Shown here piece after piece: positions 1-64,000 of a DNA stretch of 64,000 nucleotides. The stretch is taken from the NCBI RefSeq assembly GCF_030732865.1, contig NZ_JASHKB010000011.1, positions 1-64,000 on the forward strand. The letters run 5' to 3'. A model generated the notes under the pieces. It had not been told where the DNA came from. It saw nothing but the letters and a program-made list of their open reading frames with translations, and did no database searches. A program made the position numbers and the translations under genes. The stretch comes from Roseitalea sp. MMSF_3546 (GTDB taxonomy: Bacteria; Pseudomonadota; Alphaproteobacteria; Rhizobiales; Rhizobiaceae). Position 1 is the first letter of the stretch. Each line of letters starts with the position of its first letter.

Positions 1-57
1 CTTCCCTCCCCGTTGAGGGGAGGGGTGAGGGGTGGGGGTAACTGCGCCGCGGCACAT
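1..57. repeat. G/C-rich palindromic intergenic repeat (partial)
   Basis: The window opens in a strongly purine/pyrimidine-skewed stretch with a 7-bp hairpin (CCTCCCC at 5-11 pairing with GGGGAGG at 17-23), followed by G-runs up to about position 40. It lies just beyond the stop codon of hisS. Similar CCCTCCCC/GGGGAGGG sequences are common dispersed intergenic repeats in rhizobia; that link is from general knowledge. The element may extend left of the window. Confidence 0.4.
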
Positions 58-1587
58 TCACCCACCCGCCTGTGCCGCCAGCAACTTCATGACCTCGGCC
101 ACCAGATCATCCTGATCGATCTCGATCTGCCCCGGGCGGGCGGCGCGGTATTCCTCGTTGCTCTCGATCGCGGCGGCTTCCTTGCGCCCCTCGATCATGT
201 CCTTGATCTGGATTTTTCCCGCCGCGCGCTCGTCCGAGCCCTGAATGATCGCGATCGGGCAGCCGCGCCGGTCGGCATAGCGCAACTGGTTGCCGAACTT
301 CTTCCAGTTGCCCTGATACATCTCGGCGCGGATGCCCGCTTCGCGCAGTTTCTGCGTCATCTGCTGGTAGCGCCCGAGCGCTTCGGTGTCGCCATCCATG
401 ACGGTCACCAGCACGGGCGCCACGACCTCATCCGTGCCGAGCTTGCCGAGGTTTTTCAGCGCCGACATCAGGCGCGACACGCCGATGGAAAAGCCGGTCG
501 CCGGCACGTCCTGGCCGGTGAAGCGCTTGACCAGCCCGTCGTAGCGCCCGCCGCCGCCGACCGAGCCGAATTGAACGGTCTCGCCCTTTTCGTTGACGAC
601 ATCGAACAGGAGTTCGGCCTCGTAGACCGGGCCGGTATAATATTCGAGACCGCGGACGACGGAGGGATCGACGATAATCCTGTCGGATGCATAATCGCTG
701 GCTTCTACCAACGCTCCAATTGCGCCTAACTCCCTGAGGCCTTCCAAACCCAGTTTAGTGTCTGAAAAGCGCTCCAATAGGAAGTCGACAGTGTTTTGGC
801 TCTTCTTTGAACCATCCGGCTCCTTATGGATCCGTGCAGCAGCGATGATCGATAGAATACGGTCGATCTGCTTACGATCCAACCCCGCCCCCGGCGTGAA
901 ATCCCCGCTCTCGTCGCACCGCCCTTCGCCCAAGAGCTCCCGCACACCTTCGATACCCAGCCGATCCAGCTTGTCGATCGCCCGCAGCACGGTCAGCCGC
1001 CGGCCGGCATTGTCCTCGCCGCCGAGGCCAATCGCCTCCATCACCCCATCGAGCACCTTGCGATTGTTCACGCGGATCACATAGTCGCCGCGCTTGATTC
1101 CCAGCGCCTCCATCGTGTCGGCCATCATCATCGCCATTTCGGCGTCGGCCTGCACGCCCGGCGCGCCGACCGTGTCGGCGTCGAACTGCATGAACTGGCG
1201 GAACCGGCCCGGCCCCGGCTTCTCGTTGCGGAAGACCCAGCCGGCCCGATAGGTGCGGTAGGGCAGGGCGATCCGGTTGATGTTCTGGGCGACATGGCGG
1301 GCCAGCGGCGCGGTCAGGTCATAGCGCAGGCTCATCCACTGCTCGTCATCGTCCTGAAGCGAGAACACGCCCTCGTTCGGCCGGTCCTGGTCGGGCAGGA
1401 ACTTGCCCAGCGCGTCGGTATATTCGAAGGCCGGCGTTTCGACCGGATCGAAGCCGTAACGCTCGAACACGGCGCGGATCCTGCCCATCATCTCGTCGGT
1501 CGCGCGAATGTCGGCGGCGGTCCGGTCGGTGAAACCGCGCGGCAGGCGAGCCTTCGGCCGTGGCTGCTTTTTGGTCTTGGCGGACAT
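58..1587 (-). CDS. hisS: Histidyl-tRNA synthetase
   Basis: Cytoplasmic class II aminoacyl-tRNA synthetase that charges tRNA-His with histidine. The 509-residue protein has the class II motif 2 region ([13 protein letters not shown], about residues 120-132), the histidine-specific RGLEYYTG motif (312-319), GGGRYDGLV (346-354) and motif 3 (GFSIGVSRL, 365-373), followed by an anticodon-binding domain. The motif 2 loop is of the alphaproteobacterial type. ATG at 1587 follows an AAGG Shine-Dalgarno, and the N-terminus ([16 protein letters not shown]) fits the family. A terminator-like hairpin ends only 14 nt before the start codon. The cognate tRNA-His gene lies at 23.35 kb in this window. Confidence 0.97.
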
Positions 1588-1601
1588 GACAACCTTGCAT
1601 G

Positions 1602-1629
1602 AAAAAGCGCGCGGGCGAGCGCGCGCTTT
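1602..1629 (-). terminator. Hairpin with U-tract just upstream of hisS
   Basis: AAAGCGCGC (1604-1612) pairs perfectly with GCGCGCTTT (1621-1629) around an 8-nt loop. Read on the minus strand it is followed by five T residues (1606-1602), which is a canonical intrinsic terminator. It can end transcription of the BA14K-like gene, but its last T lies only 14 nt before the hisS start codon. It may therefore instead sit in the hisS leader and act as an attenuator. Confidence 0.65.
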
Positions 1630-1702
1630 CCCTAGACGAGCCGTTTGTGCGCCGCAAGGGCGCCGGGTCCGTCGCCGCCGGGGTCAGCCGGTCAGCGTCA
1701 AT

Positions 1703-2182
1703 TCAGCGCCAATAGGGCGAGATGCACGGCTTGCGCGGCCCGTGATAGGGCTGGAAGCTGTTGTCGCTCGCCCGGTAGGAGCGATATTTCGCATCGCACC
1801 AGCGGTAATGCGCCCGGTTCAGATCGATGATCCGCGGACGCACCTTGTGCGGCCTGTGATAGCGCCGCACATAGACATGGCGCCGGTGGTCCGGGCCGAT
1901 CACCACGAAGGCGCGCGGCGGATACCAGTAGCCCTTGTAGTGCCTGTAGCCGGAGCGCTTGTACTTGTAGCCGCGATGACCGTTGAGATAGATGTGGCCG
2001 CCGCGCCAGTGAATGCGCACGCTCACATGGCCGCGATGGCCGGCCTTGACGATGTCGGAAACGCCGGCCTCGGCCGCCGCCGCCGGCAGCTTGAACGATG
2101 TCGCCGCCGCTTCGGCGGGCGTAGCCGTTGCAAATGCGGCCGCGACGGCCAGCGCCGTTGCCAGTCCCAGAATCCTACGCAT
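1703..2182 (-). CDS. BA14K-family secreted protein
   Basis: Small exported protein of 159 residues. The N-terminus (RRILGLATALAVAAAF, then an Ala-rich stretch ending near AEA) is a signal peptide. The body is very basic and rich in Tyr, His, Arg and Gly. The C-terminus (HYRWCDAKYRSYRASDNSF followed by PYHGPRKPC) matches the BA14K module, first known from a Brucella immunoreactive protein and widespread in Hyphomicrobiales. The conserved Cys pair in WCDAKYRSY and RKPC is present. The molecular role is unknown; an envelope or surface location is inferred. I chose ATG 2182 because it begins the signal peptide. The upstream reading-frame extension to 2389 overlaps tag and is not convincing. Confidence 0.8.
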   Translation of the reverse strand: MRRILGLATALAVAAAFATATPAEAAATSFKLPAAAAEAGVSDIVKAGHRGHVSVRIHWRGGHIYLNGHRGYKYKRSGYRHYKGYWYPPRAFVVIGPDHRRHVYVRRYHRPHKVRPRIIDLNRAHYRWCDAKYRSYRASDNSFQPYHGPRKPCISPYWR

Positions 2183-2288
2183 TGTCAATCTCCCGATTGC
2201 CGGTTCGGTCGCATCCCTTCGCTGGTTAATAAACCATGAATCGGGCAAGGGAGCAAAAGGGACCGGTCGCCGGCGGCCCGGCGCGCAC

Positions 2289-2912
2289 TCATGGCCGCTG
2301 GAACGCGGCCCGCGCCGCCTCCACCTGCGGCCGGCGGTGGCAGCCTTCCAGATGATCGTTGACCAGCCCCATCGCCTGCATGAAGGCATAGACCGTGGTC
2401 GGCCCGACGAAGGTCCAGCCGCGCTTCTTCAGGTCCGTCGAGAGCGTCGTCGATGTCGGCGTTGCGGCGAGCGCGCTCAGCGTGGCGTGGTCGCAGACCG
2501 CCGGGCGCTCCTGCGGGCCCGGTTCGTGCGCCCAGAAATAGGCGGCCAGCGAACCGAACTGGGCGCGCATCTCGATGGCGCGGCGCGCGTTGTTGATCGT
2601 CGAGACGATCTTGCCGCGATGGCGCACGGTGCCCGCATCGGTGACCAGCCGCTCGATATCGGCCTCGCCGAAGCGCGCCACCTGCTCGAAGTCGAAGCCG
2701 GCGAAGGCGGCGCGGAAATTGTCGCGCTTTCTGAGGATGGTCAGCCAGGACAGGCCGGCCTGGAAACCCTCAAGGCACAGCTTCTCGAAAAGGCGGACAT
2801 CGTCGGCGACCGGCACGCCCCATTCGGTGTCGTGATAGGCCATGTAGTCCGCGAGTCCGCCATGCCACCAGCAGCGCGCCAGCCCATCCTCGCCCCTCAC
2901 CAGCCCGTCCAT
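2289..2912 (-). CDS. tag: DNA-3-methyladenine glycosylase I
   Basis: Base-excision repair glycosylase that removes 3-methyladenine from alkylated DNA. The 207-residue protein has the family hallmarks: a Cys near the N-terminus (LARCWW), AYHDTEWGVP, LFEKLCLEGFQAGLSWLTIL with the catalytic-region Glu, KRGWTFVGPTTVYAFMQA, and the C-terminal zinc-type H-x3-C (DHLEGCHR), which zinc-snap Tag proteins use with N-terminal Cys and His residues. ATG 2912 gives a normal length. It is monocistronic and diverges from the L,D-transpeptidase gene. Confidence 0.93.
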   Translation of the reverse strand: MDGLVRGEDGLARCWWHGGLADYMAYHDTEWGVPVADDVRLFEKLCLEGFQAGLSWLTILRKRDNFRAAFAGFDFEQVARFGEADIERLVTDAGTVRHRGKIVSTINNARRAIEMRAQFGSLAAYFWAHEPGPQERPAVCDHATLSALAATPTSTTLSTDLKKRGWTFVGPTTVYAFMQAMGLVNDHLEGCHRRPQVEAARAAFQRP

Positions 2913-3128
2913 ATCGTCCCGCCTGTTAACCCTGACGGTTAGCGGCCCGTTCACCACGCCGGCAAACCGCGCGCTAACCTTGCCGAAAGCTTTCGCCCGC
3001 CGGCGCGATTTTACGAGATTCGATTCATAGTTTGCTGGGCGCGCGGAGTCATCGTCCCGTCGAACGCTCATGACAGCCGGTGCCGCCGGGCGTCGGGGCG
3101 ATCGGTGAACAATGTTGCGAGTGGACCG

Positions 3129-3878
3129 ATGAGAATGAGACTTGACCTTGCGGCCGCGACGGCGGCCATCGGGCTTGTTGCGGGTGCCGGCGTCGCCGGC
3201 GCCCAGGACCGCTATACCGCACCGCCGCCCGTGGTCGTCAGCCCGAACCTGACGCAGCCCTGGGTTCTGCAGCTTCACGGTGGCTCGGCGCGCGGTGTCG
3301 CGGCCGCCGCGCCGCAGGTGGTCATCCGCCGGCGGACCGGCGAGCGGCAGGTCTACGAGCCGCGGCGCGAGACCCGGCAGGCGGCGCTGACGCCGACGCC
3401 CACGCCGCGTCCGCGCGGCATGGACCCTGTCTATCTGCCCCAGACCGTGCCGTATCACGGTAGCGAGGCGCCGGGCACGATCGTCATCGATACGCGCGAC
3501 AAGTTTCTCTATCTGGTCGGCTCGGACGGCACGGCGCGGCGCTACGGCGTCGGTGTCGGCAAGCAGGGATTTGAGTGGACGGGCACCGAAACGATCTCAC
3601 GCAAGGCCGAATGGCCGAGCTGGCGCCCGCCGGCGGCGATGATCGCGCGCGAAGCCAAGAAGGGCCGGCACCTGCCGACCTACATGCCCGGCGGCCCGGA
3701 AAACCCGCTCGGCGCGCGCGCGCTCTATCTCGGCTCGACGCTCTACCGCATCCATGGCACCAACCAGCCATGGTCGATCGGCCAGGCGGTGTCCTCGGGC
3801 TGCATCCGCATGCGCAATCAGGACGTCGAGGATCTGTATGCCCGCGTCGATGTCGGCACGACCGTGATCGTGCGCTGA
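3129..3878 (+). CDS. L,D-transpeptidase (YkuD/ErfK family)
   Basis: Periplasmic enzyme predicted to form 3-3 peptidoglycan cross-links or to attach proteins to peptidoglycan. The protein has 249 residues. The N-terminal signal peptide (LDLAAATAAIGLVAGAGVAGAQ) ends near residue 26, a Pro/Arg-rich linker follows to about 105, and the YkuD domain covers about 110-249. The catalytic motif is complete: HGT at 209-211 and SSGCIRM with Cys225 as nucleophile. ATG 3129 or 3135 are both possible starts; an upstream GTG at 3105 would put charged residues ahead of the signal peptide. Such genes are highly multiplied in Hyphomicrobiales, which grow from the pole. Confidence 0.92.
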   Translation: MRMRLDLAAATAAIGLVAGAGVAGAQDRYTAPPPVVVSPNLTQPWVLQLHGGSARGVAAAAPQVVIRRRTGERQVYEPRRETRQAALTPTPTPRPRGMDPVYLPQTVPYHGSEAPGTIVIDTRDKFLYLVGSDGTARRYGVGVGKQGFEWTGTETISRKAEWPSWRPPAAMIAREAKKGRHLPTYMPGGPENPLGARALYLGSTLYRIHGTNQPWSIGQAVSSGCIRMRNQDVEDLYARVDVGTTVIVR

Positions 3879-4011
3879 GCCATGCGCCCGCATGCTGTGG
3901 CGCGTATGCCACAGCGGTGAGCTTTCATGCGCATTGCGGGCCCCGGCGCGCGTTGCATCTTGGCCGGCGTCCTGCCTTCGACTACCGTCGCGCCGAGCGA
4001 AGAGGGGACTC

Positions 4012-4659
4012 ATGCACCGCCTGGCAGTTCTCGCCGCAGCCATCTTTCTTGCTGCAGCGCCACCGGCCTACGCCGATTTCCAGCTGTCCGTGTTCGGCGG
4101 ATGGCAGGGCGCAGCCGACAGCGACGTCACCGTCACCGGAGCCAATCCGGCCGCTTTCAGCGCCCGCTGGCAGGGCCGGTCCTTCGAGACGCCGCCCTAT
4201 TGGGGGGTGCGCGGCATCTGGTGGTTCGACCAGGCGCCGCAATGGGGCGTCGGGCTCGACTACACCCATGCCAAGGTCTACGCCGATGCGGCCACGCTCG
4301 CCGATGCCGGCTGGAGCCGGTTCGAGTTTTCCGACGGCATCAACTTCCTGACGCTCAATGCCATGCGCCGCTTTCAGCGGTGGAACGCTCTGGAGCCCTA
4401 TGCCGGCCTCGGTGCGGGCATTTCGGTCCCTCATGTCGAGGTTACCCGGCCTAGCGACACGACCTTCGAATACCAGCTTGCCGGCGCGGTCATCCAGGCG
4501 CAGATCGGCGCCAACTATCATGTGAGCGACCGCGTCTCGCTGTTCGGCGAATACCGCTTCAACTATTCGATGAACCGGATGAAGCTGACCGGCGGCGACG
4601 AACTCGAGGTCGATCTGGTCACCAACGCGCTGGTGGCCGGCGTCTCGATACATTTCTGA
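4012..4659 (+). CDS. Outer-membrane beta-barrel protein
   Basis: Protein of 215 residues with a clear signal peptide (HRLAVLAAAIFLAAAPPAYA, cleavage near residue 21). Alternating amphipathic strands and a C-terminal Phe (VAGVSIHF) are typical of small 8-strand barrels inserted by BAM. Motifs such as YWGVRGIWWF, WGVGLDYTHAKVYA, EPYAGLGAGISVPHVEV and LFGEYRFNYS resemble a rhizobial outer-membrane group that includes the lipid A oxidase LpxQ. That assignment is from memory of the family and is uncertain. ATG 4012 follows a purine-rich GAAGAGGGG Shine-Dalgarno. The gene stands alone and converges on glcF. Confidence 0.75.
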   Translation: MHRLAVLAAAIFLAAAPPAYADFQLSVFGGWQGAADSDVTVTGANPAAFSARWQGRSFETPPYWGVRGIWWFDQAPQWGVGLDYTHAKVYADAATLADAGWSRFEFSDGINFLTLNAMRRFQRWNALEPYAGLGAGISVPHVEVTRPSDTTFEYQLAGAVIQAQIGANYHVSDRVSLFGEYRFNYSMNRMKLTGGDELEVDLVTNALVAGVSIHF

Positions 4660-4695
4660 GGGCGCGCGGGGGGTTCCGAGCGCGGGCGCGGCGGT

Positions 4696-6054
4696 CTACT
4701 CGGCCGCTTCGATCAGGCGCGACAGGTTCGAGCGTTCCGGCTCCGGCCGCGCCTCGGGCACGCCGTCCGGCTTGTTGCCGCCATGCACCCAGTTCAGCAG
4801 TTCGACCGTGTGCACGATCGGTAGCGCGGTGCCCGTGCCGATCTGCGTGATGCAGCCGATATTGCCGGTGGCGATCAGGTCGGGCCGCGTCGATTCGATG
4901 TTGCGCACCTTGCGCTGCTTGAGTTCGGCGGCGATTTCCGGCTGCATGATGTTGTAGGTGCCCGCCGAGCCGCAGCAAAGATGCCCCTCGGGCGGGTCCT
5001 TGACGGCGAAGCCGGCGGCCTTGAGCAGGTCCTTGGGCGCGCCCGTGATCTTCTGGCCGTGCTGCATCGAGCAGGCCGAATGGTAGGCGACCGTCAGGTT
5101 CGGCCGGATCGCAGGTTCGGGCATGTCGAGCTTTGCCAGATACTCGGTGATGTCGCTGGCGAGGGCGCTGACGCGGGCGGCCTTGTCCGCATAGTCCGCA
5201 TCGAGCCGCAGCATGTGCCCGTAATCCTTGATCGTCGTCCCGCAGCCCGAGGCGGTGACGATGATGGCGTCCAGCCCGCCCTCCTCGATCAGGCGCGTCC
5301 ACACATCGACATTGTTGCGGGCCTCTTCGAGCGCCTGTTCCTCGCGGCCCATGTGGTGGACGAGCGCGCCGCAGCAGCCCTCGCCCTCGGGCACCACCAC
5401 CTCGACGCCGAGCCGTGTCAGAAGCGCGATCGTGGCGGTGTTGATCGATGGCGCCAGCACCGATTGCGCGCACCCGGTCAGGATCGCCACCCGGCCGCGC
5501 CGGCCGCGCAGCGGCGGATGCACCGCCGGCACCGAATAGACCGAAGGCCGCTCCAGCCTCGCCGGGGCCAGCTCGATCATGGCGCCGAACCGCCTGAGCG
5601 GCGCGACGGCGTTGAAGATCGGCGCCAGCGGCCGGCCGATCCGTGCGGCGTGCAGCGCTGCCCGGAACCGGCCCGGATATGGCAGCACCATCGCCAGCAC
5701 CGCCCGCGTCAGCCGGTCGAGCAGGGGCCGGCGATAGGTCTTTTCGATATGGGCGCGGGCGTGGTCGACCAGATGCATGTAGTCCACGCCCGACGGACAG
5801 GTCGTCACGCACGCCAGGCACGACAGGCACCGGTCGATGTGCAGGACCGTCTTTTCGTCCGCCGGCCGGTCGTTCTCCAGCATCTCCTTGATCAGATAGA
5901 TCCGCCCGCGTGGGCTGTCGAGTTCGTTGCCGAGCGTGACATAGGTCGGGCATGTCGCCGTGCAGAAGCCGCAATGCACGCACGAGCGCAGGATCTTCTC
6001 GGACTGCGCGACGTGCGGGTCGGCGAGTTGCTCGGGCGTGAAACTGGTCTGCAT
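4696..6054 (-). CDS. glcF: Glycolate oxidase iron-sulfur subunit GlcF
   Basis: Electron-transfer subunit of the membrane-associated glycolate dehydrogenase GlcDEF, which oxidises glycolate to glyoxylate. The 452-residue protein has two 4Fe-4S ferredoxin motifs (Cys25, 28, 31, 35 and Cys76, 79, 82, 86) and two C-terminal CCG domains (EGCCGALVHHMG and HLCCGSAGTYN). Length and domain order match the family. It is the last gene of the minus-strand operon glcD-glcE-(membrane protein)-glcF, 27 nt after the preceding stop codon. Confidence 0.95.
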   Translation of the reverse strand: MQTSFTPEQLADPHVAQSEKILRSCVHCGFCTATCPTYVTLGNELDSPRGRIYLIKEMLENDRPADEKTVLHIDRCLSCLACVTTCPSGVDYMHLVDHARAHIEKTYRRPLLDRLTRAVLAMVLPYPGRFRAALHAARIGRPLAPIFNAVAPLRRFGAMIELAPARLERPSVYSVPAVHPPLRGRRGRVAILTGCAQSVLAPSINTATIALLTRLGVEVVVPEGEGCCGALVHHMGREEQALEEARNNVDVWTRLIEEGGLDAIIVTASGCGTTIKDYGHMLRLDADYADKAARVSALASDITEYLAKLDMPEPAIRPNLTVAYHSACSMQHGQKITGAPKDLLKAAGFAVKDPPEGHLCCGSAGTYNIMQPEIAAELKQRKVRNIESTRPDLIATGNIGCITQIGTGTALPIVHTVELLNWVHGGNKPDGVPEARPEPERSNLSRLIEAAE

Positions 6055-6081
6055 GACGACTGTCCGTATCGGTGCTGGCGG

Positions 6082-6474
6082 TCAGATCCACCAGCTCTGC
6101 GGGTCCGGCACCGGCTCGCCGCGGCCGAGCCATTGCAGGCCCTTGATCATGCGGATGATCACCCAGATCGCGACGGCAAGGAAGATCAGGAAGCCGATCC
6201 CGACGATCATCAGCAACAGGCCGACGAAGCTGGCCAGAAGGCCGATCCAGAAGGTGCGGATCGCCCAGGTGTAATGGCTTTCGACATAGCCGCCGGCCTT
6301 GCCGCGGTTCATGTACGCGATGACCACGCCGACCAGCGCGCTCAGCCCGACCACGAAGGCGGCAAGATAGAGAACGTAGATCAGTTGAATGTTGCGCGGC
6401 CCCGGCTCGAACCAGCCCTGCGCGGAAACGGGGCGGCTGTGGTCGGGTCCGGATGGATCGGGGGTCTGGCTCAT
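6082..6474 (-). CDS. DUF4870-like four-helix membrane protein
   Basis: Inner-membrane protein of 130 residues. After a hydrophilic N-terminus (about 1-25), hydrophobic segments lie near 28-48, 62-80 and 83-108 (for example LLLMIVGIGFLIFLAVAIWVI). The fold pattern and GYVESHYTWAIRTFW resemble the DUF4870/Tic20-like group, whose function is unknown. It sits between glcE (29 nt gap) and glcF (27 nt gap), so it is co-transcribed with glycolate oxidase and might help place the complex at the membrane; this is inference. ATG 6472-6474 is the first start that avoids overlapping glcE. Confidence 0.75.
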   Translation of the reverse strand: MSQTPDPSGPDHSRPVSAQGWFEPGPRNIQLIYVLYLAAFVVGLSALVGVVIAYMNRGKAGGYVESHYTWAIRTFWIGLLASFVGLLLMIVGIGFLIFLAVAIWVIIRMIKGLQWLGRGEPVPDPQSWWI

Positions 6475-6502
6475 GGCTGCGGGTCCCTTCTGCATGATCG
6501 CC

Positions 6503-7723
6503 TCATGCCGCATCGCGCTCCGCCTGGAAGCTGCGGCGCCCGCAGTTGAACACGCCATCGGGATCGATTGAAGCCCGAATTCGCTCGGACAATGCGCCGA
6601 TTGCCGGCGCCTCGGGCTGAAAGGTCGGGGTTTGCGCGCGGACCGCCTCCGGCGCCCGGATCAGCGTGGCATGGCCGCCGCCGTTTCGCGCAACTGCGCC
6701 GCGCACCAGGGCTGCCTGCGGGTCTTCGCCCGCAAGGCGCAGCCAGATGAGCCCGCCCTGCCAGTCGTAATAGGCCTCGCCCCGGGTCATGGCGCGCACG
6801 TCGCCGACGATGGCATGGCCCGCCATCGGCGCCGCCGAGATGCGCCAGACGATTCCCTGTCCGTCGGCGAACGGCGCGCCATCGCCGATCGCCGCCCAGG
6901 CCGCGCGCGAGGCGGTCTCGCCGATCTCTTCGAGCGCAAGATCGGTTTCGAGCGCCGGCTCGAGCCGGCCGATGCGCTCGGCGATGGCATCGGCGAAACC
7001 CTCGAGCCGCAACAGCGTTGCCGGACCTTCGCCGACAACGGTTTCGGCCACGCGCGCCGGCAGGTGCGCGGCCGCCGAGACCTCGGCGCTGGTCGCCATG
7101 GCCCGTGCCATCAAGCGGGCGGCCGCGGCATCGTCGGCCCCCCTGATGAGGAGCGTGGTTTCGCTCGCCGGTCGCGGCAGCACCTTGAAGGCGACTTCGG
7201 TGATCAGTCCCAGCGCGCCCCAGGACCCTGCCATCAGCTTGACCAGATCGAGCCCGGTGACGTTCTTCATCACCCGCCCGCCGCTCTTGACCGCCTCGCC
7301 CCGGCCATTGACGAAGCGCACGCCCAGGAGCGCGTCGCGCGCCGCGCCCGCCGAAAGCCGCCGCGAGCCCGACAGGTTGGTCGCCGCGACCCCGCCGATT
7401 GTCTGGCCGGCATCGGCGTCCAGCAGCCGGCCCCAGTCGGGCGGGGCGAAGGCCAGCATCTGGTTGTTTCCGGCAAGCGCGGCCTCGATCTCGGCAAGCG
7501 GTGTGCCCGCGCGCGCCACGATCACCAACTCCTCGGGATTGTATTCGACGATCCCGCGCAGCCCGGTTGACGAAAGCGTCGCATCGGCCGTCGTCGGCTG
7601 GCCGATGACCGCCTTCGAGCCCGCGCCGGCAATGGCGAGCGTGCGCTTGCCGGCGCGCTGCTCGGCGACCATGGCGCAGGCTTCATCCTCGCTTTGCGGC
7701 GTCAGTTGCTCGGTTTCGGCCAT
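6503..7723 (-). CDS. glcE: Glycolate oxidase FAD-binding subunit GlcE
   Basis: Second flavin subunit of GlcDEF. The 406-residue protein has an FAD_binding_4 (PCMH-type) domain near residues 15-180, including ELVIVARAGTPLAEIEAAL and QTIGGVAATNLSGSRR. The C-terminal part (SIDPDGVFNCGR) has the usual GlcE ending. ATG 7723 lies 1 nt beyond the glcD stop (TGACATG), so the two are translationally coupled. Confidence 0.94.
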   Translation of the reverse strand: MAETEQLTPQSEDEACAMVAEQRAGKRTLAIAGAGSKAVIGQPTTADATLSSTGLRGIVEYNPEELVIVARAGTPLAEIEAALAGNNQMLAFAPPDWGRLLDADAGQTIGGVAATNLSGSRRLSAGAARDALLGVRFVNGRGEAVKSGGRVMKNVTGLDLVKLMAGSWGALGLITEVAFKVLPRPASETTLLIRGADDAAAARLMARAMATSAEVSAAAHLPARVAETVVGEGPATLLRLEGFADAIAERIGRLEPALETDLALEEIGETASRAAWAAIGDGAPFADGQGIVWRISAAPMAGHAIVGDVRAMTRGEAYYDWQGGLIWLRLAGEDPQAALVRGAVARNGGGHATLIRAPEAVRAQTPTFQPEAPAIGALSERIRASIDPDGVFNCGRRSFQAERDAA

Positions 7724-7724
7724 G

Positions 7725-9167
7725 TCAGCCCGCCTTGCGCGCCGGCAGGTCGAGCGGGAAGACCTTGGCCGGGTTGAGGATCCAGCCGGGATCGAAGGCG
7801 GCGCGCACCGCCATTTGCTGGTCAAGGTCGACCTCGGCGTACTGGTGGCCCATCAGGTCGCGCTTTTCCATGCCCACGCCGTGCTCGCCGGTCAGGCAGC
7901 CGCCGGCATCCACGCACAGCTTGAGAATGTCCGCGCCCGCCGCTTCGGCCTTTTCGGCCTCCGCCGGATCGTTGACGTTGTAGAGGATGAGCGGGTGCAT
8001 GTTGCCGTCGCCGGCATGGAACACGTTGGCGACCCGCAGCCCGTAGCCATCGACGATGCGATAGGTCTCGCGCAGGACGTGCGAGAGCTGGCCGAGCGGC
8101 ACCGTGCCGTCCATGCAGATATAGTCGGCGATGCGCCCGGTCGCGCCGAACGCGCTCTTGCGCCCCTTCCAGATCTGCGCCGCCTCGGTCGCCGACTGGC
8201 TTTCCTTGATCGAGGCCACGCCATGGCGCCTGGCGATGGCGATGATCCGCTTGAGCATGGCGTCCATCTCGGCCTCCGAGCCCTCGACCTCGATGATCAG
8301 CAGCGCCTCGACGTCGAGCGGATAGCCGGCCTGGGCGAAGGCTTCGCAGATCTCGATGGCCGGCTTGTCCATGAACTCGATGGCGACCGGAATGATGCCC
8401 GCCCCGATGATGTCGGAGACGCACCGACCCGCCTCGTCGGAGGAGGCAAAGCCGAACAGCACCGGCCGCGCGCCCTCCGGCCGGGCGAGCAGGCGCACCG
8501 TCGCCTCGGTGACGATGCCGAGCTGCCCCTCCGACCCGCACAGAACGCCGAGCAGATCGAGCCCGGGCGCATCGAGCGCCTTGCCGCCCAGCTCGACCAC
8601 CGTGCCATCGGCGAGCACCACCGTCGCACCGAGCAGGTTGTTGGTGGTCACGCCGTATTTGAGGCAATGGGCGCCGCCCGAATTCATCGCGATGTTGCCG
8701 GCGATCGTGCAGGCGAGCTGCGAGGAGGGATCGGGCGCATAGAAGAACCCGTCGGCGGCGACGCGCTCGGAAATGGCAAGGTTCGTCACGCCGGCCTGCA
8801 CCGTCGCCGTCCGGTTGTCATGGTCCACTTCGAGGATGCGGTTCATGCGGCTGACGCCGATGACGACGGCATCCTCCTGCGGGATGGCGCCGCCGGCGAG
8901 CGAGGTGCCCGCGCCGCGCGGGACCACCGGCACGCGGTTGCCGGAGCAGTATTTCAGGACGGCTGAGACCTCGGCCGTGCTTTCGGGCAGCACCACGGCC
9001 AGCGGAACGCGCCGATAGGCGGTGAAGGCGTCGGTCTCGAACGGAACCAGCTCGCGCGGATCGGTGATCAGGCCCTGCTCGCCGACCCGATCCGCGAGCG
9101 CGGCCACGATTTCGGCCCGGCGCGCCATGATCGCCGGATCGGGTGCGGGAAATTCGATGGCGTTCAT
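7725..9167 (-). CDS. glcD: Glycolate oxidase catalytic subunit GlcD
   Basis: FAD-linked subunit that oxidises glycolate (and probably D-lactate) to the 2-oxo acid. The 480-residue protein has an FAD_binding_4 domain with PRGAGTSLAGGA (83-94), CTIAGNIAMNSGGAHCLKYG and an FAD-oxidase C-terminal domain with NVFHAGDGNMHPLI and GCLTGEHGVG, whose His residues are typical active-site and metal positions. The start ATG at 9167 has a strong GGAGGGC Shine-Dalgarno. It is the first gene of the glc operon and diverges from a LysR gene across a 269-bp promoter region. Confidence 0.96.
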   Translation of the reverse strand: MNAIEFPAPDPAIMARRAEIVAALADRVGEQGLITDPRELVPFETDAFTAYRRVPLAVVLPESTAEVSAVLKYCSGNRVPVVPRGAGTSLAGGAIPQEDAVVIGVSRMNRILEVDHDNRTATVQAGVTNLAISERVAADGFFYAPDPSSQLACTIAGNIAMNSGGAHCLKYGVTTNNLLGATVVLADGTVVELGGKALDAPGLDLLGVLCGSEGQLGIVTEATVRLLARPEGARPVLFGFASSDEAGRCVSDIIGAGIIPVAIEFMDKPAIEICEAFAQAGYPLDVEALLIIEVEGSEAEMDAMLKRIIAIARRHGVASIKESQSATEAAQIWKGRKSAFGATGRIADYICMDGTVPLGQLSHVLRETYRIVDGYGLRVANVFHAGDGNMHPLILYNVNDPAEAEKAEAAGADILKLCVDAGGCLTGEHGVGMEKRDLMGHQYAEVDLDQQMAVRAAFDPGWILNPAKVFPLDLPARKAG

Positions 9168-9361
9168 GCCTGCCCTCCGTGGACCGCCGGGTTCGTCCGA
9201 CTGGTCAAGAAACTTTACCACTGATCCTCCCACAAGGCAACGCCGCCCGACGCAGCGGCGCGCGGGCTCTGGACTCCCGGTGCGGCTGCCCCATCTAGCG
9301 CGGTTGGGGTGAGGCAATGGATGCATGCCATGGGCGGACCGCGACATTTTGTCGACTTTCC

Positions 9362-9377
9362 TTGGACCGCATTCCAA
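9362..9377. promoter_or_regulatory. Dyad TTGGA-N6-TCCAA between glcD and LysR
   Basis: Perfect inverted repeat TTGGACCGCATTCCAA in the glcD/LysR divergent region, 59 nt upstream of the LysR start. The place is typical for a LysR-type regulator site that also represses its own gene. The assignment to this LysR protein is inferred from position alone. Confidence 0.4.
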
Positions 9378-9436
9378 TGTGCCATGACAAGGTGCGACGC
9401 GTGTTTTTCCGTTCTTGAAAAGAAAGTCGGTTGGAC

Positions 9437-10468
9437 ATGAGCAATTTCGGGGATCTGGAAATCTTCGCGCGCGTCGTCGCCGCGGGCAGCATGTCGGCGG
9501 CGGGACGCGAGCTTGGTCTGTCGCCCGCGGTCGTCTCCAAGCGGCTGCGGCGGCTCGAGGATCGGCTCGGCACGCGGCTTTTGCAAAGAACCACGCGCCA
9601 GATCGCGCTGACCGAGGCCGGCCAGGGCTTCTATGAGCGCGTCGTCGCCATTCTCGCCGGCGTCGAGGAGGCCGAGGCCTTCGTCTCGCGCCGCTCCGCC
9701 CATGCCCGCGGCACGCTCAAGATCAGCGCGCCCACCTCCTTCGGCCGCATGCATATCGCGCCGCATCTGGCCCCGTTCATGAACGCCAATGAAGACCTTT
9801 CGGTGAACCTTCTGCTGTCGGACGATCTGGTCGACATCGTCGGCGAGGGGTTCGACGTGGCGATCCGCATCGCCGAACTGGCCGATTCGAGCCTGGTCGC
9901 GCGCAAGCTCGCGCCGGTGCGGCGGGTTCTGTGCGCCGCCCCCGACTATCTCGACCGGCACGGCACGCCGCGGACGCTCGAAGAGCTCGAAAGGCACAAT
10001 TGCCTGACGCACCAGACCTCCGACACCTGGCGCCTGGAAGGGCCGGACGGTGCGATCGGTTTCCGGCCCCGCGGCAATCTGGCGACCAATTCCTCCGAAG
10101 TGGTGCGCGAGGCGGTGCTCTCGGGTCTGGGCATCGCGCTGCGCTCGACCTGGGATGTCGGCGGCGACCTGGCCGCCGGCCGGCTGGTGCAGGTCCTCCC
10201 CGATTTCGAGGGTTCGACCAATATCGGCATCTACGCGATCTATCCCTCGCGCCAGTTCCTGCCGGTCAAGGTGCGCCTGTTCATCGATCATTTCGCCGAG
10301 CTGTTCGGCTCGGTGCCCTATTGGGAGCGCGGTGCGCCGGCCGTTGCGCCAAGGCCCGCCATGGTCAAGGGCGAGGCTCGTGCCGGTCACCGCCCGCTGG
10401 GCGGCAACGGCATCGCTTCGAACGGGGCCAACGGCCACGGTCGCGGCAGGGCGCCGGCCGCCGAGTGA
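9437..10468 (+). CDS. LysR-family regulator, likely of glcDEF
   Basis: DNA-binding regulator of 343 residues. The N-terminal winged HTH (about 1-60) has FARVVAAGSMSAAGRELGLS and VVSKRLRRLEDRLGTRLLQR. The substrate-binding domain covers about 90-295 and is of the group with SAPTSFGRMHIAPHL and FDVAIRIAELADSSLVARKL, typical of the large AaeR/DmlR-like subgroup. The C-terminus (about 305-343) is a low-complexity Ala/Gly/Arg tail beyond the usual length of about 300. ATG 9437 precedes SNFGDLEIF; a TTG six bases upstream is also in frame. Divergence from glcD suggests it senses glycolate or a related acid. Confidence 0.9.
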   Translation: MSNFGDLEIFARVVAAGSMSAAGRELGLSPAVVSKRLRRLEDRLGTRLLQRTTRQIALTEAGQGFYERVVAILAGVEEAEAFVSRRSAHARGTLKISAPTSFGRMHIAPHLAPFMNANEDLSVNLLLSDDLVDIVGEGFDVAIRIAELADSSLVARKLAPVRRVLCAAPDYLDRHGTPRTLEELERHNCLTHQTSDTWRLEGPDGAIGFRPRGNLATNSSEVVREAVLSGLGIALRSTWDVGGDLAAGRLVQVLPDFEGSTNIGIYAIYPSRQFLPVKVRLFIDHFAELFGSVPYWERGAPAVAPRPAMVKGEARAGHRPLGGNGIASNGANGHGRGRAPAAE

Positions 10469-10589
10469 TCGCCGAATGGCGGTCACCCAACGAAGCGATC
10501 AGGAACAGGCAGTCGCGGTTGGTCGAGCCGTGCCGGCAATTTCAGAGGTGTCCGATGCCGCTGGGATTGCCGATGCCGGGCTCGGCCGG

Positions 10590-11954
10590 TTACCGGTCCC
10601 TTTCCACATTGCGTGCGCGGATGCGTCGCACGATCGTCCAGATCGTCAGGACGGTGATCGGCACCAGAAGTGCGATCAGCACGTCGGCGCTCAGGCCGGG
10701 CAGTTGACCGCTGACGCCCCTGACCGCATAGGCGAACAGCCCGACGATGTAGTAGGAGACGGCCGCCACCGACAGGCCCTCGACCGTCTGCTGCAGCCGC
10801 AATTGCAGCTTGGCGCGCCGGTCCATCGACTGCAGCAGATTGCGGTTCTGCTTTTCGACCTCGACATCGATGCGCGTGCGCAGCAGGTTGGCCGCCCGGG
10901 CGAGCTTGCGCGACAGGTTTGCCTGGCGTTCCTCGACGGCGCGGCAGGTGCGCATGGCCGGCGCAAGCCGGCGTTCCAGAAATGACCGCCAGGTATCGTA
11001 ACCGGGCAGTGGCTCTTCCTCCAGCGCGTTGAGGCGGTCCGAAACGATCTCGTCATAGGCCCGGCTCGCGCCGAAGCGATAAAGGCTCGATGCGGCATCG
11101 GCCTCCAGTTCGCCGGCAAGCGCGGTGATGTCGTCGAGCAGATACTCGGCGCCGCCCGGCTCGATGTTGCGCATCCGGTGGGTCAGTTCGGCCAGCCGGT
11201 CCTCGGCCTTGCGCATGCGCGGCGAAAGGCTCTGGGCCAGCGGCAGGCCGAGCATCGCCATGGTGCGGTAGATCTCGATGTCGAAAAGGCGCTGCGCAAG
11301 GGCACCGGTGCGCTGCGGCGTCAGACCCTTGTCGAGGATGACGATGCGGGTCAGCCCGTGCTCGTCCTGACGGAAGTCGGTGGCGATCAGCGCAAACCCG
11401 CTCTCTGTCGAGGACATGCACAGCGTCTGCCGGTCGAACGGTGCCAGCCACTTCTCGTGATCGTCGTCGAAGGGGCGCACGTCGATGCGCACGCCGGCGA
11501 GCAGCGAGCCCGGGGCGGGAAAGGCATCGCCGAAGGGATGACCGGTGATGTTTTCGCCGGGCGCGTCGGGCAGCGGGCCCTCCCAGAGATAGGTCGACGC
11601 CTCGGTATGGCGCTCCCACCACAGGCTGCCGACCCCGGTGCTGATCCGGTGATGGCGGGCGTTTTCGGCCGGCGGCGCGACGCCCTGGCGGCGCGACAGT
11701 TCGGCCAGCACAGCCTGGTCGACGCCCGAGCCCCCATCGGTGACAAAGCACAGCTTGAGCAGGGCGCGCGGCGCGGTCACCGACGGCGCGGGCCGCGAAT
11801 GCACCTCGCCCAGCGCGACCGAGCGTTGCGGATGCACGGGAAAGCCGAAGGCGCCGGCGCTGGCGATGTCGCGCGGTCGCGCTTCGAGCGGTTCCGGGGC
11901 CGCCTTTGGCGCGTCCGTCCGTTCCGCCGTCTTCTGCTTGTCCAATGCCGTCAA
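10590..11954 (-). CDS. DUF3422 membrane-anchored protein
   Basis: Protein of 454 residues in the DUF3422 family, common in alphaproteobacteria and of unknown function. The N-terminus is hydrophilic with PVHPQRSVALGEVHSRPAP. The middle holds a long predicted alpha-helical or coiled-coil stretch (about 230-395). Two membrane helices lie at the C-terminus (about 400-445: VAAVSYYIVGLFAYAVRG and SADVLIALLVPITVLTIW). The arrangement resembles DUF3422 and RmuC-like tail-anchored proteins. No ATG is available near the conserved start; I use TTG 11954, preceded by a GAGG. It diverges from the GntR regulator gene. Confidence 0.85.
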   Translation of the reverse strand: MTALDKQKTAERTDAPKAAPEPLEARPRDIASAGAFGFPVHPQRSVALGEVHSRPAPSVTAPRALLKLCFVTDGGSGVDQAVLAELSRRQGVAPPAENARHHRISTGVGSLWWERHTEASTYLWEGPLPDAPGENITGHPFGDAFPAPGSLLAGVRIDVRPFDDDHEKWLAPFDRQTLCMSSTESGFALIATDFRQDEHGLTRIVILDKGLTPQRTGALAQRLFDIEIYRTMAMLGLPLAQSLSPRMRKAEDRLAELTHRMRNIEPGGAEYLLDDITALAGELEADAASSLYRFGASRAYDEIVSDRLNALEEEPLPGYDTWRSFLERRLAPAMRTCRAVEERQANLSRKLARAANLLRTRIDVEVEKQNRNLLQSMDRRAKLQLRLQQTVEGLSVAAVSYYIVGLFAYAVRGVSGQLPGLSADVLIALLVPITVLTIWTIVRRIRARNVERDR

Positions 11955-12105
11955 GTCGCCGTCCTCGCCTTGCTTTCGATCATTCTAGCGCAGATGGCCC
12001 GATTGGCACGCAAAAACATCGACGCGGGCGCCGCCTCGACCGGGACCGGCCGCCATGCGCGCCCGACATTGTCGCGCGGCGGCACCACAATTGGACAAGC
12101 AAATT

Positions 12106-12119
12106 GACCAGTGACGGTC
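12106..12119. promoter_or_regulatory. Weak dyad GACC-N6-GGTC before the GntR gene
   Basis: GACCAGTGACGGTC lies 38 nt upstream of the GntR/FadR start codon. Regulators of the FadR subfamily often bind T-G-G-T-x-x-x-A-C-C-A type palindromes, so this could be an autoregulatory operator. The arms are only four bases long, so chance is a real alternative. Confidence 0.25.
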
Positions 12120-12157
12120 GGCTTGGATATCCTTGCTCCGAAAGGGCGGCGCGATTC

Positions 12158-12940
12158 ATGGCCAGCAAAGCAACGATATTTTCACGCGTCAATCACGCAC
12201 GCACGGCCGACGAGGTCTGCGCGCAGATCGAATCGCTCGTGCTGGAGGGCGTGTTGCGGGTCGGCGACAAGCTGCCGGGCGAGCGCGACCTTTCAACGCA
12301 GTTCAACGTCTCCCGGCCGATCGTGCGCGAGGCGCTCAAGCAGCTCGAAAGCCGCGGCCTCTTGTGCACGCGCCATGGCGGCGGCACCTTCATCGCCGAT
12401 GTCATCGGCGACGTCTTCTCCAGAACCATGCTGGAGCTGATCGCCGACCACCCCAAGGCGACCGACGACTATCTCGAATACCGGCTCGAGGTCGAGGCGA
12501 TCGCCGCCGACTACGCCGCCCGCCGTGCCACCGCCGATGACAAGGCGCTGCTGACCGCGATCATGGAGCGCATGGAGGCCGCGCACGCCAAGGAGGATTT
12601 CGGCGAGGAGGCCGGGCTCGACGTCGAGTTTCACCAGGCGGTGTGCGAGAGCGCCCACAACGTCATCCTGATGCACACGCTGCGCTCGTGCTACCGGCTG
12701 CTGTCGAACGGCTCGTTCTTTTCGCGCTCGCTGGTCTATGGCTTCCCTGGCGCCCGGGACCGGCTGATCGAACAGCACCGGGCCGTCCATGACGCGATCC
12801 TTGCCGGCGATCCGAACGCTGCGCGCGATGCCGCCAAGGCGCATATCCGCTTCATCCAGGCGTGCCGGACCGAGGCCGAGAAGGTCAGGGGATGGGAATC
12901 GGTGTCGCGCCTGCGCCGCGAGCAGCGGACGGCGGGCTGA
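12158..12940 (+). CDS. GntR/FadR-family regulator, LldR-like
   Basis: Transcription factor of 260 residues. The winged HTH (about 12-80: GDKLPGERDLSTQFNVSRP, VREALKQLESRGLL, RHGGGTFI) is followed by an all-helical FCD ligand domain (about 100-245). The FCD metal-ligand pattern is present: EYRLEVE, then DVEFHQAV, and two later His residues (EQHRAVHDAI, KAHIRFI). Its gene ends 38 bp from lldD in convergent orientation, and LldR/PdhR-type members of this family respond to lactate or pyruvate. Control of lldD is therefore likely but inferred. Confidence 0.9.
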   Translation: MASKATIFSRVNHARTADEVCAQIESLVLEGVLRVGDKLPGERDLSTQFNVSRPIVREALKQLESRGLLCTRHGGGTFIADVIGDVFSRTMLELIADHPKATDDYLEYRLEVEAIAADYAARRATADDKALLTAIMERMEAAHAKEDFGEEAGLDVEFHQAVCESAHNVILMHTLRSCYRLLSNGSFFSRSLVYGFPGARDRLIEQHRAVHDAILAGDPNAARDAAKAHIRFIQACRTEAEKVRGWESVSRLRREQRTAG

Positions 12941-12946
12941 GCGCGC

Positions 12947-12971
12947 CGGCCGCCATCGTTCTCGGCGGCCG
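12947..12971. terminator. Hairpin between convergent GntR and lldD genes
   Basis: CGGCCGCC (12947-12954) pairs with GGCGGCCG (12964-12971) around a 9-nt loop in the 38-bp gap between converging genes. There is no clear U-tract, so it may serve as a weak bidirectional terminator or as an RNA-stabilising end. Confidence 0.4.
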
Positions 12972-12978
12972 ATGCCGC

Positions 12979-14145
12979 TCAGGCATTGTGCGGCCAGGGC
13001 CGCGACGGCTCGGCGAGGTTGTGCCGGCCGACCTCGTTGATGTCGGTTTCGCCGGCAAGGCCCATGGTGATGTCCAGTTCCTTGTGAATGATCTCGAGCG
13101 CCTTGGTTACGCCCGCCTGGCCCATCGCGCCCAGGCCGTAGATGTAGGCCCGTCCGATATAGGTCGACCTGGCGCCCAGCGCGATGGCCTTGAACACGTC
13201 CTGGCCCGAGCGGATGCCGCTGTCCATGTGGATTTCGATCCTGTCGCCGACCGCATCGACGATCGGCGCCAACACATCGATGGAGGCAACCGCGCCGTCG
13301 AGCTGCCGGCCGCCATGGTTGGACACGACCATGGCATCGGCACCCACATCGGCGGCGATCCTGGCATCCTCGACGTCGTTGATGCCCTTCAGGATCAGCT
13401 TGCCGCCCCATTTGGACTTCACCCACTCGATCGAGTCCCAGTCGAGCGTCGGGTCGAACTGCGCGTGCGTCCATTCCGACAGCGACGTCATGTTGGTCAC
13501 GCCCGGCGCATGGCCGACGATGTTGCCGAAGCTGCGGTTCTTCGTGCCCATCATGCCAAGGCACCATTGCGGCCGCAGGGCCAGGTCGGCGATCGATTTC
13601 AGCGTCGGCTTGGGCGGGGCCGAAAGCCCGTTGCGCAGATCCTTGTGGCGCTGGCCGAGCACCTGCAGGTCGAGCGTCAGCACCAGCGCGTCGCACCCGG
13701 CGTTTCGCGCCCGCGCGATCATGTCTTCGACGAAACCGCGGTCGCGCATGACGTAGAGCTGGAACCAGAACGGCTGGCCGGTCGCCTCGGCCACCGCCTC
13801 GATCGAGCAGATGCTCATGGTCGACAGCGTGAACGGCACACCGAACGCATTGGCCGCGCGCGCGGCGACGATCTCGCCGTCGGGATGCTGCATGCCGGTC
13901 AGTCCGACCGGGGCCAGCGCGACCGGCATGGCCACGTCCTTGCCGATCATCTTCGTCTTCAGCGAGCGCTTGTCGATGTTGCGCGCCACGCGCTGGCGGA
14001 TCCTGATTCGGCCGAATGCGTCGGTGTTGTCGCGATAGGTCGATTCGGTCCAGGCGCCCGAATCCGCGTAGTCATAGAACATCTTCGGCACGCGGATCTT
14101 CGCGCGCCGCTGCAGATCGCGGATTTCGGTGACGGGTCCGAACAT
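12979..14145 (-). CDS. lldD: L-lactate dehydrogenase (FMN-dependent)
   Basis: Respiratory alpha-hydroxy-acid dehydrogenase that oxidises L-lactate to pyruvate, peripheral to the inner membrane. The 388-residue protein is a single FMN TIM barrel. Catalytic His277 and Arg280 lie in SNHGGRQLD (275-283), the flavin Lys is in LILKGI (near 253), and LAPVGLTGMQHPDGE and FWFQLYVMRDR are family blocks. ATG 14145 follows a strong GGAGG; a GTG six bases upstream is in frame. Close relatives use other 2-hydroxy acids, but the adjacent LldR-like regulator favours lactate. Confidence 0.92.
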   Translation of the reverse strand: MFGPVTEIRDLQRRAKIRVPKMFYDYADSGAWTESTYRDNTDAFGRIRIRQRVARNIDKRSLKTKMIGKDVAMPVALAPVGLTGMQHPDGEIVAARAANAFGVPFTLSTMSICSIEAVAEATGQPFWFQLYVMRDRGFVEDMIARARNAGCDALVLTLDLQVLGQRHKDLRNGLSAPPKPTLKSIADLALRPQWCLGMMGTKNRSFGNIVGHAPGVTNMTSLSEWTHAQFDPTLDWDSIEWVKSKWGGKLILKGINDVEDARIAADVGADAMVVSNHGGRQLDGAVASIDVLAPIVDAVGDRIEIHMDSGIRSGQDVFKAIALGARSTYIGRAYIYGLGAMGQAGVTKALEIIHKELDITMGLAGETDINEVGRHNLAEPSRPWPHNA

Positions 14146-14256
14146 CTTCACACCTCCCTGTGACGCGCCCTGATACCGCCTCGCGGAAGGTGTGAAAAGG
14201 TGCCCTTTCGCCATCGTGCCCCGGCCGGCGATACGGCCTTCCGGCGGCCCCGGCGA

Positions 14257-14403
14257 TTACGGGCTGGAAACGAAGTTGGCGGAAACGCCGTATCCGTCGA
14301 CCGGCACGTTTCCGGTGATCGCAGCCTCACTGTAGACCGACAGGCCCCACAGCGAGATCCCGAACAAGGTGGCAAGCGAAAGCAACATCGCACGCATTGT
14401 CAT
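14257..14403 (-). CDS. Small membrane or secreted protein, 48 residues
   Basis: I do not recognise this ORF. It encodes 48 residues: a basic start (MTMRAM), one hydrophobic segment (LLSLATLFGISLWGLSVYS, about 7-25) that could be a signal or anchor, and a short tail ending NFVSSP. ATG 14403 has a modest GGGG 8-11 nt upstream. It follows the direction of lldD, 111 bp upstream of it. Codon use fits the surroundings. It is unsupported by homology I can name. Confidence 0.35.
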   Translation of the reverse strand: MTMRAMLLSLATLFGISLWGLSVYSEAAITGNVPVDGYGVSANFVSSP

Positions 14404-14676
14404 GACGATACCCCATCATACTACGTCATTTCTGCGGGCATCATGGACCAGTGTTCTTATCGCCGGTGTGACAACTCTCACGCGGCGTGCGCCCGACGCG
14501 TTGCGGCGTAGCCTGACGGCCGGCTTTTGGCCAGCCCCTTTCGGCAAAAGCGGTGAAAAAGTGGCAGGCAAGTTTTGCGCGCGTATTGCCTTGTCCGGTC
14601 TTGCGGCAACCGGACATCGCCGGCCGTCGCGCTCGCAATGCTTGACCTTGGCCGCCATCGGCGCCATCGCATCGCC

Positions 14677-15414
14677 ATGCGCGCCAACTACAAGCTGCAA
14701 AGACTGTTCGTCGACATCCCGCTCGCCGCCGATGCAAGGGTCGGCTTCGAGCCGGCCCAGCACAACTATCTGTTCAACGTGCTCAGGCTGAAGGCGGGCG
14801 CCAAGATCCTGCTCTTCAACGGCCGCGATGGCGAATGGCGGGCGGTCGTCGAGCGTGCGGGCAAGCGCGAGGCCGCGGCGGTGATCGTGGGGTGCGAGCG
14901 CCCGCAGCCGCCGGCCCCCGATCTCGTCTACGCCTTCGCCCCGCTCAAGGCGGGCCGGCTCGACTATATGGTGCAAAAGGCCGTCGAGATGGGCGCCGGC
15001 GTGCTCCAGCCCGTCATGACGCAGCACACCCAGGTCGGGCGGGTGAACGTCGACAAGATGCGCGCCAACGCCATCGAGGCGGCCGAGCAGTGCGGCGTCC
15101 TCGCCATCCCCGAGTGCCGCGCCCCGCTCGGCCTCGACGCGTTCCTCGCCGGCTGCGACGAACACCGTGCGCTCGTCTTTTGCGACGAGGCCCATGCCGA
15201 TCACAACCCGCTTGCGGCGCTCGCCCCGCTCAAGGGCCGCCCGCTCGGCCTTCTGATCGGGCCGGAGGGCGGCTTCTCCGACAGCGAACGGGCCACGCTC
15301 AGGGCCTTGCCCTTCGTCACCGCCATTGCGCTGGGCCCGCGCATTCTGCGCGCCGACACCGCGGCGGTGGCCGCGCTGGCGCTCGTGCAGGCGGTGGCCG
15401 GGGACTGGGACTGA
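14677..15414 (+). CDS. rsmE: 16S rRNA m3U1498 methyltransferase
   Basis: SPOUT-fold enzyme that uses SAM to methylate U1498 in helix 44 of 16S rRNA. The 245-residue protein has an N-terminal PUA-like domain ([23 protein letters not shown]) and a C-terminal trefoil knot with [13 protein letters not shown] and [16 protein letters not shown], which form the SAM pocket. ATG 14677 gives the standard length; in-frame upstream codons add 34 unlikely residues. It lies 98 bp upstream of gshA, an order common in rhizobia. Confidence 0.94.
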
Positions 15415-15512
15415 TCGGCGCAACGCGTCCGAAAGCGCCGCGATTTGCACTTGCCGCGCCGGGCGCAATCGGCCATGCACGCGCCAAATCGACCAACGGA
15501 CGATGCTGATCG

Positions 15513-16889
15513 ATGGCCCGTGACACCACAGACGACACGCCGATCGAAGGCGTGGCGCAACTTGCCGACTATCTCGCCTCCGGCTGCAAGCCGGAAGACG
15601 ACTGGCGCATCGGCACCGAGCACGAGAAATTTCCCTTCTATGCCGAGGACAACGGCCCGGTGCCCTATGCGGGCGAACGCGGGATCGCCGCCTTGCTCGA
15701 GGGCATGCGCGCAAAGCTCGGCTGGCAGCCGATCGTGGACGATGGCAACATCATCGGGCTGTACGAGGCGACCGGCATTGGCGGAGCGATCTCGCTGGAG
15801 CCGGGCGGCCAGTTCGAGCTGTCCGGCGCCCCGCTCGAGACGCTGCACCAGACCTGCCGCGAATCGAACGCCCATCTCGCCCAGCTCCGCCAGATCGCCG
15901 ATCCGCTCGGCATCAAGTTCCTCGGCCTTGGCGCCAGCCCCAAATGGTCGCTCGAGGACACGCCGCGCATGCCCAAGTCGCGCTATGACATCATGCGCGC
16001 CTACATGCCCACAAGGGGCAGCCAGGGGCTGGACATGATGCACCGCACCTCGACGATCCAGGTCAATCTGGACTTCTGCTGCGAGGCGGACATGCGTGCC
16101 AAGATGCAGATCGCCTACCGCCTGCAGCCGCTGGCAACGGCGCTGTTCGCCAACTCGCCCTTCACCGATGGCAGGCCGAACGGATTCGTCTCCTGGCGGG
16201 CCGACATCTGGCGCGACACCGATCCGGACCGCTGCGGCGTCCTGCCCTTCGTCTTCGCCGACGATTTCGGCTTCATGGACTATGTGCAATGGGCGCTCGA
16301 CGTGCCGATGTATTTCGTGCTTCGCGACGGGCGCTACATCGACTGCACCCATGTCACCTTCCGCCAGTTCATGGACGGCGCGCTGGTCGGCGAGATCCCC
16401 GATCCGCGCCCCAATCTCGGCGACTGGACCAACCATCTGTCGACGCTGTTTCCCGAGGTGCGCCTGAAGCGCTTCATCGAGATGCGCGGCGCCGATGGCG
16501 GGCCGTGGCGGCGCATCTGCGCGCTGCCCGCGCTCTGGGTCGGTCTGCTCTATGACCCGACGGCGCGGGAGGCCGCCGACGCGCTGACGCGCGCCTGGAG
16601 CTATGACGACGTCATCGCGCTGCGCGATGCGGTGCCGACCGAAGGTCTGAACGCGCGCATTCACAACGTCTCCATGCGCGATATCGCCTATGAAGTGCTC
16701 GACATCGCCCGCGACGGGCTCAAGGCGCGCGCCCGCGTCAATCCCGACGGTTTCGACGAGACGCACTTTCTCGCCCCGCTCGAGGAGATCGTCGCGCGCG
16801 GCACCACGCCGGCCGAGCAGATGGTCACCAAGTATCACTCGGTCTGGTGCGGCAGCGTCGAGCCCGCTTTCCTCGAATACGCATACTGA
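15513..16889 (+). CDS. gshA: Glutamate-cysteine ligase
   Basis: First enzyme of glutathione synthesis: joins L-glutamate to L-cysteine with ATP to make gamma-glutamylcysteine. The 458-residue protein belongs to the alphaproteobacterial/plant-type GCS2 group, not the E. coli type. Visible blocks are RIGTEHEKFPF (metal and glutamate binding), ISLEPGGQFELSGAPL, MHRTSTIQVNLDF, FANSPFTDGRPNGFVSWRA and FRQFMDG. Glutathione synthetase is not in the window. Confidence 0.96.
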   Translation: MARDTTDDTPIEGVAQLADYLASGCKPEDDWRIGTEHEKFPFYAEDNGPVPYAGERGIAALLEGMRAKLGWQPIVDDGNIIGLYEATGIGGAISLEPGGQFELSGAPLETLHQTCRESNAHLAQLRQIADPLGIKFLGLGASPKWSLEDTPRMPKSRYDIMRAYMPTRGSQGLDMMHRTSTIQVNLDFCCEADMRAKMQIAYRLQPLATALFANSPFTDGRPNGFVSWRADIWRDTDPDRCGVLPFVFADDFGFMDYVQWALDVPMYFVLRDGRYIDCTHVTFRQFMDGALVGEIPDPRPNLGDWTNHLSTLFPEVRLKRFIEMRGADGGPWRRICALPALWVGLLYDPTAREAADALTRAWSYDDVIALRDAVPTEGLNARIHNVSMRDIAYEVLDIARDGLKARARVNPDGFDETHFLAPLEEIVARGTTPAEQMVTKYHSVWCGSVEPAFLEYAY

Positions 16890-17002
16890 TCCGCCGCCCG
16901 CCGGAACTCTCCGTCGGTCCCGCCGTTCCACTGGCGAAGCGGCTGCGTGCGCCATGCGGCGCCCCGCACCGACAGCGACACGAGACGATCGGAGGACCGA
17001 CA

Positions 17003-17761
17003 ATGGCACCCAAACTGGCAATCCTGACTGTGACGACCGCGCTGGTGGCCGCCCCGGCGGCGGCGCAAAACGCGATCGACCCGGGCGAGGTCGTCCCTCT
17101 GGGGACCTGGAACACCGTACTTGGCGAGAACATCAACGGCGTCAGCGTGCGCCGGCTCAACGGCAGCGACGTCAATGGCGAAGACGGTGAAGAGATCGGC
17201 ACCGTCGAGGACATCATCGTCGGTCCCGACGGCCAGGTGATATCGATCATCGCCGAAGTCGGTGGATTCTGGGACATCGGCGACCAGCACATCAACGTTC
17301 CCTGGGAAGAGGTGACCGTCAACGCCGATGCCGACGACAACTGGTTCGACACGCAGTTCGACGTCCGTATTCCCGTCAACGAGGACAACGTGACCGATTT
17401 CGACCTGTTCGGCGACGATAGCGATCCGATCACCGCCGGTTCCGACCTCACCCGCATCGTCGACGATGCCGACTTCGAGGGCCGGGCCTGGCGGACGAGC
17501 GAGCTGATCGGAGATTTCGCACGCCTGGCCGGCGGCGACGGAGAGCCGCTCTATCACGGCTATGTCTACGACATGATCATCCGCGACGGCGAGGTCGTCG
17601 GCACGATCATCAACGCCCGCTATCCGGGCGGTTACTATGCCTATCCGAGCTATGCCGGCCGCGGCTATGGCTGGGCGCCGGGCAGCCCCTATTACGATCT
17701 GCCCTATACCGAGCAGGATGTCGCCGAATTGCAGCCGCTCGATGCGGGCGTCTACGACTGA
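17003..17761 (+). CDS. Secreted PRC-barrel protein
   Basis: Exported protein of 252 residues. A signal peptide (APKLAILTVTTALVAAPAAAQ) ends near residue 22. Two PRC-barrel-like segments follow: about 45-115 (GEEIGTVEDIIVGPDGQVISI) and about 125-205 (TSELIGDFARLAGG, GYVYDMIIRDGEVVGTII). The tail is rich in Tyr, Gly and Pro. The sequence is very acidic, as is common for periplasmic PRC proteins of alphaproteobacteria, whose role in stress tolerance is only loosely known. ATG 17003 has a clear GGAGG Shine-Dalgarno. Confidence 0.85.
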   Translation: MAPKLAILTVTTALVAAPAAAQNAIDPGEVVPLGTWNTVLGENINGVSVRRLNGSDVNGEDGEEIGTVEDIIVGPDGQVISIIAEVGGFWDIGDQHINVPWEEVTVNADADDNWFDTQFDVRIPVNEDNVTDFDLFGDDSDPITAGSDLTRIVDDADFEGRAWRTSELIGDFARLAGGDGEPLYHGYVYDMIIRDGEVVGTIINARYPGGYYAYPSYAGRGYGWAPGSPYYDLPYTEQDVAELQPLDAGVYD

Positions 17762-17775
17762 CCGATGCGAGGCGC

Positions 17776-17799
17776 GGCCTGCCGGTTGTCCGGCAGGCC
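17776..17799. terminator. Perfect 10-bp hairpin between PRC and puuB genes
   Basis: GGCCTGCCGG (17776-17785) pairs perfectly with CCGGCAGGCC (17790-17799) around TTGT. It lies in the 60-bp gap between two converging genes. No U-tract follows on either strand, so it is probably a bidirectional transcript end of the strong-stem type. Confidence 0.5.
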
Positions 17800-17821
17800 G
17801 GCTATGCCGCCCGCGGCCGGC

Positions 17822-19114
17822 TCACAGCCGGTCCAGCATCGCATACCATGTCAGCGCAAGCGTCAGCAGCGGCTTGCGAAACCGCCGCCCGCCGGGAAAC
17901 GGCGGGATCTTCATTTCCCTGAAGAGATCGAGCCGGTCGCGATTGCCGGCCACCGCCTCCGCCCAGAGCTTGCCGGTGAAATTGGCGAGCATGACACCGT
18001 GGCCGGAATACCCGCCCATGGCGGTCACGCCGGGCATGACTTCGCGCACGAACGGCTCGCGCGGCAGCGTGATGCCCACCGAGCCGCCCCATGCATGGGT
18101 GATCCCGATGCCCCGCAATTGCGGATAGACCTCCGTCATTTGCCGGCGCACGCCGGCGGCGATGTCGCCCGGTGTCTCGCCGCCATAGGTCTCGCGCCCG
18201 CCGAACAGCAGCCGCCCGTCCTTCAGCCGCCGGAAATAGCGGACCACGAAACGGCTGTCATCGACGCTCTGACGCCCCGGCAGGATCGAATCGAGCGCCC
18301 CTTCGAGCGGCACGGTCGCCCCGATGAACGAGCGGATGGGCATCACATGCGCCGCCATCGCCGGCTCGAGCCTTTCGCTGCCATGGGCATTGACGGCGAC
18401 CAGCACGCGGTCGGCGGTCACCGTTCCATGGTCGGTTTCCACCCTGACAGCGCCACCCGTGGGCACGATCCGCCGGACCTTCGTGATTTCGTGCAACCCG
18501 GCGCCGCGCGCGGCGGCCACCCTGGCGGTGCCGACGACCAGCTTGAGCGGATGGATGTGCCCGGTGCCGCTGTCGTACACGCCGCCATGATAGCGCTCCG
18601 AGCCGAGCAGCCGCGCGGTCTCGTGCCGGTCGACGAAACGCAGATCCCCGTAGCCGAACATCTGGGCCATCTGATCGGGATAGCGCCGGAAGGCCTCGAC
18701 CAGCCGGCCCTTGTGGGCGACCGAAAGGTGCCCTTGCGTGTAGTCGATGTCGACGGCGTTGTCCGAGGCGAAGGACAGAAGATTCGCCTTGGCTTCCTCG
18801 GCGAGATCGAAGAGCGCGCGCGCCCGTTCGAGCCCGAGCCGTTCGGCCATCTCCGGCGCTTCGCCGCGCTGGCCGGTATTGAGCTGGCCGCCATTGCGCC
18901 CCGAGGCGCCGTCGCCAAGGCGCGCGCCGTCGACAAGCACGACCGATGCGCCCAGCCGCGCCGCCTCGGCCGCCGCCGACAGCCCGGTGAAGCCGCCGCC
19001 GACGATGCAGATATCGGCGCGCCGGTCGCCGTCCAGCGCCGGCCAGGCCGGCCGTTCGCCGACCGAATCCTCGTACCAGGACCGGCCCGGCGAGATCGGA
19101 CTCTGATAGCGCAT
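17822..19114 (-). CDS. puuB: Gamma-glutamylputrescine oxidase-like FAD enzyme
   Basis: DAO-family flavoprotein of 430 residues, predicted to oxidise gamma-glutamylputrescine to the aldehyde, releasing ammonia and H2O2. The FAD Rossmann motif is ICIVGGGFTGLSAAAEA (about 36-52), followed by GDGASGRNGGQLNTGQ, FFGGRETY-like LLFGGRETY, and a C-terminal GGYSGHGVMLANFTGKLWAE. It starts 14 nt after the stop of the upstream GS-like gene, giving a puuA-puuB operon. Other amines are possible substrates. Confidence 0.85.
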   Translation of the reverse strand: MRYQSPISPGRSWYEDSVGERPAWPALDGDRRADICIVGGGFTGLSAAAEAARLGASVVLVDGARLGDGASGRNGGQLNTGQRGEAPEMAERLGLERARALFDLAEEAKANLLSFASDNAVDIDYTQGHLSVAHKGRLVEAFRRYPDQMAQMFGYGDLRFVDRHETARLLGSERYHGGVYDSGTGHIHPLKLVVGTARVAAARGAGLHEITKVRRIVPTGGAVRVETDHGTVTADRVLVAVNAHGSERLEPAMAAHVMPIRSFIGATVPLEGALDSILPGRQSVDDSRFVVRYFRRLKDGRLLFGGRETYGGETPGDIAAGVRRQMTEVYPQLRGIGITHAWGGSVGITLPREPFVREVMPGVTAMGGYSGHGVMLANFTGKLWAEAVAGNRDRLDLFREMKIPPFPGGRRFRKPLLTLALTWYAMLDRL

Positions 19115-19128
19115 CGGCTTGCGTTCAC

Positions 19129-20574
19129 CTACACATTGAGCAGCAGGTATTCGCGTTCCCAGGGGCTGATCACCTGCATGAAGGTCTCGAACTCGCCGCG
19201 CTTGACCCCGGCATAGTTGGCGATGAACTCGCGGCCCAGAATGCCGTCGAAGGCATGCTCCCGCTCGAACAGCGAGACCGCTTCGAGCAGCCCGCGCGGC
19301 AGGTCGATATCGCCTTCATTGGCCGTCTCGGCGGTGGGGTCGGTCGGCACCAGCCCATGGACCATGCCCAGATAGCCGCAGGCGAGCGAGGCGGCGAGCG
19401 CCAGATAGGGATTGGCGTCCGAAGAGGGCAGCCGGTTCTCGACGCGCCGGGCAGCCGGCTCGGAATTGGGGATGCGAAAGGCGGTGGTGCGGTTGTCATA
19501 GCCCCAGGCGGTGTTGACCGGGGCGGCGATCGACTGCGTGAGCCGCCGATAGGAGTTCACGTAAGGGGCGGTCATGGCCAGCGCCTTGGGCATGTAGTGC
19601 TGCATGCCGCCGATGAAGGCGTGAAACAGCGGCGTTTCGCTGCCGTCCTGGGCGGTGAACACGTTCTGTCCGCTCGCCGCGTCGACGACCGACTGATGGA
19701 TGTGCATGGCATTGCCCGGCGCGCCCTGGATCGGCTTGGCCATGAAGGTGGCATACATGTCGTGCTTGAGCGCCGCCTCGCGGATCGTGCGCTTGAACAT
19801 GAACACCTGGTCGGCGAGCGCCAGCGGGTCGCCATGGCGCAGATTGATTTCGAGCTGGCTCGGCCCTTCCTCGTGAATCAGCGTGTCGATCTCCAGGCCC
19901 TGCGCCTCGCAGAAGGCGTAGATGTCGTCGATCAGTTCGTCGAACTCGTTGATGCCGGCGATCGAATAGCTCTGCCCGCCCGAGATCGGCCGGCCCGACC
20001 GGCCGGTCGGCGGCGCCAGCGGATAGTCCGGATCGGGGTTCTTGGCGACCAGATAGAATTCGATCTCCGGTGCGACGACCGGCTCCCAGCCGCGCTCGCC
20101 ATAGGCGGTGACGACGCGCTTGAGCACCTGGCGCGGCGTGATCCAGGACGGATCGCCGGTGCGCTGTTCGACGAGGTCGCACACGACCTGCGCCGTGGGA
20201 TCGGTTTCCCACGGCACGACCGACAGGGTCGAAAGGTCCGGCATGAGCTTGAGGTCGCCATCGCGCGGATCGTAGCGGAATTCGCCGGTCTCGTCGGGAT
20301 ATTCGCCCGAGATCGTCTGCCGGAACAGCGCCGAGGGCAGCGCCAGCGATGTCTTGGAGGTGAACTTGGACGAGGGCATCATCTTGCCGCGCGGCACGCC
20401 GGCGAGATCGGGCGTGATGCATTCGACATCCTCGATCGAGCGGGCGGCGAGCCATGGCCCGGCCTGGCTCCAGTCGGCCACGCCGCGCACATTGTTTATG
20501 TAGGTCGGGGTCGGTGGTTGCTTGGTCTTGGCCTTGAGGGATCTCGGCTTGGCCGCAATCGGGTCTTTCGCCAT
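19129..20574 (-). CDS. puuA: Gamma-glutamylputrescine synthetase-like GS
   Basis: Glutamine synthetase superfamily ligase of 481 residues, predicted to couple glutamate to putrescine with ATP. The N-terminus is a 35-residue Lys-rich extension, followed by the beta-Grasp (VECITPDLAGVPRGKMMPSS) and the catalytic domain with PEIEFYL (metal Glu residues), GPSQLEINL, GNAMHIHQSV and the Arg-rich NRTTAFRIPNS / RRVENRLPSSDANPYL. The pairing with puuB and the length above GlnA III-type sequences favour polyamine use. A second GS-like gene lies at 36.7-38.0 kb. Confidence 0.85.
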   Translation of the reverse strand: MAKDPIAAKPRSLKAKTKQPPTPTYINNVRGVADWSQAGPWLAARSIEDVECITPDLAGVPRGKMMPSSKFTSKTSLALPSALFRQTISGEYPDETGEFRYDPRDGDLKLMPDLSTLSVVPWETDPTAQVVCDLVEQRTGDPSWITPRQVLKRVVTAYGERGWEPVVAPEIEFYLVAKNPDPDYPLAPPTGRSGRPISGGQSYSIAGINEFDELIDDIYAFCEAQGLEIDTLIHEEGPSQLEINLRHGDPLALADQVFMFKRTIREAALKHDMYATFMAKPIQGAPGNAMHIHQSVVDAASGQNVFTAQDGSETPLFHAFIGGMQHYMPKALAMTAPYVNSYRRLTQSIAAPVNTAWGYDNRTTAFRIPNSEPAARRVENRLPSSDANPYLALAASLACGYLGMVHGLVPTDPTAETANEGDIDLPRGLLEAVSLFEREHAFDGILGREFIANYAGVKRGEFETFMQVISPWEREYLLLNV

Positions 20575-20633
20575 CGTTCACCTGAGTGGATTTGGCCCCT
20601 TATAGCCTGTTCGCGGCGTGGTGGTGAAGCGGT

Positions 20634-21566
20634 TCATCGCCCGCGCATGACCATCACGTTTCCGGCGATCACCAGCGCCAGCCCGCCGAACGCGGTGAAC
20701 GTCCATTCATAGCCTTCGAGCACGGTCGAGACGAGCAGCGCGAAGATCGGAAAGATCACCGTCGCATAGCCCGCCCGGCCCGAGCCGATGCGGCCGACCA
20801 GCGTCAGATAGGCGGCAAAGGCGATGACGGTGGAGACGACCGCAAGGAAGACGAGCGCGAACAGATATTCGGGCCGCGGGTCCCAGCCGAACGGCTTGCC
20901 CATGATCAGCGCCAGGACCGCGCACCACGCCGCGCCATAGACCATGCCCCAGGCATTGGCCGAAACCAGCGGGATTTCGGCGCGCCGCCGCGACAGCCGC
21001 GAGGAGATCAGCGAGCCGACCGAAAAGCACAGCGTGCCGGTGATGCACAGCGCCAGGCCGCGCGCCACGTCGGTATCGAACCCGCCCTCGGTAATCTTCG
21101 GCCAGAACATCAGCGCGATGCCGGCAAAGCCGATGGCGCCGGCCGCCACGGTGCGCGTCGAGGGCCATTCGCGATAGGCGAGCGCGGCCACGAACACATT
21201 GGTCAGCGAAGCGAGCGAGAAGACCACCGACAACAGCCCGCTGACCAGGAAGGACGAGCCGTAGTAGAAGAAAAGGAAATTGGTCGAAAAGATCAGTACG
21301 CCCATTGCAGCGAAGGCGGCATGCTCGCGCGCGGCAAAGCGCATGCGCCGGCCACTGGCCAGGGCCCAGACCAGCATGATCGCCGCGGCGAGCGCGAAGC
21401 GATAGGCGATCGAGACCTCGTTGGCGACCACGCCCGGCTGCAGCGACAGCGCATACCAGGAAAACGACCACGCCATCACCGTGACCGCGTATAGCCCGTA
21501 GTCGACGGGCGCGAACGGCGCTTCGTCCTGGGCGCGCGTGCGCGCGATGAGCGGGGCTTCTGGCAT
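20634..21566 (-). CDS. EamA/DMT-family transporter
   Basis: Inner-membrane transporter of 310 residues with about ten hydrophobic helices arranged as two EamA repeats (about 22-155 and 170-305). Features include FLFFYYGSSFLVSGLLSVVFSL and the second-repeat FLAVVSTVIAFAAYLTLVGRIGSGRAGY. Members export amino acids, drugs or other metabolites; the substrate cannot be read from sequence. It lies 59 bp downstream of puuA's start on the same strand but upstream in order, so it may be read into puuAB. Confidence 0.88.
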   Translation of the reverse strand: MPEAPLIARTRAQDEAPFAPVDYGLYAVTVMAWSFSWYALSLQPGVVANEVSIAYRFALAAAIMLVWALASGRRMRFAAREHAAFAAMGVLIFSTNFLFFYYGSSFLVSGLLSVVFSLASLTNVFVAALAYREWPSTRTVAAGAIGFAGIALMFWPKITEGGFDTDVARGLALCITGTLCFSVGSLISSRLSRRRAEIPLVSANAWGMVYGAAWCAVLALIMGKPFGWDPRPEYLFALVFLAVVSTVIAFAAYLTLVGRIGSGRAGYATVIFPIFALLVSTVLEGYEWTFTAFGGLALVIAGNVMVMRGR

Positions 21567-21683
21567 TGTGGAACGGCTCGGAAAAGGCGGCTTGGGGCTC
21601 GGTTCGAGCGGTCGCCTACGCCTATCCACCGAGCCGTGCAAGCCGATACTTGACCGGTTCGGGCGCGCCTGTGACAACGGGCC

Positions 21684-23297
21684 ATGCCTGTCACCGCCAA
21701 ACCGGCCGGCCCCGCGCCGGCTTCCAATGTCGCCGAATACTCGGTCTTTGAGATCAGCCAGGCCGTCAAGCGCACCGTCGAGGACACCTTCGGCCGCGTG
21801 CGCGTGCGCGGCGAGGTGTCGGGCTACCGCGGGCCGCACGCCTCCGGCCATTGCTACTTCCGCCTCAAGGACGAGCGGGCCACGCTCGAGGCGGTGATCT
21901 GGCGCGGTGCTTTCTCCAAGCTCGCCTTCAAGCCCGAGGAAGGGCTCGAGGTCATCGCCACCGGCCGGATGACGACCTATCCGGGCTCGTCCAAATACCA
22001 GATCGTCATCGACACGATCGAGCCCGCCGGCGCCGGCGCGCTGATGGCGCTGCTCGAGGAACGGCGCCGGAAGCTTGCAGCCGAGGGCCTGTTCGACGGC
22101 GAGCGCAAGCGCCCGCTGCCCTATCTGCCGCGCGTGATCGGCGTCGTCACCTCGCCGACCGGCGCGGTGATCCGCGACATCGTCCACCGCATCGCCGACC
22201 GCTTTCCGACCCATGTGCTCGTCTGGCCGGTGCGCGTGCAGGGCGAGACCTCGGCCGCCGAGGTTGCCGCCGCCATCGACGGCTTCAACGCGCTTGCGCC
22301 CGGTGGCCCGGTGCCGCGCCCCGACGTGCTGATCGTCGCGCGCGGCGGCGGCAGCCTCGAGGATCTTTGGGGCTTCAACGAGGAGATCGTCGTGCGCGCG
22401 GCGGCGCGTTCGCAGATCCCGCTGATCTCGGCGGTGGGCCACGAGACCGACACCACGCTGATCGATCACGCCGGTGACCGGCGCGCGCCAACGCCCACGG
22501 GCGCCGCCGAGATCGCCGTGCCCGTGCGCGCCGAATTGCAGGCCCATGTCGCCCAGCTCGGCGCGCGGCTCGCCGGTTCGGCGACGCGCGCTGCCGATGA
22601 CCGGCGTGCGCGGCTGCGCGCGCTGGCGCGCGGCCTGCCGCAGCCCGACCAGCTTCTCGCGATGCCGCGACAGCGCCTCGACGGCCAGGAGATGCGCCTG
22701 CGCGCCGGGCTGGGCGCGGCCGTCGCCGGCAAGCGCGCCCGGCTCGATGCGCTTGGCGCGCATCTGTCGCCGGCCCGGCTGCGCGTCCTGCTCGATCAGC
22801 ACCGCGCGACGCTGGCAAGGCTCTCGCGCGACCTGCCCCAGGCACTCTCGCGCGGCAATGCGCAGCGCCGCCGCGATCTCGAGTTCCGCGCGGCGCGGCT
22901 GACCACGCGCACGCCCCAGCGCCTTGGCGCGGAGGGCGCCCGACGCCTGACGCTGGCCACTGCCCGTCTCGACCGGGCGGCGGTCCAGACGCCCGGTGCG
23001 GCGCGCGGGCGGCTCGAGGAGATCGCCCGGCTGATGAAGTCACTGTCCTATGAGGGCGTGCTCGAGCGCGGATTCGCCCTGGTGCGCGATGCGTCCGGCG
23101 CGCCGGTACGCGGTTCGGCCGGCGTCAGGACGGGCGACCGCCTGTCGATCCAGTTCGCCGGCGACGACCGGCTCGAGGTGCGCGCCGATGGCCGCAGCGG
23201 CGGCCCGCCATCGACCGGCAATCCGGCAAGGGCCAGGGGTCAGGACGCGAAGAACGCGCAAAAAAGGAAGAACGGCCCGCAGGGCTCGCTGTTCTGA
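21684..23297 (+). CDS. xseA: Exodeoxyribonuclease VII large subunit
   Basis: Catalytic subunit of the ssDNA exonuclease ExoVII, active in repair and recombination. The 537-residue protein has an N-terminal OB fold (about 18-115, [21 protein letters not shown]), the core nuclease domain (about 135-330) with [34 protein letters not shown] and [23 protein letters not shown]-like blocks, an Arg/Ala-rich helical region (about 285-430) and a C-terminal domain. The tail beyond 505 is disordered and basic. The small subunit xseB is not nearby. Confidence 0.95.
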
Positions 23298-23323
23298 TCT
23301 GGGAAATGGCGATGCTGTCGCGT

Positions 23324-23342
23324 CCGCAACGGACCCTTGCGG
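23324..23342. terminator. Hairpin between xseA and tRNA-His
   Basis: CCGCAA (23324-23329) pairs with TTGCGG (23337-23342) around a 7-nt loop. It lies between converging xseA and tRNA-His, 3 nt beyond the tRNA CCA end. It lacks a U-tract, so this is a weak terminator or a processing structure. Confidence 0.35.
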
Positions 23343-23345
23343 AAC

Positions 23346-23422
23346 TGGTACGAGCGGGTGGATTCGAACCACCGACCTCTGGAGCCACAATCCAGCGCTC
23401 TAACCAACTGAGCTACGCCCGC
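23346..23422 (-). tRNA. tRNA-His (anticodon GTG)
   Basis: Full 77-nt cloverleaf including encoded CCA. The acceptor begins GCGGGCG (23422-23416), the anticodon stem is CTGGA/TCCAG with loop TTGTGGC giving anticodon GTG, and the T arm is GGTGG-TTCGAAT-CCACC. Three identity features stand out: the base before position 1 is T, so no G-1 is encoded; position 72 is T, giving a G1:U72 pair; and the discriminator base 73 is A. This is the variant tRNA-His of a large alphaproteobacterial clade, read by the divergent HisRS also found here. Confidence 0.95.
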
Positions 23423-23444
23423 AGATGCGTCGATCCGCCTGCCT

Positions 23445-23473
23445 CGCATAGTCGCGCGCGCCGCGATTTGCAA
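23445..23473 (-). promoter_or_regulatory. Sigma-70-type promoter of tRNA-His
   Basis: On the minus strand, TTGCAA (23473-23468), a 17-bp spacer, and TATGCG (23450-23445) form a good -35/-10 pair. Transcription would start near 23438, giving a short 5' leader of about 16 nt ahead of the tRNA. Confidence 0.55.
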
Positions 23474-23550
23474 GCGTCGCGCCCGCTTCTGGGCGATCTA
23501 TTTCGCCCCTTGCGGCGATAACCGGGGCGCCCAATCGCTTTGCAGGGAAC

Positions 23551-23579
23551 CAGGCGCGGCACCATGCGGCCCGCGCCTG
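23551..23579 (-). terminator. Hairpin downstream of phasin gene
   Basis: CAGGCGCGG (23551-23559) pairs with CCGCGCCTG (23571-23579) around an 11-nt loop, 19 nt beyond the phasin stop codon. The stem is strong but without a clear U-tract on the minus strand. Confidence 0.4.
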
Positions 23580-23598
23580 AAACGCGCAATGGCCGGGG

Positions 23599-24093
23599 TT
23601 ACTGCGTCTTGAGCGCGCCCATCGCCTTTTCGGCGGCCGCCTTTGCCGGCGCGGTCATGTCTTCGCCGGCTTTCTGGTACAGGCCCTGCATGGTCTTGGC
23701 CGTGTCGACGGCCATTTCCGCCTGCTGGCGCACGAAGGCGCTTTGCAGTTCGACCAGTTCGGCCATCGACTTGACGCCCATGAGCTTTTGCATGTGGCCG
23801 AACGTGGTTTCGGTGTTGGCGCGCATGGTGTCGATGGCAGCCAGCGTGATCTTCGACGAATGCGCCTGCGCCGAATGCAGGCCGGTCTCGGCCTCCTTCT
23901 GCAGGTCCTCATAGACCGAACGTGCCTTGTCGAAGGCGGCTCTGGACTTTTCCATATTGTCCTCGGCCATGGCGCGGAAGCGCTCGACGTATTCGGCCGG
24001 ATTGCCCATCTGGGCCATGGCGAACGCGTCGTCCGCGGCCTGCTCGGCGGCGCTGGTTGCGGGGTCGGGTTTGGTCTGGGTCGTCTTGGCCAT
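23599..24093 (-). CDS. Phasin family protein
   Basis: Protein of 164 residues coating polyhydroxybutyrate granules. After a disordered N-terminus (about 1-28) it is almost entirely amphipathic helix with heptad-like Ala, Met and Leu spacing, including MGNPAEYVERFRAMAEDNMEKS, TFGHMQKLMGVKSMAELVEL and QSAFVRQQAEMAVDTAK, which match the phasin_2 pattern. ATG 24093. The upstream region holds TGC/GCA palindromes that fit a PhaR-type repressor. The acetoacetyl-CoA ligase gene 4 kb away fits PHB turnover. Confidence 0.88.
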   Translation of the reverse strand: MAKTTQTKPDPATSAAEQAADDAFAMAQMGNPAEYVERFRAMAEDNMEKSRAAFDKARSVYEDLQKEAETGLHSAQAHSSKITLAAIDTMRANTETTFGHMQKLMGVKSMAELVELQSAFVRQQAEMAVDTAKTMQGLYQKAGEDMTAPAKAAAEKAMGALKTQ

Positions 24094-24144
24094 GATTGCT
24101 GCTCCGGAACGGAAAACGGGACCGGACCCGGCTAGCAGGTTTCG

Positions 24145-24177
24145 TTGTGCAATGCAATATTTTTGTGCGCCGCACAA
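24145..24177. promoter_or_regulatory. Candidate PhaR operator (TGC/GCA dyads)
   Basis: TTGTGCGCCGCACAA (24163-24177) is a perfect dyad with TTGTGC/GCACAA arms. A second, looser TTGTGCAATGCAA lies at 24145-24157. They sit 52-84 nt upstream of the phasin start codon. PhaR repressors recognise TGC-x-GCA-type palindromes in front of phasin genes; assignment here is by resemblance and position. Confidence 0.45.
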
Positions 24178-24251
24178 CGACGTTAACCAGACTTGACTTC
24201 TTTGTGGCGCACGCGTGCCGCAAAACTGGACTCCGAACGCCAATGCCGCAA

Positions 24252-24267
24252 TTAATGCTTTGTTAAC
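24252..24267 (+). promoter_or_regulatory. CtrA box (TTAA-N7-TTAAC)
   Basis: TTAATGCTTTGTTAAC is an exact match to the full CtrA recognition sequence TTAA-N7-TTAAC. It lies 51 nt upstream of the ATG of the PdhS-like kinase, where CtrA would act at the promoter. CtrA is the cell-cycle master regulator in this class, and PdhS/DivJ/PleC-type kinases control it through DivK, so this suggests a feedback loop. Confidence 0.65.
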
Positions 24268-24318
24268 AGATATTACCGTGGACGGGACCTTTCCAGGCAC
24301 GGGCAAAGCCAAGCGATC

Positions 24319-27300
24319 ATGACACGTCACTGGACGGAAACCTCCTTCATCGACATCGCCGTGCAGGATGGCGTGCGCGAGGCCATGCTGGCCGGCGAGG
24401 CCGCACTTGTGCTCGACCGGCCGACGGGCGCGGTGCGCTGGGGCAATGGCGCCGCCGCGCGCCTGTTCGGGCTCGGCGCGATCGGCACGCGTGCCGGCGA
24501 CGCCGTGCCGGGAGCGGGCGCCGAAGTCGGCCTGCGTCAGGTCCGGGCCGTCCTGTCCGCGCTCGGCGAGGGCCCGCGCACGGCGCTGGTGCGCCTGCCC
24601 ACGGGCATGACGACGCGGCTGATCAAGGCCCATGTGCGCGCCATCGATCTGCCCGTTGCCGGCAGCCATGCGCTCGTCACCGCGCCCGCCAGCGACATCG
24701 CCCTTGCCGAGGACGAGCGACTGGCGTTGGCGCTTGGCGGACTTGAGGGCGACGACGAGGCCGGTGCGGCGATCATCGACGGCGCCGGCCGCGCGCTGCG
24801 CGCCGGCACGCGGTTTGGCGCACTGGGCCTTTCCCAGCGCGCGCTTGCGCTGCTGGCCGAACAGACGCGCCGCGAGGACGACCGGCTGGTCAAGAAGATC
24901 GTCGAGGCCGGCAGCGACGATGGCGAACTGGCCGTCGGCGTCGGCCGGCTGGGCGATATGCCCGAGCGCTATCTGGTGGTTGCGCTGCCCGTCGCCGAAC
25001 CGGCGGGCCGCGCCGAGGCGCCGGCCGCGCGCGGCGCGCTTGGCTGGCCCCGGCCGCAACCGGCGGATCGGCCGGACCGCCCGGCCTGGCGCGAGATGAG
25101 CCCGGCGTCGACGGCCGACACGGACGCGCCGCGTGCCGCCGAACCCGGTCCGACACGACCAACCGCAGAAGGTGAAGACATGGCCGAGCCCGACGTCCAG
25201 CAAGATGGCGATGAAGCCGTGTCCCGCACGACCGGGGATCGGGCGCGCGCGGAGGTGGCCGGCGCCAGCCCGGCGCCGCTGGCCGAGGCGTTCCCGCGCG
25301 AGGATTTCGCCTCCGGGCCGGTTCGCTTCGTCTGGAAGACAGATGCCCACGGCGTCTTCACGGACATGTCGCCGGAATTCGCGCGCGCCGTCGGGCCGGT
25401 GGCGGCCGATGTCGTCGGGCGCGGCTTCGACGACATCGCACGCGCCTACGATCTCGATCCGGCCGGCGACATCAAGGCGGCCTTGAGCCGTCGCGACACC
25501 TGGTCGGGCAAGAGCGTGCTCTGGCCGATCCAGGGCACCGATCTGCGCGTGCCCGTCGACCTGGCCGCCTTGCCCTATTACGACCGCGAGCGGGTCTTTC
25601 AGGGCTATCGCGGCTTCGGCATCGTGCGCATGGCCGATGCCGTCGTCGACGCTGAGGAGACGGGTCTGACGCTGACCGCGCCGGGCGCCGCACAGATGAA
25701 GGCCGATGAACCGGCCGCCGAGGCCGAGGCTTCCGGTGAGGCAGACGAGGCCGGAGCCGCTGAAGCCGCAGCAACCGCGGACGCCGCAGAATCAGCAAAA
25801 GCCGCAGACGCCGCGGAAACGGCCGAGCCCGCCGAGCCGTCGCACGAGCCCGGGGCGCTGGCCGACGAGCCGCCGGTGCTGGCCAGGGCGCCGGTCCACC
25901 CCATGCGCCGCCAGACCGACCGCATCGTCGACCTTCAGGAACGGCGCAACGGCGCCGTGCCGCCGCATCTGAGCAACCAGGAGGCCGAAGCGTTCCGCAA
26001 GATCGGCCAGGCGCTGGGCGGGCGGCGCGACAGCGCCGGCGACGCCGCGCAGGTGCCGGCGGCCGACACGGGCGATGCCCCGGCCGACACGGTCGCCGAA
26101 TTGCGGCCCCTGCCGACCGCGCCTGCGACCGGCGACGAAGCGTCGGCCGAGCCGTTGGCGCACGCGCCCGCCGACAACGGCGAAACGGCCGACGGCACCG
26201 TTGAGACGGCGGTCGACGACGATGCGGAGCTCGACCGGACGCGGCTCGCGGAGCCGGAGGGCGATCGCGAAGGCGACGGGGAGGAAACGCCCGCGCCTGC
26301 CGTTTCGGGAATCGGCCCCGAAACGCTCGACGCCCTGCCACTGGCACTGCTGGTCGTGCGCGGCGAGGAGGCGCTCTACATCAATGATGCGTTCGCAGCG
26401 ATGACCGGCGATGCCGACGTCGGCGCGCTCAATGCGCGCGGGCTCGACGCGCTGTTCGACGGCGCCGCGCCGCAGGCGGACGACGAGGAGGCCGAGGAGC
26501 GGCCCGTCGCGCTCGTCGATGCCGATGGCGAGCCCTTTGCGGCCCGTGCCCATTTGCAGATCGTCCCGTGGATGGGATCGACCGCGATGATGTTCGCCTT
26601 CGAGCCGCGCGACGTGGCCGAGCCGCCAGCCGACCGGGACGTCGCCGATGCCGATGATGCCGTGCCCGATGGCACCGCGTCCGGGCAGGAGCCGTTCGAC
26701 CGGCCGCGCGCGGCGGTCAGCGATGCCGAGGTCAACGAACTGCGCGCCATTCTCGACACGGCCAGCGACGGCGTCATCGTCATCAACGAGGATGGCACGA
26801 TCCGTTCGCTGAGCGGTTCGGCCTCGGCGCTGTTCGGCTATGCGGACGAGGAGATCGAGGGCAAGTCGTTCTCCTATCTGTTCGCCCATGAAAGCCAGCG
26901 CGCGGCGATGGACTATTTGCACGGGCTGTCCAACAACGGCGTGGCCAGCGTGCTCAACGAGGGCCGCGAGGTGCTCGGGCGCGAGCGCAATGGCGGCTTC
27001 GTGCCGCTGTTCATGACCGTTGGCCGGCTCGCGGCCTCCAACGGCTATTGCGCGGTGATCCGCGACATCACGCCCTGGAAGCAGACCGAACAGGCGTTGC
27101 AGGAGGCGCGCCGGCAGGCCGAGACCGCATCGAACACCAAGTCGGAGTTCCTGGCCAAGATCAGCCACGAGATCCGGACCCCGCTCAATGCCATCATCGG
27201 CTTTTCCGAACTGATGAGCGAGGAGCGATTCGGCCCGATCGGCAATGCCCGCTACAAGGACTATCTGGACGACATCAACCGCTCCGGCCGCCATGTGCTC

Positions 27301-27837
27301 GATCTGGTCAACGACCTGCTCGACATCTCCAAGATCGAGGCGGGCAAGCAGGAGCTCGAATTCGAGAGCGTCGCCCTGAACGAGGCGATCGCCGAGGCGG
27401 TGGCGATGATCCAGCCCCAGGCCAACCGCAACCAGATCATCGTGCGCTCGAGCCTGGAAGCCTCGGTGCCGCCGGTGGTCGCCGATCTGCGCTCGGTCAA
27501 GCAGATCGTGCTGAACCTTCTGTCCAACGCGATCCGCTTCACCCATGCCGGCGGGCAGGTGATCGTCTCGACGAGCTACACCGATGCCGGTTCGGTCGTC
27601 ATGCGCATTCGCGATACCGGCATCGGCATGAGCGAAAAGGAGCTCGAAAGCGCGCTCAAGCCGTTCCAGCAGGTCGCTTCGGTGGGCGAAAAGCGCGGCG
27701 ACGGAACCGGGCTGGGCCTGCCGCTGACCAAGGCACTGGTCGAGGCCAACCGCGCCGAGTTCGTCATCACCTCCCAGCCGGGCCAGGGAACGCGCATCGA
27801 CGTGATCTTCCCGCCCGCGCGCGTGCTGGCGAGCTGA
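24319..27837 (+). CDS. PdhS/DivJ-type multi-PAS histidine kinase
   Basis: Cytoplasmic sensor kinase of 1172 residues without membrane helices. It has an N-terminal domain (1-225) without clear homology, PAS-like segments near 328-440, 667-760 and 806-930, an Ala/Glu/Asp-rich low-complexity linker (about 455-660), HisKA with phosphorylated His950 in [20 protein letters not shown] (947-966), and HATPase_c (about 1055-1165: [30 protein letters not shown]). The HisKA and catalytic blocks ([23 protein letters not shown]) are typical of the PleC/DivJ/PdhS family, which acts on DivK to steer CtrA. Cytoplasmic architecture and size point to PdhS rather than PleC or DivJ. A CtrA box precedes it. Confidence 0.8.
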
Positions 27838-27858
27838 CCGGCCGCCGGCGCAAAGAAA

Positions 27859-27880
27859 TGGCCGGTCGAAGGACCGGCCA
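27859..27880. terminator. Perfect 9-bp hairpin after the kinase gene
   Basis: TGGCCGGTC (27859-27867) pairs with GACCGGCCA (27872-27880) around GAAG, 21 nt after the kinase stop. On the minus strand it is followed by TTTCTTTG, so it can also stop transcripts from the converging acetoacetyl-CoA ligase gene. Confidence 0.6.
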
Positions 27881-27944
27881 GACAAAGGGAACTGCTGTAT
27901 GAACGAGTGTGCCGCCAATGCCCGTCGGACGGGGCATACAAGAT

Positions 27945-28040
27945 GTTAACGGCACATTAAGCCGCGCACCTTAACGGTTCGTTACGGCCCGTGGTTAACG
28001 CGAGGTCGATCGCGTCCGGCGAGGCAACCGTGGTTAACGC
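27945..28040. repeat. Cluster of GTTAAC motifs with a 12-bp direct repeat
   Basis: The convergent gap 27838-28049 has three GTTAAC palindromes (27945-27950, 27994-27999, 28033-28038). Two are inside identical 12-mers CGTGGTTAACGC at 27990-28001 and 28029-28040, 39 bp apart. A TTAA-CGGTTCG-TTAC sequence at 27971-27985 resembles a CtrA box. No promoter-proximal gene explains them. Confidence 0.4.
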
Positions 28041-28049
28041 TGCCGCGCA

Positions 28050-30002
<1,953 letters not shown>

Positions 30003-30166
30003 GACCACGAACCCTCCTCATTTTCATGATCTTGTGTCTGGTAGGCAATCATGCGCCGGTCGGCAAGCGGTCCCGGCACGTCGGGCCCCCTGGCATCTGT
30101 CGAGGCTTGCCGCACCGAAAGGGCGCCGACGGCTTCCGGTGCGGCATATTTGTGGTAGATGGCCTC

Positions 30167-31999
30167 ATGGTCGGTCGGTTGTTGCGCCTTGTTGCTGCGA
30201 TGGTTGTCGTGCTTGCGGTCGCGGCGGGCACGGCGTGGGCGCTGCTTCCCTGGCTGGTCTCCTCGGAGACCGTGCAGACCGCGATCGAGCGCGAACTGGG
30301 CAACTTCTTCGGCACGCCGGCGACGCTGGGTGGCCGCACCGAGGTCACCGTCTTTCCCCGGCCCCGCGCCCGGCTCAGCGATGTCGCGATCGCCGCTCCC
30401 GATGGCGGCGACGCGCCGATCCTGTCCGCCGAGCGCCTCGAGGCGGAAGTGGGACTTTTCTCGCTGTTGCGCGGGCGGCCGCGCTTTTCCTCCTTCCTCC
30501 TGGTGCGTCCGCACGTGCGGCTCGTGCGCTCCGATACGGGCGCCATCGACTGGCGCTCGTCGACCGGCCGCATTGGCCGGCTGTTCGCCCGCCGCCATGC
30601 CGAGCCCGGCGACGACGCGCATGGCGAAGACGCCGGCGACCGTCTCGGCACCGTGGTGACCGAGCACGGCCGGATCACTCTTCTGGCCGACGATGGCGAG
30701 ACGCTCGAGACGTTCACCTCGATCGATGCGTCCATCGTCTGGCCGCGGATCGACGCGCCGCTTTCGGTGTCCGCCTCGGGCATCTGGCGCGGCACGTCCG
30801 CCACGCTCGAGTTCGCCACGCAGTCGCCGGCCGATTTCTTCTTCGGCGAGCCGACCAAGACCACCGTCGCGATCGTTTCGGAGATCGCCGAGTTACGCTT
30901 TGACGGGGCCGCGAACCTTGGCGGTGGCCCCTTTGCCGACGGACCGATCGAATTCTCCACGCCGTCGATGCGCGGCCTGATGACCGTGCTCGACCGGCAA
31001 TTGCCGGCAAGCCGCGCACTGGGCTCGGTCGATCTTGCCGGCCCGATGCGCCTGGCGCAGCAGCGCCTGCGTTTCGAGGCGCTCGACATCAGCGTCGATG
31101 GCAATGCCGGCACCGGCGTGCTCGAGATCGCCCTGCCGACGCCCGGCAGGTCGCCCTCGGTCACCGGCACGCTCGATTTCGCCTCGCTCGACATCGGCGC
31201 GTTCCTGTCCGCCTTCATCGAGATCCCTCATGGCGGCGGCGACAACAAGCCGGTGGGTCCGGGCTTCGTCGCCCGCCCCGACGCCGACCTGCGGGTTTCG
31301 GCGACCAATGCGCGCTTTGGCGAACTGTCGCTGACCAATCTTGCCGCCACCGCCCAGGTGACGCGCGATTCGGCGATATTCGATATCGGCGACGCCGAGG
31401 CCTATGGCGGTCACGCGCAGGCGCGTCTGCAGCTTTCCACCGAGCCCTATCCGGGGCGCGCCGAAGTCATCGTCTCGGGCCAGCAGGTCGACACGGCCCG
31501 CCTCGACCAGGCAATGGCGCTGCCGCGCGCCCTGCCGCGCGGCCTGGGCGATTTCTCGATCACGGTCAATGCGCCGATCGCCAGTTGGCGCGAAATGGCG
31601 CGCAATGCCCAGGGCAAGGTGTCGATAGAGATGACCGCCGGCGTCATGCCCGGCCTTGGCCTCGACACACTGATGAACAGCACCGGCACGACCCGTTACT
31701 TCTCGCTCGACACCCAGGCGCGGGCGCCCGGCTTTGCCAGCGCCAGGATCCATGGCGAGGTCCGCGACGGGGTGGTCTCGCTCGACGATGCGCTGGTGAG
31801 CTATCCCGACGGCAACGTGATGCTGCGCGGCATCGTCTCCCATGGCGGCAGCCTGGCCCTGACCGCCTTTGCCCAGCCCGCGCCGCCGGCCCAGGGCGAG
31901 GGGCTGGGGCCGCAGGAGCCGACGCGCTTTTTCATTGGCGGGTCGTGGAACCGGCCCTTTGCCACCCATGTGACATCGGCGCCTGAACGCCGGGATTGA
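30167..31999 (+). CDS. AsmA-family envelope protein
   Basis: Inner-membrane-anchored periplasmic protein of 610 residues. One N-terminal helix (LLRLVAAMVVVLAVAAGTAWALL, about 4-27) precedes a large beta-rich region. The N-terminal AsmA block (SETVQTAIERELGNFFGTPATL, VFPRPRARLSDVAI) and the C-terminal AsmA_2-like region (GNAQGKVSIEMTAGVMPGLGLD-type) are recognisable. Relatives are bridge-like lipid transport proteins between inner and outer membranes. ATG 30167 is chosen because it begins the hydrophobic anchor. Confidence 0.87.
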   Translation: MVGRLLRLVAAMVVVLAVAAGTAWALLPWLVSSETVQTAIERELGNFFGTPATLGGRTEVTVFPRPRARLSDVAIAAPDGGDAPILSAERLEAEVGLFSLLRGRPRFSSFLLVRPHVRLVRSDTGAIDWRSSTGRIGRLFARRHAEPGDDAHGEDAGDRLGTVVTEHGRITLLADDGETLETFTSIDASIVWPRIDAPLSVSASGIWRGTSATLEFATQSPADFFFGEPTKTTVAIVSEIAELRFDGAANLGGGPFADGPIEFSTPSMRGLMTVLDRQLPASRALGSVDLAGPMRLAQQRLRFEALDISVDGNAGTGVLEIALPTPGRSPSVTGTLDFASLDIGAFLSAFIEIPHGGGDNKPVGPGFVARPDADLRVSATNARFGELSLTNLAATAQVTRDSAIFDIGDAEAYGGHAQARLQLSTEPYPGRAEVIVSGQQVDTARLDQAMALPRALPRGLGDFSITVNAPIASWREMARNAQGKVSIEMTAGVMPGLGLDTLMNSTGTTRYFSLDTQARAPGFASARIHGEVRDGVVSLDDALVSYPDGNVMLRGIVSHGGSLALTAFAQPAPPAQGEGLGPQEPTRFFIGGSWNRPFATHVTSAPERRD

Positions 32000-32367
32000 T
32001 CGCGGCCGCCGGCCCGCCTGCGCAAGGTCAACGCGCGGTAAACGCCATTGGCGGGCTTTTAGTCGATTTTTACGTTCTGCCGCGACAATGGCGCCGGTTT
32101 TCAGCGGCCTGGTTGTCGGTATCGGTGTTTCACGTCCTGTCCGTCGTCATCAAGATTGCCGCCGCTTCCATGCTCTTGGGGGCGGGGCTTTCCTATTTCG
32201 ACGTCACCGCCGCCGAACTGCTCGCCCAGGCCGGGCTGACGCCCGAGCGCGTCGCCGAACTGGCCATTGCGGCGTTCGAATGGGCGCTGCCCAACATGGT
32301 CCTGGGCTCCATCATCATCGTGCCGATCTGGTGCCTGGCCTATCTGTTGCGCCCGCCGCGCGGGTGA
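31996..32367 (+). CDS. Small inner-membrane protein, DUF6460-like
   Basis: Protein of up to 123 residues with two hydrophobic segments: SVSVFHVLSVVIKIAAASMLLGAGLSYF (about 42-69) and a C-terminal NMVLGSIIIVPIWCLAYLLR. The C-terminal block resembles DUF6460 proteins of Hyphomicrobiales; function unknown. The start is uncertain: TTG 31996 overlaps the asmA stop (TTGA), but in-frame TTG or GTG codons near 32112-32124 would remove an unlikely N-terminal extension. No ATG precedes the conserved part. Confidence 0.6.
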   Translation: MIAAAGPPAQGQRAVNAIGGLLVDFYVLPRQWRRFSAAWLSVSVFHVLSVVIKIAAASMLLGAGLSYFDVTAAELLAQAGLTPERVAELAIAAFEWALPNMVLGSIIIVPIWCLAYLLRPPRG

Positions 32368-32373
32368 TTGCGC

Positions 32374-33183
32374 TCAGCGCGCCGCGGCGGCGCGGGCATC
32401 GGCGACCATGCGCCGCTTGTTGACCAGGGTCGCCGTGATCACGCCGATCGCCACCAGCCCGATCAGGATGGTCGACACGGCGTTGATCTCCGGCGTCACG
32501 CCGAGCCGCACCTGGCTGTAGATCTTCATCGGCAGCGTCGTCGCCCCCGGCCCGGACGTGAACGAGGCGATCACCAGATCGTCGAGCGACAGGGTGAAGG
32601 CCAGCATCCAGCCGGCCAGCACCGCCGGGAAGATCACCGGCAGCGTGACCTTCACGAAGGCCTGCATCGGGGTGCAGCCCAGGTCCTGTGCGGCCTCCTC
32701 CAGCGCCATGTCGAAGCTGACCAGCCGCGACTGCACGACGACCGCCACGAAGCACATCGAAAAGGTGATATGCGCCAGCGTCACCGTCCAGAAGCCGCGG
32801 TCCATGTCGATCGACACGAACAGCAGCAGCAGCGACAGACCGGTGATGACCTCGGGCATGACGAGCGGGGCATAGACCATGCCGGTGAACAGCGTGCGGC
32901 CGAAAAAGCGCGTATGGCGCACCAGCGCGATCGCCGCCAGCGTACCGAGCACGGTGGCGACGGTGGCCGCGGCGAGCGCGACGCGGATCGTCACCCAGGC
33001 GGCGTCCATCAGCCCCTCATTGCCGAGCATTTCCACGTACCACTTGGTGGAAAAGCCCGCCCAGACGGTCACCAGCCTGGATTCGTTGAACGAATAGATG
33101 ACCAGCAGCACGATGGGGATGTAAAGGAAGGCGAATCCGATCACCACCGAGGTGATGTTGAACCAGCTCCAGCGGCCGCTCAT
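32374..33183 (-). CDS. potI: Polyamine ABC transporter permease PotI
   Basis: One of two inner-membrane permeases of a putrescine/spermidine ABC importer. The 269-residue protein has six predicted helices and the EAA loop EEAAQDLGCTPMQAFVKVTLP that docks to the ATPase. Its ATG overlaps the potH stop codon by ATGA. TSGPGATTLPMKIYSQVRLGVTPEINA is typical of PotC/PotI. Confidence 0.93.
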   Translation of the reverse strand: MSGRWSWFNITSVVIGFAFLYIPIVLLVIYSFNESRLVTVWAGFSTKWYVEMLGNEGLMDAAWVTIRVALAAATVATVLGTLAAIALVRHTRFFGRTLFTGMVYAPLVMPEVITGLSLLLLFVSIDMDRGFWTVTLAHITFSMCFVAVVVQSRLVSFDMALEEAAQDLGCTPMQAFVKVTLPVIFPAVLAGWMLAFTLSLDDLVIASFTSGPGATTLPMKIYSQVRLGVTPEINAVSTILIGLVAIGVITATLVNKRRMVADARAAAAR

Positions 33184-34112
33184 TTGGCCTTCTCCTGGGC
33201 GCGTGCCTGGGCGTTCTGGAACAGCACGATCGGCACGACGAGCAGCAGCAGCAACAGGATCGCCACCGCCGAGGCGACCGGCCAGTCGCGGTTGGCGAAG
33301 AACTCGATCCACAGCGTGCGCCCGATCATCAGCGTTTCGGTTCCCCCGAGCAGATCGGGAATGACGAATTCGCCCACCGCCGGAATGAAGACCAGCAGGC
33401 ACCCCGCCGCGATGCCGGGCAGGGCGAGCCGCGCCGTCACCTTCCAGAACGCGCCGAACGCCGTGCAGCCCAGATCGAGCGCTGCCTCGACGAGTGAATG
33501 GTCCATGCGCTCGAGCGTGGCATAGATCGGCAGGACCATGAACGGCAGGTAAGAATAGACGATGCCGATATAGACCGCCGTGTCGGTGTTCAGGATGGTC
33601 AGCGGCTCGCCGATGACGCCGATCCACATCAGGAACTGGTTGAGCAGGCCCTCGGGCTTGAGGATGCCGATCCACGCATAGACCCGGATCAGAAACGACG
33701 TCCAGAACGGCAGGATCACCAGCATCAACAGTATCGGGCGCAGCCTTTCGGGCGCCCGCGCCATGCCATAGGCCAGCGGAAAGCCGATCAGCAGCGTCAG
33801 GGCCGTCGAGATCAGCGCGATGCGCAGGCTCGACAGATAGGCGTTGCGATAGAGCGCGTCCTCGGCGAGCCACAGATAGTTGGCCGGGGATAGCTGCGAC
33901 AGCGCCTCGAGGAATTCCTGCCAGCCCGCCGACCAGTCGAATTGCGGCGCATAGGGCGGCATCGCCAGCACCGGTTCGGACAGCGAGATGCGGAACACGA
34001 TCAGGAAGGGCAGCAGGAACAGCGCCAGCAGCCACAGATAGGGCACGACGATGGCGATGCGCCGGAACGCTTCGCTGCCGCCGGTCCTGTTTGCCTGCTC
34101 CGGTTGCGCCAT
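33180..34112 (-). CDS. potH: Polyamine ABC transporter permease PotH
   Basis: Partner permease of PotI, 310 residues with about six or seven helices. It has the PotB/PotH blocks LPFWTSFLIRVYAWIGIL and the EAA loop EAALDLGCTAFGAFWKVTARL, then PAVGEFVIPDLLGG. It starts 8 nt after the potG stop codon and ends with an ATGA overlap to potI, so the three are one translational unit. Confidence 0.94.
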   Translation of the reverse strand: MAQPEQANRTGGSEAFRRIAIVVPYLWLLALFLLPFLIVFRISLSEPVLAMPPYAPQFDWSAGWQEFLEALSQLSPANYLWLAEDALYRNAYLSSLRIALISTALTLLIGFPLAYGMARAPERLRPILLMLVILPFWTSFLIRVYAWIGILKPEGLLNQFLMWIGVIGEPLTILNTDTAVYIGIVYSYLPFMVLPIYATLERMDHSLVEAALDLGCTAFGAFWKVTARLALPGIAAGCLLVFIPAVGEFVIPDLLGGTETLMIGRTLWIEFFANRDWPVASAVAILLLLLLVVPIVLFQNAQARAQEKAK

Positions 34113-34120
34113 CGCCGCGC

Positions 34121-35260
34121 TCAATTCTCCAGCAAGAGACCGCAATCGGGCGTGAACGACAGCCAGACCCGCTCCTCGTAGCCGATCGGATCCTCGACCC
34201 CGCGTTCGGTGTTCAGCACGGTCGCCTTGACGATCGTGCCGGAGTCGAGCTTGACGTTGAACACGGTCAGCCCGCCCAGATAGGCGATGTCCCACACCTC
34301 GCCCTCGACGGCGTTGTGCTCCTGATCCGGCCTTTGCCGCGTCACCTCGATCTTTTCGGGCCTGATGGCGAAATAGGCATGCGCGCCGCTTCTGCCATGT
34401 GCGCCGGCGTGGGTGCGGATGGCAAAGCCGTCGCTTGCCGCCATGTCTGCCATCCCGTTCTCGATCGCGGTGACCCGCCCCTCGAAGGTGTTCACATTGC
34501 CGATGAAGTCGGCGACATAGCGCGAACTGGGCGCCTCGTAGATCTCCGCCGGCGTGCCGACCTGCCTGACCACGCCTGCATCCATAACCGCGATGCGGTC
34601 CGACATGGTCATCGCCTCCTCCTGGTCGTGGGTGACGATCATGAAGGTCAGGCCGAGCTCTTCCTGCAGGTCCATCAGTTCGAACTGGGTCTGCTCGCGC
34701 AGCTTCTTGTCGAGCGCGCCGAGCGGTTCGTCCAGCAGCAGCAGCTTGGGGCGCTTGGCGATCGACCGTGCCAGCGCGACCCGCTGGCGCTGGCCGCCCG
34801 AAAGCTGGTGCGGCTTGCGGCTTGCGAACTGCTCGAGCCGCACCAGCTTGAGCATCCGGCCGACACGTTCGGCGATCTCGCCCCTGGCCATGCCCTCCTG
34901 CTTCAGGCCGAAGGCGACATTGTCGGCCACCGTCAGATGCGGAAACAGGGCGTAGGACTGGAACATCATGTTCACCGGCCGCCGGTGCGGCGGCACGTTC
35001 TTCAGCGGCTGGCCGTCAAGGAAGATATCGCCGGCGGTCGGCTCCTCGAAGCCCGCCAGCATGCGCAAGAGCGTCGTCTTGCCGCAGCCCGACGGACCGA
35101 GCAGGGAAAAGAACTCGCGCTCGAAGACGTGCAGCGTCAGGTCGTCGACCGCGGTGAAATCGTCGAAACGCTTGGTCACGTTCTCGAACGCGATATAGGG
35201 CCGCGCCGACGAATCGGCCCATGGCGCGAACGACCGCCGCACATTGCCCAGCGATTTCAT
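34121..35260 (-). CDS. potG: Polyamine ABC transporter ATPase PotG
   Basis: ATPase of 379 residues that powers the PotFGHI importer on the cytoplasmic face. Walker A is LGPSGCGKTT (54-63), the signature is [14 protein letters not shown], Walker B is LLLLDEPLGALD, and the switch His is in VTHDQEEAM. A TOBE domain follows (about 290-375, FAIRPEKIEVT). ATG 35260 is the first codon of MKSLGNVRRS; the SD is weak. A 164-bp gap with a palindromic repeat separates it from potF. Confidence 0.95.
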   Translation of the reverse strand: MKSLGNVRRSFAPWADSSARPYIAFENVTKRFDDFTAVDDLTLHVFEREFFSLLGPSGCGKTTLLRMLAGFEEPTAGDIFLDGQPLKNVPPHRRPVNMMFQSYALFPHLTVADNVAFGLKQEGMARGEIAERVGRMLKLVRLEQFASRKPHQLSGGQRQRVALARSIAKRPKLLLLDEPLGALDKKLREQTQFELMDLQEELGLTFMIVTHDQEEAMTMSDRIAVMDAGVVRQVGTPAEIYEAPSSRYVADFIGNVNTFEGRVTAIENGMADMAASDGFAIRTHAGAHGRSGAHAYFAIRPEKIEVTRQRPDQEHNAVEGEVWDIAYLGGLTVFNVKLDSGTIVKATVLNTERGVEDPIGYEERVWLSFTPDCGLLLEN

Positions 35261-35370
35261 CGACGCGACCGTTGGCCGGGACGTCGACGCATCCTGCCAG
35301 TCCGGGCCCGACCTGCGCGCGCTTGTGTCGCGCCTGTCGCCTGGTCCCCGGCGCGGACGGGGGCGCGCGA

Positions 35371-35391
35371 TCCCGGGAACATGTCCCGGGA
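35371..35391. repeat. REP-like palindrome, copy 1
   Basis: TCCCGGGA-ACATG-TCCCGGGA lies between potF and potG. It shares CCGGGAACA-x-GTCCCGG and the following GACGG with a second copy at 45385-45407. It may act as an mRNA-stabilising stem downstream of the abundant binding-protein transcript. Confidence 0.5.
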
Positions 35392-35424
35392 CGGCGGCAA
35401 CGCGCCCGACAAGGCCGCTTCCCC

Positions 35425-36522
35425 CTACTGGCCCGTGGTGATCTTGGTCCAGGTCCGGGTCACCATGCGCTGTTCGCGCTGGGTATAGGGCGTGACGGTA
35501 TAGAGCCGCTCGAGCGTCTCGTCGCTGGGATAGATCGCCGGATCGCCGATGACGTCCTCGTTGAGATATTCCTGCGAGGCCTTGTTGCCATTGGCGTAGT
35601 AGACATAGTTCGAGGCGCGGGCCATGACCTCGGGCCGCATGATGTAGTTGAGGAATTCGTGCGCTTCCTCGACATTTTCCGCGTCGGCCGGAATGGCCAT
35701 GTTGTCGAACCACATCAACGCGCCTTCCTTGGGGATGATGTAGTCGACGGTGACGCCGGAATCGGCCTCGGCGGCACGGTCGCGGGCCTGCAGGACATCG
35801 CCCGACCAGCCGACGGCCAGGCAGATGTCGCCATTGGCGAGCGCGTTGATGTATTCGGACGAGTGGAACTTGCGCACCAGCGGCCGGATCGGCTCGTACA
35901 CCTCGGCGGCCTTGGCCAGGCTGTCGGCGTCGCGTGCGTCCGGGTCCATGCCGGCATGGTTGAGCGCGGCGGGGATCATCTCGGCGGGCGCGTTCAGATG
36001 GTAGATGCCGCAATCCTCGAGCTTGCCGGCCACTTCCGGATCGAACACCAGATCCCAGCTGTTCAGATCGGCGTCCTCGCCGAGGCGCTCGCGCACCATG
36101 TCGACATTGATGCCGATGCCGGTCGTGCCCCACATGTAGTTGATCGCATATTCATTGCCCGGATCGTAGAGTTCGAGCCGCTCCATGATCACCGGGTCCA
36201 TGTTCGAAAGATTGGGCAGGGCATCCTTGTCGAGCGGCTGGAACACGCCGGCCTTGATCTGGTTGGCCATGAACGTGCCGGTGGGCACGACGATGTCGTA
36301 GCCGGTCGAGCCGGCGAGCAGGCGCGTTTCGAGGATCTCGTTGGAATCGAACACGTCGTAGACGACCTCGATGCCCGTTTCCTCGGTGAAGTCTTCCAGG
36401 ATCGCCTCGTCGATATAGTCCGACCAGTTGAAGATCTTGACCACGCGATCCTGCGCCTTTGCGGCGCCGGTCAGTGCGAACGCGGCGAGCGCCGTGGTAA
36501 CCATGAGGGATGTCAAACGCAT
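35425..36522 (-). CDS. potF: Polyamine-binding protein PotF
   Basis: Periplasmic substrate-binding protein of the Pot importer, 365 residues. The signal peptide (RLTSLMVTTALAAFALTGAAKAQ) ends near residue 24. Family blocks are VVKIFNWSDYID, VYDVFDSNEILETRLLAGSTGYDIVVP, NYMWGTTGIGIN and GWSGDVLQA, including the Trp and acidic residues that cage the diamine. A putrescine-type PotF is likely from length and blocks, but spermidine (PotD) cannot be excluded. Confidence 0.94.
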   Translation of the reverse strand: MRLTSLMVTTALAAFALTGAAKAQDRVVKIFNWSDYIDEAILEDFTEETGIEVVYDVFDSNEILETRLLAGSTGYDIVVPTGTFMANQIKAGVFQPLDKDALPNLSNMDPVIMERLELYDPGNEYAINYMWGTTGIGINVDMVRERLGEDADLNSWDLVFDPEVAGKLEDCGIYHLNAPAEMIPAALNHAGMDPDARDADSLAKAAEVYEPIRPLVRKFHSSEYINALANGDICLAVGWSGDVLQARDRAAEADSGVTVDYIIPKEGALMWFDNMAIPADAENVEEAHEFLNYIMRPEVMARASNYVYYANGNKASQEYLNEDVIGDPAIYPSDETLERLYTVTPYTQREQRMVTRTWTKITTGQ

Positions 36523-36651
36523 GCGAGAAGCTCTCCCGGATTGGTGTTCGTGTGCGGGGCGCGGCGCCGACCGGCGCCCGCCATTGGCCGAAACCTATTG
36601 GTCTTCACCGCGCTGCACAAGCGGCTTTTGCGCCCCGAACATCGCGGCCGG

Positions 36652-38040
36652 TCACAGATAGCTCGCGCGTTCGAGCGGCGAGATCTCGCGGCGGAACGCG
36701 GCGATTTCGGCATCCTTGACATGGCCGACAATGGCGGCGAGTTCGGCGCCGAGCGCGCGGCGCACGAAGGCGCTCGACCGGAAGGCGTCGAGCGCCACCG
36801 CCATGTCGGCCGGAAGCCGCGCGCCGTCATCGTCATAGGCATTGCCCTCGACCGGCGGCGGTGGCGGGCGTCGTGCTTGCAGGCCCTCGGCCATCGCCGC
36901 CAGTATCGCGGCCAGAACGAGATAGGGATTGGCATCGGCGCCGGCAATGCGGTGCTCGATGCGTCGGTTGGCCGGCCCACAGGCCGGTATGCGCAGCGCG
37001 ACCGACCGGTTGTTCTCGCCCCAGACCGCCCGCGTGGGCGCATACGAGCCCGGCTGCAGGCGGCGAAAGCCGTTCCATGTGTTGATGAAGACGATCAGTG
37101 CCTCCTCCATGGTCGACAGCAGTTCGGCCACCGCGCCGCGCAGCCGCGCCTCGCCCTCGGCCGGGTCGGCGAAGACGTTCGCGCCGTTCTGGTCGAGCAG
37201 CGAGACATGCACATGCATGCCGTTGCCCGCCGCCTCGATGAACGGCTTGGCCATGAAGCTGGCGGTCAGCCCGTGCCGCCGCGCCGCCGCCGCCACCAGC
37301 CGGCGCAGCCTGATCACGTCGTCGGCGGCCGCCAGGGCATCGGCACGGTGCCGGAGATTGACCTCGAACTGGCCGGGCGCGGCCTCCTTGACGATCGTGT
37401 CGATCGGAAGGCCCTGCGCGTCGGCAAAGGCGCGGATGTCGTCGATCAGCGCCGCCCGTTCGTGCAGCGGGTCGACGCCGTACATGAGCTGGCGATCGGG
37501 CCCCGCCGCATCGTCGACCGGGCTGATCGCGCCCGTGTCCGGATCGGTTTCGACAAGAAAGAATTCGAGCTCGAAGGCGACCGAGGCGGCAAGGCCCATG
37601 GCGGCCAGGCGCTCGACACTGCGAACGAGCGCGTTGCGCGCGTCGCCGGCGAACGGCCGGCCGGCGGCATCGAAGGTGCGCAGCAGCACCTGCGCCGTGT
37701 CGCGCTCGGCCCAGGGCACCGGCGCCAGCGAACCGGGCACGGCGCAAAAGAAGCCGTCCCGGTCGCCCGATTCGATGTGAAGGCCGGTCGCCGGCACCTC
37801 GCGCCCCCACACGTCGAGCCCGTGGATCGACAGCGGAAAGTTGACGCCCTCGGCATAGGCCTTGCCGAGCGCATCGGCCGGCGCCCACTTGCCGCGCAGC
37901 ACGCCGTTCGGGTCGACGATCAGGAGTTCGACCGCGGCAAGGCCCGGATGGGCGGCCATGAAAGCCTCGTATTCGGCGCGCTTGGCCGGCCTGTCGTGAC
38001 GTTCCGGGGCTTCGCCGGGCGCTTGCGGCGTGTGCAGCAA
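36652..38040 (-). CDS. Glutamine synthetase-like gamma-glutamylamide ligase
   Basis: Second GS-superfamily ligase in the window, 462 residues. The N-terminal part has LLIVDPNGVLRGKW; the catalytic part has FELEFFLVETD (metal Glu), PGQFEVNLRH, GNGMHVHVSL, NRSVALRIPACG and RRIEHRIAGADANPYL. It heads the pot operon direction (potF starts 129 bp downstream), so it probably gamma-glutamylates imported polyamines, in parallel to puuA at 19.1 kb. No ATG fits: I use TTG 38040, preceded by AGGA; ATG 37959 would cut into the conserved N-terminus. Confidence 0.85.
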   Translation of the reverse strand: MLHTPQAPGEAPERHDRPAKRAEYEAFMAAHPGLAAVELLIVDPNGVLRGKWAPADALGKAYAEGVNFPLSIHGLDVWGREVPATGLHIESGDRDGFFCAVPGSLAPVPWAERDTAQVLLRTFDAAGRPFAGDARNALVRSVERLAAMGLAASVAFELEFFLVETDPDTGAISPVDDAAGPDRQLMYGVDPLHERAALIDDIRAFADAQGLPIDTIVKEAAPGQFEVNLRHRADALAAADDVIRLRRLVAAAARRHGLTASFMAKPFIEAAGNGMHVHVSLLDQNGANVFADPAEGEARLRGAVAELLSTMEEALIVFINTWNGFRRLQPGSYAPTRAVWGENNRSVALRIPACGPANRRIEHRIAGADANPYLVLAAILAAMAEGLQARRPPPPPVEGNAYDDDGARLPADMAVALDAFRSSAFVRRALGAELAAIVGHVKDAEIAAFRREISPLERASYL

Positions 38041-38067
38041 TCTGTGCGTGTCCTGTTGTTCGGGCGA

Positions 38068-38304
38068 TCAACAAGAAGGCCTTTGCGAGGGCTTTGTCAA
38101 TCGCCGCCGGCGCGGCGTGGCCAGACGCCCGGCGAGCCCGCGCAGCCGCGCCGCGATGCGGCTTGCTTCGTCCATGGCTTCGGCGAACCCGGTGCCGAAC
38201 GCCAGGCCGTGCTCCTCATAGAAGCGGTCCTGTGCCTTCGCGCAGCGGCAATCGTCCCATGAGGGCGGCTTTTGGAAGATGGGCGGTGGCATGATCTGAG
38301 ACAT
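38068..38304 (-). CDS. Small conserved-looking hypothetical protein
   Basis: I do not recognise this 78-residue protein. It begins MSQIMPPPIFQKPPSWDDC, has two Cys (CRC) followed by AKAQDRFYEEHGLAFGTG and an amphipathic helix (FAEAMDEASRIAARLRGLAG), and ends in a basic tail. ATG 38304 has a good GGGAG Shine-Dalgarno 7 nt upstream. It diverges from the neighbouring LysR gene, an arrangement that suggests control by that regulator. No membrane or signal segment is visible. Confidence 0.6.
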   Translation of the reverse strand: MSQIMPPPIFQKPPSWDDCRCAKAQDRFYEEHGLAFGTGFAEAMDEASRIAARLRGLAGRLATPRRRRLTKPSQRPSC

Positions 38305-38392
38305 GAAAATCTCCCGTTGTTTTTCATGCCTGCAACATATTAGGCTGAACGTGCCCGTCCTACGGGCCGGAATCGAAAGGAGCTTTTCGCAC

Positions 38393-39325
38393 GTGAAAGA
38401 CCTGAACTGGGATGACGTGCGCATCTTCCTGCGTGTGGCGCAGGGCGGCGGATTGTCGGCGGCCGCCGCCACCACCGGCCTGAGCCCGGCAACGGTCGGC
38501 CGCCGCGTGACCGCGCTCGAGCAGTGCATCGGCCGGTCGCTCTTCGTGCGCTCGCAGACCGGCTACGCCCTGACCTCCGACGGCCGCGCCCTGATGGAAA
38601 AGGCCCTGGCCATGGACGCCAGCATGCGGCCGATCGCCGATTGGTCGCGCACATCGAGCCAGAGGCCCGGCGTGCGCGTTTCGGCCGGCACCTGGACGGC
38701 CAGTTTCCTGGCCGCCAACATCCATGCGCTCTGGCGGCCCGGGGACGATTTCCACCTGTGCTTCAAGACCACCGAAGCCCGTCTCGACCTGGCCCACCGC
38801 GAGGCCGAGATCGGTCTGCGCAATGCCATGCCCGAAAGCGGCAATCTGGCCGGGCGCAAGCTCGCCGACGTCGCTTTCGCCCCCTATCGCGCCCGCCACC
38901 TGCCCGCCGACGAACCGCTCGACTGGGTGGCGGTCGGCCGCGACGAGGCGCTGACGTCATCGGCCCGCTGGGTGCTCGACCAGCCGGACATGCGCGTCGT
39001 CGTGTGGTCGAACACGCTCAGGACGCTGCGCGACCTGATCCGCGCCGGGGCCGGGCAGGGCGTTCTGCCCTGCATGGCCGGAGACCGCGACCCGCAGCTC
39101 GTGCGTGCCGGCCCGGTGATCGCCGAAATGGACCAGGCGCAGTACATCGTCGCCCATGCCGACGATCGCCACCGGCCCGAGGTGCGCACCGTGATCCGCC
39201 GGATCACCGCGCTGGTCGAGGCCAATGCCGCGCTCTATCGCGGCGAGCGGCCCTTCGCGCCGGCGGCATCGGCCGAGCCGGCGGCGTCCGCACCAATGCC
39301 CGCTACACGAAATCGAACGCGCTGA
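38393..39325 (+). CDS. LysR-family transcriptional regulator
   Basis: DNA-binding regulator of 310 residues. The HTH domain (about 3-62) has LNWDDVRIFLRVAQGGGLS and LSPATVGRRVTALEQCIGR. The ligand domain covers about 90-285. The C-terminus (about 285-310) is Ala/Pro-rich. I choose GTG 38393, which follows AAAGGAG at 10 nt and begins MKDLNWDD; the frame stays open to an ATG at 38303, but that adds 30 Cys/Arg-rich residues unlike the family. It converges on the following gene with a 23-bp overlap of coding sequence. Confidence 0.88.
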   Translation: MKDLNWDDVRIFLRVAQGGGLSAAAATTGLSPATVGRRVTALEQCIGRSLFVRSQTGYALTSDGRALMEKALAMDASMRPIADWSRTSSQRPGVRVSAGTWTASFLAANIHALWRPGDDFHLCFKTTEARLDLAHREAEIGLRNAMPESGNLAGRKLADVAFAPYRARHLPADEPLDWVAVGRDEALTSSARWVLDQPDMRVVVWSNTLRTLRDLIRAGAGQGVLPCMAGDRDPQLVRAGPVIAEMDQAQYIVAHADDRHRPEVRTVIRRITALVEANAALYRGERPFAPAASAEPAASAPMPATRNRTR

Positions 39326-40739
39326 GCCCGGTTGTCATGTCGTCGAGTCCGAGCGGCCTCGTGATCGGCGGTTCGGCCCGCGCCAGGCAGCCGGCGCGTT
39401 CGCACACCCGGCAGGCCGGCCCCACCGGCAGGGTGTGCACGCGGCCCTCGGCACCGGCCAGCGGACGCAGCATCGTGCCATAGACGATGTCGTTGCGATG
39501 GGCGATTTCGCAGCCCAGCAGGATCGCCGTGCGGCGCGGCCGTTCGTGGAAGGCCCCTTGCGGGCCTTCCAGCGTGCGCGCGATGACCAGGAATTCGACG
39601 CCGTCGGGCATCTGCACGGCCTCGACCAGAATGTGCCCGGGCGTCGAGAACGCCTCGTGCACGGGCAGCTTGGGGCACGAGCCGCCGAACCGCGCCTGCG
39701 GGTAGCCGCGCGCGCCGGCCCGCCGGAAACGGTTACCGGCCTGGTCGATCTCGGCCATGAAGAACGGCACGCCTGCCGCCCCGCGCCGCTGCAGCATGGT
39801 CAGCCGGTTCGCCGCCTGCTCGAAGGAGACGCCGAAACGCGACTTGAGCACGTCGATGTCGTAGCGCTCGCGCATGGCGACTTCGAGGAAGCGCGCATAG
39901 GGCATGATCAGCGCATGCGCCGCATAGCGCGCCATCTCGAACCGCGCGATGCGCCGGGCTTCGTTCGATGAAAGCGCCAGGTCCTCGATCTCGGCGGTGA
40001 TCGCCACCTGCATGCGGATGAGCGCCGCCTCCATGGCGACCTCGCGCAGCTGGTCGAACGGCGACAGGCGCTCGGAGATGAACAGCCGGTTCGAGTGCCG
40101 GTCATAGCGCCGGCGCCAGTTCGGCATGGCCTGCACGGGAAGCACCTTGACCGAAATGCCGTGGTCGGCGCGCAGCCAGTCCTTGAGCGCACCGGACAGA
40201 TCGTCGCCCGGCGACAACAGCTTGATGAAGCTCTCGGCCTCCTCCTCGAGTCGGGCGAAATGGTTGGGGCGCTTTTCCAGCGTGTCGCGCACCTCGTCGG
40301 CCGGCAGGCGCGCGGCGGCAAGGCGCGTCTCGTGCCCCTCGCGCGCCAGCATGTCGGAAAGGTCGCTCAGCCGCTGCTGCCCCTCGCGATAGGCCCGGTA
40401 GAGCTTGACGAGCGCGCTCGAGACGTTCGGCGCGCCCTCGGTGATCTCGACCAGTTCCTGGTCGCCCGGCAGTTCGCCGGCGAGCAGCGGGTCGGCGAAC
40501 ATCTCCTTGAGCTGCGGCAAAAGCGATTCGCCCGCGCCCTGCAATTCGTTCACATCGACCTTGTAGACCGAAGCGAGCTTCAGGAGCAGCTGCACGGTCA
40601 AAGGTCTTTGGTTGCGCTCGATCAGGTTGAGATAGCTGGGCGAAATGCCCAGATCGGCGGCCATCGCCGTCTGGGTGAGCCCGCGCTGGGTGCGGATTCG
40701 CCGGATGCGCGCTCCGGCGAAGATCTTCTGGTCGGCCAT
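39303..40739 (-). CDS. Short-chain acyl-CoA regulator (XRE + ImmA/IrrE-like)
   Basis: Transcription factor of 478 residues of the ScfR/RamB/PccR group. It has an XRE HTH (about 8-65: RIRRIRTQRGLTQTAMAADL, PSYLNLIERNQRPLT), an IrrE-like domain without the HExxH protease motif (about 190-310), and a C-terminal DUF2083 part with Cys residues (GPACRVCERAGCLAR). Relatives sense acyl-CoAs and control glyoxylate-shunt or propionyl-CoA genes. No such target gene is adjacent. Three CTTT(G)ACA units lie 45-70 nt upstream of its start. Confidence 0.88.
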   Translation of the reverse strand: MADQKIFAGARIRRIRTQRGLTQTAMAADLGISPSYLNLIERNQRPLTVQLLLKLASVYKVDVNELQGAGESLLPQLKEMFADPLLAGELPGDQELVEITEGAPNVSSALVKLYRAYREGQQRLSDLSDMLAREGHETRLAAARLPADEVRDTLEKRPNHFARLEEEAESFIKLLSPGDDLSGALKDWLRADHGISVKVLPVQAMPNWRRRYDRHSNRLFISERLSPFDQLREVAMEAALIRMQVAITAEIEDLALSSNEARRIARFEMARYAAHALIMPYARFLEVAMRERYDIDVLKSRFGVSFEQAANRLTMLQRRGAAGVPFFMAEIDQAGNRFRRAGARGYPQARFGGSCPKLPVHEAFSTPGHILVEAVQMPDGVEFLVIARTLEGPQGAFHERPRRTAILLGCEIAHRNDIVYGTMLRPLAGAEGRVHTLPVGPACRVCERAGCLARAEPPITRPLGLDDMTTGLSAFDFV

Positions 40740-41091
40740 GGCGGCGCCCTTCCCGTGTGCGGTCAGTAAACACGAAATCGGGGCTTTGACAATCTTTACA
40801 GCTTTACATAAGCGCGAGGTCACAGCGTCGACCAGGCCACGTGAATCTGGCGCTGCACTGCAAAAAATCGCGTGCTTTCAGGCAAATGCGGGATATATGT
40901 CGGTTTCGGTCGTGACCTGTATGGACGTTGTCAATCCGGGCCGGATATCGGACGCCAGCCGATGTTGACAGCACTGCAGGACGAGCGCGGTGAGCGTCCG
41001 GGGCAGGGCATGACCGAAAGGGGCGGTGGACTTTGCGCGGCCGTCCCGTCCATAAAGGCCGAAACCAGACATCGCCACGGAGCACGAGCAC
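40740..41091. other. 352-bp intergenic region with tandem CTTTACA
   Basis: No gene is supported here. Near the regulator start, CTTTGACA (40784-40791), CTTTACA (40794-40800) and CTTTACA (40802-40808) form an irregular direct repeat, read as TGTAAAG units on the minus strand. This could be the regulator's own operator. The rest is G/C-rich; I see no convincing promoter or RNA structure. Confidence 0.35.
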
Positions 41092-41340
41092 ATGTCGAGC
41101 CACGAACGTCCCAAGACCCATGTCAAGGAGCGCGCCGAAGAGCAGTCCTCGACCATGGGCGCCGACCAGCAGGCGGCGATCCGCATGCTGGCCAACGACC
41201 TGCATCGCCTGAACCAGTCGGTGATGAAGGCGGTGGAGGCAGGCGTGTCGGTGGAACTGGTCCGCTCGGCCCGCCATCACGGCGGCGATGGCAACTGGGG
41301 CGATCTGCTCATCCCGGTGATTGTCACGCGCGAGAGCTGA
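41092..41340 (+). CDS. Small hypothetical protein
   Basis: Protein of 82 residues that I cannot assign. It is hydrophilic at the start (SSHERPKTHVKERAEEQSS), then predicted helical (GADQQAAIRMLANDLHRLN, QSVMKAVEAGVSVELVRSA), then HHGGDGNWGDLLIPVIVTRES. No signal peptide or membrane segment. ATG 41092 has a GGAG 9-10 nt upstream. It lies 167 bp ahead of the GerW gene on the same strand and might be in the same transcript. Confidence 0.6.
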   Translation: MSSHERPKTHVKERAEEQSSTMGADQQAAIRMLANDLHRLNQSVMKAVEAGVSVELVRSARHHGGDGNWGDLLIPVIVTRES

Positions 41341-41423
41341 AGGCGACCGCGACCCTCCGGCGCCGCCATTCCTGGCCTTCGTGCCGCCGGCACATGGCGG
41401 GGCCAAGCGGCCGAGATGCATGC

Positions 41424-41438
41424 GACCTGATTCAGGTC
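41424..41438. promoter_or_regulatory. Perfect 15-bp dyad GACCTGATTCAGGTC
   Basis: GACCTGA and TCAGGTC arms flank a single central T, 69 nt upstream of the GerW start. With flanking bases the reverse strand reads TTGACCTGAATCAGGTC. It could be an operator for an unidentified dimeric regulator of the GerW cluster. Confidence 0.4.
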
Positions 41439-41469
41439 AATGCGTGAGCCATCGGCATGTGCGCTTTGT

Positions 41470-41497
41470 CATCGGGTGGTCTTCGTTTCACCCGATG
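41470..41497 (+). promoter_or_regulatory. Hairpin abutting the GerW ribosome binding site
   Basis: CATCGGGTG (41470-41478) pairs perfectly with CACCCGATG (41489-41497) around a 10-nt loop. The 3' arm ends inside the Shine-Dalgarno GGAG (41497-41500) of the gene starting at 41508. The fold could modulate ribosome access. Confidence 0.4.
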
Positions 41498-41507
41498 GAG
41501 AAAACCC

Positions 41508-41870
41508 ATGGACGACGTAGAACGACTGCTCAAGAACACGGTCGAGGAACTCGACCGGCTCCTCAGCGCCAAGAACGTCCTGGGCGCACCGATCGAAAAG
41601 GACGGCGCGACGATCATCCCGATGGTCAGCTATGGTTTCGCCTTCGGTGCCGGCGGCGGCAGTGACCAGAAGGCCGGCCAGGGCGGCGGCTCGGGTGGCG
41701 GCGGCGGCATCAAGCCGATCGGCGCGATCGTCTTCGACAAGGACGGTGCCCGCGTCGAGGCGGTGCATGGCGCGACCCGCAGCCTTGTCGAGGCGCTCGG
41801 CGATGTCGCCTCGCGCGCCATGGATCGCGCCGGCGGCAAGGACAAGGACACCGCGTCCGACACGGACTAG
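41508..41870 (+). CDS. GerW/YtfJ-family protein
   Basis: Protein of 120 residues in the GerW (sporulation protein YtfJ) family. The core has LLKNTVEELDRLLSAKNVLG, GATIIPMVSYGFAFGAGGG, a Gly-rich loop (about 47-67) and GIKPIGAIVFDKDGARVEAV. In Bacillus, YtfJ affects spore germination; this organism is not expected to sporulate, and the role outside Firmicutes is unknown. ATG 41508 has GGAG at 7 nt. The DUF2953 gene that follows is the same partner family found beside ytfJ in Bacillus (ytfI). Confidence 0.85.
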   Translation: MDDVERLLKNTVEELDRLLSAKNVLGAPIEKDGATIIPMVSYGFAFGAGGGSDQKAGQGGGSGGGGGIKPIGAIVFDKDGARVEAVHGATRSLVEALGDVASRAMDRAGGKDKDTASDTD

Positions 41871-42220
41871 GGTCCGCTGAGCAACATCGCGCGGGCTTCG
41901 TCGCAGCCAACTTCGCCGGTCTGGAAGCAAGGACGACAGACATGCAGCGCGCCTTCAGGGAGGAGCGAAGCCGACCGGGCGGATTTCGGACGCCAAGGCA
42001 GCCTCGCGCGCTGACACTCGAAAGCCCCTTAAGAGCGTCAGCCACGGAAGAGCGTCCCGTGACGAGATTAAACCATCGTGCCGGAGCAGGTTCGGATCAA
42101 CGCCAAGGGCTCTGGCGAAGGGCGGATCTGGATCCGTCCGGGCCGAAGACTGCCGGATTTGACCCGGAACGTCCCGGCGCGATGGTCCATTCTCGTCACG
42201 GCACGTTCTGAGCCGGCACG
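41871..42220. other. 350-bp gap between GerW and DUF2953 genes
   Basis: The gap holds no gene I can support. Its right half (42057-42201) is a long inverted repeat, annotated separately. The left half shows no promoter or small ORF that I trust. The gap is unusual because the two flanking genes are expected to work together. Confidence 0.4.
42057..42201. repeat. Long imperfect inverted repeat
   Basis: The 28-nt arms at 42057-42084 and 42174-42201 match at 23 positions, including an unbroken 11-bp outer block (CCGTGACGAGA with TCTCGTCACGG), CCATCG/CGATGG and GCCGG/CCGGC. Similarity continues weakly inward, so most of the 145 nt could fold as one hairpin. It resembles non-autonomous intergenic repeats of rhizobia, but I cannot name the family. 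Confidence 0.55.
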
Positions 42221-42805
42221 ATGGCCGCGATCCTGTGGACCATCGTGTGGGCCGTGATCGTGATCGTGGTTCTGGTGCTGGCGGTCCTCGCCGCGCCGGT
42301 GCGCCTCGCGCTGGCAGCGCAGACCGCGCCGCCACGGATCAGCGTCCGGCTGGGCCTGCTCGGCGATCTGGTGCCGCGCATTACCGTGCACGACACGGCG
42401 CGACGGCGTCCGAAGAGGCCACCCAGGAAGCCAGAGCCCGAGCCGGAGCCGCAGACCGGCGGCAAGCCGAAGCCGAGGCGACGCCGCAAGCGCCGGGCAC
42501 CGCGCGTCATCGCACTGCGCCCGCGTCATCTCGTCGATCTCGTCCGCCCGATCCAGGTCCGGCGGCTCGAGGTCGAGGCCGATCTCGGCCTTGGCGATCC
42601 GGCGCTCACCGGCCAGCTTTTCGCGCTGGTCTACGCGCTGAGCAGCGTCCTGGCGGGCCGCCTGCCCGGTTCGATCGCCATCCGCCCCGATTTCACCGCC
42701 GCGCGCGCATCGGGTGCGCTGTTCGCCGAAATCGGCTTCGTGCCGCTGACCTTCGTGCCACCGGGCCTGCGCCTTGTGTGGATCCTGTTCGGGCCTCGGC
42801 GATGA
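42221..42805 (+). CDS. DUF2953 membrane-anchored protein
   Basis: Protein of 194 residues. One N-terminal membrane helix (AAILWTIVWAVIVIVVLVLAVLAAPVR, about 2-28) is followed by a beta-rich start (ISVRLGLLGDLVPRITVH), a Lys/Arg/Pro-rich linker (about 62-95), and the DUF2953 part (PIQVRRLEVEADLGLGDPALT, IRPDF). DUF2953 proteins such as YtfI of Bacillus are encoded next to GerW/YtfJ. Function unknown. Its stop overlaps the next start as ATGA. Confidence 0.75.
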   Translation: MAAILWTIVWAVIVIVVLVLAVLAAPVRLALAAQTAPPRISVRLGLLGDLVPRITVHDTARRRPKRPPRKPEPEPEPQTGGKPKPRRRRKRRAPRVIALRPRHLVDLVRPIQVRRLEVEADLGLGDPALTGQLFALVYALSSVLAGRLPGSIAIRPDFTAARASGALFAEIGFVPLTFVPPGLRLVWILFGPRR

Positions 42806-43059
42806 CGGCGGCGCTCGATCCTGTGGTGACCATCGGCGCAGCGCGCATTGCCGCTATCGTCGAGCGCAGCATCGGCAGCCAGCGCGCCGGCGGCGTGTTC
42901 GCCTGGGGCGCCAAGCGACCGCTGGCGATCCTGATCCGCCACAACGGTGTCACGACCGCCTTCGACACCGATGGCAAGCCGATCGCGCTGGCCGATGTCG
43001 ACCGCCGGTTTGCCGGGCTGCGGGCACGGTTCGAGCGCCTGGCCGAGGGCATGCCGTGA
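42802..43059 (+). CDS. Small hypothetical protein coupled to DUF2953
   Basis: Protein of 85 residues that I do not recognise. Pattern: VVTIGAARIAAIVERSIGSQ, then AGGVFAWGAKRPLAILIRHN, then predicted helix RFAGLRARFERLAEGMP. ATG 42802 overlaps the DUF2953 stop and its own stop overlaps the next start (GTGA), so three genes are translationally coupled. No signal peptide. The beta-strand-rich first half is reminiscent of small GerW-like folds, but this is a guess. Confidence 0.65.
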   Translation: MTAALDPVVTIGAARIAAIVERSIGSQRAGGVFAWGAKRPLAILIRHNGVTTAFDTDGKPIALADVDRRFAGLRARFERLAEGMP

Positions 43060-43532
43060 ACCGGCGCCCATTGTCTGACCGCGCCCCCGTGCGCCGCGCC
43101 GCGCCTGTCGACGAGGCGGCGGTCGCCGCCATCGCCCGGCAGGCCTACGCCCCCTTCGTCGCCGCCATTGGCCGCAAGCCCGCGCCGATGCTCGCCGATT
43201 TCGCCGCGCAGATCGAGGCCGGGCACGTCCATGTCGCCGAAGCAGACGACGGTTCGGTCGCCGGCTTCGTGGTGGCCTTTGCGCGCGGCGACCATCTCTT
43301 CATCGAGAACATCGCGGTCCGGCCCGCGGCCCAGGGCACCGGACTTGGCGGCCGGTTGATGCGGTTTTGCGAAACGCTGGCGCGGCGGCAGGGCCTTGCC
43401 GCCATCGAACTTTACACCAATGCGGCGATGACCGCCAATCTTGCGCTTTATCCGCATCTTGGCTTCGTTCGGACCGGCCGGCGCACCGAAGACGGCTTCG
43501 ACCGGGTTTATTTCCGCAAGGTGCTCGACTGA
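43056..43532 (+). CDS. GNAT-family N-acetyltransferase
   Basis: Acyl-CoA-dependent acetyltransferase of 158 residues, substrate unknown. Motif A is IENIAVRPAAQGTGLGGRLM (the Q/R-x-x-G-x-G/A loop that holds acetyl-CoA), and motif B is IELYTNAAMTANLALYPHLGF. GTG 43056 overlaps the preceding stop as GTGA. It closes the GerW-DUF2953 cluster. Confidence 0.88.
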   Translation: MNRRPLSDRAPVRRAAPVDEAAVAAIARQAYAPFVAAIGRKPAPMLADFAAQIEAGHVHVAEADDGSVAGFVVAFARGDHLFIENIAVRPAAQGTGLGGRLMRFCETLARRQGLAAIELYTNAAMTANLALYPHLGFVRTGRRTEDGFDRVYFRKVLD

Positions 43533-43584
43533 CGGCCCGCCGGGCCTCTTTCCTTCACGGAGCGGTTGTGCCATCCCGCGCGCC

Positions 43585-45351
43585 ATGACCGGCGACCAGA
43601 TCTTCCTTTTCTCGCTCTTCGGTGCCCTGTTCGCCTTCCTGGTCTGGGGGCGGGTGCGCTACGATCTGGTCGCCTTCACCGCGCTGCTGATCGCGGTCTT
43701 CGCCGGCCATGTCGAACCGGACGCCGCGTTCGCCGGCTTCGGCCATCCGGCCGTCGTCATCATCGCGCTTGTGCTGATCGTCAGCCGCGGCCTTGTCAAT
43801 TCGGGCGCCGTCGAACTGATCGCGCAGTTCGTGGTCAAGCCCGACCGCGCGCTGCCGGTGCACATTTCCATCATGTCGGTCGCCGGCGCGGCGCTTTCGG
43901 CGGTGATCAACAATGTCGCCGCGCTGGCGCTGCTGATGTCGCTGGACATGGATGTCGCGGCCAAGGCCAAGCGCGCCGTCTCGCTGAGCCTGATGCCGCT
44001 GTCCTTCGCCACCATTCTGGGCGGCATGATCACGCTGATCGGCACGCCGCCCAACATCGTCATCGCCCAGTATCGCGCCGACGCGCTGGGCGCGCCGTTT
44101 TCCATGTTCGATTTCGCGCCGGTCGGCCTGGTCGTCGCCAGCATCGGCATCGCCTATGTCGCGCTGATCGGCTGGCGGCTGATCCCGGCGCGCGAGCAGC
44201 GCGCCTCCATCGAGGGCGATGCCGGCCTTTACGTGGCCGAGGCGCGCGTCAAGGAGGGCTCGAGATCGATCGGCGCGATGGTGCGCGATCTCTACCCCGA
44301 CGCGGCCGACAAGGACATCCAGATCCTGGGCCTGGTGCGGCGCGGCAAGCGCCTTCCGGGCTTTTCGCGCACCCAGGAGTTGCGCAAGGGCGACTTTCTC
44401 GTGCTGGAGGGCGATCCGAAATCCATCGAATCCTTCATGGGCGCCGCCGAACTCGACTTCTCGGGCTCGGAAAAGCATGGCGGCCTGCGCGGCGCCAATC
44501 TGACGCTGATCGAGGCGATCGTCCCTGACGGCGCCCGCATCGTCGGGCGCACCGCCATGGATGTGCGCCTGCTGTACCGCCATGGCGTGACGCTGCTGGG
44601 CGTGTCGCGTCGGGGCAAGCGCTTCCGCGACCGGGTGCGCAAGCTGACGATTGAGCCCGGCGACGTTTTGCTCCTGCTGGGCCCGGACGACCGGATGGAG
44701 CAGACCGCCCACTGGCTCGGCGTCTATCCGCTCGCCGACCGCAAGACATCGGTCATCCAACGCCGCAAGGCGGCCGCCGCCATCGCCGCCTTTGCCGGCG
44801 CGATCGCGCTTGCCGTCATGGGCGTGACCAGCCTGGCGATCGCGCTGGGCGCCTGCGTGGTCGCCTATGTCGCGCTCGGCCTTCTAGGCGGCGAGGATTT
44901 CTATTCGCTCATCGAATGGAAGGTGATCGTGCTGCTGGCTTCGCTCATCCCCCTGTCGGCCGCGCTCGAGGCTTCCGGCGGCACCGAACTGATCGCCAAC
45001 CTGATCGTCGCCAACGGCGATGGCTGGCCGGCCTGGGTGATCCTGCTGGTGCTGATGGTCGTCACCATGACGATGAGCGACTTTCTCAACAATGTCGCCA
45101 CCGCCCTGATCGCCGCGCCGATCGGCGTATCGGTGGCGGGTTCCATCGGCGCCAGCCCCGATCCGTTCCTGATGGGCGTGGCGGTCGCCGCCTCCTGCGC
45201 CTTCCTGACGCCGATCGGCCACAAGAACAACACCATCATCATGGGCCCGGGCGGCTACCAGTTCGGCGATTACTGGCGCATGGGCCTGCTGCTCGAGGTG
45301 ATCGTCATCGCTGTCGCCGTGCCGACCATCCTGTGGGTCTGGCCGCTGTGA
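43585..45351 (+). CDS. SLC13-family permease with two TrkA-C domains
   Basis: Inner-membrane transporter of 588 residues in the divalent anion:sodium symporter superfamily. Helices cover about 1-200 and 390-588, with the signature NNVAALALLM and TLIGTPPNIVIA in the first half and FLNNVATALIAAP and FLTPIGHKNNTIIMGPG in the second. Two TrkA-C (RCK_C) domains lie between them (about 205-285 and 295-380). Related proteins move sulfate, citrate or dicarboxylates, or are called sulfur-deprivation proteins; the substrate is unresolved. ATG 43585. Confidence 0.9.
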   Translation: MTGDQIFLFSLFGALFAFLVWGRVRYDLVAFTALLIAVFAGHVEPDAAFAGFGHPAVVIIALVLIVSRGLVNSGAVELIAQFVVKPDRALPVHISIMSVAGAALSAVINNVAALALLMSLDMDVAAKAKRAVSLSLMPLSFATILGGMITLIGTPPNIVIAQYRADALGAPFSMFDFAPVGLVVASIGIAYVALIGWRLIPAREQRASIEGDAGLYVAEARVKEGSRSIGAMVRDLYPDAADKDIQILGLVRRGKRLPGFSRTQELRKGDFLVLEGDPKSIESFMGAAELDFSGSEKHGGLRGANLTLIEAIVPDGARIVGRTAMDVRLLYRHGVTLLGVSRRGKRFRDRVRKLTIEPGDVLLLLGPDDRMEQTAHWLGVYPLADRKTSVIQRRKAAAAIAAFAGAIALAVMGVTSLAIALGACVVAYVALGLLGGEDFYSLIEWKVIVLLASLIPLSAALEASGGTELIANLIVANGDGWPAWVILLVLMVVTMTMSDFLNNVATALIAAPIGVSVAGSIGASPDPFLMGVAVAASCAFLTPIGHKNNTIIMGPGGYQFGDYWRMGLLLEVIVIAVAVPTILWVWPL

Positions 45352-45384
45352 ATGGGTGGCGCGTCTTCGCCTTGTGCGCCATGG

Positions 45385-45407
45385 ATACCGGGAACAAGTC
45401 CCGGTAT
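45385..45407. repeat. REP-like palindrome, copy 2
   Basis: ATACCGGGA-ACAAG-TCCCGGTAT is a perfect 9-bp hairpin followed by GACGG, 33 nt after the SLC13 stop codon. It shares core and flank with copy 1 at 35371-35391. Such palindromes are widespread intergenic repeats in alphaproteobacteria. Confidence 0.55.
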
Positions 45408-45465
45408 GACGGAGCCGGGCGGGGCGGCGCGGCCGGCCCGAAACGAAGACAATGAAGGACCGGCC

Positions 45466-46593
45466 ATGACATCGGTCGCCATCACCGGAACCGGGGTGTT
45501 CACCCCCGAACTGGTCATCACCAATGACGAGCTGGTCGAAGCGTTCAACGCCTGGGCCGACCGGCAGAACGCCGTCCATGCCGACGCCATCGCCGCCGGC
45601 GAGCGCGCGCCGGTGTCGCATTCCTCGGCCGAGTTCATCGTCAAGGCGTCGGGCATCGAGAACCGGCATGTCATGGACAAGTCCGGCGTGCTCGACCCCG
45701 ACATCATGCATCCGGTGCTTCCGGCGCGCTCCGAGGACGAGCTCAGCATTATGGCCGAGATGGCGCTCGACGCCGCCGGCAAGGCGCTGAAAAGGGCCGG
45801 CCGCACCCCCACCGACATCGACGCGGTGATCTGCGCGGCCTCCAACCACGAGCGCGCCTATCCGGCGATCGCCATCGAGATCCAGCAGGCGCTCGGCATC
45901 GAGGGCTTTGCCTTCGACATGAACGTCGCCTGCTCGTCGGCCACCTTCGGCATAAAGGCCGCCCACGACATGATCGCCAATGGCTCGGCCCGCGCGATCC
46001 TGATCGTCAATCCCGAAATCTGCTCGGCGCATCTGGAATGGCGCGACCGCGACTGCCATTTCATCTTCGGCGATGTGTGCACCGCCATGGTGCTCGAGCG
46101 CGCCGACGCGACCGAGGCGCCCGGCCGCTTCGAGATCGTCTCGACGCGATGCAAGACGGTGTTCTCCAACAACATCCGCAACGACAACGGCTTTTTGCGC
46201 CGCACCCGGCCGGGACACATGGAGGACCGGCGCGACATGCTCTTTCGGCAGGAGGGGCGCAAGGTGTTCCGCGAGGTCGTGCCGATGGTCGCCGAGCTGA
46301 TCGTCCGGCATCTTGCCGACAATGCCCTCGCGCCCGATCAGGTGGCGCGCCTGTGGCTGCACCAGGCCAACAAGTCCATGAACGATCTGATCGGCGCCAA
46401 GGTGCTCGGCCGCACGCCAGAGCGGCACGAGCAGCCCAACATCCTGCAGGACTACGCCAACACCTCCTCGGCCGGCTCGATCATCGCCTTTTCGCAATTC
46501 AGCGACGATCTCAAGCTTGGCGATCTGGGCGTGATTTGCTCGTTCGGCGCGGGCTATTCGGCCGGCTCGGTGATCGTGAAGAAGGCCGGCTAA
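45466..46593 (+). CDS. Beta-ketoacyl-ACP synthase III, ketodecanoyl type
   Basis: Condensing enzyme of 375 residues with the FabH-type triad Cys156 (MNVACSSATFG), His299 (LWLHQANKSMND) and Asn332 (QDYANTSSAGS). Long blocks such as FIVKASGIENRHVMDKSGVL and AICAASNHERAYPAIAIEIQ-type resemble the Pseudomonas beta-ketodecanoyl-ACP synthase, which condenses octanoyl-CoA with malonyl-ACP and links beta-oxidation to fatty-acid synthesis. ATG 45466 has AAGGA at 7 nt. Substrate chain length is inferred from resemblance. Confidence 0.85.
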   Translation: MTSVAITGTGVFTPELVITNDELVEAFNAWADRQNAVHADAIAAGERAPVSHSSAEFIVKASGIENRHVMDKSGVLDPDIMHPVLPARSEDELSIMAEMALDAAGKALKRAGRTPTDIDAVICAASNHERAYPAIAIEIQQALGIEGFAFDMNVACSSATFGIKAAHDMIANGSARAILIVNPEICSAHLEWRDRDCHFIFGDVCTAMVLERADATEAPGRFEIVSTRCKTVFSNNIRNDNGFLRRTRPGHMEDRRDMLFRQEGRKVFREVVPMVAELIVRHLADNALAPDQVARLWLHQANKSMNDLIGAKVLGRTPERHEQPNILQDYANTSSAGSIIAFSQFSDDLKLGDLGVICSFGAGYSAGSVIVKKAG

Positions 46594-46802
46594 TCGCGAC
46601 GTCGCGCTCGAAAGCGGGCACGGCATCGATGGCGGGCGCATGCAGCATGCCGGCGCGGGCTTCCTCGCCCCGGTTGCCCCAACACCACCGAGGAAGGCCG
46701 GGCGCTGAACCGGCGCGTCGGGATCATCGCGCGCCGAATGCTGCCTAAAACTTGGGCGCAATCGGCAGTTGCGCAGAAATTCCAATGCCCTAAGCTTGAC
46801 CC

Positions 46803-48239
46803 ATGGCATCAGGCGGGCGGGACCATTTCGACGAGATGTGCGGCCGGGGCGAAGGTGTGCGTGTGCCCTACCGCCGCTATCAGCACTGGCTCGACAGCGA
46901 GGACCCGACGCGGCTCAAGCGCAAGGCGGGCGAGGCCGAGCGCTTCTTCCGCCGTCTTGGCATCACGTTCAATGTCTATGGCGATGAGGAGGCGACGGAG
47001 CGGCTGATCCCGTTCGACGTCGTCCCGCGCATCATCTCGGCGCGCGAATGGGCGCGCCTGTCGCGCGGCATCGAGCAGCGCGTGCGCGCCATCAACGCTT
47101 TCCTGCACGATATCTACCATCGCCAGGAGATCCTCCGCGCCGGCCGCATCCCGGTCGAACTGATCGCGCAGAACGACACCTTCCTGCCGCAGATGATCGG
47201 CCTCGCCCCGCCCGGCCATGTCTACACCCACATCGTCGGCATCGACCTGGTGCGCACCGGCGAGAACGAGTTCTACGTGCTCGAGGACAATGCCCGCACG
47301 CCCTCGGGCGTCTCCTACATGCTGGAGAACCGGGAAACCATGCTCAACATGTTTCCCGAACTGTTCGCCACCGTTCCGGTGCAGCCGGTGAGCACCTATC
47401 CGCGCGACCTGCGCCGCTCGCTCGCCGCCTGCGCGCCGTCCGACCGCGCGGCGACCGGCACGCCGACCATCGCCGTGCTCACGCCCGGCATCCACAATTC
47501 GGCCTATTACGAACACGCCTTTCTGGCCGACCAGATGGGCGCCGAACTGGTCGAGGGCCACGATCTGCGGGTCGTCGACGGCCATGTCGCCATGCGCACC
47601 ACGCGCGGCTACCAGCCGATCGACGTCATCTATCGGCGCGTCGACGACGATTTCCTCGACCCGCTCAACTTCAACCCGCAATCCGTGCTCGGCGTACCGG
47701 GCATCTTCGACGTCTACCGTGCCGGCAACATCACCATTGCCAACGCGCCGGGCACCGGCATTGCCGACGACAAGGCGATCTATTCCTACATGCCCGAGAT
47801 CGTCGAGTTCTATACCGGCGAAAAGGCGCTGCTGAAGAACGTGCCGACCTGGCGCTGCTCGGAAAAGGATGCCCTGTCCTATGTGCTCGATCATCTCGAC
47901 GAACTGGTCGTCAAGGAAGTGCACGGTTCGGGCGGTTACGGCATGCTGGTCGGCCCGGCCGCCTCGAGGCGCGAGATCGCCTCGTTTCGCAAGAAGCTCA
48001 TGGCGCGGCCGGGCAACTATATCGCCCAGCCGACCCTGTCGCTGTCCACCGTGCCGATCCTGACAAGGGCCGGGCTGGCGCCGCGCCATGTCGATCTGCG
48101 TCCCTTCGTGCTGGTCTCGCCGAACGGGATCTCGATCACGCCGGGCGGGCTGACCCGCGTCGCGCTCAAGAAGGGCTCGCTCGTCGTCAATTCCAGCCAG
48201 GGCGGTGGTACCAAGGACACCTGGGTGCTCGATGAGTGA
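46803..48239 (+). CDS. Circularly permuted ATP-grasp ligase (Anbu operon)
   Basis: Protein of 478 residues in the circularly permuted type 2 ATP-grasp family (DUF404/DUF407). Conserved blocks: AINAFLHDIYHRQEIL, LVRTGENEFYVLEDNARTPSGVSYMLENR-type, NSAYYEHAFLADQMG, VDVIYRRVDDDFLDP-type, LVVKEVHGSGGYGM, and GLTRVALKKGSLVVNSSQGGG. The family is predicted to form amide or peptide bonds with ATP. In many proteobacteria it heads an operon with alpha-E, transglutaminase and Anbu genes, as here. A 291-bp gap with an inverted repeat separates it from the next gene. Confidence 0.93.
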   Translation: MASGGRDHFDEMCGRGEGVRVPYRRYQHWLDSEDPTRLKRKAGEAERFFRRLGITFNVYGDEEATERLIPFDVVPRIISAREWARLSRGIEQRVRAINAFLHDIYHRQEILRAGRIPVELIAQNDTFLPQMIGLAPPGHVYTHIVGIDLVRTGENEFYVLEDNARTPSGVSYMLENRETMLNMFPELFATVPVQPVSTYPRDLRRSLAACAPSDRAATGTPTIAVLTPGIHNSAYYEHAFLADQMGAELVEGHDLRVVDGHVAMRTTRGYQPIDVIYRRVDDDFLDPLNFNPQSVLGVPGIFDVYRAGNITIANAPGTGIADDKAIYSYMPEIVEFYTGEKALLKNVPTWRCSEKDALSYVLDHLDELVVKEVHGSGGYGMLVGPAASRREIASFRKKLMARPGNYIAQPTLSLSTVPILTRAGLAPRHVDLRPFVLVSPNGISITPGGLTRVALKKGSLVVNSSQGGGTKDTWVLDE

Positions 48240-48280
48240 GGCGTTGCGCATCGCGCTGACATTGCGGCGGGCGGCACACT

Positions 48281-48432
48281 CCCCTCTGTCCGTTCGGGAC
48301 ATCTCCCCCACAAGGGGGGAGAGGGCAGCCGAAGCCGAACACCGCTCCAAAGCCGGAGAACTCGGCGCAGTCGGTGAACATGAACTCCGCTCTCCCCCCT
48401 TGTGGGGGAGATGTCCCGAAGGGACAGAGGGG
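48281..48432. repeat. 152-bp inverted-repeat element inside the Anbu operon
   Basis: Two 43-nt arms (48281-48323 and 48390-48432) are reverse complements at 42 of 43 positions, around a 66-nt centre. Each arm has smaller dyads (GTCCC-x-GGGAC type and CCCCCACAAGGGGG). The arm sequence CCCCTCTGTCC...ACATCTCCCCCACAAGGGG type is a familiar dispersed rhizobial palindrome. It probably entered between the ATP-grasp and alpha-E genes by transposition or as a structured spacer. Confidence 0.75.
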
Positions 48433-48530
48433 GGTAAAAGACAGGACAGGCAAACAGCCGCACCGCCCGATCTCCTGCACCGAATCAGGCCCCGCCATGG
48501 ACCACAAGCGGCGCAAGGCGGGAGCGGCTG

Positions 48531-49472
48531 ATGCTGGGCAAGACCGCCGGCGGCATCTTCTGGATGTTCCGCTATCTCGAGCGCTCGGAGAACACTGCAA
48601 GGCTGGTCGATGCGGGCTTTCGCATCGCGCTCACCCGCTCCGAGGCGGCCGAAAAGGAGTGGGAATCGGTGATCGCCACGGCCGGTGTGCGCGACCTCTA
48701 TCTGCGCCGCCACGAGGCCTATCAGGGCGCAACCGTTGTCGATTTCCTTTTGCGCGACCGGTCGAACCCCTCGAGCGTGCTGTCGATCATAAGCGCGGCG
48801 CGCGACAATGCGCGGCTGGTGCGCACCGCCCTGACCCGCGAGGTCTGGGAAGCGGTCAACGAATGCTGGATGACGCTGAGCGAGGCACTGTCGCGCCCGG
48901 TGCGCGAGCGCGACCTGCCCGAGTGCCTGGCCACGATCCGCCAGCAGAGCGCGCTGGTCCGCGGCGCCCTGCACGGCACCATGCTGCGCAACGACATCTA
49001 CGATTTCGCCCGCATCGGCACCTTTCTCGAGCGCGCCGACAACACCGCGCGCATTCTCGATGTCAAATATTACGTGCTGCTGCCCTCGCTGTCGCTGGTC
49101 GGCTCCTCGCTCGACAATGTGCAGTGGGAGACGATCCTGCGCTCGGTCTCGGCGCATCAGGCCTATCGCTGGGTGACAAAGGGCGACACCAACCCGCGCG
49201 GCATCGCCCATTTCCTCATCCTCGACCGTCGCCTGCCGCGCTCGCTGGCCTTCTGCTACGCCAAGATCTGCAACAATCTGGGCTACCTGGAGACCGATTA
49301 CGGCCTGCGCCTGCCGGCCCACACCATGGCCGACGCGTGCTACCAGAGCATCGGCAACCGGTCGATCGACGATATCTTCGATGAGGGCCTGCACGAGTTC
49401 ATCACCGCCTTCATCGCCGAAAACCAGGCGCTCGGCGCGCAGATCGAGCGCGACTTCAGGTTCTATGAGTAG
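48531..49472 (+). CDS. Alpha-E domain protein (Anbu operon)
   Basis: All-helical protein of 313 residues. It has the alpha-E hallmarks: AGGIFWMFRYLERSENTARL at the N-terminus, VREVWEAVNECW-type, ARIGTFLERADNTARILD in the second repeat, and SLAFCYAKICNNLG. Two related halves each carry ERxxNTAR. Function is unknown; it is thought to assist the ATP-grasp or transglutaminase-like partner. It ends 3 nt before the next gene. ATG 48531. Confidence 0.93.
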   Translation: MLGKTAGGIFWMFRYLERSENTARLVDAGFRIALTRSEAAEKEWESVIATAGVRDLYLRRHEAYQGATVVDFLLRDRSNPSSVLSIISAARDNARLVRTALTREVWEAVNECWMTLSEALSRPVRERDLPECLATIRQQSALVRGALHGTMLRNDIYDFARIGTFLERADNTARILDVKYYVLLPSLSLVGSSLDNVQWETILRSVSAHQAYRWVTKGDTNPRGIAHFLILDRRLPRSLAFCYAKICNNLGYLETDYGLRLPAHTMADACYQSIGNRSIDDIFDEGLHEFITAFIAENQALGAQIERDFRFYE

Positions 49473-49475
49473 CCG

Positions 49476-50279
49476 ATGCAGCTTACCATCTCGCACACCA
49501 CCCGCTACCGCTATGACAGGCCCGCCCAGCATGCCCTGCAGCAGGTCCGCCTGACGCCCAAGAGCCGCGCCGGCCAGACGATCGTCGACTGGCGGCTCGA
49601 TGTCACCGGCGGCCGCAAGGAACTTTCCTATGACGACCAGAACAACAACCATGTCGACCTGGTCAGCTTCGAGCCCGATGCGACCGAGATCGTGCTGCAT
49701 TCGCATGGAAGGGTGGAGATGACCAACGACAGCGGGATCGTCGGCGCCCATGGCGGTTTTGCGCCGCTGTGGTATTTCCGCAGGACCACCGATCTGACGC
49801 GGCCCGGGCCGACGCTGCGCAAGCTGGCCCGCGGCCATCCCCGTGCGGGCGAGGGCGATGACATCGCCAATCTGCATGCCCTGATGGGATCGATCGAGGC
49901 GGTGGTGCGTTACGAGACCGGCAACACGCACACGCAGACCTCGGCCGAAGAGGCGGTCGAAGCCGGCCATGGCGTCTGCCAGGACCACGCCCATGTGTTC
50001 ATCGCGCTGGCGCGCATGCTGGGCTATCCGGCCCGCTATGTCTCCGGATATCTGATGATGAACGATCGCATCGAGCAGGAGGCGACCCATGCCTGGGCGG
50101 AAGCCCATGTCGCCGGGCTTGGCTGGGTGGGGTTCGACGTCTCCAACGCCATTTCGCCGGACGAGCGCTATGTCCGTGTGGCGACGGGTCTGGACTATCG
50201 CGAGGCCGCTCCCATATCCGGCATTCTGCTGGGGGCAGGCGACGAGGATATGGTTGTCACACTGCAGGTGCAGCAATAG
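49476..50279 (+). CDS. Transglutaminase-like protease (Anbu operon)
   Basis: Protein of 267 residues with an N-terminal transglutaminase-N domain (TISHTTRYRYDRPAQHALQQ) and a papain-like transglutaminase core. The catalytic triad is Cys168 (GHGVCQDHAH), His205 (ATHAWAEA) and Asp221 (GWVGFDVSN). Predicted peptidase or amidase, possibly undoing or processing the bond made by the ATP-grasp partner. No signal peptide, so cytoplasmic. Confidence 0.93.
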   Translation: MQLTISHTTRYRYDRPAQHALQQVRLTPKSRAGQTIVDWRLDVTGGRKELSYDDQNNNHVDLVSFEPDATEIVLHSHGRVEMTNDSGIVGAHGGFAPLWYFRRTTDLTRPGPTLRKLARGHPRAGEGDDIANLHALMGSIEAVVRYETGNTHTQTSAEEAVEAGHGVCQDHAHVFIALARMLGYPARYVSGYLMMNDRIEQEATHAWAEAHVAGLGWVGFDVSNAISPDERYVRVATGLDYREAAPISGILLGAGDEDMVVTLQVQQ

Positions 50280-50312
50280 TCTGCGCGCTGCTCAGCGCTC
50301 GGGAATCGCCCC

Positions 50313-51053
50313 ATGACCTATTGCGTCGGCCTGACCCTGAACCGGGGTCTGGTCTTCATGTCCGACACGCGCACCAATGCCGGTGTCGACAACGTCTCGG
50401 TCTTCAAGAAGATGTACACGTGGCAGGATCGTGGCGAGCGCGCCATCATGCTGATGACGGCCGGCAACCTCGCCACCACGCAGGCCGTGGTCAGCCTGCT
50501 CGACGAGCGTTCCAAGGCGCCCGGCGAGCGCCATCCGACGATCCTCGAGGCGCCCTCCATGTTCCAGGTCGCGCGCATGGTCGGCGAGACGCTGCGCGAG
50601 GTCGTGCAGGGCCACGCCGTCGACGGCCAGAACGCCGACGCCGCCTTCGGCGCGACGATCATCGTCGGCGGCCAGATCAAGGGGTCCGAGCCGCGCCTGT
50701 TCCTTGTCTATCCGGAAGGCAATTTCGTCGAGGCAAGCGCCGACACGCCATTCTTCCAGATCGGCGAGACCAAATACGGCAAGCCGATCCTGGTGCGCGC
50801 CTACGACCCCGACATGAGCTTCGAGGACGCCATCAAGCTGCTGCTCGTCTCGTTCGATTCGACCATCAAGGCGAACCTGTCGGTCGGCCTGCCGATCGAC
50901 TACCAGATCTATGTGCGCGACAGCTTCGCATTGGGCGCCTGGGGCCGCATCGAACACGCCGACCCGTATTTTTCGTCCATCTCCGAAGGCTGGAGCCAGG
51001 CGCTGCGCAGCGCCTTCCATTCCCTGCCGGACTTCTCCTTCGACAACCGGTAG
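50313..51053 (+). CDS. Anbu proteasome-related peptidase
   Basis: Ancestral beta-subunit-type protease of 246 residues. The Ntn-hydrolase triad is intact: Thr2 (mature Thr1 after Met removal, MTYCVGL), Asp18 and Lys33 (mature Asp17 and Lys32), matching proteasome beta subunits. There is no propeptide. Anbu proteins form open helical or stacked ring assemblies and their substrates are not known. Last gene of the ATP-grasp/alpha-E/transglutaminase operon, 33 nt after the transglutaminase stop. Confidence 0.95.
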   Translation: MTYCVGLTLNRGLVFMSDTRTNAGVDNVSVFKKMYTWQDRGERAIMLMTAGNLATTQAVVSLLDERSKAPGERHPTILEAPSMFQVARMVGETLREVVQGHAVDGQNADAAFGATIIVGGQIKGSEPRLFLVYPEGNFVEASADTPFFQIGETKYGKPILVRAYDPDMSFEDAIKLLLVSFDSTIKANLSVGLPIDYQIYVRDSFALGAWGRIEHADPYFSSISEGWSQALRSAFHSLPDFSFDNR

Positions 51054-51103
51054 CGCGCGGTTCGGTGCGCGCCGCACCGCCGACCATTGGCGAACGCTTT
51101 GGC

Positions 51104-51132
51104 TTGTCTTGGCTTTGTCTTTCAGGTTAACT
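51104..51132 (+). promoter_or_regulatory. Candidate promoter of the binding-protein gene
   Basis: TTGTCT (51104-51109), a 17-bp spacer, and TTAACT (51127-51132) form a plausible -35/-10 pair, about 72 nt ahead of the ATG at 51205. Confidence 0.4.
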
Positions 51133-51204
51133 CCGCGCACGTAAGTCCGGAAGATGCCGGTTCGGCCAGCCGGACGGACGCGTGCAATAGGGAGTATCAT
51201 CGCA

Positions 51205-52386
51205 ATGAAGAAAACGCTTCTCGCCGCCGCGAGCGTGCTGGCGCTGACCGCCGCCGCCCAGGCCGAAGTCAAGATGGGTGTCATTCTGGGCTTCACAGGC
51301 CCCATCGAGTCGCTGACGCCGGACATGGCGGCCGGCGCCGAGCTTGCCATGCAGGAGGCCTCGGAGTCCGGCAATTTCCTCGATGGCGAGACCGTGACAT
51401 CGGTGCGCGCCGACTCCACCTGTGTCGACAACGCCGCCGCGACCGCCGCCGCCGAGCGCCTGATCACGGCCGATGGCATCGTCTCGATCATGGGTCCGGA
51501 CTGTTCGGGCGTCACCGCCGCCGTGGTCAACAATGTCGCCGTGCCCAATGGCGTGGTCGCCATTTCGCCCTCGGCCACATCGCCGGCCCTGAGCGACATC
51601 GAGGACAACGGCCTGTTCTTCCGCACCGCGCCGTCGGATGCGCGCCAGGGCCAGGTGCTCGCCAGCATCGTCAACGACAAGGGCGTCGAATCGGTCGCCA
51701 TCACCTACACCAACAACGACTACGGCAAGGGCTTTGCCGACGCCTTCCAGGCCGCCTTCGAGGACCTGGGTGGCGAGGTGACCATCGTCACCCCGCATGA
51801 GGACGGCCGCGGCGACTATTCGGCCGAGGTCGGCGCGCTGGCCTCTGCCGGCGGCGACGCGCTCGTCGTGCTCGGCTATGTCGACGAGGGCGGCCGCGGC
51901 ATCATGGAAGGGGCCATCGACACCGGCGCGTTCGACATGTTCGCGGTCGGTGACGGAATGATCGGCGATTCGCTGCTCGACCTGCCCGGTCTCGAGGACG
52001 TCACGGTCGTCGGTTCGGCCGCCGGTGGCGAGAGCGAGAACATCTCCAAGTTCGACGAGATGGCGGCCGAGGCCGGCATCACCGGCACCGGCGTCTATCG
52101 CGGCGAGAGCTATGACGCTGCCGCGCTGATGATCCTGGCCATGCAGAAGGCAGGCTCTGCCGAGCGCGGTGCCATGGCCGAGCACATCATGGACGTCGCC
52201 AATGCGCCGGGCGAGCAGATCGGCCCGGGCGAGATCGGCAAGGCGCTCGAACTGATCGCCGCCGGCGAGGAGATCGACTATCAGGGCGCCACCGATGTCG
52301 AGTTCAACGATGTCGGCGAGCCGTCGGGCCGCTTCAACGAACTTGCCATCGAGGATGGCGAGTGGAACGTGGTGACAACGCGCTGA
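51205..52386 (+). CDS. Branched-chain amino acid-type binding protein (LivJ-like)
   Basis: Periplasmic binding protein of 393 residues, Peripla_BP_6 fold. Signal peptide KKTLLAAASVLALTAAAQA ends near residue 20. Blocks include KMGVILGFTGPIESLTPDM, MGPDCSGVTAAVVNN, SPALSDIEDNGLFFRTAPSD and YTNNDYGKGFADAF. The protein is strongly acidic. Ligands in this group are amino acids, amides or aromatic acids. No permease or ATPase is adjacent; a LivM-like permease appears at the window end, 11 kb away, and is unlikely to be its direct partner. Confidence 0.88.
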   Translation: MKKTLLAAASVLALTAAAQAEVKMGVILGFTGPIESLTPDMAAGAELAMQEASESGNFLDGETVTSVRADSTCVDNAAATAAAERLITADGIVSIMGPDCSGVTAAVVNNVAVPNGVVAISPSATSPALSDIEDNGLFFRTAPSDARQGQVLASIVNDKGVESVAITYTNNDYGKGFADAFQAAFEDLGGEVTIVTPHEDGRGDYSAEVGALASAGGDALVVLGYVDEGGRGIMEGAIDTGAFDMFAVGDGMIGDSLLDLPGLEDVTVVGSAAGGESENISKFDEMAAEAGITGTGVYRGESYDAAALMILAMQKAGSAERGAMAEHIMDVANAPGEQIGPGEIGKALELIAAGEEIDYQGATDVEFNDVGEPSGRFNELAIEDGEWNVVTTR

Positions 52387-52427
52387 CCGCCGTTGCGCGC
52401 CGCAACGGTGCGCATCAAGGCAGACCC

Positions 52428-52460
52428 ACGACCCCGGAGCCCGGCTCCGGGGTCGTTTTG
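52428..52460 (+). terminator. Intrinsic terminator after the binding-protein gene
   Basis: ACGACCCCGGAGC (52428-52440) pairs perfectly with GCTCCGGGGTCGT (52444-52456) around a CCG loop, followed by TTT(G). A 13-bp stem of this quality, 41 nt after the stop codon, is a textbook rho-independent terminator. Confidence 0.85.
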
Positions 52461-52462
52461 TG

Positions 52463-52801
52463 TCAGGCGCCCAGTCCTGCCTGCACTTTCTTTGGCAGTT
52501 TCGAGCGCACCAGTTCGTAGGACATGCGCAGTCGGTGCTCGAGTTCCTCCGCTTCTGCCTCGAACGGCACCAGGATCCAGCTCTTGTGAAAATAGGGCGC
52601 CCGCGCCGCCGCGCCCTGTTCGATCAGCATCTGCGCGGTCTCGACATCGGGCGTCTTGACGCTGACGCCCGGCGTGATCGCCCCGATGCAGGCGAACATC
52701 TTGCCGCCCACCTTCCAGGCATCATGGCCGCCGCCCCAGGGATCGCTGCATTCGGCGCCCGGAAACTGCGCGCAAATGGCGTTGATGCGTTCGCGGCTCA
52801 T
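52463..52801 (-). CDS. MmcQ/YjbR-family protein
   Basis: Protein of 112 residues with the CyaY-like MmcQ/YjbR fold. Blocks: FPGAECSDPWGGGHDAWKVGGKMFACI-type start, then SVKTPDVETAQMLIEQG and PYFHKSWILVPF. Members are often called DNA-binding, but the true role is not known. ATG 52801. It converges with the binding-protein gene across the strong terminator. Confidence 0.88.
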   Translation of the reverse strand: MSRERINAICAQFPGAECSDPWGGGHDAWKVGGKMFACIGAITPGVSVKTPDVETAQMLIEQGAAARAPYFHKSWILVPFEAEAEELEHRLRMSYELVRSKLPKKVQAGLGA

Positions 52802-52874
52802 GGCGCAAGGGTGCCGCCCGGCGGCCTTGCGGTCAATCGGGACTTGCCGGCAAGCTGACAGTTGCCGCCAGCGT

Positions 52875-54374
52875 TCATCCGGCCGACCGGCGCGGCGCCT
52901 CCGCCTCGCCGAACGGGTCGTCGACGATCGGCCAGATGGCGCGGTCGAATGTCTTGTAATCGGCCTCCGCCGGATGGCTCGGATAGCCGCCGGGCACCGA
53001 CACATAGACGATCTGGCTGGCGATCGGCGCGAATCCGGCATGGAAATGGTTGGTCGACTTGATCAGTAGCACGCGCTTTTCGGCCGGCTCGATGCCCAGA
53101 TTGGTGAATATGTCCGGTTCGAAAGTCTGCGTGCGGTTGGAGTTGACGATGATGTCGATCTGGGTTCCCGCGAGCCGCAATACGGCGGTCGGCCCCAGCG
53201 TTACCCGGCTCGCCTGGAAGGACTGCCAGCCCGGATCGGCGAGCTTGCGGATCTCGAACAGCCCGTCGATCGGCGCCCCGCTGGTCGCGTGCGTCTTGCC
53301 GCCGATGCGCATTTCAAGCTGCGTGCCTTCGCCCGCGCCACGGGCGAGCAGCGCCGCCTGCGGGTCCCAGATGGTCGCCACCCCGACCGACTCGATGCCC
53401 GCATCGATCAGCGCGCGCAGCAGCACGGTGTTGTCGCCCGCCGTGCCGCCGCCCGGATTGTCCCAGACGTCGGCGAGCACCACCGGCGCGGCGCCGGCGG
53501 GCGTCGCCTTGACACGCGCCACCGCCGCCTCGGCCGGGATCAGGTCCATCTTGGTCGTCCCGCGCATCGCGAACACCTCGCGGCCGAGGGTTTCGGCGAG
53601 CGCGTCGCCGCTGGCCTTCGCGCCGTCGGTGACGACCATGACCTGCGTGCCCATTTCGGGCACGTCGCCGGCCATGAAGCCGTGGATCAGCGAGACCGAC
53701 AGCACCTTGTCCTTGCCCTCGAGCGCCTTGATGCGGTCGACGAACGAGCGCATCGGCTCGCGGCTGGTCGGAAAGATGTCGATCATCCGGCAGTCGAAGG
53801 TCGAGATCACCGGCCGCGTTCGCCCGCGCGCGGCGGCGAGCGCGAGGTCGACCACATGCTCGGCCCGCGCCTCGAAATCGGTGTGCGGAAACTCCAGGAA
53901 CGCCGCCAGGATGTCGGCCGCCTGAACGCGCTTCTTCGTCAGATGGCTGTGCGGGTCGAGTTCGGCGGCAACGATCACATCGGGCCCGACGATCGTGCGC
54001 ACGCGCGCCAGGAGGTCGCCCTCGCAATCGTCGAGCCCGCGCGCCACCATCGCCCCGTGCAGGCCGAGCACCACGCAGTCGACTGGCATCGCCGCCTCGA
54101 GCTGCGAGAGGATCTCGTCGCGCAGCGCTTCGTAGACGTCGAGCCGCACATAGCCGCCCGGCTCGGCCCAGGCGGCGGTGCCCTCGATCACCTCCAGATC
54201 GGGGTCGAGGGCGGCGCGCCGGCGCAGGACCGGCATCACCGCCGAGCAAAGCGTCGGCGTGTCGGGATGCGCGCCCGGCGCCGCGTAAAAGGCGGTCTCG
54301 AAGGACAGCCGGTCGGTGGGCACGGGCGAGAAGGTGTTGGTCTCGGTGGCCAGCGAGGCGGTGAAGACGCGCAT
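52875..54374 (-). CDS. M81-family metallopeptidase (MlrC-like)
   Basis: Zinc-type amidohydrolase or peptidase of 499 residues related to microcystinase C. Key blocks: ASLATETNTFSP at the N-terminus, GLHGAMVARGLDDCEGDLL, AELDPHSHLTKKRV with putative metal Asp/His, FPHTDFEARAEH, and DVWDNPGGGTAGDNTVLL. ATG 54374 has a GGAGG. It is the last gene of the minus-strand ABC operon, 21 nt after ridA. It may hydrolyse an amide or peptide bond of the imported compound. Confidence 0.9.
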   Translation of the reverse strand: MRVFTASLATETNTFSPVPTDRLSFETAFYAAPGAHPDTPTLCSAVMPVLRRRAALDPDLEVIEGTAAWAEPGGYVRLDVYEALRDEILSQLEAAMPVDCVVLGLHGAMVARGLDDCEGDLLARVRTIVGPDVIVAAELDPHSHLTKKRVQAADILAAFLEFPHTDFEARAEHVVDLALAAARGRTRPVISTFDCRMIDIFPTSREPMRSFVDRIKALEGKDKVLSVSLIHGFMAGDVPEMGTQVMVVTDGAKASGDALAETLGREVFAMRGTTKMDLIPAEAAVARVKATPAGAAPVVLADVWDNPGGGTAGDNTVLLRALIDAGIESVGVATIWDPQAALLARGAGEGTQLEMRIGGKTHATSGAPIDGLFEIRKLADPGWQSFQASRVTLGPTAVLRLAGTQIDIIVNSNRTQTFEPDIFTNLGIEPAEKRVLLIKSTNHFHAGFAPIASQIVYVSVPGGYPSHPAEADYKTFDRAIWPIVDDPFGEAEAPRRSAG

Positions 54375-54395
54375 CGTCGATACCTCCGCCGCCTG

Positions 54396-54758
54396 TCAGA
54401 GAGGCTTGTAGGCGATCGCCTCGATCTCGACCTTGATGTCGATCATCAGGCGGGCCTCGGCGGTGGTGCGCGCCGGCGGGTTGGTGGCGAAGTGCCTGCC
54501 ATAGGCCTCGTTGAAGGCGGCGAAATCGTCCCGGTCGGTCAGGTAGACATGGGTCTTGATGACGTCGGCGAGCGTGCAGCCGGCCATCTCCAGCACCTGC
54601 TTGATATTGGCGATCACCTGGTCGGTCTGCGCCCCCACATCGGCGCCGACGACCCGGCCGTCCACCACCGGCACCTGTCCGGAGACATAGACGAAGTCGC
54701 CGGCCCGCACGGCGGGCGACAGCGGCACATGGGCGGCGCCGAAATGTTCGATGGTCAT
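54396..54758 (-). CDS. RidA-family deaminase
   Basis: Protein of 120 residues of the Rid (YjgF/YER057c/UK114) family. It has SPAVRAGDFVYVSGQVPV, QTDQVIANIKQVLEMAG, VIKTHVYLTDRDDFAAFNE and the Arg of NPPARTTAEARL that holds carboxylate substrates, with the following Glu-containing VEIEAIA. Rid proteins hydrolyse reactive enamines and imines left by PLP enzymes or flavin oxidases, which fits the DSD1-like PLP enzyme in the same module. ATG 54758 has AAGGA. Confidence 0.93.
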   Translation of the reverse strand: MTIEHFGAAHVPLSPAVRAGDFVYVSGQVPVVDGRVVGADVGAQTDQVIANIKQVLEMAGCTLADVIKTHVYLTDRDDFAAFNEAYGRHFATNPPARTTAEARLMIDIKVEIEAIAYKPL

Positions 54759-54779
54759 GATTGGTCCTTTCGGTTTGCG

Positions 54780-55604
54780 TTACTTGACCGCGCCGACACC
54801 CAGCCCGCGCACCAGATAGCGTTGCAGCCAGGCAAAGATGATGGCGACCGGGATGGTTGCGACGAGCGAGGCGGCCATCACGTGATGCCATTCGACCGTG
54901 TAGCGCCCGGCCACCAGCGAGAAGATCTGGATCGGCAGGGTGTAGCTCTCCTGCCGGCGCAGCATTGTCAATGCGATGACGAATTCGTTCCACGCCTGGA
55001 TGAACGAGAAGATCGCCGTCACGGTGATCGCCGGCACCGCCAGCGGCAGGAAGACGCGGACCAGCGCCGATGCGTGCGAGGCGCCCTCCAGCCAGGCGGC
55101 CTCCTCGAGGTCCCTGGGGATGGTGGCGAAATAGCTCTGCAGCATCCACACGGTGAACGCGATGTTGAACGCGCCATAGACCAGCACCACCGAATTGACG
55201 TTGTCGATCAGCCCCAGCGCGGCGGCGATGCGAAACAGGCCGATCACCAGCACGATCGGCGAGAGCATCTGCGTGACCAGCAGGAACTGGCGCAGGAAGC
55301 CCTTGGCGCCGAAGTCGAAGCGGTTGAGCGCATAGGCGAACGGGATCGACACCGCGATCGCGATCGCCGTCGACAGGACGCCGACATAGATCGAGTTCCA
55401 CAGCGCCGGGCCGAAATTGGTCGCCGACCACATGGAGACGAAATTCTCCCACGCCAGCCGGCTGGGCACCCAGTTCGGCGTCAGCACCTCGGTCGGCGGC
55501 TTGAGCGCGGTGATCAGCATGACCGCGAACGGAAACAGCGTCACCACCACCAGCGGCGACAGCACCGCCCAGGCGATGACCGTGCGCTTGAGTTTGGCGC
55601 TCAT
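54780..55604 (-). CDS. CUT1-type ABC permease (MalG/UgpE-like)
   Basis: Inner-membrane permease of 274 residues with six predicted helices. The EAA loop is [21 protein letters not shown], and [15 protein letters not shown] is the family's late block. Together with the next permease, the solute-binding protein and the divergent ATPase at 58.8 kb it forms one importer. ATG 55604 overlaps the upstream permease stop as ATGA. Confidence 0.92.
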
Positions 55605-56476
55605 TCGCGCACCTCCCGCGAGGCGAGATAGACGTAAAGGATGGTGAAGGCGAGCAGCAGCGCGAACATCATCAGCGACAGTGCCGAGGCCTCGCCGAGC
55701 TTGCCGAAGCGAAAGCCGAGCTTGTAGAGATAGGTGACCAGAATGTCGGTCGAATTGGCCGGCCCGCCCTGCGTCGTCGCCCAGATGATCGGAAACGAGT
55801 TGAACACGTAGATCGTGTTCAGCACCACGGCGATGTTCACGAAGGGCCGCATCAGCGGAAAGGTGATCTTGCGAAAGGTCTGCAGCGGCGAGGATCCCTC
55901 GAGCCGTGCGGCCTCGTAAAGATCGCCGGAAATCGACGACAGCCCGCCAAGGAAGATCGTCACCGTGAACGGCACCGTCACCAGGATGCCGATCATGATC
56001 TGCACCGGAAAGGCGGTCGCCGCCTGGGCCAGCCATTGAATGTTGGTATCGATGATGTTCAGGTTCTTCAGGCCCGAATTGAGCATGCCGCTCTCGCCAT
56101 TGAGCGCCCAGCGCCAGACGATCGCCGTCATGGTGATCGACACCGCCCAGGGCAGCATGACGATGACGCGCGCCACGCCGCGGCCGTAGAAGTCCTCGTG
56201 CAGGATCATCGCCACGGGAAACGACACCGCCAGCGCGCCGAAGACGATGCCGAAGGTCCAGATCAGCGTGCGCCACAGCGCGCCGATGAAGTCGGGATCG
56301 GTGAAGACGGCGACATAGTTCTCAAGGCCGGCGAAACCGCGCAACTGGCCGAAGCGATTGACCTCGCTCGTCGAGATCACGCCGAGCTGATAGAGCGGCC
56401 ACAGCACGATGAAGGCCGCGAGCAGAAAGCCCGGCATCACCAGGGCATAGGGCGCAAGCGGTGCGGTTCGCTGCAT
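55601..56476 (-). CDS. CUT1-type ABC permease (MalF/UgpA-like)
   Basis: Partner permease of 291 residues, six helices. The EAA loop reads [21 protein letters not shown], preceded by SISGDL; the N-terminal [20 protein letters not shown] is the first helix. ATG 56476 is chosen because it directly precedes that helix and has GAGG upstream; in-frame codons up to 56566 add basic residues. It follows the binding-protein gene by 105 bp. Confidence 0.92.
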
Positions 56477-56581
56477 GGCTCGGAGGTCTCTTGCCGTGTC
56501 GCCGAGAAGATCACCGCGCCGGGGGCGCGATGATCCATGAAGCCGGGCGCCCGGTGCGCAGGGCACCGGGCACGCCGGGCG

Positions 56582-57814
56582 TTACTGGTCGAGGATCTCG
56601 TTGATCTCGGCGGCGGCCGCATCGAGCGTCGGCTGGATCTCGCCTTCGCCCAGATAGATCGTCTGCAGCGCATCCGAGGTGATGCCGGCAATCTCCTCCC
56701 AGCCGGCGATGACCGGCGCGAAGCGGGCATCGGGCAGCAGGGCGGTGAACTCCTTCAGGTCCGCATTGTCGGCGAAGGCCGGCATGGCGGCAACCTCGGG
56801 ATTGACGGGCAGGAAGCCCTCGCCCTCGGTGAACTTGGCGCGCCACTCGGTGGTGAAGATGAAGTCGAGGAACTCCCAGGCAAGCTCCTTGTTCTGCGAG
56901 TTCTCGAACATGATGATCGAGTCCGTCACCCCATAGGTGCCGCGATCGCCGTCCGGTCCGGCGGGAATGGCGGTCACGCCATAGTCCAGATCGGGCGCTT
57001 CCTCGGCGATCTGGCTCGACAGGAACGGCGCGGTGATCATCATGCCGACCTTGCCCTGCTTGAACAGGTTCTGCACGTCCTCGCGGTTATAGGCGGTCAC
57101 GCCGGGCTGCGTCGCGCCGGCATCGATCAGCGACTTGTAAGTCTCGGCCGCCTGATAGCCGGCCTCGGTGTCAAGGCCCGACGTGCCGTCCTCTTCGACG
57201 AGATCGCCCCCATAGGCCCAGAAGGCATAGTAGAAATAGACGTCCGTCTCGATTTCCTTGCCCTGCATGCCGAAGCCGGCAATGTCATCGCCCAGCGCCG
57301 AGATCTTCGGCGCCGCTTCGGCCAGTTCGTCCCAGGTCTGGGGCGGGCCGTCGATCCCGGCCTGCTCGAGAAGGTCCTTGTTGTAGTACATGGCACGCGC
57401 CGACGCGGCGACCGGAAGGCCGTAGGTCTGCCCGTCCATCACCGAGGGCGACAGGAACACATCGAAGAACCGGCCGCGGAAGTCCTCGTCCATATATTCG
57501 TCGAGCGGGGCGGCGATGCCCTCGGAGACGAAGTCGATCAGCCAGCGCGTGCCGATGATCGACAGGTCGGCATTTGCGCCGCCCGAAATGTCGGTGGTCA
57601 GCTTCTGCAGCAGCACGTCCCAGGGCACGACCTCGATCTGCACGTCGGCGTCCGGATTGGCCTGTTCGAAAGCTTCGGCGGCCTCCTCGAAATAGGGGCC
57701 GGTCTTGGCGCTGTATTCGGCGACGGTCACGCGCAGTGACTGGGCCGATGCCAGCGTCGTGGTCATTGCGAGCGCAAGGGTGAGCCCCGTTGCGCCGAGT
57801 GTGAATCTCTTCAT
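56582..57814 (-). CDS. Extracellular solute-binding protein, family 1
   Basis: Periplasmic binding protein of 410 residues for the adjacent CUT1-type importer. Signal peptide KRFTLGATGLTLALAMTTTL then ASA ends near residue 25. Family blocks: VTVAEYSAKTGPYFEEAAEA, GTRWLIDFVSEGI, YGLPVAASARAMYYNKDLLE and FKQGKVGMMITAPF. CUT1 transporters mostly move sugars or polyols, but the partner enzymes here suggest a nitrogen-containing compound. ATG 57814 has GGAGG. It leads the minus-strand operon. Confidence 0.92.
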   Translation of the reverse strand: MKRFTLGATGLTLALAMTTTLASAQSLRVTVAEYSAKTGPYFEEAAEAFEQANPDADVQIEVVPWDVLLQKLTTDISGGANADLSIIGTRWLIDFVSEGIAAPLDEYMDEDFRGRFFDVFLSPSVMDGQTYGLPVAASARAMYYNKDLLEQAGIDGPPQTWDELAEAAPKISALGDDIAGFGMQGKEIETDVYFYYAFWAYGGDLVEEDGTSGLDTEAGYQAAETYKSLIDAGATQPGVTAYNREDVQNLFKQGKVGMMITAPFLSSQIAEEAPDLDYGVTAIPAGPDGDRGTYGVTDSIIMFENSQNKELAWEFLDFIFTTEWRAKFTEGEGFLPVNPEVAAMPAFADNADLKEFTALLPDARFAPVIAGWEEIAGITSDALQTIYLGEGEIQPTLDAAAAEINEILDQ

Positions 57815-57890
57815 GGTTTCCTCCGTTGGAACACGCATTGCGCGTGCAATGGGCCATCCCGTGCGCCCGGCCGGGGCGGCCGAGCGCTAA

Positions 57891-57955
57891 TGTAATCTTT
57901 TTACGTTTTGCGCGCGAACGCAAGCGGTTTTTGAGTTTTTTGTTGCGAAATTACA
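57891..57955. promoter_or_regulatory. Paired TGTAAT half-sites in divergent promoter
   Basis: The 211-bp gap between the binding-protein gene and the SDR gene has an AT-rich core. TGTAATCTTTTTACG (57891-57905) and TGTTGCGAAATTACA (57941-57955) each have one perfect TGTAAT half, in inverted orientation, with centres 50 bp apart. RpiR-family HexR binds TGTAAT-type palindromes, and an RpiR gene lies in the rightward operon. Assignment is by resemblance and context. Confidence 0.5.
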
Positions 57956-58025
57956 TTTTTGTCGTTAGCGTTGCGTGGCCGGCCGGCATTCGCCTCCGGT
58001 TTGCGATGCCAACAAGGGATGCAGG

Positions 58026-58781
58026 ATGTTCGGGCTCGAAGGCAAGAGGGTTGTCATTACCGGGGCGAGCGGCGGCGTCGGCATGGCGCTGGTCGGCCGA
58101 TTCGCCGAGCTGGGCGCGGTCGTGGTGGCCTGCGACGTGCCGGGCACCGATTTCGGCGCGTTGCCCGTCGACCGCTACCATCTGTTCGACATCACCGATC
58201 GCGACGCGGTCGAGACCGCCGCCCGGGCGATCTGCGAGGACGGCGCGCCCGACGTCATGGTCTCCAACGCCGGCTGGACGCGCGCCGAGACGATGGCGCA
58301 GCTGACAACCGAACGGTTCGACCATGAAATGGACCTCAATTTCCGCGGCGCGGCCGACCTGTCGCGCGCGCTGCTGCCGGCCATGCGCGCCAATCCCTCC
58401 GGTGCCAGCTTCGTCTTCGTCTCCTCGGTCAACGCGCTCGCCCATTACGGCAATCCGGCCTATGCGGCGGCCAAGGCCGGTCTTGGCGCCTGGGCGCGGG
58501 CGCTCGCGGCCGAAGAGGGCGTCAACGGCATTCGCGCCAATGTCGTCGCGCCCGGTTCGATCCGCACCGCCGCCTGGGATCACCGCATCGAGCGGGACCC
58601 GGCGATCCTCGAGCGCGTCTCGTCCTTCTTTCCGATCGGCCGCATGGTCGCGCCGGGCGAGGTCGCCAATGCCGTCGCGTTTGTGGCGTCGCCCCTGGCG
58701 AGCGGCATCACCGGCGTCACAATTCCCGTCGATGGCGGGCTGAGCTCGAGCCATCTGCCCTTCGTGCGGGAGATCGCCTGA
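58026..58781 (+). CDS. SDR-family oxidoreductase
   Basis: NAD(P)-dependent dehydrogenase of 251 residues with a classical short-chain fold. The cofactor motif is TGASGGVG (12-19), the NAG motif is SNAGW, and the catalytic residues are Ser133/134, Tyr146 and Lys150 ([10 protein letters not shown]). The C-terminus [15 protein letters not shown] is typical. Likely oxidises or reduces an alcohol of the imported substrate. First gene of the rightward operon; 28 bp to the ATPase gene. Confidence 0.92.
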
Positions 58782-58809
58782 TGCTCACGCATTCGCGAGG
58801 AGAGCCCTG

Positions 58810-59874
58810 ATGGCGACGCTGGAGCTCAGGAGCATCGCCAAGCGCTTTGGCGCCGTGACGGTGATCGAGGACCTGTCGCTTTCCATCGCCAAAGGCGAGT
58901 TCGTCGTGCTGGTCGGCCCGTCGGGCTGCGGCAAGTCCACGCTGCTGCGCATGATCGCCGGGCTCGAGCCGATTTCGGGCGGCGATCTGCTCATCGACGC
59001 GCGCCGCGCCAACGACATCGCCCCGCAGCGCCGCGACATCTCCATGGTGTTTCAGTCCTACGCGCTGTTCCCGCACATGACGGTGCGCGACAACATCGCC
59101 TTCGGCCCCAATGTGCGCGGCGAAAACGCCGACGAAGCCGCACGGCGCATCGAGCAGGCAAGCGCGGTCCTCAACCTGACCGATTATCTCGAGCGCAAGC
59201 CGGGCCAGCTTTCGGGCGGTCAGCGCCAGCGCGTCGCCATGGGCCGCGCCATTGTCCGCGATCCCAAGGTGTTTCTGTTCGACGAGCCGCTGTCCAATCT
59301 CGATGCCAAGCTGCGCGTGCAGATGCGCACCGAGATCAAGGCGCTGCACCAGAAGCTCAAGACCACGATCGTCTACGTCACCCACGACCAGATCGAGGCG
59401 ATGACCATGGCCGACCGCATCGTCGTCATGAACGGCGGCAGGATCGAGCAGACCGGTGCGCCGCTCGAACTCTACGACCGGCCGGCCAACCGTTTCGTTG
59501 CCGGCTTCATCGGCTCGCCTGCCATGGGTTTTCTGTCCGGCCGCTACGTCACCGGCGGCAACGGGCCGGCGGTGCACATAGGCGATCAGGCCGTCCTTCC
59601 CGTCGCGCCCGTCGCTGCGGCGGACGGCACGCCCGTGACGGTCGGGCTGCGGCCGGAGAATTTCCGCCGCGATGCCGACGGTCCGCTTGCGATGACCGTC
59701 GAGGTGGTCGAGCCGACCGGGCCGGAGATTCACGTCTTCGGCCACATCGCGGGCACCGAGATCCGCGCGGTGTTCCGCGACCGCGACATTCCCGAGCCCG
59801 GCGAGACCCTGCATCTGGGCGTCGATCCGGCGCTCGTCCATGTCTTCGATGATGGGAGCGGCCAGCGCCTGTGA
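58810..59874 (+). CDS. ABC transporter ATPase (UgpC/MalK-like)
   Basis: ATPase of 354 residues that would energise the CUT1 permeases on the opposite strand. Walker A is GPSGCGKST (36-44), signature [15 protein letters not shown], Walker [13 protein letters not shown], switch His in [13 protein letters not shown], then a TOBE/MalK C-terminal domain (about 240-350, [16 protein letters not shown]). ATG 58810 has GAGGAG. Its stop overlaps the RpiR start (GTGA). Confidence 0.95.
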
Positions 59875-60797
59875 GCACCCCAGCCCGAGCAGCCGAACTG
59901 TCCACCCGCGCCGGTCAGACCGTCGACATCGTCGGCCGGCTGCGCGAACGGCTCGAAAAGGGCAAGGACGCCGAGCGCCGCCTGGTCGAATGCATCCTGT
60001 CGGATCCGCAATTCGCCGCCCATGCGCCGATCGCCGAAATCGCCGAGCGTGCCGCCGTCAGCGAGCCGACCATCACGCGCCTGGCCCGGGCGCTGGGTTT
60101 TTCGGGCACGCGCGACATGCGCTTTCATCTCGCCCAGGCGCTCGCCATCGGCGGTGCCTATCTGCGCGAGCCCCCGCCCAGCCCCGACGAGGGTTCGCTG
60201 ACCAACAATCCGATAGCCGCCGTCGCCACCGGCGCCCATGACGCGCTCGACCTGATGACCTTCGGGCTCGTTGAGTCCGACATCAAGGCCATTGCCCGCC
60301 GCGTGGCCGACGCGCCGCAGATCCTCGTCTGCGGCACGGGCGGCGGCTCGTCCATGGCGGCGGTCGAGTTGCAGAACCGGCTGTTCCGGCTCGGCCTCAA
60401 GGTCACTGCCCAGACCGACCCGCAATTGCAGCGCATGAACGCCTCGGTGCTGGTCGACCCCGACGTGATCATCGGCTTTTCGATCTCCGGTCAGGCGCGC
60501 TCGGTGCTCGATGCGCTGCTCATCGCCCGGCAGTACGGCGCCCATGCGGTGGCCGTCACCGCCCCCGACACGCCGCTGGCGGCGAGCACCGACACGATGC
60601 TGCCACTGACCTTTCGCGAGGATGGCAATCTCTACAAGCCATCCTCGGTGCGCTATGCGCTGCTGGCCGCCGTCGATATCCTGTCCATGGCGACAGCCCA
60701 TGCCGTCGGGCCGGGCGCCATCGAGCATCTGCGCCGCGTGCGCCAGAGCCTTGCCAGCCAGGACATCCGCAATCCCAAGCTGCCCATCGGTGACTGA
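59871..60797 (+). CDS. RpiR-family transcriptional regulator
   Basis: Regulator of 308 residues: N-terminal HTH_6 (about 20-95: [34 protein letters not shown]) and a SIS sugar-isomerase domain (about 125-260: [40 protein letters not shown]). SIS domains bind phosphosugars, so the effector may be a phosphorylated intermediate. GTG 59871 overlaps the ATPase stop. Likely controls the divergent promoters at 57.8-58.0 kb. Confidence 0.92.
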
Positions 60798-61860
60798 GTT
60801 GACTGACTTTCCAAGCCTTGAGACGCCCTGCGTGCTGATCGATCTCGACCGCGTCGAGACCAATCTCGGCCGGGCGCAGGCCTATGCCGATGCCCATGGC
60901 CTGGCGCTGCGTCCGCATGTCAAGACGCACAAGCTGCCGCGCTTCGCCCGCCGACAGGTCGAGCTCGGCGCCAGCGGCGTCACCTGCCAGAAGCTGGGCG
61001 AGGCCGAGGTGATGGCCGATGCCGGGCTCGACGACATCCTCGTGACCTACAACATCCTCGGCCAGGCCAAGCTCGACCGCCTCGCCGCGCTGCACGCCAT
61101 GGCGACGATCACTGTGGCCGCCGACAACGACACCGTCGTCGACGGCTATGCCCGGCGTTTCACCGATCCGACGCGGCCGTTGCGCGTTGTCGTCGAGTGC
61201 GACACCGGCGCCGGGCGCTGCGGCGTGCAGTCGCCCGAAGCCGCGCTGGCGCTCGCCCGGCGCATCGATGCCGCGCCGGGGCTGCATTTCGCCGGGCTGA
61301 TGACCTATCCGCCCGCCGGCAAGACCGCCGAGGTCGGCCATTGGCTGACCGCCGCGCGCGATCGTCTCGTGCAGGCGGGTCTTGCGCCGCAGATCGTCTC
61401 CAATGGCGGCACGCCGGACATGTACCGCGCCCATGAGGTGAGCGCCGCCACCGAGCACCGGCCCGGCACCTATATCTATTCGGACCGCATGCAGGTCGGC
61501 TTCGGCCACGGCACGCTCGACGATTGCGCCCTGACCGTGCTCGCCACGGTGGTCAGCCGGCCGACGCCGGACCGCGCCGTCATCGATGCCGGTTCCAAGG
61601 CGCTTGCCGCCGATACCTGCGCCGCGCCCGGCCACGGCCACGTCGTCGAATACCCCGACGCGGTGATCACCGCGCTCAGCGAGGAGCATGGCATCGTCGA
61701 TCTGACCGCCTGCGCCGATAGGCCGCCGATCGGCGCGCGCCTGCGCGTCGTTCCAAACCATGTCTGCGTCGTCTCGAACCTGTTCGACGAGGTCCATCTC
61801 GTCCGCGACGGCCGGCTCGAAGACACCGTGCCCGTCGCCGCGCGCGGCCGGCTCGCCTGA
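60790..61860 (+). CDS. DSD1/D-threonine aldolase-like PLP enzyme
   Basis: Fold type III PLP enzyme of 356 residues. The PLP Lys is Lys45 (RPHVKTHK), and a zinc site is suggested by His324-x-Cys326 (VPNHVCVV), as in eukaryotic-type D-serine dehydratase DSD1. Family blocks: TPCVLIDLDRVETNL, VECDTGAGRCGVQ, SNGGTPDMY and GTYIYSDRMQ. Substrates in the family are D-serine, D-threonine or D-3-hydroxyaspartate. GTG 60790 overlaps the RpiR stop by 8 nt; TTG 60799 is an alternative. Confidence 0.9.
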   Translation: MTELTDFPSLETPCVLIDLDRVETNLGRAQAYADAHGLALRPHVKTHKLPRFARRQVELGASGVTCQKLGEAEVMADAGLDDILVTYNILGQAKLDRLAALHAMATITVAADNDTVVDGYARRFTDPTRPLRVVVECDTGAGRCGVQSPEAALALARRIDAAPGLHFAGLMTYPPAGKTAEVGHWLTAARDRLVQAGLAPQIVSNGGTPDMYRAHEVSAATEHRPGTYIYSDRMQVGFGHGTLDDCALTVLATVVSRPTPDRAVIDAGSKALAADTCAAPGHGHVVEYPDAVITALSEEHGIVDLTACADRPPIGARLRVVPNHVCVVSNLFDEVHLVRDGRLEDTVPVAARGRLA

Positions 61861-61880
61861 TCCGACAAATGGAGCCCAAA

Positions 61881-62363
61881 ATGACCTACGACACGAACCC
61901 GTTCCCCAAGGCCGATGCCGACCGGCACGCCATGTGGGAAATGCTGGTGCGCCGCGACATCGATGCCTTCATCGCCCAGGACTGGTCGATGGTGGAGGGC
62001 GATTTCGCCACCGACCGCTTCTTCGGTCTGCATGGCCATTTCCGCGCCAATCCCGATAGCTGGCGGCTCGATTTCCCCACGCTCGATGCGTATCGCGACG
62101 AATGGCTGCGCCAGGCCGCCGAATCGGCCCGCACGGACTATGCCGAGCCGCTGCGCGAGGCGCTGTTCCGCACCACCAATCTGCGCGACATGGAGATCGA
62201 CGGCGACCGGGCCGTGCTTCACAAGAAGTTCGACGGCACCGTGGCCCGCGCCGACGGCACCGTCGACCGGCTCAACTGGCAGACGCTCTATTTCTGCCAC
62301 AGGATCGACGGGGCCTGGAAGATCGCCAGCTTCGTCGGCTACATCCCGCATCCGCTCGGCTGA
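61881..62363 (+). CDS. SnoaL/NTF2-like protein
   Basis: Protein of 160 residues with the cone-shaped NTF2-like fold expected from AMWEMLVRRDIDAFIAQDWSM, FFGLHGHFRANPDSWRLDFP and WQTLYFCHRIDGAWKIASFVGY. No catalytic residues can be named. I prefer ATG 61881, which has GGAG at 6 nt, over ATG 61869. Last gene of the rightward operon, 20 nt after the PLP enzyme; it could be an isomerase or a binding protein for the pathway intermediate. Confidence 0.75.
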   Translation: MTYDTNPFPKADADRHAMWEMLVRRDIDAFIAQDWSMVEGDFATDRFFGLHGHFRANPDSWRLDFPTLDAYRDEWLRQAAESARTDYAEPLREALFRTTNLRDMEIDGDRAVLHKKFDGTVARADGTVDRLNWQTLYFCHRIDGAWKIASFVGYIPHPLG

Positions 62364-62375
62364 TCTGCGGCGCCG

Positions 62376-63302
62376 TCAGCGCCGGATGAAGCTCGTGTAG
62401 ATGAAGCCGCGCTGGCCGTCATAGACCACCGCGCACCAGTGCTGGCAACGCGCCTGCGTCTGCAACTGGGCGTTGGCCGGCACCACCGCCAGCACCGCTG
62501 CCCCATTGTCCGGGCCGGCGCGCATGTTCACATATTCGCTTGCCCGGCCGGCGACCATGTCCGGCTCGGCGGCCGCCGCAGGTTCGGGCGCCACAGCGGC
62601 GGTCTGGGTTGCTGGTTCGGCCGGTTCGGGCTCGGCCGCCGGGGCGGCGGCGTCGCCGGCAGCTTCGCCGGGCGCCGCTGTCGCCAACACGCCCGAGCCG
62701 TTCGCTGCCGGCTCCGACGGTCCGGGCAGCTCGAACAGCGCCGTGCCCTGGGCCGCCATGCGCGCCTCGATGGCCAGCGCCTCGGCCTCCGTCTCGGCGA
62801 TCTCGACGGCCGGGGCCGGGCCGCTCGCGCCGACCGAACCGCCCGTTCCCTGCATGCGCGTTTCGGCATTGGCAAGGGTTGAAGGCGTCGGCTCGACGAG
62901 GCGCTCGGCCGATGCCGGACCCGGACCGGTCCGCGCCGCAGGCTCGGCCCGGGCGGCCATGGCGCTCGTGATGATTCCGGGATCGGTCCGCTGGCCGGCC
63001 GTATCGATCTCGAGCGAAGCGCCGGCCTGGCCTTCCGATGGCTCGATGATCACGGGCGCCGGGCTGGTGGCGATGGCGATCGCGTCGGCCTTTTCGGCTT
63101 CGGTCAGTTGCCGCTCGAAGGAATTGGCGCCGGCCTGCTCGTTGACCGGCCCGACCGAGCGAAATGCGCTCGCACCGAGCACGGTGCCGGCGGTCAGCGC
63201 GGCGACGGTCAGCGTGCCCGCCGCGACATAGGGAAGGACGACGCGCAGCGTCGGGTTGGGCCCGGTCCGGCCGCGGCCGGCGGGCTGCATGGGATAACGC
63301 AT
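62376..63302 (-). CDS. SH3-domain envelope protein with Ala/Pro-rich linker
   Basis: Protein of 308 residues. A short cytoplasmic start (RYPMQPAGRGRTGPNPTL) precedes one membrane helix (VVLPYVAAGTLTVAALTAGTVLGASAF, about 19-45). A long Ala/Glu/Pro-rich linker (about 55-240) leads to a C-terminal bacterial SH3 domain (about 250-306: YVNMRAGPDNGAAVLAVVPA, ARCQHWCAVVYDGQRGFIYT). It probably contacts peptidoglycan from an inner-membrane anchor. ATG 63302 has GGAG at 8 nt. Single gene. Confidence 0.85.
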   Translation of the reverse strand: MRYPMQPAGRGRTGPNPTLRVVLPYVAAGTLTVAALTAGTVLGASAFRSVGPVNEQAGANSFERQLTEAEKADAIAIATSPAPVIIEPSEGQAGASLEIDTAGQRTDPGIITSAMAARAEPAARTGPGPASAERLVEPTPSTLANAETRMQGTGGSVGASGPAPAVEIAETEAEALAIEARMAAQGTALFELPGPSEPAANGSGVLATAAPGEAAGDAAAPAAEPEPAEPATQTAAVAPEPAAAAEPDMVAGRASEYVNMRAGPDNGAAVLAVVPANAQLQTQARCQHWCAVVYDGQRGFIYTSFIRR

Positions 63303-63480
63303 GATCTTACTCCAGTTTCGCAGGCGCGAATGGAGCGTTGCTTGCGCCATCCGCGCTGCCCCCATGGCGGATGACATCGCCCGCCAAGGCGGCGAGAATG
63401 CGGACGCCCGCCGCCGCGACCGGTCACGTTCGGAAACACCGATGTCGATTTCGGTGAGGCGCCGGCACGGCCCGGTCGCC

Positions 63481-64000
63481 TCAGGAGTGGCGCACCTTCT
63501 CGGGCAGGATGCCGCGCGGCGCAAAGCGCAGGAAGAGCAGCAGCACGAAACCCATCACGAAAAGGCGGAACGGAGCGGCGATGTCCTGCAGATGCCGGTA
63601 CAGCTCGGTGCCCGGATCCATGTCGGCGGTGACCTGCGCGATGATCCAGGCGCCGGCCGGCTCGGCCTGTACCCAGCAGAACCAGACGAGGAAACCGCCC
63701 AGCACCGCGCCCAGATTGTTGCCCGACCCGCCGACGATCACCATCACCCAGACAAGGAAGGTAAAGCGCAGCGGGTTGTAGGTGCCCGGCGTGAACTGGC
63801 CGTCCAGCGTCGTCATCATCGCACCGGCGATGCCGATCATCGCCGAGCCCAGGATGAACACTTCCAGATGCCGCTTGGTCACGTTCTTGCCCATGGCCGA
63901 GGCGGCTTCCTCATTGTCGCGGATGGCGCGCATCATCCGGCCCCAGGGCGAATTGAGCGCGCGCACGCACAAGGCGAGGAGCACGAGCAGCACGACCGTG
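63481..64000 (-). CDS. Branched-chain amino acid ABC permease, LivM-like (partial)
   Basis: The 3' part of a permease gene; the 5' end lies beyond the window. About 173 residues remain, with several helices, SPWGRMMRAIRDNEEAASAM followed by GKNVTKRHLEVFILGSAMIG (the EAA-like coupling loop), GGSGNNLGAVLGGFLVWF and FAPRGILPEKVRHS at the end. This fits LivM of the HAAT family. It is preceded on the left by the SH3 gene, 178 bp away on the same strand. Confidence 0.9.
   Translation of the reverse strand, partial: TVVLLVLLALCVRALNSPWGRMMRAIRDNEEAASAMGKNVTKRHLEVFILGSAMIGIAGAMMTTLDGQFTPGTYNPLRFTFLVWVMVIVGGSGNNLGAVLGGFLVWFCWVQAEPAGAWIIAQVTADMDPGTELYRHLQDIAAPFRLFVMGFVLLLFLRFAPRGILPEKVRHS

Follow-up and report, generated by a model that had tools for sequence, protein, structure and literature searches.

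A gerW-DUF2953 three-gene unit behind a candidate FNR-type box in Roseitalea and related bacteria

The gerW locus and its products

The window, meaning the whole stretch of 64,000 nt that was analysed from Roseitalea sp. MMSF_3546 (contig NZ_JASHKB010000011.1, positions 1 to 64,000), holds a homologue of gerW followed by a DUF2953 gene and two further genes. The first-pass annotation had these four genes in the right places and all on the + strand, and the ATGA and GTGA overlaps between them were verified in the window sequence. The features of the locus are as follows.

41092..41340, + strand: SMc00767-family repressor, a flank that forms one edge of a variable slot (NF050174, 130.6 bits; cut-off 95)
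41427..41440, + strand: FNR/Dnr/FixK-type candidate box CTGATTCAGGTCAA, 81 nt 5' of the gerW start codon, with one mismatch to TTGA-N6-TCAA
41508..41870, + strand: gerW/ytfJ homologue, 120 aa, with a glycine-rich loop (PF09579, 55.1 bits; cut-off 25)
41871..42220, no strand: 350-nt spacer between gerW and the DUF2953 gene with dispersed repeat pieces, exceeding the length in measured relatives
42221..42805, + strand: DUF2953 protein (YtfI family), 194 aa (PF11167, 25.9 bits; cut-off 22)
42802..43059, + strand: 85-aa protein, third member of the unit, probably a reduced GerW-like domain; ATGA overlap with the DUF2953 gene
43056..43532, + strand: GNAT acetyltransferase, outside the conserved unit, translationally coupled here (PF00583, 60.1 bits)
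43585..45351, + strand: CitMHS/DASS-type transporter with TrkA_C domains, the flank at the other edge of the slot (PF03600, 244.6 bits)

The spacer contains a 36-nt inverted repeat (42049-42084 / 42174-42209). Its pieces have 10 matches in the genome including the spacer itself; the nine further places include its own inverted repeat. An Rfam scan of 40700-43700 returned nothing at the gathering score.

The PF09579 match of the window GerW covers residues 31-102. Against the spore equivalog TIGR02874 the protein scores 49.2 bits, below the cut-off of 116.3, and by the NCBIfam rule it is thus a relative within the family and not a Bacillus orthologue. The GerW/YtfJ proteins of spore-forming Bacillales share the Pfam family with it. 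The settings differ: in Bacillus, gerW has a sigma-F promoter and is specific to the forespore, according to the available part of a 2015 study (PMC4366231), whereas here gerW lies behind an FNR-type box and is followed by a third gene. The claim that YtfJ affects germination, made in the first-pass annotation, is out of date, as the same part of that study reports no germination role for GerW and leaves its function open (PMC4366231); annotation as a germination protein nevertheless persists, as an excerpt of another paper indicates (PMC8745062). A second GerW type (genomes G041 and G146) also exceeds the PF09579 cut-off but has 27 and 36% identity to the window GerW, and its genomes contain no DUF2953 match; the plasmids searched for this type gave none at E 0.01. 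The AlphaFold2 model of the window GerW is of low confidence (pLDDT 65.7), no match stands out in the fold search (best VIA Z 4.3, rmsd 2.8, 47 aligned), and a sequence search of the PDB gave one weak match, for residues 24-70 (E 0.0073).

Profile searches confirm the proposed DUF2953 identity, since PF11167 recognises not only the window protein but 52 of the 56 aligned members at E 0.01. The proposed link to the membrane is borne out by a strong N-terminal membrane segment in 56/56 relatives; a second hydrophobic stretch in 16/56 renders single-pass topology uncertain. We infer that the C-terminal domain is probably cytosolic. The sequence search of the PDB gave no match for the DUF2953 protein. 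A G-x2-DP-x2-TG motif is conserved, with G123, D126, P127, T130 and G131 invariant. The same domain occurs in YtfI of B. cereus (Q817B6), like the protein here a membrane protein, and listed in the accessible part of its source as a spore inner membrane protein (PMC8624511). Unlike Q817B6, the DUF2953 protein described here occurs in bacteria not known as spore makers and is ATGA-coupled to a small GerW-like protein.

That small protein, of 85 residues, cannot be placed in a Pfam family; its top score, 19.7 bits against DUF7158, falls short of the cut-off of 27. Comparison of its profile with that of GerW gave an hhalign score of 26.2, whereas 400 shuffles of the columns reached at most 18.7 and reversals at most 12.2; when locus L070 is left out of the small-protein profile, that profile finds L070's own GerW at E 5e-4; and the strand order in the small-protein model (pLDDT 95.5) agrees with that in the GerW model. 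On this evidence it is somewhat unlikely that the two are unrelated small beta proteins that resemble each other by chance, even though the hhalign probability is 33%, PF09579 matches 0/57 small-protein members at E 0.1, HMMER cross-matches are weak (best 0.0046, with one weak match in the opposite direction) and the GerW model is itself of low confidence. The 85-aa protein is probably a reduced GerW-like domain. Its fold search gave a best Foldseek E of 0.15 and a best VIA Z of 5.2 (rmsd 3.4, 63 aligned), with none standing out; because the matches stand clear for neither protein, a known fold can be neither named nor excluded.

Conservation and distribution of the unit

Related loci, 59 in number and mostly from Rhodobacterales, were picked by two N-terminal GerW patterns and so represent one clade. 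The order across them is gerW-DUF2953-small protein. The DUF2953 gene lies 3' of gerW in 58/58 loci with downstream DNA; in L061 a DDE transposase gene splits the pair, and in L057 DUF2953 is cut by the contig end. The small gene was found in 56 of the 57 loci that extend far enough, which upholds the first-pass grouping of the 85-residue protein with its neighbours, and it overlaps DUF2953 by ATGA (-4) in 54/57 pairs. Spacing between gerW and DUF2953 is -4 to +33 nt in 55/56 relatives, the exception being the pair split by the transposase gene, as against 350 nt in the window. Two loci (L010 and L062) are one contig, which is counted twice among the pairs and the 56 spacers. Start codons for overlaps and spacings were those nearest the profile start, and the same loci supplied part of the profiles, which comprise 51 DUF2953 sequences and 31 small-protein sequences, counting the window; leave-one-out checks covered 9 loci. 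The same arrangement was seen in 7/7 and 6/6 further loci reached by another route.

A tblastn search at E 1e-4 did not find the GNAT in any of the 59 loci (each up to ~10 kb), and it was rejected as a member of the unit on that basis. The most frequent neighbour is ppsA, in 12/59 loci; this tblastn count was used because the ppsA cluster of 17 loci in a rough gene clustering may include frames antisense to gerW. Together, gerW, DUF2953 and the 85-residue gene form a single conserved three-gene unit that excludes the GNAT, so that three members of the four-gene cluster first proposed stand and the fourth falls away.

Among 397 genomes of Pseudomonadota, GerW is matched in 7, DUF2953 in 7 and both in 6 (Fisher p 9e-12), and the two are adjacent in 6/6 of the genomes holding both. 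The one genome with DUF2953 and without gerW (G354) scores 21.9 bits, or 22.2 with neighbours, in an unrelated-looking frame with no convincing GerW beside it, and was taken as a chance match. The search controls, B. subtilis and Methanosarcina acetivorans, hold both proteins; ytfI and ytfJ are presumably neighbours in Bacillus. With the 59 loci, these six genomes establish co-occurrence and adjacency outside Firmicutes. As co-occurrence, adjacency, the DUF2953 profile match and the membrane segment were all found, neither of the two results named beforehand as counting against the first-pass annotation, a lack of co-occurrence outside Firmicutes and a failure of profile searches to confirm DUF2953, arose.

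The unit is sporadic. Within the window's own genus 1/5 genomes carry gerW, and in the family of G131 the count is 15/194, one marginal hit having been set aside beforehand (G853, E 8.9e-4 inside a 474-aa frame). In Leisingera and Sulfitobacter the unit is plasmid-borne. A congener without GerW (G605) has the same flanks, the repressor 98.8% and the transporter 88.8% identical, and the slot between them holds the PD-Lambda-2 B and C defence genes. The sporadic spread, the plasmid copies and the variable slot fit horizontal transfer, and do not bear out the 'ancient' function that had been suggested. That slot, with the sporadic and plasmid distribution, would also suit cargo of a defence or mobile-element site acting against phages or plasmids, a reading that is nonetheless highly improbable: PADLOC models gave 0 matches at E 0.01 to the four window proteins, the commonest neighbour by tblastn is ppsA, the others being unsorted by function, and among viral contigs no GerW relative was confirmed.

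The upstream box and its predicted regulation

In 50/61 loci an FNR-type box, TTGA-N6-TCAA with no more than one mismatch, stands between -95 and -55 relative to gerW, against 0.8 expected from shuffles in two-base blocks and 3 to 9/61 in four other stretches; many loci are related, so these counts are not independent. Two loci have two-mismatch boxes (L038, L046), one is masked (L036), and eight show at least three mismatches (L024, L030, L032, L033, L037, L042, L052, L068). The box of L025, at -55, is out of place, while Leisingera aquaemixtae (L047) and Roseovarius marisflavi (L019) carry the unit with an exact box. Seven independently found loci comprise two with at most one mismatch, three with two mismatches at -74 to -79 and two with none. 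The exact motif also precedes 30/385 other predicted genes in these loci, a count for which single bases were shuffled.

A TA lies 35-36 bases past the box in 32/49 loci, any other tested offset giving at most 5; the 49 rows were preselected for having the box, and the TA alone therefore counts as an independent result. In these relatives the TA falls where a -10 element would be expected, about 29 nt past the box centre, as in the geometry of a class II FNR promoter. In the window, the box stands at -81 with one mismatch, and, read by eye, the place predicted for the -10 element lacks a TA. The available text on Dinoroseobacter shibae gives the FNR site as TTGAT-N4-ATCAA and rates distances of 39.5 and 41.5 bp ahead of the start as close to optimal (PMC5398030). 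The gerW loci share their box consensus with promoters of the FnrL/Dnr regulon described there, and the box-to-TA spacing of the gerW relatives fits a class II FNR promoter. The portion of text seen does not name GerW, YtfJ or DUF2953, and a search of the text found no word that starts with 'spor' (PMC5398030).

Low oxygen is the condition suggested by the upstream box, and the envelope stress raised in the first-pass annotation finds no support here. The window genome encodes an FnrL-like regulator with a Cys cluster; its other two PF00325 matches are, by eye, one CRP/FNR-like protein and one that is not. These proteins weigh against a second reading, in which the box serves another member of the CRP/FNR family, such as a nitric oxide sensor (Dnr/NnrR), and the unit responds to nitrosative stress or denitrification intermediates and not to oxygen. 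The fifth half-site base does vary (T 19, C 18, G 12 of 49), and in the part of the source seen the Dnr site is indistinguishable from the Anr box (PMC5398030), as such a reading would have it; nosZ, however, is not enriched, occurring in 5/15 gerW genomes versus 49/179 others (p 0.76), and the reading is unlikely. A link to complete denitrification was rejected on the same nosZ counts.

The FNR-type box bears also on the first-pass proposal of an ancient envelope-linked function for four proteins including the GNAT. DUF2953 is indeed a membrane protein, and both it and GerW occur in B. subtilis and M. acetivorans, but a unit that is rare and sporadic in Pseudomonadota, plasmid-borne in two genera and without the GNAT in all 59 loci makes that proposal very unlikely.

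A candidate module for oxygen-depleted cells

The best reading, and a moderately probable one, is a mobile, low-oxygen-induced, membrane-tethered three-gene module. The computed gene order and overlap, and the computed sporadic and plasmid distribution, suggest that the genes for GerW, DUF2953 and the 85-residue protein make up a single conserved operon that would move horizontally. From the box, and the -10 spacing computed in relatives, we infer a regulator of FNR/Dnr/FixK type, which in most relatives would switch the operon on at a class II FNR promoter as oxygen falls (or nitric oxide rises). The DUF2953 protein, by virtue of its computed membrane segment, may act as an inner-membrane anchor, its domain presumably facing the cytosol, and translational coupling would allow it and the small protein to be made in step. 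GerW and the small protein, a putative reduced GerW-like domain by profile similarity, would be partners, most likely assembling on the DUF2953 anchor. Such a complex, itself conjectural as is its physiological role, would probably protect or hold the membrane or cytosol of oxygen-depleted cells, a resting state that may be likened to the Bacillus forespore.

The presence of the unit, often behind an apparent low-oxygen switch, in some soil and marine bacteria that do not make spores suggests that GerW and DUF2953 proteins serve airless or resting cells, not spores. A broader proposal, offered tentatively, is that GerW and DUF2953 constitute no spore system but a module for anoxic or resting cells, which in alphaproteobacteria would be FNR-switched, transferable and membrane-tethered, with DUF2953 and two GerW-type subunits, and which endospore formers would have recruited into the forespore. 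Labels such as 'spore germination protein' mislead in roseobacters. The three-gene version outside spore formers gives the GerW family a testable condition, low oxygen, and offers a list of GerW partners (DUF2953 and the small GerW-like protein) in hosts without sporulation. If the proposal is true, the long-unexplained GerW would be open to study through an anoxia phenotype in a non-sporulating laboratory bacterium.

The gerW-DUF2953-small gene unit and its distribution

All four plus-strand genes described in the first-pass annotation are present, as are the ATGA overlap that joins the DUF2953 gene to the 85-residue protein gene (the small gene) and the GTGA overlap that joins the latter to the GNAT gene. 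Profile searches gave the following assignments:

Within 41508-43532, + strand: GerW (PF09579, 55.1 bits against a cut-off of 25)
Within 41508-43532, + strand: DUF2953 protein (PF11167, 25.9 bits against a cut-off of 22)
Within 41508-43532, + strand: 85-residue small protein (no family)
Within 41508-43532, + strand: GNAT enzyme

The window GerW scores 49.2 bits against the NCBIfam spore equivalog (TIGR02874), below its cut-off of 116.3. The DUF2953 match lies close to its threshold, a doubt countered by the 52 of 56 aligned relatives that match PF11167 at E 0.01; the proposed identity of the protein is upheld. Between gerW and DUF2953, at 41871-42220, lie dispersed repeat pieces, found again elsewhere in the genome, and a 36-nt inverted repeat.

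Co-occurrence of the two families outside Firmicutes, on which the earlier proposal depended, was borne out. Among 397 Pseudomonadota genomes, GerW occurs in seven, DUF2953 in seven and both in six, always adjacent, the seventh DUF2953 match being marginal and without an adjoining GerW. A search of 241 alphaproteobacterial genomes yielded GerW in five and DUF2953 in three, with gerW adjoining in all three. Both GerW genomes that lack DUF2953 come from a single family and carry a second, divergent GerW type (L011:6021-6413 and L012:6015-6392). One of five genomes of the window's own genus has gerW, and the GerW alignment matched 16 of the 194 genomes of the G131 family, of which one (E 8.9e-4) was set aside to leave 15. 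In the controls, Bacillus subtilis and Methanosarcina acetivorans, both families are present at the genome level.

An alignment of three GerW sequences, used to scan named genomes, found 59 loci, for the most part from Rhodobacterales. Hyphomicrobiales, Bauldia, Henriciella, Hyphomonas, Deltaproteobacteria, Gammaproteobacteria and Chloroflexi each label one locus, and three more carry the label Alphaproteobacteria only. DUF2953 follows gerW in 58/58 loci with downstream DNA (contigs end inside gerW in L069 and inside DUF2953 in L057), at a spacing of -4 to +33 nt in 55 of 56 measured loci. The small gene was also correctly proposed to be coupled to this pair: it follows DUF2953 in 56 of 57 loci with sufficient sequence, and a four-base overlap joins the two in 54/57 measured pairs; in both the overlap and the spacing figures, L010 and L062 are the same contig counted double. 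The exception, L067, shows a weak copy (E 2.7e-4) when its contig, taken as L123, is searched with a fuller profile. Whole-family searches returned 17 further regions, ten of them repeats of earlier loci; the seven new ones all have DUF2953, once truncated by the contig end, and the small gene is present in 6/6 with enough DNA. The GNAT gene, which had been counted as a fourth member, was found in none of the 59 related loci and is not retained. In L061 (5369-7129), from a roseobacter MAG, a DDE transposase gene interrupts DUF2953, a natural break in the middle member of the unit.

Other neighbours differ between loci. The commonest of 17 marker proteins drawn from two annotated plasmid loci was ppsA, present in 12/59 loci and, in nine, a direct divergent neighbour no more than about 212 nt away. 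On Leisingera plasmids (L080:306-16324) the unit sits amid ppsA, hexose kinase, Na/Pi symporter, cytochrome c, acsA and pdhA genes; acsA-like and pdhA-like genes also adjoin it in L009. On the Sulfitobacter SK012 plasmid (L081:6086-16351) it lies near an F-type ATPase operon and the genes of a formate/nitrite transporter and a universal stress protein.

The upstream box and predicted control

An exact FNR/Dnr/FixK-type box, TTGA-N6-TCAA, occurs within 250 nt upstream of gerW in 35/61 loci (shuffle mean 0.095) and upstream of 30 of 385 other predicted genes at the same loci, the latter being rough gene calls, some of which may share the gerW region. With one mismatch allowed, a box at -95 to -55 from the gerW start codon is found in 50 of 61 loci (one of the 61 being masked), as against 0.8 in shuffles and 3 to 9 of 61 in four comparison stretches. 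Of 49 loci aligned on the box, 32 have TA at offset 35 or 36, and no other offset has it in more than five; this spacing would centre the box near -41.5 relative to the transcription start. This position is described as almost optimal for FNR-dependent promoters in the relevant passage of PMC5398030. The window box is CTGATTCAGGTCAA at -81, and TA was not seen at the expected place after it. The window genome encodes a protein with a Cys cluster and an ETVSR recognition helix, motifs from which we take it to be an FnrL-like regulator.

Against FNR-type control we count the 11/61 loci that have no box within one mismatch, and the weak record of the seven new loci, where such a box is present in only two and one with two mismatches, at -74 to -79, in three more. 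Within the G131 family nosZ is not enriched in gerW genomes (5/15 versus 49/179 others), so that the occurrence of the unit is not simply tied to complete denitrification.

Probable mobility of the unit

All three genes are complete by profile check on plasmids of Leisingera caerulea, Leisingera aquaemixtae and Sulfitobacter; the annotated Sulfitobacter DUF2953, whose start on the SK012 plasmid is placed too far downstream, and the annotated L. aquaemixtae small gene are too short. On a Leisingera methylohalidivorans plasmid (L083:5989-6653) the middle of the unit has been lost; a 5' portion of gerW and a 3' portion of DUF2953 survive beside ppsA, together with most of the small gene. In the window the unit is flanked by an SMc00767-family gene and a transporter gene, both kept in the congener G605 (98.8 and 88.8% protein identity). 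There the slot (L113:6535-8923), which in the window is taken up by the gerW unit and GNAT, is occupied by the PD-Lambda-2 defence genes B and C. A GerW plus DUF2953 tree makes the window sister to a Henriciella MAG (96/93, bootstrap not settled); the order of Henriciella differs from that of the window's likely host family. The plasmid copies, the variable slot and the tree pairing all fit horizontal transfer.

At 39303-40745 an ScfR-type regulator (HTH, IrrE-like peptidase and short-chain acyl-CoA regulator domains) adjoins the SMc00767 acetate-metabolism repressor; both are kept in the congener.

The proteins and their probable role

A strong hydrophobic segment lies near the DUF2953 N-terminus in 56/56 relatives, preceded by residues with a mean charge of about zero and followed by many basic ones; by the positive-inside rule this pattern would make the conserved domain cytosolic. 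Further along, 16/56 have another hydrophobic stretch, weaker than the first, and the invariant positions include a G-x2-DP-x2-TG motif.

The AlphaFold2 model of the small protein, from 57 relatives, has a pLDDT of 95.5 and consists of strands 3-5, 9-11, 14-28, 32-47 and 50-54 followed by two helices. The GerW model is poor (65.7), with strands 23-25, 29-31, 34-43, 67-77 and 80-85 and a helix; as far as it goes, the strand order is common to both, GerW adding an N-terminal helix and a glycine-rich hairpin loop. Compared by hhalign, the alignments of the two proteins run in register for 64 columns with a score of 26.2 (E 4e-4, probability 33%), as against at most 18.7 in 400 column shuffles and 12.2 in reversals. 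A small-protein profile made without L070 retrieves that locus's own GerW at E 5e-4; HMMER cross-matches are weak, and Pfam gives no link between the two. It is likely that the small protein is related to GerW.

No paper on the unit in alphaproteobacteria was found among the matches listed in the openly licensed PMC literature. Fibrobacter is not known to be a spore-forming genus. A 'sporulation protein YtfJ' is named in a Fibrobacter study (PMC5442110), and GerW is still given as a germination protein in a Moorella spore study (PMC8745062). The premise that YtfJ (GerW) acts in germination, from which the first-pass annotation set out, lacks support in the passages of PMC4366231 that concern it: such a role was tested in two Bacillus species and not found, and the authors leave the function open. 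A DUF2953-like protein is one of the B. cereus spore inner-membrane proteins given as uncharacterised in the corresponding section of PMC8624511. The thread common to our own data suggests a cell that is resting or deprived of oxygen. We consider it somewhat probable that the unit is an operon, so controlled as to produce a membrane-tethered module induced at low oxygen; that its products form a complex, and what role the module may play, we put forward far more tentatively.
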